From assembly GCA_009691245.1 (NCBI GenBank), contig SHUM01000032.1, positions 1 through 38,740 on the forward strand: a DNA stretch of 38,740 nt, given 5' to 3'. The position numbers were made by a program, and so were the translations under genes. Shown here one piece after another: positions 1-38,740 of the stretch. The notes beneath the pieces were generated by a model. That model was not told the DNA's origin. It searched no databases and worked only from the letters and a program-made list of their open reading frames with translations. This DNA comes from Acidobacteriota bacterium (GTDB lineage Bacteria > Acidobacteriota > Terriglobia > 2-12-FULL-54-10). Positions within the stretch are counted from its first letter, which is position 1. Each line of letters begins with the position of its first letter.

Positions 1-283
1 CATTCTGCGTCTCGATCCACAGCGCCGTCCCGCCCGTCTGCTCGGCGAACAGCGCGAAAGTGACACCGCGCGCTCATGCCTTTACCTCCGTGTCCTCTGC
101 GCCCTCCGCGGTTAAGACGTTTCCGCTGAATTGAATCTGCCCCGGCACAACTTGATTCGCCGCATCACTCGCCGCCGCGGCACTCTCCGCCGCAGAGAGT
201 ATGCGCGGGTGGGCCAGCACCAGAATAAGGCTGGCGAAAAGCAGTGTGTGGAACCAGTAACGGATTGTGGGCGTGTGATGCAT
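1..283 (-). pseudogene. Secreted protein of unknown function, 5' end, interrupted by an in-frame TGA
   Basis: The ATG at 283 follows a good ribosome site (AAGGAGA). It opens a signal peptide (hydrophobic FHTLLFASLILVLA, likely cut after ILSA). The frame reads VPGQIQFSGNVL, crosses a purine-rich tract (TAEGAEDTEVKA), meets TGA at 76-74, and then continues without shift as ARGVTFALFAEQTGG...LWIETQN to the window edge. The segments QFSG and GVTFALFAEQ.GG..LW.ETQN resemble the N-terminal region of large exported proteins I associate with Acidobacteria (recollection, not searched). The piece between them looks foreign and slightly longer than expected. I read this as a gene broken by a repeat-derived tract carrying a stop. 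The rest of the gene lies outside the window. Readthrough is possible but nothing supports it. Confidence 0.6.
85..117 (-). repeat. Purine-rich GCAGAGGA-type tract inside the first gene
   Basis: On the minus strand this reads TTAACCGCGGAGGGCGCAGA followed by GGACACGGAGGTA. It is far more purine-biased than its surroundings and shares the core GCAGAGGA with tracts inside rlmN and mtaB. It ends a few codons before the in-frame TGA that breaks the gene. Confidence 0.5.
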
Positions 284-307
284 GGTCGCGGGTCTCCTTA
301 AAACCAT

Positions 308-571
308 TCAGTCTTTCATCGTCATCCTGATTTCAACTAAATCGCCGGGAGGGCGAGATGCCTCCCAGCACCATAGTGCCAGCGGAGGAGGGTGGACAAG
401 AGGCTACCGTGCGAATTATGACACAAGCTAATGCTGGATTTGGCGAAAAATCGACATGAATTTACAGTAAGGTATAGGCCTAGTAAGCAATAGGCCCTGT
501 CTGTGGATGGAGGCGGCGATTGCCACGGAGTGACGGAAACTACACTCTTGATTAGACTTGCCGCCGGGCCG
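308..571. other. Spacer between the LOG gene and the first gene
   Basis: No convincing gene is seen. The only structure is a weak inverted repeat, GGCCTA / TAGGCC, with an 8-base loop near 482-501. No clear promoter or terminator could be placed, although the first gene should start transcription here. Confidence 0.4.
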
Positions 572-1375
572 TCACACACCGCGCTCGAATAGGATGCGGG
601 CGGGCTTGCGGCGGACGCGGTATTTCAGTCCGAAGCGCTGCGTGGCGGCCTGGACCATGCACTCGGCGGCAACGGCAGGTGAGTCAGTAACCACGATGCG
701 GTCAAGGTCTTCGGCGTCAATGGCGTGATTGGCCAGCAATGACTCGCGAAGGAAGTGAACCAGCGGAGCCCAGTAGGCTGTGCCGAACAGGACGACTGGA
801 AAGTTTTGTATCTTACCGGTCTGAATCAGTGTGGCCACCTCGAAAAGTTCGTCCATGGTGCCGAAGCCGCCGGGAGCGGCGATGAAGCCGTAGGAATACT
901 TCACCAACATCACTTTGCGGATGAAGAAGTAACGGAACTGTACGAAGCGGTCGAGATAGGGGTTGGGCGCTTGCTCCAAGGGCAGGGTGATGTTGCAGCC
1001 GATGGAAGAACCGCCGGCCTCCTTGGCGCCTCTATTCGCCCCTTCCATCAGGCCGGGGCCGCCGCCGGTCATCACCGTGAAGCCCTCCCGTGCGAGTCGG
1101 CCCCCAAGTTCGCGGGCCTGCTGGTAGTAGGGGTGCGACTCGGGGAAACGCGCCGAGCCGAAGACGGTTACGCAAGGGCCGACGAAGTGCAGTTGGCGGA
1201 AGCCGGAGATCAGTTCGCGGAAGACGCGCAGGGCGCGGAAGAACTCGAAGCGGCGGGTACGCGGGCCTTCGAGGAACTTCTGCTCCTCGGGCGTGGAGGA
1301 GGCTTTACCCCAGCGCGGCTCGGGTGCGGGAGTGATGAAGTGCGTGGGGATGATGGAATCGTCGTTGGTGGCCAT
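572..1375 (-). CDS. LOG-family protein (TIGR00730-type Rossmann fold)
   Basis: 267 residues. The core is the lysine-decarboxylase-like fold found in LOG proteins, which release cytokinin-type bases from nucleoside monophosphates. Two signatures are present: GGGPGLMEGANRG at about 104-116 and PGGFGTMDE at about 168-176, the nucleotide-binding and catalytic motifs. The first ~60 residues are an extension seen in longer bacterial members. The substrate in bacteria of this type is not established, so only the family is called. It lies 96 bases after the VTT-protein gene on the same strand and may be the last gene of a ribonuclease J operon. Confidence 0.88.
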   Translation of the reverse strand: MATNDDSIIPTHFITPAPEPRWGKASSTPEEQKFLEGPRTRRFEFFRALRVFRELISGFRQLHFVGPCVTVFGSARFPESHPYYQQARELGGRLAREGFTVMTGGGPGLMEGANRGAKEAGGSSIGCNITLPLEQAPNPYLDRFVQFRYFFIRKVMLVKYSYGFIAAPGGFGTMDELFEVATLIQTGKIQNFPVVLFGTAYWAPLVHFLRESLLANHAIDAEDLDRIVVTDSPAVAAECMVQAATQRFGLKYRVRRKPARILFERGV

Positions 1376-1471
1376 GCAGCTAGAGTAAACCAGTCAGGGG
1401 CGAGGCCGGAAGGAGTAACGTTAGGCCAGTGGCGCTGAACATGTAGCGCGGCACGGTCACACCGCATTGCC

Positions 1472-2161
1472 CTAACCGTGGTTGCGGGTGATGCGGTGGT
1501 GGATGGTGCGCAGGGCCAGCGCGCTGAACGCGATGACCACCGCGCCCAGGCCGATGAGCAGCGTGGTCTGGCGTTCGAGGAAGCTGGCGCCGAGGTAAAT
1601 GGTGGCGATGGCGTAGGGCAGCTCGACAGTCAGCAAGATGACGAAATATTTCCAGAAGGGATAGCGCGCCAGGCCCAGCAGATATCCGGGAACCTCCGAG
1701 GGCACGGCGAACTGAAAGAGCAGGACGAAGCCGAAGCCCGCGCGATGGGTGATGATATTTTCGTAGCGGTGCAGCGCCGGGCCGCGGTGCAGCGCCGTTA
1801 CCACCTGCCGCCCCAGATAGCGCCCGATGGCATAAGCCAGCGCGCCGCCGATGATCCAGCCGGTCCACAGCAGCAAAACGCTGATGGCCTTGCCCCAAAC
1901 GAGTATGGCCACGGGGGCGATGAGCGCGCTCGAAACAAACGCCACCATCGCCGAGGTGGCGGCCAGCGCGACGAAGGCGATCACGCCCAGCACGGGGCGG
2001 GTCCGTACAATGGCTTCCGTGGCGATAAGCAGATCGAGCAGCCAGGAGTGAACCGAGTCGGAAGTAGCGGCCAGAACAATGCCGATGGCCAGCAGGAGCA
2101 GAATCACAGCTCGACGCCTGGTGGAAGGGAATCGTTGCGCGAGATGCAACTTGGTCTCCAA
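1472..2161 (-). CDS. VTT-domain (TVP38/TMEM64, DedA-like) membrane protein
   Basis: 229 residues with about five hydrophobic segments. The middle carries the VTT/SNARE-associated pattern: an IGGALAYAIGRYLGR helix, then FGFVLLFQFAVPSEVPGYLLGLARYPFWKYF. Members sit in the inner membrane; DedA and related proteins are implicated in lipid flipping, but the substrate here cannot be read from sequence. The start is TTG at 2161, one base after the TAG of ribonuclease J (2165-2163), so translation is probably coupled to that gene. No in-frame ATG fits as well. Confidence 0.85.
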   Translation of the reverse strand: METKLHLAQRFPSTRRRAVILLLLAIGIVLAATSDSVHSWLLDLLIATEAIVRTRPVLGVIAFVALAATSAMVAFVSSALIAPVAILVWGKAISVLLLWTGWIIGGALAYAIGRYLGRQVVTALHRGPALHRYENIITHRAGFGFVLLFQFAVPSEVPGYLLGLARYPFWKYFVILLTVELPYAIATIYLGASFLERQTTLLIGLGAVVIAFSALALRTIHHRITRNHG

Positions 2162-2162
2162 C

Positions 2163-3830
2163 CTAAATTTCCATAATGACTGGCAGAATCAGCGGGTGGC
2201 GCGAGGTTTGCTTCTTGATGTAGCGCTTCAGGTCGGCGCGAATTTTCTCTTTGATCAATCCATAGTCACCGCGCACCTCGCCGGAGGATTTTTCGAGCGT
2301 GCCGACGATAATCTCCTTGGCGTTGGTCAGAAAAGCCTCGGTGTCATCGCCGAAGACGAAGCCGCGGCTGATGATCTCGGGATAGGATTCGATCTTGCCG
2401 CTGAGCTTGTTGATGGCGATGATGGGGATGACGATGCCGTCCTCGGAGATATGGCGGCGGTCGCGGATAATCATATCTTCGACCACTTCGTCGATCGATC
2501 CAGAGTCGATGCACAGCCGTCCCACGGTGACGCGGCCGGACTTGCGCGCGCCGTCGCCGTCGAACTCCAGCACATCGCCGATCTCGAGGACGAAGGTCTC
2601 CTTGATCTCCTCAATGTGCGCCGCGAGCCGCGCATGTCGCAGCAGGTGGCGGTACTCGCCGTGCATGGGGATGAAATATTTCGGCTTGGCCAGGTTGAGC
2701 ATGAGCAGCAGCTCCTCCTGACTGGCGTGCCCGGAGACGTGAATGGGCGGCTGCGAGCCGTCATCGTAGATGACTTCGGCGCCGCGGCGGCAGAGGTGGT
2801 TGATCATGCGGAAGATGGGTTTATCATTGCCCGGAATGATGCGGGAGGACAAGATTACCGTGTCGCCGGACTCGATGACGGCCTGACGATGATCGTCCAC
2901 GGCGGCGCGCGCCAGGCCCGACATGGGTTCGCCCTGGCAGCCGGTGATGATCACGGCGACGCGCTCGCGCTGTGTGGATTTAATGTCGGCGGAGCGCAGC
3001 AGCATGCCGTCGGGGATGGTCAGGTATCCCAGCCGGTGCGCGATCTCGGTGGTGTTGGAGAGGCTCCGGCCGAGGAAGGCGACCTTGCGTTTGGCCTGCT
3101 GCGCCAGATCGACGATCAACTGGATGCGGTGCATGGAGCTCGAGAAGCACGAAACGTACACGCGCTTCTGCGCGCGCGAGATGAGGTGCTCCAGGCGCGG
3201 GCGAACGGCTCGCTCCGAGGGCGTGGAGCCGGCGCGCTCCACGTTGGTGGAATCAGAGAACAGCGCCAGCACGCCGCGCTTGCCATACTCGGCGACAGTG
3301 TGCAGGTCAAAGACCTCGCCGTCGGTGGGCGTGGGGTCAATCTTGAAGTCACCGGTGTGCAGGATCACGCCCAGCGGCGTGGTGATGGCTAGCATGGCCG
3401 CGTTGACGATGCTGTGCGTTACGTGAATGAACTCGATCGTAAACGGGCCGACGGTGATGCGCTGCTTGGGCTTGGTCTCATGCAACTTCACTTTGCCGAG
3501 CAGGTTGTGTTCGGCCAGCTTGCCCTCCACCAGCGCCAGCGTGAAGGGTGTGCCGTAGACGGGGCGATTGATTTCAGCGAGCACGTAGGGCAGCGCGCCG
3601 ATGTGGTCCTCGTGGCCGTGCGTCAGGATGAAGGCGCGAACGTATTTCTCATTTTCCTTGAGATAGGTGATGTCGGGGATGACGATGTCGACGCCGAGCA
3701 GCTCGGCCTCGGGGAAGGTCATGCCGGCGTCAATGACGATGATGTCATCGCCATAGCGGATGGCCATCATGTTCTTGCCGAACTCGCCCAGCCCGCCGAG
3801 CGGGATCACTTGCAGTTTTTTATCAGCCAT
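2163..3830 (-). CDS. rnj: Ribonuclease J (metallo-beta-lactamase / beta-CASP nuclease)
   Basis: 555 residues, the usual length. The zinc motif HGHEDH is at residues 71-76, further metal ligands lie in HTGDFKID, and the beta-CASP part has DSTN, GCQGEPMS and SGHASQEEL. The enzyme acts as endo- and 5'-3' exonuclease in RNA processing and decay, in the cytoplasm. The ATG at 3830 starts the conserved N-terminus (KLQVIPLGGLGEFGKN). It lies 38 bases after mazF on the same strand and its stop almost touches the start of the VTT gene, so the three are likely transcribed together. No disruption is seen. Confidence 0.96.
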   Translation of the reverse strand: MADKKLQVIPLGGLGEFGKNMMAIRYGDDIIVIDAGMTFPEAELLGVDIVIPDITYLKENEKYVRAFILTHGHEDHIGALPYVLAEINRPVYGTPFTLALVEGKLAEHNLLGKVKLHETKPKQRITVGPFTIEFIHVTHSIVNAAMLAITTPLGVILHTGDFKIDPTPTDGEVFDLHTVAEYGKRGVLALFSDSTNVERAGSTPSERAVRPRLEHLISRAQKRVYVSCFSSSMHRIQLIVDLAQQAKRKVAFLGRSLSNTTEIAHRLGYLTIPDGMLLRSADIKSTQRERVAVIITGCQGEPMSGLARAAVDDHRQAVIESGDTVILSSRIIPGNDKPIFRMINHLCRRGAEVIYDDGSQPPIHVSGHASQEELLLMLNLAKPKYFIPMHGEYRHLLRHARLAAHIEEIKETFVLEIGDVLEFDGDGARKSGRVTVGRLCIDSGSIDEVVEDMIIRDRRHISEDGIVIPIIAINKLSGKIESYPEIISRGFVFGDDTEAFLTNAKEIIVGTLEKSSGEVRGDYGLIKEKIRADLKRYIKKQTSRHPLILPVIMEI

Positions 3831-3868
3831 GTAGGTGCGCGAACCTCACAGGATATACAAATTAAATA

Positions 3869-4213
3869 TCATTCATTATGCAGAAGTGTGTCGAGCGTTT
3901 CCAAAACATCACTTAAGAATGCTGGAGAAACACGGCAACAGAATTCCGCGCGGCGGACTTTCCAGTCCAGATTCTTCACCGCGTCCGAGAGGACACATCC
4001 CGACACGGGTAAATTGCCCGGGAGCTTTACTTCAAAGGCGAAGCCCTTTTGCTGGCTGGTGATCGGACAAAACACGGCCAGTCCAACTTTCCCATTATAA
4101 CTCGATGGCGAAAGAACCAGCGCGGGACGACGACCGCTTAGTTTGTGGCCGGCGTGCGGGTCCAAGGTAATCCAGGCGATATCTCCGCGCTCGGGGATGT
4201 ATCGCGAGGCCAC
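3869..4213 (-). CDS. mazF: MazF/PemK-type endoribonuclease toxin
   Basis: 114 residues from a GTG start at 4213 that shares its G with the TAG stop of mazE (TAGTG), giving translational coupling. The N-terminus ASRYIPERGDIAWITLDP is the standard MazF beginning. The conserved RRPALVLSP, CPITSQ and SDAVKNLDWKVR segments that form the RNA site are all present. MazF cleaves single-stranded RNA at short motifs when its antitoxin is lost. The sequence preference cannot be read here. It looks intact and forms a complete type II module with mazE, directly upstream of ribonuclease J. A longer frame from 4252 exists but overlaps mazE without a ribosome site. Confidence 0.92.
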   Translation of the reverse strand: MASRYIPERGDIAWITLDPHAGHKLSGRRPALVLSPSSYNGKVGLAVFCPITSQQKGFAFEVKLPGNLPVSGCVLSDAVKNLDWKVRRAEFCCRVSPAFLSDVLETLDTLLHNE

Positions 4214-4455
4214 TACCAGATCTCCCGTCCGACTGGTTTGCCAGTGTCCCATTCACCATGAAGATTGGATTTCTTCACTCCGGCAAGCATATCTTTCAGC
4301 CGCAATTTGCGCTTGCGGACCGGCGACACGATCAGACGCCCATCGGAGATGGTTAGCTCAACGGCGGAACCTGCCTCTACTCCGGCGTCCTGTGCGAAAG
4401 GCTTGGGGATGCGAAGCCCTAGGCTGTTCCCCCACTTTTGAACCTGCACGCGCAT
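4213..4455 (-). CDS. mazE: MazE-type AbrB-fold antitoxin
   Basis: 80 residues. The start at 4455 is set by a GGGAGG ribosome site six bases upstream; an ATG-less extension to 4485 is not needed. The N-terminus RVQVQKWGNSLGLRIPK is the swapped-hairpin DNA-binding domain (AbrB/MazE), followed by a flexible charged tail ending GKPVGREIW that should wrap MazF. MazE-MazF complexes normally bind their own promoter, so the operator should lie just above 4455. No clear palindrome was found there. Confidence 0.92.
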   Translation of the reverse strand: MRVQVQKWGNSLGLRIPKPFAQDAGVEAGSAVELTISDGRLIVSPVRKRKLRLKDMLAGVKKSNLHGEWDTGKPVGREIW

Positions 4456-4661
4456 CGCGAACCTCCCGGCTCTAAGTTTATACAATGAATATACGTCATC
4501 AGCCGGGACGGATCAAGTGCCCTGCGGTTTTCCGGCGACTGAACCATGCTGGAGGGTAAAGGGGGCGAATCCTCACAAGTATGCTCCGCGTCCGAAATGC
4601 GCCGGGTGTTATGGCCTCCGCCAGAATGTCAACGGCAGCTTGCTTCGGCTTAGCGCCATGT

Positions 4662-4799
4662 TCAGGGAACAAGCGTAATCGCGGCGTTATTGCTTTGGGC
4701 GTTTCCCCGGACGACAATCACATTGACGCTCCCCAGGCCGGCGTCAGTCGGAATCTGCGCATTGATCTGGACGGGAGAGACGTAAAACAGCGGCGCCGC
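4662..4799 (-). pseudogene. Fragment of a Solibacter-type C-terminal domain (TIGR03437-like)
   Basis: The frame reads AAPLFYVSPVQINAQIPTDA then GLGSVNVIVVRGNAQSN and stops at 4664-4662. It matches in pattern the middle of the C-terminal domain of the intact protein at 33203-35362 (APLFFVSSSQVNAKIPWGVA). Both upstream and downstream parts of the domain are missing. It abuts, in another frame, the tail of the decayed binding-protein gene, so it is a remnant fused there by rearrangement. Confidence 0.65.
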
Positions 4800-5715
4800 C
4801 CGCGCTGATGGCGGGAGGCCCTTGCGGCCCGCCGCCATCGGGTCCATAGCCCAGGCTGGCCTGGCTGTTCTCCCGCGCCGAAGGCCACCAGAGAGCATGA
4901 TCGAGGCCCGGATAGCGGGCGGCTCGAACACGCGCCTGCGTGGCAGGCAGCAAGAGATATTTTTCCAGGGCCAGGGCTCCCTGGAGATTGGCATTGGGGA
5001 ACCTCTCCGGTTTCAGAACCACGGTAACCATCATCCGGCTGAGAATGGCGTCATTCACGAGCAGCGGGCGTAGGGCGGCTTGAGTTTCTTCCAGATATTG
5101 CAGGAAGGGCACCAGCCCCCAGATGGTGTAGGCGCCGCGTTGCGCTGCCGCCGCCACCGCGTTGGCCTCGCGCAATCCCATGTCCACGTACCAGCCCTCT
5201 TTGCTGGGACGCCCGGCAAATTACCATAGCAGATCCTCGGTGTACTTCGGAATCCCGCTATTGTTGACGACGAAGGTAGACCGAGTTTGGGCGATCCGGC
5301 GAAAACCCTCCACGGCGTCCGAGAGACCGGAGATGCGCGCCGGATCGCTGGGTGGTCCGATGATCACATTCTGATTGCCGAAAACGAATCGCGGCCACAA
5401 ATCAAAGCCGTCGGCCATGAAAGGCTCAAGTCCGGCATGACCGTAGTGCGAGATGACCAGGTCCGCCTGACCGCCGCGGGCTCGCTCGTAGACGTCTTCC
5501 CCCGAATAGACTTCCACGCGAAGGCCGGTCTGCCTCTCGAATTCCGGCAGAACCTCGCGCAGCAACCCGCCCTCCGCCGGCGTATTGACCACCGCGAGAC
5601 GAACCAGGTTGCTTTGTGCGCGTGCCTCGCGGACTGAGAAGAACCAAACCCAGAGAATCAGGATGATCGGAAGCGCTGACCAAACGAAACCCCGGCTCGC
5701 TTTACTCCAAGGCAT
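4744..5715 (-). pseudogene. Tungstate/molybdate-type ABC substrate-binding protein, broken by an in-frame TAA
   Basis: The ATG at 5715 has a strong site (GGAGGG) and opens a signal peptide ending near ARAQ. The first part (LVRLAVVNTPAEGGLLREVL, FERQTG, GQADLVISHYG, GNQNVIIGPPSDPA) is the N-terminal lobe of a TupA/PBP-like binding protein. After EDLLW the frame meets TAA at 5223-5221 and continues without shift as FAGRPSKEGWYVDMG, AYTIWGLVPFLQ, NDAILSRMMVTVV, YPGLDHALWWP, the C-terminal lobe. One change (CAA to TAA) would explain the stop. After WWPSAREN the frame runs on out of register through the TIGR03437-like fragment. It starts 13 bases after the HMA gene, so the two were one operon. The ligand is not certain; another oxyanion is possible. 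Confidence 0.75.
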
Positions 5716-5728
5716 GGTTCCCTCCTGG

Positions 5729-6223
5729 TTACGGCTCGACCGGTTTGGCCTGGACTACCTTCAGCCTGAGGGGGTCTGCGGAGTCGTCTAGCGAGGCCAC
5801 CACGGAGAGGATGGCGTCGGAGGTGGCTGGCAGCGGCGTCGCGCCCTCCGCGGGCTCGATCAGCAGGAAGCGGTCTTCGCCGGCGATGAGAAAGTGCTTG
5901 GCGCCTTCTTCCACGATGTGGCCACGCGCTACGATCTGGATGAGCACGAAGGCCGCGTCGGCCTTGTCGGCGGCTTCGCGCAGAATCTTGGCGTCAAAGC
6001 TGGTGTCGGGCTTATAGGCGACAAAAACGATGTTCTTCTGCATGTCAACGATAACTTCGGCAACGCCAGACTGGCGTTCGAGGATCGACTTGATAGTCGC
6101 TCCGCAGGATCCTCAGAGTGCGCGATTGGCGCGCGCCGCAACGCGCTCCACCTGCGCTGAGGCGAGTGTGCTGCCCACGGCGATCAGCAGAAACGCCGCC
6201 GCTAATCTAAATTGAGTTCGCAT
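5729..6223 (-). CDS. Candidate periplasmic selenoprotein: HMA-like domain with a UxxC motif (in-frame UGA)
   Basis: Read from ATG 6223 through one TGA (6115-6113), this is a 164-residue protein. Residues 1-23 form a signal peptide (AAAFLLIAVGSTLASA, cut before Q24). Codon 37 is TGA, followed by Gly-Ser-Cys40-Gly, giving U-G-S-C where HMA copper/mercury chaperones have CxxC. The domain then follows the fold: ATIKSILERQSGV, AEVIVDMQKNIVFVAYKPD, SFDAKILREAADKADAAFVL. There is no other stop or shift, and the ATG after the stop (6043) would lose the whole motif. RNA after the UGA can form a bulged hairpin (GAGGAU/AUCCUC outside CGACU/AGUCG) and a second one, AACGCC-AGUCU-GGCGUU, whose loop has a GU as in known bacterial SECIS elements, but that loop lies about 41 bases from the UGA, slightly far. 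HMA-type selenoproteins such as MerP-like forms have been predicted elsewhere (recollection). The alternative is a nonsense mutation of TGC/TGT. Confidence 0.6.
6062..6114 (-). promoter_or_regulatory. Possible SECIS region downstream of the in-frame UGA
   Basis: Directly after the UGA the message can pair GAGGAU with AUCCUC around a short stem CGACU-AUCA-AGUCG. Further on AACGCC pairs with GGCGUU across the loop AGUCU. The second loop resembles the E. coli fdhF loop (GGUCU). The first lacks a loop G, and the second is a little beyond the usual distance from the UGA, so neither is a perfect match. Confidence 0.35.
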
Positions 6224-6304
6224 GTTCTTGTCCCCCTTACAGCCAACTATACCCCACGCCGGAATCAGTCACAAAAAATAATTGCGGCAGTTGCCTGTGG
6301 ACTG

Positions 6305-6462
6305 ATCCGAGCCGCGACAATTATGGAGCGTCCACGATGCACGAAACCCTGAACTCTAAACGCGACCGAAGTACTGTGGGAACGACGGAATGCTCCTGAA
6401 GGCGGGACTTGGTTGCGCACACAATTATCGTGGACGCTCCATGACGGTAGCGGCTCAGATAC
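6305..6462 (-). mobile_element. MITE-like palindromic element, copy 1
   Basis: 158 bases with imperfect terminal inverted repeats: ATCCGAGCCGCGACAATTAT at the left end and, reversed, GTATCTGAGCCGCTACCGTC at the right. No coding capacity. The reverse complement aligns along its whole length with copy 2 at 7021-7194; copy 2 has about 14 extra bases (CAGGGTCCCGTCAT). The similarity may continue a little past the right end (CATCCCGAAAAGCGC), so the exact ends are uncertain. Confidence 0.8.
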
Positions 6463-6483
6463 AACAACATCCCGAAAAGCGCC

Positions 6484-6936
6484 CTAATTCCCGTCGTAGG
6501 CCTGCCAGACGCTGGTTTTGCCGTCCATGGTGAACAGCAGGACTTTGAACGCGTCTTTCTTCGAACCCATGTCCATGCCGGGCGAGCCCATGGGCATCCC
6601 CGGGACGGCGAGTCCCAGCGCCTTGGGCTTTTCCTTCAGCAGGCGATGAATATCCGCCGCCGGGACGTGGCCTTCAATCGCGTAGACCTCGACGATGCCG
6701 AAGTGGCAGGAGCGCAGCTCCGCCGGGATTTTCGCCTTGTCCTTGCGCTCGTCAAGATCATCCACGTCATGCGCTGTTACCTGAAAGCCGTTGGTGCGCA
6801 GATGATCGAGCCACACGCTGCAGCAGCCGCAGGACTTGGATTTATAAACAGTAATCTCCGGATCAGCGGCACGCGCGGCAACGCTCATGGTCGCCAGGAG
6901 AATAATCAGCACGGGCAGGATGGTTCTCAATCGCAT
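6484..6936 (-). CDS. Exported DUF411 metal-binding protein
   Basis: About 150 residues. I choose ATG 6936 because AGGAG lies ten bases upstream; a TTG at 6945 is too close to it. Residues 1-20 are a signal peptide (LRTILPVLIILLATMSVAARA). The mature part begins with EITVYKSKSCGCCSVWLDHL, the Cys-Gly-Cys-Cys motif of DUF411, followed by FQVTAHDVDDL, PAELRSCHFGIVEVYAIEGHVPAADIHRLL, and a methionine-rich MPMGSPGMDMG. DUF411 proteins are linked to copper and other metal resistance and bind metal in the periplasm. The Met-rich stretch would suit Cu(I). It lies upstream of the HMA gene on the same strand, separated by MITE copy 1, and between the two MITE copies. Confidence 0.88.
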   Translation of the reverse strand: MRLRTILPVLIILLATMSVAARAADPEITVYKSKSCGCCSVWLDHLRTNGFQVTAHDVDDLDERKDKAKIPAELRSCHFGIVEVYAIEGHVPAADIHRLLKEKPKALGLAVPGMPMGSPGMDMGSKKDAFKVLLFTMDGKTSVWQAYDGN

Positions 6937-7020
6937 ATGCGGCAAACTCCTTTTGCGGGGTAGACAGTTACGTTTCTAAGGACAATATAACAGAGAACAC
7001 AGCGGGATGGGGAAAATGGT

Positions 7021-7194
7021 GTATCCGAGCCGCGACAGTCATGGAGCGTCCACGATAATTGTGTGCGCAACCAAGTCCTGCCATCAGGGTCCCGTCATCA
7101 GGAGCATTCCATCGTTCCCACAGTACTTCGGTTGCGTTTAGAGTTTAGATGTTCGTGCATTGTGGACTCTCCATTACTGTCGCGGCTCGGATAC
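7021..7194 (+). mobile_element. MITE-like palindromic element, copy 2
   Basis: 174 bases in opposite orientation to copy 1. Ends GTATCCGAGCCGCGACAGTC and CTGTCGCGGCTCGGATAC are near-perfect inverted repeats. Its right end lies 27 bases before the rlmN start codon, so the rlmN leader includes or abuts this element. The open frame from 7063 into rlmN is read-through of the element, not the real start. Confidence 0.82.
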
Positions 7195-7221
7195 ACCATC
7201 CCGGAAAACGCGCTAAACTGG

Positions 7222-8373
7222 ATGCCGATGACAACTCAAAAAGAACAACTGATTGGCCTGACATTGGAGCAGATGGAAGCCCGTCTCAAACAGGCCGGCG
7301 AGCCGGCCTTCCGGGGCCGTCAGCTCTATCACGCGCTCTATCGCGAGCGGCAGGCGGACTTCGCTAAGATCACCGCGTTTCCGCTGGCGCTGCGCGCGCA
7401 ATTGCAGGAGCGCTATGAGGCCACACTGCCCGCCGTGGACCGCACCTTCCACAGCGCCGACGGCACCACGCGCTTTCTGCTGGGCCTGGCCGACGGCAAG
7501 CAGATCGAAGCCGTGGTGATGCCCAGGTACTTGCCCAGCAATCCGCGTGAGTTGCGTATGCGCACGACTTACTGTGTTTCCACGCAGGCAGGCTGTGCCG
7601 TCGATTGCAAATTCTGCCTCACCGGCGCGCTGGGGTTCTTCCGTAACTTGACCGCTGGTGAAATTGTCGGCCAGGTGCTGCGCGCGATGGGCAAGGCAGA
7701 GGAAGCAGATGATCCAAAAGATGCAAAGGAAGTAAAGGAGGCAGACGACGCAGAGGAAAATCATGCCGCCGCACCCGGCGCACCGCGCCTGAACCTGGTC
7801 TTCATGGGACAGGGCGAGCCGCTGCTGAACTATGACAACGTCCTGACCGCCTTCCGTATTCTGTCCGACACCAAGGGCATCGGCATCCCCGCTTCGCGCA
7901 TCACGCTCTCGACCGCCGGCGTCGTGCCCGGCATCGAGCGGCTGGGGCAGGAGGCCCATCGACCGCGGCTGGCCATCTCGCTGAACGCGCCCAATGACGA
8001 GATTCGCACGCGCATCATGCCCATCAACAAAAAGTGGCCCATCGCCGAGCTGCTGCGCGCCTGCCGCAACTATCCGCTGCGCCCGAAAGAACAACTCACT
8101 TTTGAGTATGTGCTGCTCGCCGGAGTGAATGACTCAATCGCTCACGCGCGTGAGTTGGCGAAATTGATCTGCAAGCTGCCCTGCAAAGTAAATCTGATCG
8201 GATGGAATCCCGGCCCCGAGCTGGGCTTCCGAACCACTTCCGACGCCGTCATTCGCGCGTTTCAGGCTGAGTTGAAGGATCGGGGAATTTCCAACTACCT
8301 GCGTGTCCCCCGCGGCCGCGACATCTTTGCCGCCTGCGGACAGTTGAGCCTTGCTTCGCAAGGCGGGGTGTAG
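7222..8373 (+). CDS. rlmN: Dual-specificity 23S rRNA/tRNA adenosine C2-methyltransferase RlmN
   Basis: 383 residues from ATG 7222 (ATG 7228 is equally possible; no strong ribosome site). The radical SAM cluster is C125-AVD-C129-KF-C132, preceded by CVSTQAGC and followed by LTGALGFFRNLTAGEIVGQVL. VFMGQGEPLLNYDNV and SLNAPNDEIR are typical, and the C-terminal AACGQL contains the methyl-carrying cysteine. RlmN methylates A2503 of 23S rRNA and A37 of some tRNAs using two S-adenosylmethionines. Odd feature: residues ~157-186 are an in-frame acidic-basic insert (KAEEADDPKDAKEVKEADDA) at a place where the family is short. It is encoded by a GCAGAGGA-rich tract and is probably a tolerated surface loop. 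Confidence 0.95.
   Translation: MPMTTQKEQLIGLTLEQMEARLKQAGEPAFRGRQLYHALYRERQADFAKITAFPLALRAQLQERYEATLPAVDRTFHSADGTTRFLLGLADGKQIEAVVMPRYLPSNPRELRMRTTYCVSTQAGCAVDCKFCLTGALGFFRNLTAGEIVGQVLRAMGKAEEADDPKDAKEVKEADDAEENHAAAPGAPRLNLVFMGQGEPLLNYDNVLTAFRILSDTKGIGIPASRITLSTAGVVPGIERLGQEAHRPRLAISLNAPNDEIRTRIMPINKKWPIAELLRACRNYPLRPKEQLTFEYVLLAGVNDSIAHARELAKLICKLPCKVNLIGWNPGPELGFRTTSDAVIRAFQAELKDRGISNYLRVPRGRDIFAACGQLSLASQGGV
7691..7764 (+). repeat. GCAGAGGA-type purine tract inserted in frame in rlmN
   Basis: The stretch begins GCAAGGCAGAGGAAGCAGAT and ends GACGCAGAGGAAAATCAT. It is almost free of pyrimidines, unlike the flanking rlmN sequence, and keeps the frame. The core GCAGAGGA recurs in mtaB and in the first gene. 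Confidence 0.6.
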
Positions 8374-8376
8374 TGA

Positions 8377-8433
8377 GTGGGGTGTTGGGTGTAGTGAAAA
8401 CCAGAATTGCTCTTACCACACCCAACGCCCCAC
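8377..8433. terminator. Inverted repeat between convergent rlmN and pgeF
   Basis: Arms GTGGGGTGTTGGGTGT (8377-8392) and ACACCCAACGCCCCAC (8418-8433) pair over 16 bases with one G-U pair. There is no T tract on either strand, so it could be a bidirectional transcript stabiliser or a weak terminator. The position between two stops fits a 3'-end function for both genes. Confidence 0.5.
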
Positions 8434-8440
8434 ACCCTGT

Positions 8441-9391
8441 TCAACATTTAATGCCGATCACCGACATCATTCGCCCCGCGCGCAGCGCGTCGCGGCGGTG
8501 TGAGAAGAACTGCCGCGGATGGCAGTGCGTGCAGGGCGCGTCCGTCCAGATATTTTCGGCGGGGACGCCCGCGGCGGCTAGCTGGCTCACGTTGGCCTTC
8601 ACTAAATCCAGATGATACTTCTTCGGTTTCTCCAGCAGCGGATACTTGATGACGTTGCGATACATTAGCGCGTGTCGCTCGGCGAACGGACGCTCGCGCT
8701 CCGGGGGCAGCGCAAAACATTTCAGGCTCTGATTAAACTGCGACTCAAAGGCTCGCAGCACGTCTTCGCCGACCTCGAAGCAGCACGCCTGAATGCCCGG
8801 TCCGATGGCCACGCGCAGGTCTGCAGGACGCGAACCGTGGAGCATCATCATGCGCCCCACGCCTTTCTGCGCGATACGCCGCAGCGTGCCGCGCCATCCG
8901 CAATGGATCGAGGCCACCACGCGCTGCCTCGTGTCAGCAATCAGAATGGGCAGGCAGTCCGCGCTGAGGATGGAGAGCAGCAGACCCGGCTGCGCGGTGA
9001 TCTGTCCGTCGCCGCGCAGGGAATCCTCGCACGGTGATCTCCCCGCGTGGCCACTCATGCCGCCAACGCTGCGCAGCAGGTCCGAGTGAATCTGGTTCAG
9101 CGTAAGAAGCTGGAAGTCCTTGCCGGGCAGGGCACCGATAAAGCGCCGGCGGTTTTCCGTGATGTTCGCGGCTGAATCCCATTTGAGCCTGCCAAGATTC
9201 AGCTCGCCGCGCTTGGAAGGCGAGTAAGGAGGAATGCTCACGCCGCCGTAGCGCGTCGAGAATCCATGCACCAGCCAGGGAATTGCCTCGAACAGCGGGC
9301 TTATCAAGATGGTGCAGTCAGTCGGCGCACTTTTTTCGGAAGGTGGTGATGGCTGTCGGGGACTGGCTTTCCGTGCGCGGGCGGCGTGCAT
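8441..9391 (-). CDS. pgeF: PgeF/YfiH (LACC1-like) purine nucleoside phosphorylase, polyphenol oxidase family
   Basis: About 316 residues from ATG 9391; the frame extends to 9442 but that extra part (MPANAGTH...) looks like non-coding repeat sequence. The metal-site motifs are present: LNQIHSD, LSADCLPIL, SIHCGWRGTLRRI, IGPGIQACCFEVG, and HLDLVKANVSQL with DAPCTHCHPRQFFSHRRD near the end. Members are multi-copper-like folds now described as purine nucleoside phosphorylase/adenosine deaminase (LACC1, YfiH), and E. coli PgeF also edits peptidoglycan precursors. Which activity dominates here is unknown. It converges on rlmN. Confidence 0.9.
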   Translation of the reverse strand: MHAARARKASPRQPSPPSEKSAPTDCTILISPLFEAIPWLVHGFSTRYGGVSIPPYSPSKRGELNLGRLKWDSAANITENRRRFIGALPGKDFQLLTLNQIHSDLLRSVGGMSGHAGRSPCEDSLRGDGQITAQPGLLLSILSADCLPILIADTRQRVVASIHCGWRGTLRRIAQKGVGRMMMLHGSRPADLRVAIGPGIQACCFEVGEDVLRAFESQFNQSLKCFALPPERERPFAERHALMYRNVIKYPLLEKPKKYHLDLVKANVSQLAAAGVPAENIWTDAPCTHCHPRQFFSHRRDALRAGRMMSVIGIKC

Positions 9392-9528
9392 GGATTCCTT
9401 TCCAATTCGTGTTAGTCTGTGCGTTCCGGCGTTGGCTGGCATTATCTATTGTACCGGACCGGAACGAGCCGCTGTGCGTGCCGGCTGGATTTTTGTCGAA
9501 CCGCCGGACCTGAAGGAGATGGTGAAAA

Positions 9529-10587
9529 ATGGGTGAATCTGTCAGCAGTCCAGCATCGCCAGCCGAGTGGGCCGACGTGGGTGATGCGGAGCAGTTGAGA
9601 AAAACCGCGGTCCAACCTATTAACGTGGGCGGCAAGCGTCTCGCACTGACGTGCCGTGACGGCGAGTTCGGCGCGGTTTCCGGAGCGTGCAACCATGCAG
9701 GCGGCCCGTTGGGCGAAGGCCGCCTAGACGGGGACTATGTCGTTTGTCCCTGGCACTATTGGAAATTTCACCGCATCGGCGGGCAGGGTGAGCCGGGCTT
9801 TGAAGAGGATGCGGTGCCCGCGCATCGCGTGAAGGTGGAGAGTGGACGCGTGCTGGTGGAGGCCACGCCGCACACCAAGCGCTCGCGCAAGCCGCACGCG
9901 CCGCATCCGCTGGCGCGCCCGCCTGTCCGCGAGCCGGGCCCGGTGCGCGTGCTGGGCATCTCGACCACGGCCATGATCTCTGATCAGCCGCGCTACAGCA
10001 CCTCCGACGATCTGCTGGAGTACGCCATGCGGCACGCCGCCACGCTCGGCGCCGAGGCGCGCACCATCCACCTTCGTGAACTGAGCTTCCGGGCCTGCGA
10101 AGGGTTATACTCGAAGTCGGCGCGCGCCTGCACCTGGCCCTGCTCGATCACCCAGATGGACCCGACCGACCAGTTGGACCGCGTCTATGAAGGCGTGGTG
10201 CACTGGGCCGACGTGATACTGGTGAGCACGCCGATTCGCTGGGGAGCGCCGTCGAGCCTGTACTTCAAGATGGTCGAGCGCATGAATTGCATCCAGAACC
10301 AGGAGACCATCGCAAATCGCCAACTGATGCGCAACAAGGTCGCGGGGTTCATCATCATGGGCGGGCAGGACAACATTCAGGCCGTGGCCGGGCAGATGCT
10401 CGGCTTCTTCGCCGAGATCGGCTGCCAGTTCCCCACGTTCCCCTACATCGCTCATTCGCGCGGCTGGAGCGCCGAGGACATGGAGAATAATACGCGCTAC
10501 GTGCGGGGCTCGAAGTTTCTGCACGATGGCGCTCGTGGAGCGCTGCGTGGGGCTGGCGCGGTTGCTGGTTGCCGGCACGTTGGTTGA
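9529..10587 (+). CDS. Rieske [2Fe-2S] - NADPH-dependent FMN reductase fusion, 3' end frameshifted
   Basis: Residues ~1-105 form a Rieske domain with CNHAGGPLGEG and CPWHYWKF (Cys-x-His ... Cys-x-x-His). Residues ~140-345 form a flavodoxin-like reductase: VRVLGISTTAM, VILVSTPIRWGAPSSLYFKMVERM, GFIIMGGQDNIQAVAGQML. The natural C-terminus is displaced: after FLHDG the frame runs into arginine-rich nonsense and stops at 10587. In the next frame, from about 10529, the sequence reads ALVERCVGLARLLVAGTLVEG and ends at TGA 10673-10675, overlapping the acpS start by ATGA. A one-base change (real or an assembly error) is likely. The intact protein would pass electrons from a reduced flavin or NADPH through the cluster; the partner is unknown. 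Confidence 0.82.
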   Translation: MGESVSSPASPAEWADVGDAEQLRKTAVQPINVGGKRLALTCRDGEFGAVSGACNHAGGPLGEGRLDGDYVVCPWHYWKFHRIGGQGEPGFEEDAVPAHRVKVESGRVLVEATPHTKRSRKPHAPHPLARPPVREPGPVRVLGISTTAMISDQPRYSTSDDLLEYAMRHAATLGAEARTIHLRELSFRACEGLYSKSARACTWPCSITQMDPTDQLDRVYEGVVHWADVILVSTPIRWGAPSSLYFKMVERMNCIQNQETIANRQLMRNKVAGFIIMGGQDNIQAVAGQMLGFFAEIGCQFPTFPYIAHSRGWSAEDMENNTRYVRGSKFLHDGARGALRGAGAVAGCRHVG

Positions 10588-10675
10588 GGGCGAGGTCCCG
10601 CGCGGCGGACGCAAGGCGCATGAGCTGGACACGCACGCGCAGTTGCACACCAAGGAAACGGCAGAATCACAATGA
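10526..10675 (+). pseudogene. Displaced C-terminus of the Rieske-flavodoxin gene
   Basis: This 49-codon frame (ALVERCVGLARLLVAGTLVEG, then EVPRGGRKAHELDTHAQLH) fits as the helix-containing C-terminus of the upstream protein. It ends by the four-base overlap ATGA with acpS, the usual sign of translational coupling. It also happens to begin with ATG at 10526, but it has no ribosome site, so an independent small protein is less likely. Confidence 0.6.
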
Positions 10676-11049
10676 TTGTGGGGTCGGGAGTGGACATCGC
10701 GGAAGTGGCGCGCGTGCGCGAGGTCCTCGCACGGCACGGCGAGCGCTTCCTCCAGCGCGTGTTTACTCCCCTGGAGATCGCCTATTGCCAGCGTCACAAG
10801 AACAGCGTGGAGCGTTTCGCCGCCCGCTTCGCCGCCAAGGAAGCCGCCATGAAGGCGCTGGGCACCGGCTGGCGCAACGGCGTCACCTGGAAGGATTTCG
10901 AAGTAGCCAACGAGCCCAGCGGCAAGCCCACGCTGCGCTTGACTGGCAAGGCTGCGGAAATCTGCGCCGCCCTCGGCGGCCAGCGCATTCATCTATCCAT
11001 GACGCACACCGAGGCGACCGCCTTCGCGCAAGTCATCATTGAAGATTAA
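10672..11049 (+). CDS. acpS: Holo-[acyl-carrier-protein] synthase
   Basis: 125 residues, the usual size. N-terminal IVGSGVDIAEVARV contains the Mg-binding Asp; RFAARFAAKEAAMKALG contains the catalytic Glu and Lys; HLSMTHTEATAFAQVIIE closes the fold. AcpS moves 4'-phosphopantetheine from coenzyme A to acyl carrier protein, enabling fatty acid synthesis in the cytoplasm. The ATG overlaps the preceding stop (ATGA). It converges on mtaB with a nine-base gap. Confidence 0.96.
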   Translation: MIVGSGVDIAEVARVREVLARHGERFLQRVFTPLEIAYCQRHKNSVERFAARFAAKEAAMKALGTGWRNGVTWKDFEVANEPSGKPTLRLTGKAAEICAALGGQRIHLSMTHTEATAFAQVIIED

Positions 11050-11058
11050 TTGGGATTC

Positions 11059-12519
11059 CTACGAAATTACGTCGCCGAACAATCCATCTAGCGATTCCGA
11101 AATTATCTGGACGCGGACGTGGGTGTTGGGAGCGGGATGTTCAGATTTGGGTGCGAGCGCGATGCGAAGATAGTTGTCGCTGAGGGCGGGGGCTCCTCCG
11201 GATGTTCCCTTATCGAGAGTGAGTGCAGGGAGTATCTGGCCTACCTGGCGCTCGCGGAATTGCTGGTTCTTGCGGGCGGAGAGGTCGCGCAGCAGGCGGC
11301 CGCGCTCGCGGATCACTGGCGGCGGGACTTGGTCGGGCATTTGGTCGGCGGGGGTGCCGGGGCGGCGCGAGTAGGGGAACACGTGCAGGTAGGTCATGGG
11401 CAGCTCGTCGATGAGCGCGTAAGTCTGCTGGAAGTCATTGTCGGTTTCGCCGGGGAAGCCGACGATCACGTCGGCGCCGAAGGCTGCGTTGGGGAAGCGC
11501 GCGTAAGCGGCGAGGATGCGCTGGCGGTAGCGCGCGGCGGTGTACTTGCGGTGCATCAGGCGCAGGATGCGGTCCGAGCCGCTTTGCAGCGGCGCGTGGA
11601 TGTGGCGTGCGATGCGCGGCGTCGAGGCTATCAGGTCGAGCAGCGTGTCGGTGAAGTCCATCGGCTCGACGGAACTAAGTCGTAACTTTTCAATCCCCGT
11701 TTCATCCAACACTCTTCGCAACAATCGCACGAAGCTGGTGCGGCGCCTGCCGCTCGTGCCCTCTCCGGCTCCGGTGAGGTCGCGGCCATACTGGCCGAGG
11801 TTCACGCCGGAGATGACCACTTCGCGGTAGCCTGCGTCGGTCAGGCTCCGCACCTGCTCGACAACTTCGGCGGGCGCGAGGCTTCGGCTGAGCCCGCGCA
11901 CTGACGGGATGATGCAGAACGAGCAGCGATTGTTGCAACCATCCTGAATTTTCAGATTGGGCCGCGTGCGATCCTCCACGGTGCCGCCGAAAAACGGCGC
12001 GGCGGTAAATTGGCGCTGCGCGCGAATGTCCGAGGTCAGGATGCGTGCTAGCGGCGCGGGCGCGATGGAGCCGAGTGGCGCGGTGTCGTCGTCGGGATGC
12101 GTGGCGGCGAGTTGGGTGATCGGGAAGAAGGAAGCAGAGGAACGGACAGGCGCAAGCGCGTTTTCCTCTGCTTCATTTGCTTCCTCTACATCCAGCAGGC
12201 CTGCAATCTCGGATTTGTGCGCATTACCGACAACCCACTCCACGCCGGGCAGCGCGGCCAGTTCTTCCGGGCGGCGCTGCGCGTAGCAGCCGGTGATGAC
12301 GATGCGGGCTTGCGGGTTGTCGCGATGGATGCGCCGCGCGGACTGGCGCAGGTCAGCGTCGGCGGCGGAGGTTACCGTGCAACTGTTCAGGATAACCACG
12401 TCGGCTTTGGCTTGGTCAGGTGAGGCGACGTAACCGCGCGCCGCGAGGTCCTGTTCGATGGCAGCGCCGTCGGCCTGATTGGCTCGGCATCCGAAGTTGT
12501 GGGTGTGGTAGCTGGGCAT
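11059..12519 (-). CDS. mtaB: tRNA t6A37 methylthiotransferase MtaB
   Basis: 486 residues. The N-terminal methylthiotransferase domain carries three cluster cysteines (C11 in FGCRANQ, C47 in NSCTVTS, C78 in GCYAQRRP). The radical SAM cluster is C195-NNR-C199-SF-C202, then GVNLGQYGRDL, PLQSGSDRILRLMHRKY, GADVIVGFPGETDNDF and HVFPYSRRPGTPA. A C-terminal TRAM-like segment follows. FGCRxNQ distinguishes MtaB from MiaB and RimO. The enzyme adds a methylthio group to t6A37 in ANN-decoding tRNAs. Between residues ~110 and 186 is an unusually long linker that includes EEANEAEEN, coded by a GCAGAGGA-type tract with its inverted copy. Confidence 0.93.
   Translation of the reverse strand: MPSYHTHNFGCRANQADGAAIEQDLAARGYVASPDQAKADVVILNSCTVTSAADADLRQSARRIHRDNPQARIVITGCYAQRRPEELAALPGVEWVVGNAHKSEIAGLLDVEEANEAEENALAPVRSSASFFPITQLAATHPDDDTAPLGSIAPAPLARILTSDIRAQRQFTAAPFFGGTVEDRTRPNLKIQDGCNNRCSFCIIPSVRGLSRSLAPAEVVEQVRSLTDAGYREVVISGVNLGQYGRDLTGAGEGTSGRRRTSFVRLLRRVLDETGIEKLRLSSVEPMDFTDTLLDLIASTPRIARHIHAPLQSGSDRILRLMHRKYTAARYRQRILAAYARFPNAAFGADVIVGFPGETDNDFQQTYALIDELPMTYLHVFPYSRRPGTPADQMPDQVPPPVIRERGRLLRDLSARKNQQFRERQVGQILPALTLDKGTSGGAPALSDNYLRIALAPKSEHPAPNTHVRVQIISESLDGLFGDVIS
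12131..12188 (-). repeat. GCAGAGGA-type tract with inverted copy inside mtaB
   Basis: GAAGCAGAGGAA at 12131-12142 and TTCCTCTGCTTC at 12163-12174 are perfect inverted copies of 12 bases separated by 20 bases, followed by another TTCCTCTA. Both lie in frame in the mtaB linker. The core matches the tract in rlmN. Confidence 0.65.
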
Positions 12520-12529
12520 GTTTTGCGTG

Positions 12530-12617
12530 ACAGAGCCGCGACCGGAAGGGAGCGGACGCGCTCATCGGCCACTGATGATCGTCAAACGAGACCGCTCGCT
12601 TACGCGCGCGGCTCTGT
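12530..12617. repeat. Palindromic REP-like repeat
   Basis: The left arm begins ACAGAGCCGCGACCGGAAGG and the right arm, reversed, begins ACAGAGCCGCGCGCGTAAGC; both continue to GAGCGG. It sits upstream of mtaB and downstream of the rpsU terminator. Its core GAGCCGCGAC is shared with the ends of the MITE-like elements. Confidence 0.7.
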
Positions 12618-12624
12618 GGGGCTA

Positions 12625-12666
12625 CAGAAAAAGAGAAGGGGCGTGCCGTTGAGTAACAGCACGCCC
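12625..12666 (-). terminator. Rho-independent terminator of rpsU
   Basis: On the minus strand, GGGCGTGCTGTT and AACGGCACGCCC form a 12-base stem (one G-U pair) around the loop ACTC, followed by CTTCTCTTTTT. It lies 28 bases after the rpsU stop. Confidence 0.88.
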
Positions 12667-12693
12667 GGATTGTAAAACTGTAACTGCCAAAAA

Positions 12694-12894
12694 CTAATCG
12701 CCTTCACTACGACGAAAACGCTTACGGCTGCGTTTGCGGGCAAGGGCTTGCTTTACGCGCTTCTTCTCACCGGGTTTCAGATAGAACGAATGCTTCTTGA
12801 TCTCTTTAATGATGTCTTCGGTCTGAACTCTCCGCTTGAAGCGGCGCAGGGCGTTTTCCAAGGACTCGCCGTCCTGGAGTCTAACTTCCGCCAA
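12694..12894 (-). CDS. rpsU: 30S ribosomal protein S21
   Basis: 66 residues. VRLQDGESLENALRRFKRRV is the typical S21 beginning and KPGEKKRVKQALARKRSRKR its basic tail. S21 binds near the 3' end of 16S rRNA and assists initiation. The start is TTG at 12894, with GAGGGGG eight bases upstream; no ATG is available in frame. It has its own promoter and terminator and is therefore monocistronic. Confidence 0.96.
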   Translation of the reverse strand: MAEVRLQDGESLENALRRFKRRVQTEDIIKEIKKHSFYLKPGEKKRVKQALARKRSRKRFRRSEGD

Positions 12895-12916
12895 TGTAAA
12901 TACACCCCCTCGCTAT

Positions 12917-12946
12917 TTGGCGTTTCTTTGTGCCAGCAGCTATAAT
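12917..12946 (+). promoter_or_regulatory. Putative sigma70-type promoter for glgC
   Basis: TTGGCG (12917-12922), spacer of 18, TATAAT (12941-12946). It overlaps the rpsU promoter on the other strand. The leader to glgC would be about 120 bases and contains the hairpin at 13005-13037. Confidence 0.45.
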
Positions 12947-12970
12947 CTCAAGTTTAGAGCCCTGAGACAA
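12942..12970 (-). promoter_or_regulatory. Putative sigma70-type promoter for rpsU
   Basis: On the minus strand TTGTCT (12970-12965), spacer of 17, GATTAT (12947-12942). The leader to the TTG start would be about 40 bases. Confidence 0.45.
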
Positions 12971-13004
12971 TAGAATTCTGGCAGCTCGTTGAAAAACTGT
13001 TTGG

Positions 13005-13037
13005 GGTGTTATTCCGCGCTCGGCTCGGAATGACACC
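13005..13037 (+). repeat. Hairpin in the glgC leader
   Basis: GGTGTTATTCCG (13005-13016) pairs with CGGAATGACACC (13026-13037), 12 pairs with one G-U, loop of nine. No T tract follows. It resembles a dispersed GTCATTCCGAGCG-type genomic repeat more than a terminator, but lies where it could affect glgC expression. Confidence 0.5.
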
Positions 13038-13075
13038 GATTATATCTTCCGGCAGTCACCAATCAAAGGGAAGTC

Positions 13076-14290
13076 ATGGATAAAGTATTGACCATTCTGC
13101 TCGCCGGTGGGGCCGGTGAAAGGCTCTTCCCTCTAACGCGTGAGCGCGCCAAGCCCGCCGTGCCGTTCGGAGCCATCTACCGCATTATCGACGTTACCTT
13201 AAGCAACTGCATCAACTCCGGCCTGCGCAAGATATTCATCCTCACCCAGTACAAGGCACTTTCGTTGAACCGGCACATCCGGCTGGGTTGGAATATTTTT
13301 TCGCCCGAGATGGGCGAGTTCATTGAGATTGTTCCACCGATGAAACGCGTGGGCGAGAATTGGTATCAGGGCACGGCGGACGCTGTCTTCCAGAATATTT
13401 ACAGCATATTGATCGAGGACCCCGACTATGTGCTGGTGCTGGCTGCGGATCATATCTACAAGATGGACTACCAGAAGATGCTGGAGCAGCACAAGCGCAC
13501 CGGCGCCGAGGTTACCGTGGGCACCATCCCGCAACCCGCTGAGGCGGCCTCGCGCTTTGGCGTGGTCCAGCAGGATGCGGGCGGGGTCATTACCGGATTC
13601 GTGGAGAAGCCGCAGGGCGCGGCGCTGGATGAGCTGCAGCGCGAGGGTACGGTGCAGACTTCGATGGGCATCTACCTGTTCACCGCGTCGAAGCTGATCT
13701 CCATGCTGCGCAAGGACGCCGGCGACATGAGCTCGGCGCACGATTTTGGCAAGAACATCATCCCCGAGATGGTGGGGAGCCATCGCGTGATCTCCTACCC
13801 GTTCGTGGACGAGAATCACCAGGAGGCGCTCTATTGGCGCGATGTCGGCACGCTGGACGCTTACTACGAGGCCAACATGGACCTGGTAACCGTGCGGCCG
13901 ACTTTTAATCTGTATCACCGCGATTGGCCCATTCGCACCATGGCGCTGCAGAATCCGCCGGCTAAGTTTGTTTTCGCGCAGGAGGGATCGCGCATGGGGT
14001 TGGTTCTGGACTCGATTGTGTCGCCGGGCTGCATCGTTAGCGGCGGTCGCGTGGTGCAGAGCGTGCTGTCGCCTGACGTGCGCGTGAACAGCTACTCCGA
14101 GGTGCAGGGTTCCATCCTGTTTTCGGGCGTCAGCGTGGGCCGCTACAGCCGCTTGCGGCGCTGCATCATCGACCGCGATGTGAACATTCCAGAGAATATC
14201 CAGATCGGCTATGACTTGGACCAGGACCGTGAGCGGGGGTACACGATTACTGAGAACGGCGTGGTGGTGGTGGGCCGTCCCGTGCCGTAA
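13076..14290 (+). CDS. glgC: Glucose-1-phosphate adenylyltransferase
   Basis: 404 residues, normal length. ILLAGGAGERLFPLTRERAKPAVPFG is the nucleotide-binding loop with activator site; LAADHIYKMDY and GFVEKP bind the glucose phosphate; the C-terminal part (CIVSGGRVVQSVLSPDVRV) is the left-handed beta-helix. It makes ADP-glucose from ATP and glucose 1-phosphate, the committed step of glycogen synthesis, and is usually activated by glycolytic intermediates. The ribosome site AAGGGA precedes ATG 13076. It leads a plus-strand set with eno and gpmI. Confidence 0.96.
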   Translation: MDKVLTILLAGGAGERLFPLTRERAKPAVPFGAIYRIIDVTLSNCINSGLRKIFILTQYKALSLNRHIRLGWNIFSPEMGEFIEIVPPMKRVGENWYQGTADAVFQNIYSILIEDPDYVLVLAADHIYKMDYQKMLEQHKRTGAEVTVGTIPQPAEAASRFGVVQQDAGGVITGFVEKPQGAALDELQREGTVQTSMGIYLFTASKLISMLRKDAGDMSSAHDFGKNIIPEMVGSHRVISYPFVDENHQEALYWRDVGTLDAYYEANMDLVTVRPTFNLYHRDWPIRTMALQNPPAKFVFAQEGSRMGLVLDSIVSPGCIVSGGRVVQSVLSPDVRVNSYSEVQGSILFSGVSVGRYSRLRRCIIDRDVNIPENIQIGYDLDQDRERGYTITENGVVVVGRPVP

Positions 14291-14326
14291 GATGGGGATA
14301 TGGCCGGGAGTGATTGAGTAGAGTGA

Positions 14327-15688
<1,362 letters not shown>

Positions 15689-15731
15689 ATGAAGTGCGCT
15701 AGCTTTGAGAGAATTGGCGGGGGTGCTTCAC

Positions 15732-15956
15732 ATGAATCCACCAACTACATCGATCTTTGATTTGAGTGCTTCCGAGAAACTTCAGCTAGTGGAAGATTTA
15801 TGGGATGATCTGGCAGCCACGCCCGAGTCCGTGCCGGTGCATGACTGGCAAAAATAGGAATTGGCGCGACGAAAGGCCAATCTACTGAAGAACCCGGATT
15901 CAGGGCTCGCCTGGGAAGAATTCAAACGCAGGGTTCGCAGCCGTCATGCCCGCTAA
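15732..15956 (+). pseudogene. Antitoxin of the addiction-module (TIGR02574-like) family, amber-interrupted
   Basis: From ATG 15732 the frame gives a typical short antitoxin: FDLSASEKLQLVEDLWDDLA, then SVPVHDWQK, then TAG at 15855-15857, then ELARRKANLLKNPDSGLAWE and FKRRVRSRHAR to TAA. Both halves fit the family (ELxRR..NP..G..WEE). The stop leaves only the N-terminal part, so the protein should be non-functional. The stop overlaps the start of the toxin frame. Confidence 0.7.
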
Positions 15957-16244
15957 ACTAATTGTAGCCCCGGAGGCTGAGCAGGACGTTGCGGAAGCCT
16001 ACGCCTGGTACGAAAGCCGCCGCCCCGGCTTGGGGGAAGAGTTCTGAGTTGTGTGGATGCTTGCGTGGAAGCCATTTGCCGCACTCCCGGGATGCACCCC
16101 CTCGCGCACGAAACCTATCGCCGGGCGTTGGTGCGCCGCTTCCCATATGCGGCGTTCTTCGGGTACGCGGAAGGCGCGGTAACGCTCTACTGCATATTTC
16201 ACACTTCCCGCAATCCGGACAAATGGTGCCAGCGGCTTCCCTGA
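15946..16244 (+). pseudogene. ParE/RelE-type toxin, frameshifted
   Basis: ATG 15946 begins KLIVAPEAEQDVAEAYAWYE then SRRPGLGEEF, the start of a ParE-like toxin. TGA at 16045-16047 follows. One base earlier, the frame from 16044 continues exactly where the family should: LSCVDACVEAICRTPGMHPL, RRALVRRFPYAAFFGY, YCIFHTSRNPDKWCQRLP, stop at 16244. A lost T in GAGTTT explains it. Together with the broken antitoxin this is a dead module between eno and gpmI. Confidence 0.75.
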
Positions 16245-16302
16245 GATTGTGACGTTGCGAAAATTCCTTGTAGTTTAGATAATTCCTTTTAACCAGAATC
16301 CA

Positions 16303-17862
16303 ATGACCATGCGACCAAAACCACTGCTGCTAATCATTCTGGATGGCTGGGGGCACAACCCTTCCTCCTATGGCAACGCCATCGCCTTGGCACGCAAGCC
16401 CACTTGGGATGAGCTGACGCGCGACTATCCGCATACGCTTATTCACACCTCGGGGCCTGCCGTGGGACTGCCCGAAGGGCAGATGGGCAACAGCGAAGTC
16501 GGCCATCTGAACATGGGCAGCGGGCGCATCATTCACATGAACATCACGCGGCTGGATCAGATGATCCAGTCCGGCGAATTCTTCAAGCACCCGGTGCTGG
16601 TAAACGCCATGCTGCGCGGGCGTGAGCGGCGGCTGCATCTGCTGGGCCTCTTAAGCGACGGCGGCGTGCATTCGCGGCAGGAGCATCTGTACGCGCTGCT
16701 ACGCATGGCGCGGCAGTCGGGCGTCGAGAAAGTTTTCGTTCATGCCTTCATGGATGGTCGTGACACGCCGCCCAACAACGGCATCGGATACATGGAGCAG
16801 TTGCAGAAGCAGTTGCAAACCATCGGCGTGGGAGAAGTGGCCACCGTGTCAGGCCGCTACTACGCGATGGATCGCGACAAGCGCTGGGAGCGCACCGCGC
16901 GCGCGTACAACGCCATCGTCAATGGCGAAGGCCAAAAGACGACTGATCCGGCGGCGGCAATCCGCGCGTCCTATGAGCAGGGCGTTACCGACGAGTTCAT
17001 CGAGCCTCATGTGGTTACCAATGAACGCGGGGAGCCGCGCGGCGTGATCCGCGACGAAGACGCCGTGATCTTCTGCAACTTTCGCGCCGACCGCGCCCGT
17101 CAGATGACCACCGCGCTCACTGATCCACTTCTGGAGGGCATTCCGCGCGCGTCGATGCCGCAACGGCTGGCCTACGTCTGCATGACGCAGTATGACAAGA
17201 AGTCGGCCTTGCCGCGCGTGCTGGAGGCGGAAGCTCCCGAGCACATCCTGGCGCACATCATCGCCGAGAACGGTCTGCGCAATCTGCGCGTGGCCGAGAC
17301 GGAGAAGTACGCGCACGTCACTTACTTCTTCAACGGCGGCGTGGAGACGGCCTTCCCCGGCGAGGAACGCATCCTGGTGCCATCGCCCAAGGTGGCGACT
17401 TACGATCTGAAGCCGGAGATGAGCGCGGCGGGGATCGCCGACGCCGTGGTCAAGGCCATTGAGGGCAAGACCTTCGACTTCATCATCATTAACTTCGCCA
17501 ACGCCGATATGGTGGGCCACTCGGGAAAGTTGGAAGCCGCGATCCAGGCGGTGGAGACGGTCGATAGCTGTCTCGGACGCATCTACGCGGCGCTGCGACG
17601 CGAGGGCGGGGGCATGATCGTCACCGCCGATCACGGCAATGCCGAGATGATGATTGACCCGGTAACAGGTGGGCCGCACACCTATCACACCACTCTACCT
17701 GTACCCTTGCTGATGGTGCTTCCTGGCGCCCATCTTCCGCACTTGCGGGAGGGTGGATCCCTGCGCGACATCGCACCGACATTGCTGGGAATCAGCGGGC
17801 TGGAGACGCCACGCGAGATGAGCGGCCGGGATCTGCGCAGGAAGCCAATTGGGCCGAAATAA
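16303..17862 (+). CDS. gpmI: 2,3-bisphosphoglycerate-independent phosphoglycerate mutase
   Basis: 519 residues, full length. [11 protein letters not shown] starts the metal site; [17 protein letters not shown] contains the phosphoserine; [49 protein letters not shown] and [11 protein letters not shown] supply the rest of the two-metal phosphatase-like active site. It interconverts 3- and 2-phosphoglycerate. ATG 16303 or 16309 could be used; neither has a strong ribosome site. It lies downstream of eno, whose substrate it makes. Confidence 0.97.
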
Positions 17863-18192
17863 AATATTTATATTCGTGATTGTCACAGAAGTTTGGACGT
17901 ATAATCGGGGCGTCCGGAAGTACCAGCGCGGAACTTGAGTAACCGAGTTGATCCACGCCGATTCGCACAACTGCCTCGGCGGTATATTCGTTCCGACTCA
18001 ACCCGTTCACTCACTGCGAATGCGCGTGCGACCTCTTCGGGAGGGATCATGCGGAATGTCACAATCCATCCCCCCACATCAATTAATTAGGATTCCTGTG
18101 TCGGTGTGCGCACGCGGTTTTCCGCCGTGCGGTGCGCGCCGTCGTTCATGGCTGCCTTCGCCGATCGATCCGAAATGGAAAAGGAGTGAGCA
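17863..18192. other. Spacer between gpmI and the receiver-like gene
   Basis: No gene is seen. A TATAAT lies at 17900-17905 with TTGTCA upstream, but the spacing (14) is too short for a confident promoter. The last bases carry AAGGAG (18181-18186), a perfect ribosome site for an ATG at 18193 that is stopped after two codons. Confidence 0.4.
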
Positions 18193-18216
18193 ATGACCTA
18201 AAAATTTTTATTGGCC

Positions 18217-18600
18217 ATGCCGCCGGAGCGGCAGATTCGCGTCCTGAATATTCTGGAGAGTGAGCACTACGATGTGACCCTGGCCGCCGACGCGGGTCGC
18301 GCGATGATGTTGTTAGGGTTTCCGGCGCACTTCGATCTGGTGCTGGTGGATGCCGATATCCCCGGTGGTAGCTGGCGGGAAATTCTGCAGATGGTGATCG
18401 CCTCGCGGCCCGAGTGCGAGGTGATTGTCTGTTCACGCTGCGGAGAGGAAGATTTGTGGGCCGACGTGATCCAGTCCGGCGCATTCGATCTGATCCCTGA
18501 TCCCATCGAACGTAATGAACTGCTGCGCATCGTCAATAGCGCGCGCAACAGCGAATACCTGCGCCGCTTCACGCATTTCCACAACGCGCAGGCCAGTTAA
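18217..18600 (+). CDS. Receiver-like (CheY-fold) protein with an interrupted start
   Basis: About 127 residues from ATG 18217 (TTG 18211 also in frame). The segments RVLNILESEHYDVTLAADAG, FDLVLVDADIPGGSWREIL (phosphorylatable Asp) and PECEVIVCSRCGEEDLW, GAFDLIPDPIERNELL follow the CheY fold. The acidic pair after the first strand is missing, so signalling may be degenerate. The good ribosome site belongs to ATG 18193, whose frame is the same but hits TAA at codon 3 (18199-18201): M-T-stop-KFLLAMPPERQ. Either the gene is damaged or it is started from a weaker codon by re-initiation. There is no output domain. Confidence 0.6.
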   Translation: MPPERQIRVLNILESEHYDVTLAADAGRAMMLLGFPAHFDLVLVDADIPGGSWREILQMVIASRPECEVIVCSRCGEEDLWADVIQSGAFDLIPDPIERNELLRIVNSARNSEYLRRFTHFHNAQAS

Positions 18601-18682
18601 CCACCAGGCTGGAGTCACAGGCGAGGCGAAGGGATTCTCCTGCCTGCTTGCCATGCGCACGCTCTTACCAAATAATGAAGGG

Positions 18683-19501
18683 ATGGCAGACCAAATTTAT
18701 CTGAGCCTCTGGCTCCCTGACTTCAGTGAGAACTCGATGATTGAAGCATGGGGCAAGGTGCTGGAGGCCTTCCCCGCGTCGCCAGCCTTACCGGGCGTTC
18801 GTAGTGTTGCGGTGATTCCATTCGAGTGGAGCGAGACCGCCGTTTTTGAGCAGGACTACGCCGAAGGGGCCGATGTATCATTGGCAGCCGAGGCTGCCCG
18901 CGAATTCCTTCATCCCGATTACGCCTATCAGGCATCGCTCCACTGGGATATGTGGCGTTTGAAGAATCCAGAGGAGCTGGCTGACACGGACATGGAAGCC
19001 ATCGTGGACGACGAGTTCCTGGACAAAGACGAGGCAGGTGCGGATGCGACTGGCGAATCGGAGGAAGCTGCCGAATCGTCAGGCGACCATCGGGCAGGGC
19101 ATCGTACGGACGAATTGCTAGGATGGAAACGCCTCCCGATGGAGGTCACGGTAACTTGTCTGGGGCCTGCATTTGAAGAGGTGGTCGCCAGGACTGAGTT
19201 GGATGGAAGTCCGGAGGGTGCCTTCTCTCAGGTTCCGGAGCGGCCACACCTTAGGATTGATCTCGGCTTGGACACGTTGTTTTTGCCCGATGACGCGGAT
19301 CACGAAAGTGCCAACGAGGTAGAAGATGAGGATGAGGACGATTGGCAGGAATCGGCCTTGTGTTACCGCGACAACATCACTCAATTGCTTGGCTTCATTC
19401 GCCGCATCGAGAAAGCTGTGCCGCTGCAGAGCAGACTGCTTTGGTCGGCCTCCGGCGATGACTTGAGCGAGCGGATTCGCTTGGCGTACAGTGGCGAGTA
19501 A
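18683..19501 (+). CDS. Acidic protein of unknown function
   Basis: 272 residues from ATG 18683 (ADQIYLSLWLPDF). I do not recognise a family. It is strongly acidic, with a Glu/Asp-rich middle (DDEFLDKDEAGADATGESEE) and a second acidic patch EVEDEDEDDW. No signal peptide or membrane segment is seen, so it is probably cytoplasmic. The ordered parts are FEWSETAVFEQDYAEG, GWKRLPMEVTVTCLGPAFEE and LCYRDNITQLLGFIRRIEKA. It lies between the receiver-like gene (82 bases upstream) and the end of pgk on the other strand. Confidence 0.75.
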   Translation: MADQIYLSLWLPDFSENSMIEAWGKVLEAFPASPALPGVRSVAVIPFEWSETAVFEQDYAEGADVSLAAEAAREFLHPDYAYQASLHWDMWRLKNPEELADTDMEAIVDDEFLDKDEAGADATGESEEAAESSGDHRAGHRTDELLGWKRLPMEVTVTCLGPAFEEVVARTELDGSPEGAFSQVPERPHLRIDLGLDTLFLPDDADHESANEVEDEDEDDWQESALCYRDNITQLLGFIRRIEKAVPLQSRLLWSASGDDLSERIRLAYSGE

Positions 19502-19516
19502 GAGTTCAATCGCTGG

Positions 19517-20725
19517 TTAAGATTTGTCCGAGAGAGCTTCCACGCCCGGCAGCTTGCGGCCCCCCAGAAACTCGAGAGAAGCGCCACCGCCGGTCGAGAT
19601 GTGGCTGACCTTGTCCGCGAACCCGGCCTGAGTGATGGCGGCGATCGAATCACCTCCCCCAACAATGGTCGTCCCGCGAACTTTACTAACGGCCTGCGCG
19701 ACAGCAAACGTTCCTTTGGCAAAGGGTGGGACTTCAAATATTCCCATGGGACCGTTCCAGATGACCGTTCCGGCTGTTACCACCTGCACGGCGTAAAGGC
19801 GGGCCGTCTCCGGGCCAATGTCCACGCCCATCCAGCCATCTGGAATGGGAAGGATATGTCCGTCCACAGTCTTGGTCAGGGTAGCGGCGTCGACCTTCTC
19901 GGCGATGACATGATCGCCGGGCAGATCCAGCGTCCAACCGTTGTCCTTGGCCTGTTGTAGCAGTTCACCCGCCAGCTCAATCTTATTTTCCTCAACCAGA
20001 GATTTTCCAGTGTCGAGCCCCTGCGCGCGCATGAAGGTGTAGGCCATGGCCCCGCCGATCATCAGCGCATCCACCTTGGGCAGCAAGTTCCGTATGACCT
20101 CGATCTTGTCGGAGACTTTGGCGCCGCCCAGCACCGCGACAAAGGGCCGCTCGGGATTCTCAAGCGCGCGGCCCAGGTAGTCTAGCTCCTTTTCCATCAG
20201 CAGGCCGGCGGCGGACTGTTGCAGATGATGGGTGATGCCCACGGTGGAGGCATGCGCGCGATGCGCCGTGCCGAAGGCGTCATTCACGTAGAGATCGGCC
20301 AGCGATGCAAGCTGTTTGGAGAATGCCTCGTCGTTGGCTTCCTCTTCCGCGTGGAAGCGGAGGTTTTCGAGCAATAGCACACCGCCATCAGTCAAGGCGG
20401 CGGCTGCCGCTGTGGCCGTTGATCCCACGCAGTCGGAGGCAAATGACACTGGCGTTCCCAACAACTTTTCGAGATGGCTGGCAACCGGCGCCAGACTCAT
20501 CTGGGGACTTACCTTGCCCTTGGGCCGCCCCAGGTGCGAGGCAAGGATCAATCGCGCGCCTTGTTGAAGAGCCAGTTCGATGGTTGGCAGCGTCTGGCGG
20601 ATGCGTGTGTCGTCGGTGATTACGGGGGTAATCGAGCCGTCTTCGCCGAGCGGGACGTTGAAGTCCACGCGCATGAAGACTTTTTTGCCTTTCAATTTCA
20701 GGTCACAAATGGAGAGTTTGGACAT
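19517..20725 (-). CDS. pgk: Phosphoglycerate kinase
   Basis: About 402 residues from ATG 20725 ([20 protein letters not shown]); the frame extends to 20761 into non-conserved sequence. Motifs: [67 protein letters not shown] and GGGDSIAAI near the end. It makes ATP from 1,3-bisphosphoglycerate. It follows gap on the same strand, with a long hairpin between them, and is probably transcribed with it. Confidence 0.97.
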
Positions 20726-20768
20726 GTATATGTTCTTTCCCTGAAATGATTGAGGCGACACATGCTGT

Positions 20769-20852
20769 CACAAAGCCGCGCGCGTCAGTAAGCGGACCGA
20801 CACTGGGTCTAACAAGCTTGCCGGTTCGCTTACTGACGCGCGCGGTTTTGCG
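20769..20852 (-). repeat. Long intercistronic hairpin between gap and pgk
   Basis: Arms of 30 bases (20769-20798 and 20823-20852) pair with three mismatches; the core is GCCGCGCGCGTCAGTAAGCG. No T tract follows. It ends two bases before the gap stop and 43 bases before the pgk start. It is related to the 12530 repeat and may set the relative amounts of gap and pgk mRNA. Confidence 0.75.
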
Positions 20853-20854
20853 CG

Positions 20855-21862
20855 CTACAGGCCCTTCTTGGCCAGGAACTTAATGAGGTCGCGGACACGG
20901 CAGGAGTAACCCCACTCGTTGTCGTACCAGGAGACGACCTTAACGCAGTTTCCGCCAATCACGCGGGTCAATGGCGCATCCACGATGGAAGAGCGCTCGT
21001 CACCCTTGAAATCGATGGATACCAGTTGTTGATCGGAGTACCCGAGGATGCCTTTCATCGGACCGTCGGCGGCAGCCTTCATCAGCGCATTCACCTCCAC
21101 GACGGTGGTGGGCTTTTCGGTGAAGACCACCAGGTCCACCACGGACACATTGGGAGTGGGCACACGCATGGCGAAGCCGTCCAGCTTGCCCTTCAAGTCC
21201 GGGATCACCAGATGCACGGCCTTGGCTGCGCCAGTGGAGGTGGGGATCATGGAGAGCGCCGCTGCGCGGGCGCGCCGCAAGTCCGGGTGCGGCAGATCGA
21301 GCAGCTTTTGATCGTTGGTATAGGAGTGGATGGTGGTCATTGAGCCACAGCGGATGTTGAGATTGTCGTGGATGACCTTGGCGATGGGTGCCAGGCAATT
21401 GGTGGTGCAGGAGGCATTGGAGACAATGCGGTGCTTGGCTGCGTCGTAGGCTGTGTCGTTCACGCCCAGCACCAGCGTAACGTCCTCATCGCTGGCTGGC
21501 GCCGAGATAATCACCTTCTTCACGCTACCCCGGAGATGCTTGCCGGCATCAGCGGCCTTGGTGAACAGGCCGGTCGATTCCACCACTACTTCGGCTCCTA
21601 CGGACTCCCAATTGATGGCGCTGGGGTCCCTCTCGGCAAACACGCGGAGGGTGCGGTGGTCCACCTGAATGGAGTCCTTTCCGGCCACCACGGTGTTCTC
21701 CAGATTGCCCAGAATTGAATCGTACTTCAGAAGATATGCCAGCGTGGCTGGGTCGGTGATGTCGTTCACCGCCACAATTTCGATCTCAGGATCGTGCAAC
21801 GCGGCTCGGTAGATGTTCCGCCCGATTCTTCCGAAACCGTTGATCGCTACTTTAGTGCTCAT
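20855..21862 (-). CDS. gap: Type I glyceraldehyde-3-phosphate dehydrogenase
   Basis: 335 residues. VAINGFGRIGRNIYRAA is the NAD-binding loop; SNASCTTNCLAPIAKV carries the catalytic cysteine; the histidine is in the following IRCGSMTTIHSYTNDQ region; SYDNEWGYS-type ending (WYDNEWGYSCRVRDL) is present. It oxidises glyceraldehyde 3-phosphate to 1,3-bisphosphoglycerate. GGGGAGGAAGTAGC precedes ATG 21862. It is the first gene of the gap-pgk pair; an operator-like palindrome lies 46 bases upstream. Confidence 0.97.
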   Translation of the reverse strand: MSTKVAINGFGRIGRNIYRAALHDPEIEIVAVNDITDPATLAYLLKYDSILGNLENTVVAGKDSIQVDHRTLRVFAERDPSAINWESVGAEVVVESTGLFTKAADAGKHLRGSVKKVIISAPASDEDVTLVLGVNDTAYDAAKHRIVSNASCTTNCLAPIAKVIHDNLNIRCGSMTTIHSYTNDQKLLDLPHPDLRRARAAALSMIPTSTGAAKAVHLVIPDLKGKLDGFAMRVPTPNVSVVDLVVFTEKPTTVVEVNALMKAAADGPMKGILGYSDQQLVSIDFKGDERSSIVDAPLTRVIGGNCVKVVSWYDNEWGYSCRVRDLIKFLAKKGL

Positions 21863-21907
21863 GCTACTTCCTCCCCGTGGAATGAATTGCCGAATGGTAT
21901 ACCCGAT

Positions 21908-21924
21908 CCAGATGGATCATCTGG
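21908..21924. promoter_or_regulatory. Operator-like palindrome upstream of gap
   Basis: CCAGATGGATCATCTGG is a perfect inverted repeat of seven bases around GAT. It lies 46 bases before the gap start and a few bases above a weak -10-like TATACC. No gap regulator is encoded nearby. Confidence 0.4.
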
Positions 21925-22028
21925 CACAAACTCAAAATGACTGGCCGGAAATTATTATGCCGACCAACGCAACTGCTAATTTTACGATCCTGAAGGGCTC
22001 CCAATTTGAAAGCGCAGGACGGATTTGC

Positions 22029-22058
22029 AAAAAAATGCTCACCCGCTAGGGTGAGCAT
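22029..22058 (-). terminator. Rho-independent terminator
   Basis: On the minus strand ATGCTCACCC, loop TAGC, GGGTGAGCAT, then seven T. It would end transcripts of the exported protein at 22292-23443, 234 bases upstream, and isolate gap. An attenuator in the gap leader is the alternative. Confidence 0.82.
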
Positions 22059-22291
22059 TGACGAAAAAGGAGAATTGGTTCGACAAATGGCTACCATCAA
22101 ACCTGTTATGACTGGAGTTTATGGCTTCCCCGTAAGTCTTGTCAAGGGAATTCTGGAACGAAAAAAATCTATCTAACATGTTTATTATCATTATGATACT
22201 GGAAAGACAAAATGTGTCGCACTACTGTAATTTGTATTTTTTGAAATAAAATGTACTCCAAAAGTGGACTTTTCGGCCTATTATCAATCGC

Positions 22292-23443
22292 TTACTTTTG
22301 GTCTAAGTGCAGTTTTGTAATCTCTGCGTCCACAGGCCGGTCAAAAATGGGGAAAGGGATGTATTTTTTGGCAAAAACCCGAAATCCGCCGAAAGCCAAT
22401 CCGGCCACCAAGGCAAATGCGATCACTGTGCCTGCCAAGGAAAATACCGCGAGGATCAAGTTTCCCACGTTTCGCCCGCCTGGCTCGGTGAACTCGTTCC
22501 ACATTAGCGAGGTCTGGTAATTGACTCGATCCAGGAGTCGGGTGGCCTCCGTTGGAGTGGGCGCGCCGATGACCAGCGCAACCAAGCTACCCTTTCTTTG
22601 CATCAGCACATGAGGCAAACCAGTGCCTCCGGCGACCTCCGGCAGATCGAGGAACTCGGAAAATTTCTTGGCGGCCAGTTGTGGCGTCGGGTACAGAATC
22701 AGCAGTAATGTCGCGGCCGTATTGCCGATATTATATTTGGCCACTGCTGCTTCGGTGTCATGCTCCAAGCCAAGTTTGGCGGCGGGAAGTTCCGTCAATA
22801 CACGACCTAAGCCGAGCGGGCCAACCACAAACTTGCGGGATAAGGGAATCAAGTTTTCGATGGGGAAGAAGGAAGGCAATGCCGGCAAAACCGCTTCACG
22901 ATCATCAGTGGCGGGGATCTCCGCAGTAAGCGCAGGAAGTTCGTCCCGCGCGATTTCCGGTCCACGCGCTTCCAGCAGATAGGCCCCGCGCCAGAGGTAC
23001 AGCGAGCCATTGCCGGTGGAGATTACATCTTCGGATACCTTCTCCACCTTCCTGCCCGGTCCGTTAAAGAAGGTGAATATACCCAGGCTGCCCGTGGCAT
23101 CCCTCATCTTCCAAAGGGTGGCCGTCAGCTTCTCACCGCCGCGAATATACTCGCGCTGGTCCCCGCTAACGAAGCCGTACTCGCGAAATATCGCTGCGTT
23201 CTCTCCAGCTGTTGCGCTTAAATCACCATCGGTGATGGCTTTGAGTGGACTGCCCTGCCAGTCGCCAAATTTCTCGGGAAGGGAAGCGGAGGCGGAGCTC
23301 GTGAGTACCAAGGCGATGGTAATGGCAAATAAGATGGACCGGGTCCGCGCGACCAGTTTGCCTATATGGGCCTGCAGGTTGATTGTGCTGACCTGTACGG
23401 TGATTGTATTGAGAGGAAGCATATTTTTCTTTACCTCAATCAT
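22292..23443 (-). CDS. Exported, C-terminally anchored protein of unknown function (DUF6599-like?)
   Basis: 383 residues. A long N-region is followed by an export signal (SILFAITIALVLTSSASASLP). The mature part has FGDWQGSPLKAI, AAIFREYGFVSGDQREYI, LWKMRDATGSLGIFTFFNGP, GNGSLYLWRGAYLLEARGPE, then a hydrophobic segment LILAVFSLAGTVIAFALVAG close to the end. The YLWRG pattern reminds me of an acidobacterial family that I think is DUF6599; this is from memory. It probably sits outside the inner membrane with a C-terminal anchor. GAGGT precedes ATG 23443; ATG 23422 is also possible. It ends at the terminator at 22029-22058. Confidence 0.72.
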   Translation of the reverse strand: MIEVKKNMLPLNTITVQVSTINLQAHIGKLVARTRSILFAITIALVLTSSASASLPEKFGDWQGSPLKAITDGDLSATAGENAAIFREYGFVSGDQREYIRGGEKLTATLWKMRDATGSLGIFTFFNGPGRKVEKVSEDVISTGNGSLYLWRGAYLLEARGPEIARDELPALTAEIPATDDREAVLPALPSFFPIENLIPLSRKFVVGPLGLGRVLTELPAAKLGLEHDTEAAVAKYNIGNTAATLLLILYPTPQLAAKKFSEFLDLPEVAGGTGLPHVLMQRKGSLVALVIGAPTPTEATRLLDRVNYQTSLMWNEFTEPGGRNVGNLILAVFSLAGTVIAFALVAGLAFGGFRVFAKKYIPFPIFDRPVDAEITKLHLDQK

Positions 23444-23604
23444 GATACCTCGCTGGCCATCATTTGACTACCCGTTCGCCTTACGGGATACAACGAAAAT
23501 TTCAGCCAATCCGGTATTGCCGGTGGAGTGGCAATGCTAAACTGTTTCGCTGCGGGTAGCGCGGCGATGGAATTGAACTATTAACCATCTGTGTAGAGGA
23601 CGCA

Positions 23605-24330
23605 ATGGCTGGACCCTGGCTGGTATTGAGACACATTGAGCACGAGCATCTGGGAACGCTGGCAGCCGTACTGCAAAGCCAGCAGCTCACTTACAGGTAC
23701 GTGGATGTTTTTCGCGCAATGCCCGTGCCTGCCACGTCGCGCGGCTTGGGTGGAGTCATCGCCATGGGCGGGCCGATGGGCGTATATGAAGCAGACAAAT
23801 ACCCGTTCATCCAGTCGGAACTGAGACTGCTCCGCGATGCCGCTGAGTCAGGGATTCCGGTGATAGGGATTTGCCTGGGGGCGCAGATGATTGCCGCTGC
23901 TCTCGGTGCACGAGTCTCTCCTGGGCATGGCCCTGGGCATGGCAAGGAGATTGGCTGGTATCCGGTTCGCGTCGTTGCACCGCGGGATGAATTTACGGTC
24001 ACGCTTCCCGCCTCGTTCACTGCTTTCCATTGGCACGGCGATACCTTTGATGTTCCGGTTGGCGCCACGCGTTTGTTCGAATCGGATCTCTATCCCAATC
24101 AGGGGTTTCGCTGGGGAGCGAATGTGCTGGCATTGCAGTTCCATTTTGAAGTGGACCGGGCGATGATCGCCGATTGGATGGAAGACTCCGCCTGCGTGGC
24201 CGAAGCGGAGTCCGTGGAAGTTGGCAGGCGGGCCGCCATTCTTAACCATACACGCCAGCATGGGGCCGGGTTGGAGGAGTTGAGCGCCCGGTATTTCTCC
24301 AACGTTCTGAAGCAATTGGCTGCAAGGTGA
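23605..24330 (+). CDS. Class I glutamine amidotransferase (GMP synthase-like)
   Basis: 241 residues. The single GATase1 domain has GVIAMGGPMGVYE, GIPVIGICLGAQMIA with the nucleophile C90, AFHWHGDTF, and LALQFHFEVD with H180 and E182 completing the triad. No synthetase domain is fused, so it belongs to the free-standing group that hydrolyses glutamine or a gamma-glutamyl compound. The true substrate is not readable. GAGG precedes ATG 23605. It is divergent from the exported protein gene and convergent with the amidohydrolase. Confidence 0.88.
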   Translation: MAGPWLVLRHIEHEHLGTLAAVLQSQQLTYRYVDVFRAMPVPATSRGLGGVIAMGGPMGVYEADKYPFIQSELRLLRDAAESGIPVIGICLGAQMIAAALGARVSPGHGPGHGKEIGWYPVRVVAPRDEFTVTLPASFTAFHWHGDTFDVPVGATRLFESDLYPNQGFRWGANVLALQFHFEVDRAMIADWMEDSACVAEAESVEVGRRAAILNHTRQHGAGLEELSARYFSNVLKQLAAR

Positions 24331-24379
24331 GCGGCCCGGAATCACCGGCTCCGTTCCGCCTACGAACCTATTCTGATTT

Positions 24380-24417
24380 CAACTAGCAACCGCGCACTCC
24401 CAGTCGCGGCTCTGTTA
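24380..24417 (-). repeat. Solo half of the palindromic REP-like repeat
   Basis: On the minus strand ACAGAGCCGCGACTGGGAGT matches one arm of the 12530 repeat; the other arm is missing. It lies between two convergent stops. Confidence 0.5.
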
Positions 24418-24451
24418 CCCCATCAAACAAATCGGGTTCGTGTGGTTGCCA

Positions 24452-26332
24452 CTATCGCCGGCTGATACCCAGCCGCTTGCGCCGGGCCTTCAGCTCTTCA
24501 AGAGTTGATACGAGTGTGGCCTTCTGGCGTACGTTGTTTTCGTCGGCGAAGGCCGGGGTAGCGAAGACAATCTTGCCACCCATCATGGTCATCTGCGGTT
24601 TGATGGTTTTCATCTGATCGACTGGAGTGGCCATGAAGTCCTTGTCGAGGACCACCAGATCAGCCATCTTGCCCGTTTCGAGTGAGCCGATTTTGTCGGG
24701 ACGCAGCACGTAATCAGCGCCGTTGCGTGTGAAGAAGCGCAGCACTTCCTGATGGTCCAGCCGTTCCTGCGGCCCCCATACCTTGCCTTTGGGATCCTTG
24801 CGGTCCATGAACCACTGCAAATCTTTCCACTTGTCCTTATCCGCGTCGGACTCGTAGGCCGTCAAGACGCCTGCCTTCATCATGCTCTTCACGGGAATCG
24901 GGTAGGTCTGAGCAATCTTCTCGCCCCAGGCCTCGGCAGTGGCCTGCGCACCGCCGACCATGCTGTAGCAACTGAACTGCGCTCCCAGCTTGGCCACGTG
25001 CGGCAGGTCCGTCGGGTCGACCAGGAAGCAGTGGTCAAACGCCCAGCCCTTCACCGAGTTCGGGCCGTAATCTTTCACGAGCTGGTCCATCATGCCCAGC
25101 ATCATCTTGATCGAGCGGTCGCCGGTGATGTGCGTGTTGGCGAAGCGGGCGCCGTACTGACCGCTCTTCATCACCCAGTTGCGGAAATAGTTGTCGACGA
25201 TGGGCGCGCCCTTGGCACCTTTGTATTCGCCATCCAGAATGCATTGGCCGCGCGGCCACCAGCCGTCGAGATTCGAGAAGCTCCCAACCTTCTTCAGGTT
25301 TGTGCAACTGCGCACGCCGGCACCGTCCACGGCCGAGGGCGCCAGCGAGATTACCCACATCATTTCGTCGCCCTGGCCCACTTGCTTGGCGTGCTCCTTC
25401 AATTCATCCAGATTCACCAGATTGCCGAAGTAGCCCTCCAGGCCATAGGGTAGCCGCAGGGTCAGGTCGTTGTTTTTCTGCAGATACTTCATGGCGGCAA
25501 TGGCGTAATCGGGGAAGCGTGTCGAGAGTGTGGTGATGCCCTCGGCGTTCAGCTCCTCGGCATACATCTTGTAAATCCTGGCCATGTCTGCGGGCTTGGG
25601 CGTGGGCAGGTAATCCATCGGCAGGCGTACTGCGGGAGCCTCGAGATGCCCTTCGGGCTTGCCGGTCTGATCGATCCAGTAGCGGCCCTGCTTCTTCATG
25701 AAATCGCCGTGCTCGGCAAAGAGCTTGTCCAGAATTTTGCTGTTAACCACCAGGCCGTTGGCGATGGGGAAGCCCAGCGCCATGACCACGCCGTTGTCGG
25801 GCGCTGCCTTGTCGAGCACGTAACGGTTCAGTTGGTCGAACATGATTTTCGACTCTTCCGGGCCGCCGACGTCGCCGGTCGAGGCGAAGAAAATATTCTC
25901 GCCGGGCTTGATCTTGTACTTCTGGATGTTGCCGCGAATCTGGTTGGCGATGTCGTCGGCGCTATGCACACCGCGCCAGTCAATTGGATAAGCCAGCAAG
26001 CCCTCCGAGCCGACCCAGCCGCCGTAGACCGTCTCGGCGTAGTCGTGAATGTGATTGTGGGTGTCGATGATGCCGGGCATCACCGTCTTGCCCTTCAGGT
26101 CAATCACCTGCGTGTTGGGGCCGGCGAGCTTCTCCACCTCCGCGTCTGTTCCCACCGCCACAATGGCGGTGCCGCGAATGGCCACGGCCTGCGCCACGGT
26201 AAAGGCCTTATCGACGGTGAGCACTTTCCCGTTCTTGAGAATCATGTCCGCTTGCTGCGCGCGAAGCGGCGAGATCACTCCGCTAACCAGAGTGAGAGCG
26301 AATATCCAGTACATGGCAGATCGGCGTGGCAT
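24452..26332 (-). CDS. Exported amidohydrolase (YtcJ-like)
   Basis: 626 residues. A signal peptide (YWIFALTLVSGVISPLRAQ) is followed by DMILKNGKVLTVD and VMPGIIDTHNHIHDY with the HxH metal site, then GWAFDHCFLVDP and TAYESDADK, and the closing GSLETGKMADLVVLDKDF that is typical of the amidohydrolase superfamily. YtcJ-type enzymes hydrolyse amide or formamide bonds. Substrate unknown. A ribosome site, GGGAGGA, precedes ATG 26332. It ends with a lysine/arginine-rich tail and appears to be a single-gene unit. Confidence 0.9.
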   Translation of the reverse strand: MPRRSAMYWIFALTLVSGVISPLRAQQADMILKNGKVLTVDKAFTVAQAVAIRGTAIVAVGTDAEVEKLAGPNTQVIDLKGKTVMPGIIDTHNHIHDYAETVYGGWVGSEGLLAYPIDWRGVHSADDIANQIRGNIQKYKIKPGENIFFASTGDVGGPEESKIMFDQLNRYVLDKAAPDNGVVMALGFPIANGLVVNSKILDKLFAEHGDFMKKQGRYWIDQTGKPEGHLEAPAVRLPMDYLPTPKPADMARIYKMYAEELNAEGITTLSTRFPDYAIAAMKYLQKNNDLTLRLPYGLEGYFGNLVNLDELKEHAKQVGQGDEMMWVISLAPSAVDGAGVRSCTNLKKVGSFSNLDGWWPRGQCILDGEYKGAKGAPIVDNYFRNWVMKSGQYGARFANTHITGDRSIKMMLGMMDQLVKDYGPNSVKGWAFDHCFLVDPTDLPHVAKLGAQFSCYSMVGGAQATAEAWGEKIAQTYPIPVKSMMKAGVLTAYESDADKDKWKDLQWFMDRKDPKGKVWGPQERLDHQEVLRFFTRNGADYVLRPDKIGSLETGKMADLVVLDKDFMATPVDQMKTIKPQMTMMGGKIVFATPAFADENNVRQKATLVSTLEELKARRKRLGISRR

Positions 26333-26482
26333 GAGTTGTCCTCCCGGGACTGGGACCGAAACGTGCGTTTGGTCAGTTATTTAGGCTGAATTTGGTTTTT
26401 AACATACGCCCGCAACGAAATCAAGAAGCACGCGATGACCCGGCGGGCGACCTGGCAGCGGACGAGGCAGGAAACATGGAAA

Positions 26483-26558
<76 letters not shown>

Positions 26559-26750
26559 ATTTCACATTTTTTGATGATACAACATATTCATGGTTCATGC
26601 ACAAAGCGATCTGCGCAGATTCAGCGCTGAGGAGGAATCAGCGCGAATTGGCATGGATCAAGATGCTTGTTGAGGGGAATCCGTTGGCACGTTACGATAG
26701 ATTGATGGCGATCCACTCCAAATTGAGTCCGGAGATAGAGCGAGGAGATT

Positions 26751-27782
26751 ATGACGCCGCGCTGGCATAAACTCCGTTTGCCTCTGGTGGTGGGGGTCGT
26801 GTTAATGCTTGCCGCGGTCGCCCTCCGTCTGGCGACTAACCCTACTCGGCAACCCCTTTGGAGCGTGCTGCCCGCCGCGGCGGACATCTATTTTTTTGTT
26901 GATTTGGATGCGTTACAGTCCAATCCCGCAGTGAAGTGGTTCATGAATAATGGATCGGCAATCCCCGGCGGCTTGAGCAAAAACACCAATATTGATAACG
27001 ATACCGCGGAGTTCGAGCGAGCCACGGGCTTTCGGTATCAGGACCACCTGCACGCGTTGACCGCCGCTCGTCTAAACGATAACTGGACGGGAGTCGTGCG
27101 GTTCAGGGCGGATCGACTCAAGCTCGAGCAATATTTGGAGTCGCATGCAGCTTCTACCGCGCAGAAAGATTTCACGAAAGTCTATACCTTTGGCGGAGCG
27201 AGTCCATTACGGATGGCCATTCTTGCCAACGACCTATTGGCGTTCTCTATTGGGTCGGACGCTACCCTGCTGGATCGCACGATGGATCGATACCGCGACG
27301 GCGGAGGCACGAACGGGGACAGCCCGAACTCCGAGCAGGGACTGCCGCCAGCCGCTTTGGTGGATGAGGCGCACCGCAAGCTACTGGCGAGGCCGCTTTG
27401 GGCAATTGGTCAAGCGGACCTCATCTTTCCAGTAGCCCAAAGCGATGGCCGTGGACCTCCGTCGCTGGGTGGATTTCTGCTGGGCGAGGACACTCTCGCA
27501 GGGGTCGAGCAAATTTTACTTTCGATTGACAGCGGTCCGTTTTCTTTGCAGGTTGAGGGTGAGATTCTTACCCGTGAGGAGAATATCGCCGAGCCGCTGG
27601 CGGAGAAGCTGACACTGCTTTCTAAATTAATGCGGCCTCGGCCTCCCGCCGCTGGTTCGGGCGAGCGTGATTATTCGCCAGTCTGGGACGCCGTGGCGGT
27701 CAGTGTGAAGGATTCCTCAGTCTTCATCCGCTGGAGTCCCACGCCGGAGATGCTGACATTGCTATCTGGCACGAAGCCGTAG
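26751..27782 (+). CDS. Membrane-anchored protein of unknown function
   Basis: 343 residues from ATG 26751 after GAGGAG. One N-terminal membrane segment (LPLVVGVVLMLAAVALRLA) anchors a soluble part starting SVLPAAADIYFFVDLDALQS. The arrangement ADIYFFVDLDAL...FERATGFRYQDHL...LNDNWTGVVRFRADRLKLEQ recalls acidobacterial and DUF3352-like anchored proteins, but I cannot name a family. The gene runs 16 bases ahead of thiL, so the two are probably co-transcribed. Confidence 0.75.
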   Translation: MTPRWHKLRLPLVVGVVLMLAAVALRLATNPTRQPLWSVLPAAADIYFFVDLDALQSNPAVKWFMNNGSAIPGGLSKNTNIDNDTAEFERATGFRYQDHLHALTAARLNDNWTGVVRFRADRLKLEQYLESHAASTAQKDFTKVYTFGGASPLRMAILANDLLAFSIGSDATLLDRTMDRYRDGGGTNGDSPNSEQGLPPAALVDEAHRKLLARPLWAIGQADLIFPVAQSDGRGPPSLGGFLLGEDTLAGVEQILLSIDSGPFSLQVEGEILTREENIAEPLAEKLTLLSKLMRPRPPAAGSGERDYSPVWDAVAVSVKDSSVFIRWSPTPEMLTLLSGTKP

Positions 27783-27798
27783 GGCAGAGAGAAGCGTT

Positions 27799-28764
27799 AT
27801 GCGGCTTCATGAGCTTGAATTCATTGAACGGCTGCGAGAGCTGGCCGGAACGCGCAAGCGGTCCGAGAAACAATCCAGCCTGAAACTGCTCCAGGGTATC
27901 GGCGATGACTGCGCGGTTGCTCGACACAGCCGCACCCACGATTTGCTGGTGACCACCGACCTCTTCATTGAGGATATTCATTTTCGTCGAGCATGGCAGT
28001 CTGCAGGCTCGGTGGGCCACAAGTTGCTGACGCGGGGCCTCAGCGATATCGCAGCGATGGGTGGTACTCCGCGTCTGGCGTTCCTATCTCTTGCGTTGCC
28101 ACGCACCACCAATCAACGATGGGTGGATAGTTTCCTCAAAGGCTTTCTTTCGCTGGCTCGCCAGCATAATGTAACTTTGGCAGGCGGCGATACCGGCTCG
28201 TCCCCGGCAGGATTTATGGCGGACATCATCGTGCTGGGCGATGTCCTAAAGGGCCAGGCCGTGATGCGCAGCGGAGCGCGAGCAGGTGACGAAATATGGG
28301 TTTCAGGCAAGCTAGGAAGCGCGGCGTTTGCGCTCGCAAATTTGAGTGCAGGGAAGCGGGTGTCCTCCGGCAGGACATCATCGAACCCATACTTTTTCCC
28401 GCAGGCGCGTGTGCACGTGGGCGAGTACCTGCGTTCGCGAAGACTGGCCAGCGCCATGATGGACCTCAGCGATGGGCTTTCGATTGATCTACTCAGACTT
28501 TGTAAAGCCAGCGGTGCCGGTGCGGTTATTGATGAGAGGGCGATACCAAAACCGCGCCTGACTCCGTTGCAATATGCGCTGGATGGCGGAGACGATTTTG
28601 AGTTGCTCTTCACCGTTCCAGCGAAGAAATCACACCTCATGCCCGAGGCGGTCGAAGGAATTGGTTTGACGCGCATTGGAACAATCACCGCAGCGACTGG
28701 GCTGCGGATCGTGCGAAACGGCAAGGAGAGTCTGCTGCCCATGCGGGGCTATCAGCATTTCTAG
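27799..28764 (+). CDS. thiL: Thiamine-monophosphate kinase
   Basis: 321 residues. LLQGIGDDCAVARH is the N-terminal metal site; LLVTTDLFIEDIHFRR, VGHKLLTRGLSDIAAMGGTP, NVTLAGGDTGSSP, ASAMMDLSDGLSIDL and DGGDDFELLFTVP complete the purM-like ATP fold. It phosphorylates thiamine monophosphate to the active diphosphate. The last base pairs of the gene overlap the end of pcp on the other strand (28761-28764). Confidence 0.95.
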   Translation: MRLHELEFIERLRELAGTRKRSEKQSSLKLLQGIGDDCAVARHSRTHDLLVTTDLFIEDIHFRRAWQSAGSVGHKLLTRGLSDIAAMGGTPRLAFLSLALPRTTNQRWVDSFLKGFLSLARQHNVTLAGGDTGSSPAGFMADIIVLGDVLKGQAVMRSGARAGDEIWVSGKLGSAAFALANLSAGKRVSSGRTSSNPYFFPQARVHVGEYLRSRRLASAMMDLSDGLSIDLLRLCKASGAGAVIDERAIPKPRLTPLQYALDGGDDFELLFTVPAKKSHLMPEAVEGIGLTRIGTITAATGLRIVRNGKESLLPMRGYQHF

Positions 28765-29396
28765 CTGCCTTTTTTCCTTGTCGCCTTTCTTGTTGCCTTC
28801 CTTGTTGCCGCGAGCACCGTTAGACAGCAGTCAACTCCACGCAGCATGGTGCTCAGGGTCATGCCTTGTTTTTTCTTTTTGCCCAGTACACGTAGTTTAG
28901 GAACATGAACGAACCCGCAAGGGATGCCTTGCTTTTCAGTAAGATGCCGAGCAATGTAAAAGATGTGATTGCAGAGGTAAGTGCCCGCATGATTGGAGAT
29001 TCGGGCGGCGATGCGAGATCGCGAGAGTTTGTGCAGTATGGCATCCAGCGGGAGCCGTGACCAATAAAGCGGTGGTCCGGTCCGGGAAATTTTCCGGCCA
29101 TGGCGGATAACTCCGGCATTGTCTGCAAGCTTATCGTCATCCAGATTCAGTGCCACACGTTCCAAACTGATGTTCGAGCGTCCTGCCGCAACGCCAAGGC
29201 AAAGAATCGCATCCGGTCGCTCCCGCCGGATTGCCCGTTTGATGGCCGCCGTCGCCGCGGCATATTCCGTCGGCAGAATGATGGCGGCGAGCGCAAACTC
29301 CCTTGGGGGAGCCTGCATCAGTCGAGTGACAATCAACTCGGACTGGTTGATTTTTACAGGTCCAAAGGCGTTGAATCCGGTCACCAGAATCTTCAT
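28761..29396 (-). CDS. pcp: Pyroglutamyl-peptidase I
   Basis: 211 residues from ATG 29396, which overlaps the GNAT stop by ATGA. KILVTGFNAFGPVKINQSE is the typical start; triad residues are E79 (GRSNISLERVALNL), C142 (NHAGTYLCNHIFY) and H164 (CGFVHVP). It removes N-terminal pyroglutamate from peptides in the cytoplasm. Oddly, the C-terminus ends in ATRK-ATRK-ATRK-KGS, coded by a 12-base tandem repeat, and this tail is not part of the enzyme fold. A longer frame to 29669 overlaps the GNAT gene and is not the real start. Confidence 0.92.
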   Translation of the reverse strand: MKILVTGFNAFGPVKINQSELIVTRLMQAPPREFALAAIILPTEYAAATAAIKRAIRRERPDAILCLGVAAGRSNISLERVALNLDDDKLADNAGVIRHGRKISRTGPPLYWSRLPLDAILHKLSRSRIAARISNHAGTYLCNHIFYIARHLTEKQGIPCGFVHVPKLRVLGKKKKQGMTLSTMLRGVDCCLTVLAATRKATRKATRKKGS

Positions 29397-29926
29397 AGCA
29401 TCTTTTTCATTTGATACGCATTGGTTCCATCCGAATAGTATTTGGATAGCTCCCGCGCCGTTTTGTAATCCAGCCGTTCGTAAAAAAAGATTGCGCCGGA
29501 GTTGCCAATCGCCACTTCCAGTAAGACTCGGGAACACCCCTTTTGCTGCAAGCGCTTCTCGGCCAATTCCATCATTATCTCTCCGATATTCCGGCGCTGA
29601 TAGTCGGGATGTACGTCGATGGTGATGATGTGGCCGGTGCCGCGACGGTCGCTGCTGGCTAGTATCCAAGCGACGATGTTGGGAGTACTTGCGTCAGCGA
29701 CGGAGGTTGAGTCTGCGCTGTGATCGGACATTAATTGTCCGACGCAACAGAATGCGCCTGGCGCGGAAAGAAAGTATGCAATTTCTTCAGGTGTATAAGC
29801 AATTCCCTCGGCGAAACATATCTTGTCGAGTTCGCAGATGCGCTTGAAATCCTGGGACTGGAAGTTACGAAAACGGCAGGCGGCGCTCTCGCTGATCTTC
29901 ACTGATTGAGGGTAGTAGCTCTCCAA
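29393..29926 (-). CDS. GNAT-family N-acetyltransferase (RimI-like)
   Basis: 177 residues from a TTG at 29926. CRFRNFQSQDFKRICELDKICF and GIAYTPEEIAYFL form the acceptor side; ITIDVHPDYQRRNIGEIMMELAEKRL is the acetyl-CoA loop; RVLLEVAIGNSGAIFFYERLDYK closes the domain. RimI acetylates ribosomal S18, but the specificity of this member cannot be told. It is the third gene of the xerC operon, 29 bases after the 88-residue protein. Confidence 0.86.
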   Translation of the reverse strand: MESYYPQSVKISESAACRFRNFQSQDFKRICELDKICFAEGIAYTPEEIAYFLSAPGAFCCVGQLMSDHSADSTSVADASTPNIVAWILASSDRRGTGHIITIDVHPDYQRRNIGEIMMELAEKRLQQKGCSRVLLEVAIGNSGAIFFYERLDYKTARELSKYYSDGTNAYQMKKML

Positions 29927-29955
29927 GTTTGTCTCACTGAGGCGCGGTTCCTAGG

Positions 29956-30222
29956 CTAACGTGTTCCAAGAGCTTCTTTGATGGACGCATAAATAATGAT
30001 GCCTGTGTACTCGATCCCGCCGATGCGGAAGGATTTATGGTTCAGGTTGTGATCCGAGGCTTGGAGCAGCTCAAAATGTCTACTAAGGTGGTAATCTTCC
30101 TCCCACGCTGAAATCATCTCATCCATTTCTTTGGCGGAAATGTCAAACGATTCGAGCGGCATGGGCTGTCCGAATTCTTCGGCCACAATTAAATATTTTC
30201 CAACCGCATCACTTAGCGTCAT
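29956..30222 (-). CDS. Small protein of unknown function
   Basis: 88 residues. The ATG at 30222 overlaps the xerC stop by four bases (ATGA), so it is translated with xerC. The sequence SDAVGKYLIVAEEFGQPMPL, SFDISAKEMDEMISAWEEDY, FRIGGIEYTGIIIYASIKEA looks like a compact soluble domain without membrane segments or metal ligands. I do not recognise a family. Confidence 0.75.
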   Translation of the reverse strand: MTLSDAVGKYLIVAEEFGQPMPLESFDISAKEMDEMISAWEEDYHLSRHFELLQASDHNLNHKSFRIGGIEYTGIIIYASIKEALGTR

Positions 30223-31349
30223 GGCTCAACCGTCTTTCCTATCTTAATTACATCGGCAGTTTTTCGACGACGACTCGCGGCTTGGGATTTGGCAATTCGC
30301 AACTCGCTCCCTTTAGCCCGAGGGTGAGATTTATCATACACCTCCATCAGGTGTTGAACGGAAATTCTGGTGTATCGCTGCGTGGTGGACAGCGATGCAT
30401 GCCCGAGCAACTCCTGAATGGCGCGCAGATCCGCGCCTTCGGTCAGCAGGTGCGTGGCGAAGGCATGACGCAAGGAGTGTGGGTGCAGAGACGCGTCGCC
30501 TTGGTCGCGAACGCCGAACTGCTTCACGATTCTACCTACCGAGCGTGTCGTCAGCCGTTGCCCGCGCAGATTGATGAAAACGGGCGCTCCGATCGTCTGA
30601 GCAGAGTAAGTGGCGGTGTGTTCAACGACCACCTGTCGCATTGGCAAATACCGGTCGAGGGCGGTCTTTGTTTTGTCGCCGAATGGCACCATTCGTTCCT
30701 TACGGCCTTTGCCGCGCACACGGATCAATTGTTGGGCCATGTCCATCTGATCAAAGCTCAGCCCCACCAGCTCGCTGACGCGCAACCCTGAACCGTAGAG
30801 CATCTCCAAAATTAGCCAGTTGCGAATGTCCAGCAGGGGTTCTGCTGACACGGCTCGCCTGGCAAAAGAGCTCTTGGTGCTCGGAGTATCTTTGATTCGG
30901 TCGAACGTGGCCGCACGATCAATCATGCCATTCATATCTTCAGTGGACATGACCGGAGGAAGTCGCTGGGGGAGTTTAGGGCTGGCTACCAATTTGGCCG
31001 GATTTTCGCGGGCCAGACCCTCGCGGCAGGCAAATTTGTAAAACGAGCGTAGCGCCGCCAGACGCCGCGCAATGGTCGCTGGTTTTCGACGGTTGACGTA
31101 GAGTTTGCCCAGGTATTCACGTATGCGGCGATAGTCGATACCAATCCCGGTGGTATCCCTGTTGTCGCTCTGGTCGCCCCGTTCTTGTGTGGCAAAGAAT
31201 TTTTCAATGTCGCTGCGATAATTTCGCAAGGTATGAGCTGAATAGTTACGCTCAGTGCGCAGGTACACCAGGAATTGATCGAGAACCGGGAGCGTGGAGG
31301 AGGCCTCTCGATCGGATCGATCCTGATCAGGTTGGGTGAGTATGTCCAT
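30219..31349 (-). CDS. xerC: Tyrosine recombinase XerC/XerD family
   Basis: 376 residues. The N-terminal SAM-like core binding domain (LDQFLVYLRTERNYSAHTLR) precedes the catalytic domain with GSGLRVSEL (Arg), RGKGRKERMVPFG (Lys), HSLRHAFATHLLTEG (His, Arg), LGHASLSTTQRYT (His, Tyr). Xer recombinases resolve chromosome dimers at dif with FtsK. It is longer than the ~300 residues usual for XerC, partly because of extra residues (IKDTPSTKSSFARRAV) just before the catalytic domain. No integration sites or other phage genes lie nearby, so a housekeeping role is preferred over an integrase. Confidence 0.9.
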   Translation of the reverse strand: MDILTQPDQDRSDREASSTLPVLDQFLVYLRTERNYSAHTLRNYRSDIEKFFATQERGDQSDNRDTTGIGIDYRRIREYLGKLYVNRRKPATIARRLAALRSFYKFACREGLARENPAKLVASPKLPQRLPPVMSTEDMNGMIDRAATFDRIKDTPSTKSSFARRAVSAEPLLDIRNWLILEMLYGSGLRVSELVGLSFDQMDMAQQLIRVRGKGRKERMVPFGDKTKTALDRYLPMRQVVVEHTATYSAQTIGAPVFINLRGQRLTTRSVGRIVKQFGVRDQGDASLHPHSLRHAFATHLLTEGADLRAIQELLGHASLSTTQRYTRISVQHLMEVYDKSHPRAKGSELRIAKSQAASRRRKTADVIKIGKTVEP

Positions 31350-31510
31350 ATGCAGCTAACAAAACTTTAAGCCGAATTCGGGAGGAAAGGAGAGTTCGAT
31401 CTAAAAAGGCGTTCCATCAGAGGCACCTTGTTGATCAGAAAGACCATTGGCATTACCCTGTTCTATTGTCTTCCCTAAACCTCTAATTCAGTTGTTCCCA
31501 AAATGTACGG

Positions 31511-31538
31511 TTGGGAGCGACTGCACAAGGGGTATAAT
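31511..31538 (+). promoter_or_regulatory. Putative sigma70-type promoter for the radical SAM gene
   Basis: TTGGGA (31511-31516), spacer of 16, TATAAT (31533-31538). The transcript would have a leader of about 110 bases before the TTG start. Confidence 0.6.
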
Positions 31539-31623
31539 AAGTTGTTGGAAGACTGTCTCGCGATTGCACTCCCTGGGATAGACTAATTTGCTGTTTTCGT
31601 CCTTTGGTAGGAGCCTCGCCCCC

Positions 31624-31641
31624 CGGTTTCCAAGGAAACCG
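31624..31641 (+). promoter_or_regulatory. Hairpin just upstream of the radical SAM ribosome site
   Basis: CGGTTTC, loop CAAG, GAAACCG. It sits a few bases before the AGGAG that serves the TTG start at 31656, so it could modulate initiation. No known riboswitch class was recognised. Confidence 0.45.
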
Positions 31642-31655
31642 AGCAGGAGATTATA

Positions 31656-33176
31656 TTGCGCGTTTATCTTGTAAATCCTAGTGATATCGCATTTGGAATC
31701 GGAGTAATTACGCCGCGCTGGCTGTACGTGCTAGCAGCAGCGACGCCCTTAAAGTACGGCGATCCGATCATTGTGGACGAAACTCTGGAGTCCCTCGACA
31801 TTGAGAGCGTCCAGCCTGGCGACGTGGTTGGTCTCGGCATCCATACCGCTAATGTGCAGCGCGGGTTGGAGCTAGGGCGCAAGCTGCGTGAACGCGGTGC
31901 TTGGGTTGTGTTCGGCGGGGTTCATGCCTCGATCTATCCGAACGAACCGCTGGAGTTGGGCCAGGCTCATGCGGTGGTGAAGGGCGATGGCGATGTCGTC
32001 TGGAGCCAGGTGCTGGCGGACATTGAGCAGGGAACTCTGAAGCAGATTTACGATGGCGGTCGTATTAGCGCGGAGCATTTCCGTCAGGCACGTTGGGATT
32101 TACTCAAGCCCAAGCAGTATATGTGGGCCTCGGTGCAGACCGTGCGCGGCTGTCCGAAACATTGTTCATTCTGCTCGGTATGGCGCACGGACGGGCAGCA
32201 GCCTCGACAGCGCACCGCCGATGCGGTGATCCCCGAGCTGGTTCAGTTGCGAAGAATGGGCTATCGCTTCATCACCCTGGCCGACGACAATTTCTATCCC
32301 GTGCCGTTAAAAGACATTGAACTGGCCCGCAAGCAGAATAATCACCACAAAGTTGAAGAACTGACGCAATTGCGCGAGGAGCGTTTTGAGTTGATGGAGC
32401 GCTTGGCGCTGCTGCCCAAGGACATGGTCTTTTTCACGCAGATTACCATGGAGGCGGCAGAAGACCCGGAGTTCCTCGACGCGATGCGCCGGGCCAACAT
32501 CAAAGGCGCGCTGGTGGGCGTGGAGGCAGTGACGGCTGAAGGTCTGAAGTCGATTTTCAAGGACTTCAATCTTTCCGGCGACAATCTGGTGAAGCAGTTG
32601 CAGACCTTCCGCAAGCACGGCGTGCACGTGCTGGGTTCATTCATATTCGGCCTTTCCACGGATCGGCCAGACACCTTTGAAGCCACTGCGGATCTGGCCA
32701 AGAAGGCGGAAATTGCCGTGGCGCAATTTGTGATGTTGACGCCATTTCCTGGAACAGTTGATTTTGAAAAGTGGGAGAAGAGTCTGGGTGCGGATGTGCC
32801 CATGATTCAGGGCGTGCCCATCACCCGCTATTGGTTGATACCATCGCATCTGCGACCCAAGCTCTACGCGCCGCATCCGACCATGTCGCCGGATGAAATT
32901 CGAGCGAGAACGCAAGGCGTTTGGGACAGCTTCTATGAGTTTTCTTCCATCTGGAAGCGCTCCAGTTGCGTGAAGTCCTTCAAGTCCAGAATTGCGTTTA
33001 TCTTCATCTCAAAGCTCTACAGGCAGATGTATGCCAACACTGGAATCGCTACCGACAGCGCGCGACGCAAGAGCGCGACGCAGTGGTCGCGCTGGCTGGT
33101 AAAGCCCTGCCGTATGCTATTTCAGGCCAAACCGATGCCCAACCTGGCGATTCCTGGACACGAGCCAACAGCGTAG
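31656..33176 (+). CDS. B12-binding domain radical SAM protein
   Basis: 506 residues from TTG 31656 (AGGAG upstream). Residues ~1-130 form a cobalamin-binding-like Rossmann domain (VVGLGIHTANVQRGLELGRK, VVFGGVHASIYPNEP). The radical SAM cluster is C-PKH-C-SF-C in TVRGCPKHCSFCSVW, then ITLADDNFYPVP and a long helical domain with FGLSTDRPDTFEATADLAKK and MLTPFPGTVDFEKWEKSL. Such proteins often add methyl groups or rearrange carbon skeletons using S-adenosylmethionine and B12, but the substrate is not identifiable here. It converges on the secreted protein gene with a 26-base gap. Confidence 0.88.
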   Translation: MRVYLVNPSDIAFGIGVITPRWLYVLAAATPLKYGDPIIVDETLESLDIESVQPGDVVGLGIHTANVQRGLELGRKLRERGAWVVFGGVHASIYPNEPLELGQAHAVVKGDGDVVWSQVLADIEQGTLKQIYDGGRISAEHFRQARWDLLKPKQYMWASVQTVRGCPKHCSFCSVWRTDGQQPRQRTADAVIPELVQLRRMGYRFITLADDNFYPVPLKDIELARKQNNHHKVEELTQLREERFELMERLALLPKDMVFFTQITMEAAEDPEFLDAMRRANIKGALVGVEAVTAEGLKSIFKDFNLSGDNLVKQLQTFRKHGVHVLGSFIFGLSTDRPDTFEATADLAKKAEIAVAQFVMLTPFPGTVDFEKWEKSLGADVPMIQGVPITRYWLIPSHLRPKLYAPHPTMSPDEIRARTQGVWDSFYEFSSIWKRSSCVKSFKSRIAFIFISKLYRQMYANTGIATDSARRKSATQWSRWLVKPCRMLFQAKPMPNLAIPGHEPTA

Positions 33177-33202
33177 TTCATGCTCATCTGTAGGTACGCA
33201 GG

Positions 33203-35362
33203 CTAGCGAACAGCAACTGTAACCGTGTTGCTGGGAACCCCATTGATAATTATTTGCAGATCCTGAGTGCCGGGAGAAATCCCGGCTGGGATCAGTGCAT
33301 TGACTTGGTACAGACCCACAAACCCAGGGGCCAAGCCAGCAAATTCCACCGTCGCGGGTATTCCGTTAATATTTACAAGTGGTGTGGATATAGTTCGAGC
33401 GGCGGGACTAGGTGCGGGTTGTCCTGAAGTTGCGGCAGGCTGTACGGGCCCGAGTCCGGTGGCGAAAATTGCGATTCTCTGGCCGGCCGCAGTGGGATTG
33501 GCATCCGTTACAGGTTGAAAAGTATCTGCGTGGAGGATTGCTCCTGGTCCCGTTCCTTGGCGATTGGTGGTGAAGATGCCAGGGGAAACTGCTGAAACTG
33601 TGATCGATTGTGAAAGAATTTCAAGAAACCCGCGGCGAACCAGAACGGCGACTTCTCCAGGAGCTACTCCCCATGGAATTTTGGCGTTGACTTGGCTGGA
33701 GGATACAAAGAACAGCGGCGCAGGAATTCCGTTAAACGTAATCGTGGTGTCGGATAATGTCGTCGGCAGTGGAGTCGATTGTGCGGAAATCTCCGCAGCG
33801 GCCAACTCCGATCCGAATAGGGTCACTATGGAACCTGGAGCGGTGTTTCCGTTTGCATTCGCAGCGGGTCGGAAGCTAGCGCCATTCACCACGCCCCCTG
33901 TAAATAACGCGGGTGCCTGCCCGCTCAACGTGGCCAATGCATTGAACGCATGTGGACTTCCGGAGAGAGAGCCGGCGCTTGCCGAGACTGTATTCGTGCC
34001 TTGTTGCGGGCCGAGGGTAAGCACAGTGGAGGCAAACCCGGTAGCATCGGTGGTCGCTTGAGTCGTGCTAAGCGAACCGCCACCGGCGGTTACAGCGAAG
34101 GTAACCGGTACACCCCCAATCGGGATGTTGTTCGCTCCGGATACACGCACCACGAAAGGCTGTATGGTCTGGCTGGGTTGCCCGGTTTGTCCATTGCCAG
34201 AAGTAAGAGATAGCGTGGTGGCTGTGGCGGCCAGTCCCGTAGCGTTAAAAAGCAATTGGGTGTCCGGAATCTGGGGGCTGGTTACCCTAATCACATTAGG
34301 GCCGGGTGTGTTTCCTAGACGGTAGAGGTTCTGGAACGATCCATCAGGATTCGCAAGGCCGTTGTAATAGAGTAGTGCTCCGCCGCCCTCAGTAACCGTG
34401 AAAAGCAGCAGTCCGCGAACTGGATTGGTATAAGCGTCCACTGTCTTCACTATGAAGGGGGCAACAAGATCTTGTCCCACGATGCCTGATTGGTTATTGC
34501 CGCTGACAATCGACAGGACTGTAGGAAGGCCGGCAATGCCTTGCGCAGTAAATGTAATGGAGTTAGTAAACGGGGATCTGACGGAAACGGTGTTCGCGCC
34601 AGCCAGTTCCCCTAGCCGCAAGGTAGACGATGCTTTGCATGCATTGTCGATGGGGACATTTGTGGCCGTAACGCTCCCACCACCTGAGGTTACCGCAAAG
34701 GTCATTACTGTTCCAGGCATGCAGGGAGAAATGACAACCACCAGAGGGGCTGCCAGCGTTTGGGCCACGGTCCCGGTCTGGATGTTGCCTGAGTCATGAG
34801 AAATTTGGCAACTGATAATGAATGCAATGGTCCGTTGCGGGGCAGTAAACGTAATGGGATTTGTATTAGGAGCTGCGGAGTTGGCCGAGTAGGAAACGGG
34901 GATGTTGGTAGTGGCCGAAATGCCAGTGGTTGTCATAAAAACACCGGTTACAAAAAGACCGGCGCCGGGGATATACGCGACGCTGCTGACGAAATTCAGT
35001 CTAACGGCGTTTCCGGCTAAGGTGACGGTGATATTGCCAGCCCCTGCGCCTTGCACCACTGGGGTGCCGGAAAGTTCTCCGCCTCCAAAAGTTAAAAATA
35101 TAACTGAACCAGCCAGAACAGTTCCTGCGTTGGCAGGTATGATACTTGTTTGTCCAATGGCCTGAATGGCATCTCCAGAACATAACTGTACGGCGTTCGC
35201 GGTGGGCACGAAGCCCACGCCCTGCGCCTGTAATTTGCTTGGGGCCGTCATGGTAACCAGCAAAAACGCCAACCCAAGAGATACTCGGAGGCTAATGCGC
35301 CACGGCCGGTCAGTAACTCCCAACGTGGAGAATGATTTCAGAATGACTTGATTTAACTGCAT
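33203..35362 (-). CDS. Secreted protein with a Solibacter-type (TIGR03437) C-terminal domain
   Basis: About 719 residues from ATG 35362 (AGGAGC upstream; a longer frame to 35410 is less likely). The signal peptide is SLRVSLGLAFLLVTMTAPSKLQAQ. Then follow repeated Ig-like/Big_1-like modules, each with TxLSxxSGNxQxG and PxVxFxVTxGGG patterns (for example PIGGVPVTFAVTAGGGSLST), and a C-terminal domain with FTGGVVNGASFRPAANANG, PGSIVTLFGSELA, NGIPAPLFFVSSSQVNAKIP, PGIFTTNRQGTGPGAILHAD, IAIFATGLGPVQ and GLYQVNALIPAGI. The C-terminal domain is a hallmark of Solibacter-type acidobacteria. It is likely surface-exposed and may bind polymers or cells. Confidence 0.85.
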   Translation of the reverse strand: MQLNQVILKSFSTLGVTDRPWRISLRVSLGLAFLLVTMTAPSKLQAQGVGFVPTANAVQLCSGDAIQAIGQTSIIPANAGTVLAGSVIFLTFGGGELSGTPVVQGAGAGNITVTLAGNAVRLNFVSSVAYIPGAGLFVTGVFMTTTGISATTNIPVSYSANSAAPNTNPITFTAPQRTIAFIISCQISHDSGNIQTGTVAQTLAAPLVVVISPCMPGTVMTFAVTSGGGSVTATNVPIDNACKASSTLRLGELAGANTVSVRSPFTNSITFTAQGIAGLPTVLSIVSGNNQSGIVGQDLVAPFIVKTVDAYTNPVRGLLLFTVTEGGGALLYYNGLANPDGSFQNLYRLGNTPGPNVIRVTSPQIPDTQLLFNATGLAATATTLSLTSGNGQTGQPSQTIQPFVVRVSGANNIPIGGVPVTFAVTAGGGSLSTTQATTDATGFASTVLTLGPQQGTNTVSASAGSLSGSPHAFNALATLSGQAPALFTGGVVNGASFRPAANANGNTAPGSIVTLFGSELAAAEISAQSTPLPTTLSDTTITFNGIPAPLFFVSSSQVNAKIPWGVAPGEVAVLVRRGFLEILSQSITVSAVSPGIFTTNRQGTGPGAILHADTFQPVTDANPTAAGQRIAIFATGLGPVQPAATSGQPAPSPAARTISTPLVNINGIPATVEFAGLAPGFVGLYQVNALIPAGISPGTQDLQIIINGVPSNTVTVAVR

Positions 35363-35396
35363 AGAAGCTCCTGTTTCCTGCGATCTCATGTCTTTT

Positions 35397-35424
35397 AATA
35401 TAATCCTCACTTACAAAAAATCAA
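35397..35424 (-). promoter_or_regulatory. Putative sigma70-type promoter for the secreted protein
   Basis: On the minus strand TTGATT (35424-35419), spacer of 16, TATATT (35402-35397). It lies about 35 bases upstream of the chosen ATG at 35362, supporting that start. Confidence 0.55.
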
Positions 35425-35558
35425 AGGGTTAACCAACTGAGCGGGAGTAGGATCAATGGCACGGTTAAGCGAGTCCCGGCGTCTTCTGTTGCATCATGGA
35501 TGCGAGGGATGAAGTCCTTCCTTGTGGTTCCCCGTTGCAGCTCAACTGGCCATCTCGT

Positions 35559-36389
35559 TCATGGCATCTTCTGAATTTTTGCGAAGCGATCGGATATTAG
35601 CTCGTGGAGTCGATCGACCTTGTTATGGAGATGCGCAATCTCCAGTTCGGCCTTGAGGTTCACTTCGTAATCGAGATCGGCGCGGATGCGATCTTTCGCC
35701 GAGTGGCGGTTTTGGCCCATCATGATGATGGGGGCCTGCAGCGCAGCCAGCGCGGAGATGCCGAGATTCAGTAGGATGAATGGAAACGTATCAAAGGCTT
35801 GCGCGGCCAGAGCCACATTTAGCCCCATCCAGCCGATGAGTATCGCCGTGAAAATGAGAACAAATGTCCAGGAACCACCGAATGCCGCCACGTGATCAGC
35901 GATGCGCGCACCAAAGGTGAGTGATTCCTCCACCTCCACATTGGCATTGCGGGCAACCGGGTTACGCAGCAGCTCATTGGTAGAGCGCAACTTACGGCCC
36001 ATGACCGCCAGCAAGTCGAGGGCCGCATCGGGATGCTTTGTTACCAGGGCAAGCACATCGGTCCGGTCAAAAATGAGTAGGTCGGAGTCCTCTGTGGCTA
36101 CCGCGGTAGCAGTTCGCGGGCCGCCGTCGAGAAGCGAAATCTCTCCAAATACTTCGCCTGGTGGATACTCTGCAAAGACAATCTTTGTTCCCTCTGTTGA
36201 GTCACTCGAGACTTCGACCTGGCCATCACGAACGATGTACAGCGAATCGCCCACATCCCCGCGAGTGAAAATGATCTGCCCTTTGGAAAAGTGTCTCGTG
36301 TCTATTAACGAAGATATCATCGCCAGCTCATCGTCCTCCAACGCAGCAAACAAGGAAGTATTGCGCAGAATGTTAACTAGATCGGACAT
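35559..36389 (-). CDS. Cyclic nucleotide-binding / DUF1003 membrane protein
   Basis: 276 residues from ATG 36389 (GGGAGG upstream). Residues ~1-130 form a Crp-type effector domain (FSKGQIIFTRGDVGDSLYIV, PPGEVFGEISLLDGGPRTATAV). The second part is DUF1003: ADHVAAFGGSWTFVLIFTAIL, FDTFPFILLNLGISALAALQ and APIIMMGQNRHSAKDRIRADLDYEV, with two membrane helices. It seems to be a nucleotide-responsive membrane protein, not a transcription factor, because no helix-turn-helix follows. The gene is divergent from the SPFH protein gene. Confidence 0.85.
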   Translation of the reverse strand: MSDLVNILRNTSLFAALEDDELAMISSLIDTRHFSKGQIIFTRGDVGDSLYIVRDGQVEVSSDSTEGTKIVFAEYPPGEVFGEISLLDGGPRTATAVATEDSDLLIFDRTDVLALVTKHPDAALDLLAVMGRKLRSTNELLRNPVARNANVEVEESLTFGARIADHVAAFGGSWTFVLIFTAILIGWMGLNVALAAQAFDTFPFILLNLGISALAALQAPIIMMGQNRHSAKDRIRADLDYEVNLKAELEIAHLHNKVDRLHELISDRFAKIQKMP

Positions 36390-36649
36390 GACAATCCTCC
36401 CACTCTGGCGATTTCCTGTGGCGCGATATAGCATAAGTGTAAATTGATCTTGGAATTTTCAGGCTTATTTTCCTGGTAATTATGATCCTTTACAGTTAAG
36501 GCCTCTGCCAGAGGACTCGATACTGCGTGACTGTATGTTGGGCACCTTGGGCCAGTAAGAGTTCGCAGCTGCGGTATCAATTGCCCAGTACATCAGGTAC
36601 AATCAGTCCAGCTTTTGGTATATGCCGGAAGTCATTCTTGGAGCTAAAA

Positions 36650-37504
36650 ATGAGCATGTTGGATATGAAAGATCAAGATGGAGAGTTCGTAATGAACGGA
36701 GGGGCGCAAAACCTTCTCAAAAAGTTGAAGTGGGGTGCTATCGCAGTTGTCGCCCTCTTCATATTGTTGGTGGGAAATCCGTTGGGCACAATCGGTGCTG
36801 GAGAGCGTGGAATTCAACTGCGCTTTAACGCTGTCACCGGCAAGATTCTCGGCGAAGGCCTCTATTTCCGGATTCCGTTGGTCGAGCGAATCATCCGGAT
36901 CGATATAAAAATTCAGAAGGAGCAAGCCACGGCCACCGCTGCTTCGAAGGATCTGCAGACCGTGCATTCGGAAGTCGCCGTCAATTTTCATATTGACCCC
37001 AATCGAGTCGCGGGCATCTATCAGGAAGTAGGCGTGGACTATAAAGAACGTATCATCGACCCGATGTTGCAGGAAGGCGTAAAGGCCATAACGGCTCGTT
37101 TTACCGCCGAGGAACTGATTACCAAACGCGAGCTGGTGAAAGATGAGATCAGAGTTTTGTTGCGCGACAAGCTCCAACCCACTGGCATCGTCGTCGACGA
37201 TTTCAACATTGTAGACTTCGGTTTTTCGGCCTCATTCAACAGCGCCATCGAAGCCAAGGTGACAGCCGAACAGAGCGCGCTGGCAGCCAAGAATAAGCTC
37301 GAGCAGATTAAGTTTGAAGCTGAGCAGCGGGTGGCCGAAGCGCGTGGCAAGGCCGAAGCCATTCGCGTGGAAAGTGAAGCGCTGCGTTCCAATCCGCAGA
37401 TTCTCGACTTGCGCGCGCTGGAAAAGTGGGATGGTGTGCTGCCGCAAGTTACCGGTTCCGGCGGAGTCCCCTTCATCAACATCAACCGCGCCGCCGGCCG
37501 CTGA
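36650..37504 (+). CDS. Prohibitin-like SPFH-domain membrane protein
   Basis: 284 residues from ATG 36650 (GGAG upstream; the frame reaches to 36527 without a better start). One N-terminal membrane segment (AIAVVALFILLVGNPLG) is followed by the SPFH/Band7 domain (GAGERGIQLRFNAVTGKILG, VNFHIDPNRVAGIYQEVG, IDPMLQEGVKAITARFTAEE) and a long helical coil (AKVTAEQSALAAKNKLEQIK, AEARGKAEAIRVESEALRSN), ending FININRAAGR. Prohibitins scaffold membrane microdomains and modulate FtsH-like proteases. No FtsH or NfeD gene is adjacent. Confidence 0.88.
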   Translation: MSMLDMKDQDGEFVMNGGAQNLLKKLKWGAIAVVALFILLVGNPLGTIGAGERGIQLRFNAVTGKILGEGLYFRIPLVERIIRIDIKIQKEQATATAASKDLQTVHSEVAVNFHIDPNRVAGIYQEVGVDYKERIIDPMLQEGVKAITARFTAEELITKRELVKDEIRVLLRDKLQPTGIVVDDFNIVDFGFSASFNSAIEAKVTAEQSALAAKNKLEQIKFEAEQRVAEARGKAEAIRVESEALRSNPQILDLRALEKWDGVLPQVTGSGGVPFININRAAGR

Positions 37505-37524
37505 TGGCTGGAACATTTTTGAGA

Positions 37525-38682
37525 TTACGCCTGCATGCGGCGCAGCTTCCCGCCGCGCTCCAGCCGGTAGTGTTCATTCCTCCAAATAATATGGTTGCCG
37601 AGGAAGCTGTATGCCCATATCAGCAGCGCCCAGGCATCGCGCAGCGGAAGCATCCAGAAATATCTGCGGATCAGTGGGTCTCCAGTAACCGCGCTCCCTG
37701 ATACCCATGCCGCCAACCACCGGGAGAAGAGTACTGCTGTAAGTGTAATGGTGGGGACCACGGCTCCCATGCCAGCGGTAAATGGCAATAGTGCCAGAGG
37801 CACACCATAGGCGAAAATAAGGCCGGGGTACCCGGCTGGACTGCATGACTTGATGGTCCTTGCCCAACGCAACTGTTGGCGGAAGGTATCTTTCCAGCGG
37901 CGACGCGGCAGAAACGTAGAAACTACGGTATGCGATAGATACACTTGGTAGCCTTGCCGTGCGATCTGATTGCCGAGGATGAAGTCATCTGCCAGGTAAG
38001 CGAGCCACGGGGCGAATCCGCCGATTCCCGCAATCTGCTTTTTTCGCGTCGCCAAAGTTGCGCCCAATCCAAATCGCATGCCGCCCAACATACGTCCCAA
38101 CAAAACCTGTCCTGAAAAATCTCCGGACATGCTGAGCGCCTCCAACAGCGAATTGAGTCCGCGTTCGCGGATCCCTCTGTAAAGGCAGGTCACCAAGCCA
38201 ATTTTTTCATTTCTCAATGGGCTCACGATACGTCGCAGATAGTCCGTGGCAACTCGAATATCCGCGTCGCTAATCACCACAATTTCAAATTCTGCTGCCT
38301 CCACCATTGCCTGTAGCTTGACTGCTTTGGGGTTGGTATCGGCGACATCGGAGATAAACATCACCTTTGCAGGGATGAGCGGATATGCTTTCCTCAGCAT
38401 CTCAATAGTCCAAAGCGCGGCATCAGAATTGTCACGCAGGCAAAATATTATTTCGTATCGAGGGTATTCCTGCTGGAAGTAGGAACTCAGCGTTTCATAG
38501 AATTGAGGTTCAATTCCGGAGACAGGTTTCAGTATTGAAACCGGCGGGACATAATCTGTCTGAGGTTCTTTTTCCTTTAGGAATCGGGTCGCGGCGACAA
38601 CAACCCCAAGATGATATATGCAGGAGCCAGCCACGACAGCCAGCGGGAGATAATAGAGAAATAGTAATTCCCAGTCGATCAT
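37525..38682 (-). CDS. hpnI: HpnI-like family 2 glycosyltransferase
   Basis: About 385 residues from ATG 38682 (GGGGA upstream; TTG 38706 is an alternative). An N-terminal helix (LFLYYLPLAVVAGSCIYHLG) leads into the GT2 domain: VSILKPVSGIEP, IIFCLRDNSDAALW, EIVVISDADIRVATDYLRRI (metal-binding DxD-like), ADDFILGNQIARQGYQVYLS and RQQLRWARTIKS. Three more membrane segments lie at the end. It resembles ceramide glucosyltransferase-type HpnI, which transfers N-acetylglucosamine to bacteriohopanetetrol. No other hopanoid gene is in the window, so the symbol is tentative. It converges on the SPFH gene. Confidence 0.78.
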   Translation of the reverse strand: MIDWELLFLYYLPLAVVAGSCIYHLGVVVAATRFLKEKEPQTDYVPPVSILKPVSGIEPQFYETLSSYFQQEYPRYEIIFCLRDNSDAALWTIEMLRKAYPLIPAKVMFISDVADTNPKAVKLQAMVEAAEFEIVVISDADIRVATDYLRRIVSPLRNEKIGLVTCLYRGIRERGLNSLLEALSMSGDFSGQVLLGRMLGGMRFGLGATLATRKKQIAGIGGFAPWLAYLADDFILGNQIARQGYQVYLSHTVVSTFLPRRRWKDTFRQQLRWARTIKSCSPAGYPGLIFAYGVPLALLPFTAGMGAVVPTITLTAVLFSRWLAAWVSGSAVTGDPLIRRYFWMLPLRDAWALLIWAYSFLGNHIIWRNEHYRLERGGKLRRMQA

Positions 38683-38740
38683 TGATCCCCGCAACTCGGC
38701 TGACAAATTAATTTCGCTGGCCGGTTCCCGTCTGCATCAC

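Follow-up and report, generated by a model that had tools for sequence, protein, structure and literature searches.

We identified, on the reverse strand of the window (the whole analysed stretch of 38,740 nucleotides from an Acidobacteriota contig), a gene that very probably encodes a genuine selenoprotein, namely a periplasmic, MerP-like HMA-OB protein for soft metals, in which UGA is decoded as selenocysteine (Sec) through a tandem-hairpin SECIS element. Neither protein-level nor read evidence for this UGA codon forms part of the basis of the claim.

Gene, domain architecture and family membership

As the sequence-only reading had proposed, the frame reads through a single TGA, and this codon occupies the first cysteine position of the HMA metal-binding motif, here A-L-U-G-S-C, the second cysteine being encoded by TGC. 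No other stop interrupts the frame, which is otherwise intact (Table 1).

Table 1. Positions in the window of the UGA-containing gene, its domains and the hairpins downstream of the UGA codon.
Feature	Position	Strand	Details	Basis
Probable HMA-OB selenoprotein gene	5729..6223	-	164 codons; ATG 6223-6221; TAA 5731-5729	Frame and homologs
In-frame TGA, codon 37 (U37)	6113..6115	-	First position of UxxC	Aligned UGA in six further clade members
Cys codon 40 (TGC)	6104..6106	-	Second ligand of the motif	Invariant alignment column
Possible Shine-Dalgarno stretch	6231..6237	-	AGGGGGA, upstream of ATG	Sequence; inference
Signal-peptide-like N-terminus	6155..6223	-	Residues 1-23	Sequence; helix 3-20 in model; no predictor basis
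HMA domain	5960..6154	-	Residues 24-88	Pfam HMA; PDB profile search; Foldseek MerP 1osd and CopZ 6ff2
Putative C-terminal OB-like domain	5732..5950	-	Residues 92-164	AlphaFold2 model; Foldseek YgiW 1nnx and RPA chain 8c5y_L
Hairpin 1 core	6086..6099	-	CGACU-AUCA-AGUCG; fold extension pairs 6115-6108 with 6086-6079	
Hairpin 2, best SECIS candidate	6062..6078	-	AACGCCA-GUC-UGGCGUU; loop 6071-6069, 41 nt from UGA	

The HMA domain expected from the sequence was assigned to residues 24-88. With the Pfam HMA model (PF00403) the window protein scores 24.1 bits, just below the gathering cut-off of 24.8, and two of its UGA-containing relatives, a paralog in the same genome (32.1 bits) and a homolog in genome G003 (26.7 bits), score above it. 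The AlphaFold2 model (13 sequences, mean pLDDT 86) predicts an HMA part followed by a five-strand C-terminal domain. The best solved Foldseek matches of the HMA part are MerP (1osd) and CopZ. The tail of about 75 residues beyond the HMA domain appears to be OB-like, with matches to YgiW (1nnx) and an RPA chain at E-values above 0.01. Because all Foldseek E-values for the model are above 0.001, we regard the OB assignment of the tail as a lead only, not as proof.

HMA-type and MerT-type selenoproteins have been listed earlier, and neither the window protein nor its relatives reach the cut-offs of three curated family models, TIGR02052, NF041115 and NF045683. The protein resembles MerP (TIGR02052; structures 1osd and 1afi) in its signal-like N-terminus, HMA fold and two-ligand motif, MerP being also its best fold match, and relatives of the gene have a MerT-like neighbour. 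It differs from MerP in the UGA-coded first ligand and in the extra OB-like domain, which does not satisfy the single-domain criterion of that family, and the window copy lacks an adjacent MerT; its TIGR02052 score is 27.3 bits against a curated cut-off of 92.55. NF041115, the UxxU metal-binding selenoprotein family formerly annotated as “putative mercuric reductase”, shares the HMA-type domain and Sec in the ligand motif; however, its model spans 74 residues with two Sec, whereas the window protein is of the UxxC type and scores 23.8 bits against a cut-off of 95 (relatives reach 51). NF045683, the MerT/CopZ fusion-like heavy metal transport selenoprotein, likewise combines MerT-like and HMA parts, but in a single fused chain, whereas two genes are found here; against its cut-off of 375 bits the window protein scores 17, HMA relatives up to 30 and MerT-like proteins up to 17. 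The Sec-containing P-type ATPase (TIGR01525) has the UxxC motif in a cation-transport selenoprotein as well, but there it belongs to an entire ATPase and here to a small secreted protein. The window protein had no match to the UGSC-containing family NF041046 at E-values up to 0.1; membership in that family was ruled out, and the shared letters U-G-S-C are a coincidence. No PHROG match and no plasmid match was found.

Entries for MerP and MerT appear in the GOS selenoproteome list, the MerP entry without motif or details (PMC2398784), and a MerT selenoprotein (PF02411) is reported with the motif C/SxxU (PMC13188914), in contrast to the UU of the MerT-like gene described below. In the text consulted, neither report mentions a MerP-MerT pairing or an OB-like tail. 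A catalogue of 119 selenoprotein families contains no UU motif and no entry naming the window protein.

Conservation of the UGA codon and the selenocysteine machinery

A homolog search covering 101 related genomes gave 14 loci. Denoting the genome of the window as G000, its contigs as G000:C21 and G000:C53, and related genomes by other G numbers, the aligned codon is UGA in the window gene, in the paralog on G000:C21, in G003, in G005 (where U and the second Cys are separated by two additional residues) and in G006; the other loci have Cys. A wider search added a UGA gene from another class of the phylum (G517), and a DNA-pattern search added one placed in Myxococcota (DP_20). These seven genes, which are diverged, come from several genomes and families and include the second copy in the genome of the window, form one group in the phylogenetic tree (support 90/81), sister to a 13-member Cys group (support 99/92). 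The Cys/Sec alternation at codon 37 that the earlier reading had asked homologs to display is thus present. The possibility that this isolate alone carries TGA is refuted by the six further clade genes with TGA at the same codon, and a recent private mutation is ruled out. The window copy itself sits on a long branch (1.15) and has R-A-L-U in place of the G-I-[TP]-U seen in other members of the clade; it retains the key residues of the alignment.

Among all matches of a class-wide profile search, internal stops comprised 58 TGA, 1 TAG and 0 TAA by table count. More distant relatives, which are similar secreted HMA proteins with a longer tail, occur in UxxC, UxxU and CxxC forms. A third HMA copy in the genome of the window (L073, G000:C53:6168-6578) is of the UxxU type (U-N-F-U); it adjoins an AhpC/TSA-thioredoxin gene, and an NRAMP-family transporter gene lies nearby. 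A scan of 84,980 species genomes with a single protein as query found no relative.

The genome of the window (96 contigs) has the complete set of Sec genes (selA, selB, selC and selD) that the sequence-only reading had named as a check and whose absence it would have taken as a refutation: SelA scores 552 bits, SelB 361 bits and SelD, itself UGA-containing at G-U-A-S-K, 358 bits, and the tRNA-Sec, whose anticodon is UCA, scores 73 bits and is also called SeC by ARAGORN. SelA scores above cut-off in all 12 UGA-form genomes tested but in none of seven related Cys-form f9 genomes (Fisher p 2e-5, relatedness ignored); two f9 genomes that carry UGA forms have it. SelB is above cut-off in the further UGA genomes G517, G466, G489, G496, G647, G677 and G118. 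Sec insertion itself is inferred: SelB and tRNA-Sec would read the UGA as selenocysteine, directed by the tandem-hairpin region just after it.

Tandem hairpins downstream of the UGA codon

Both hairpins that had been noticed in the window gene were confirmed, together with their respective shortcomings as SECIS elements. The bacterial SECIS (bSECIS) loop lies 16-37 nt from the UGA in most, although not all, elements (PMC13188914). Hairpin 2 (7-bp stem, loop GUC, -7.9 kcal/mol) has a loop of the SECIS type but, at 41 nt, is slightly too distant and does not satisfy this spacing rule. Hairpin 1, 18 nt from the UGA, is within it but has the loop AUCA, without G, and is the weakest among 15 UGA genes (-4.0 kcal/mol).

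General tests on the window gene alone gave weak results (fold z-score -1.33; generic synonymous recoding 0.039). Since the fold z-score is unremarkable, the evidence for the hairpins rests on comparison rather than on stability. At the positions conserved in relatives, none of 2000 synonymous recodings of the window gene retained both hairpins. Tandem hairpins follow the UGA in all 15 UGA genes examined and are absent from 12 Cys homologs. Each hairpin is rare among synonymous recodings of the former but not of the latter, with Fisher p of about 1e-11 per hairpin compared with 0.7 and 0.35; the p-values are too small, owing to relatedness and to codon frequencies taken from one genome, but the contrast with the Cys homologs holds.

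Conservation is most evident for hairpin 2, where the codons for X-R-x-x-G-V form a six-pair stem closing the loop N-G-[G/U]-N-N. The whole stem is found in all UGA genes of the window clade and in UxxU genes, and in no Cys homolog. Counting pairs over 15 distinct sequences, all 90 cells were paired, six of them changed on both sides. The covariation score was 0.317, compared with 0.185 in shuffles, none of 500 shuffles scoring as high, and pairing was 62% or less in every slid register. In DP_20, for example, CGC has become CAC (Arg to His) with a compensating GGC to GGT, so that a G-C pair is replaced by A-U. In 21 Cys homologs the same positions are 54% paired, no better than shuffles. It should be noted that the set of 15 was chosen by eye after the pattern had been seen and excludes G043, G009, G017, G303, G496 and G118, which represent other UxxC subgroups. 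The window gene keeps hairpin 2 with different codons (Gln-Ser versus Leu-Glu) and an allowed loop.

Hairpin 1 occupies the same place in UGA genes, between the UGA and hairpin 2, with its loop 18-22 nt from the UGA, and its stem sequences differ. In UxxU genes about 31 nt separate hairpin 2 from the second UGA. In UxxC genes of the GMDU type (L059, L065, L068, L099 and L104) a stem with the loop CGUG[A/C] was seen by eye about 17 nt from the UGA. The likeliest reading for the window clade, which remains an inference, is that SelB binds at hairpin 2 and that hairpin 1 reduces the distance to be bridged. If so, a conserved hairpin 2 more than 37 nt away would extend the bacterial SECIS rule and partly account for genes missed by predictors.

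A MerT-like partner with two UGA codons

In relatives of the window gene, a MerT-like gene lies directly upstream of the HMA gene, 14-46 nt apart or overlapping. Its product of about 106 residues contains P-S-U-U-V-L-P-Q-V-L-A-G-L-G, with UGA-UGA where MerT has a vicinal CC. With the Pfam MerT model these proteins score 20-24 bits, under the cut-off of 32.9, and we therefore describe them as remote MerT. A class-wide search found two TGA codons in all ten strong matches. The DNA following them is near-invariant (CAAGUCC-UGGCA-GGACUUG), and the hairpin loop, 16 nt from the second UGA, fits the bSECIS rule. The structure model of the MerT-UU protein is of low confidence (pLDDT 61) and was left out of the evidence.

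A pattern scan of species genomes for MerT-UU gave 14 loci, and in 13 of them the next gene is an HMA gene of the window-gene family. The MerT-UU loci include L022:1569-1889 (G000:C21), L119 and L121-L132. The fourteenth (L120), on the Chloroflexi contig JADFNQ010000127.1, has U-U-I-L-P-A-V-L-A-G-L-G and HMA domains nearby, and may represent a separate occurrence in another phylum. Most of these pairs contain a Cys-form HMA gene, which indicates that Sec is more strictly retained in the MerT-like gene than in its HMA partner. No MerT-type neighbour was found beside the window copy; the MerT-UU gene of its genome is on C21, beside the paralog. At locus L078 (G009), a MerR-type regulator and a C-U MerT-like frame (L078:3375) lie within a few kb of a UxxC HMA gene. 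MerA was above its curated cut-off in none of 13 genomes, so that a classical mercury-reduction pathway is not demonstrated; MerA-like reductases do occur.

Proposed function and alternative explanations

Of the two roles that the sequence-only reading had allowed for a periplasmic selenol protein, metal or redox, the metal version fits best because of the MerP-like fold and the MerT-like neighbour in relatives. Once the protein is exported, which is itself inferred, the MerP-like HMA domain may hold a soft metal ion between the U37 selenolate and the C40 thiolate. In relatives, and for the second copy in the genome of the window, the metal would then pass to the U-U pair of the MerT-like membrane protein. 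Given that the HMA gene there follows the UGA-UGA MerT-like gene, the two proteins probably take up and hand on a soft metal, for example Hg(II), Cu(I) or Ag(I). The identity of the metal and the direction of transfer are inferred, as is the assumption that the window copy has this role too; it might use the MerT-UU protein encoded on C21 in trans, or act alone. Because this copy is diverged and lacks a MerT-like partner, what it does is less certain than how its UGA is decoded. The more detailed proposal of a “seleno-Mer” relay to a two-Sec MerT-like protein, together with hairpin 1 folding away the spacer so that a SECIS beyond 37 nt works, is only tentative, and we lean slightly towards doubting it. 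Metal-binding roles for Sec have been suspected but little tested (PMC13188914). Here, Sec and Cys alternate in many species at a classic metal-ligand position, with a UGA-UGA partner replacing the CC of MerT, and thus Sec and Cys are directly comparable as metal ligands.

Redox chemistry, such as disulfide or peroxide reduction, as the purpose of Sec is unlikely but cannot be excluded. UxxC is a usual redox motif of selenoproteins (PMC13188914), and the UxxU copy on C53 has the AhpC/TSA-thioredoxin neighbour mentioned above. The fold, however, is HMA and not thioredoxin, relatives are linked to the MerT-like gene, and the related UxxC gene in L078 has a CU MerT-like gene as well as a regulator of the MerR type in its vicinity.

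Decoding of the UGA in a metal-binding selenoprotein could also hold for the lineage even if the window copy itself were a duplicate that has diverged or is decaying and has lost its usefulness. The long branch, the missing MerT-like partner, the weakest hairpin 1, the TAA-broken gene next downstream and copies of a mobile-looking inverted repeat in the upstream region are all compatible with decay. Nevertheless, we find it rather improbable, as apart from the UGA the frame is intact over 164 codons, and the key residues and hairpin 2 are retained, the latter despite different codons. Finally, the reading that the gene simply encodes Cys and that its TGA arose from TGC/TGT by mutation or is a sequencing error, for which one could cite a stop in the neighbouring gene and the absence of read support for TGA, can be dismissed with hardly any reservation, since TGA occupies this codon in six other members of the clade, drawn from several genomes and families, and the hairpins go with the UGA form, not the Cys form.

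Other features of the window

The suggestion that the neighbours concern metals and oxyanions holds only for a DUF411 protein encoded upstream and for a broken binding protein downstream. The latter, a solute-binding protein gene at 4744-5715 (-) with a weak match to Pfam SBP_bac_11, is interrupted at 5223-5221, has an unrelated-looking end and is likely a pseudogene. The earlier remark that other genes here carry stops is true of it, but the stop is TAA rather than TGA, which rules the gene out as a second selenoprotein. Flanking the DUF411 gene are two oppositely oriented copies (6305-6473 and 7010-7192) of an element of roughly 170-180 nt with inverted ends (ATCGTGGACGCTCCAT), which resembles a mobile or repetitive element of small size. 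A MazF/PemK-like toxin and a MazE-like antitoxin are encoded as a pair at 3869-4485 (-), and a single frame at 9529-10587 (+) joins a Rieske [2Fe-2S] domain to an NADPH-dependent FMN reductase domain.
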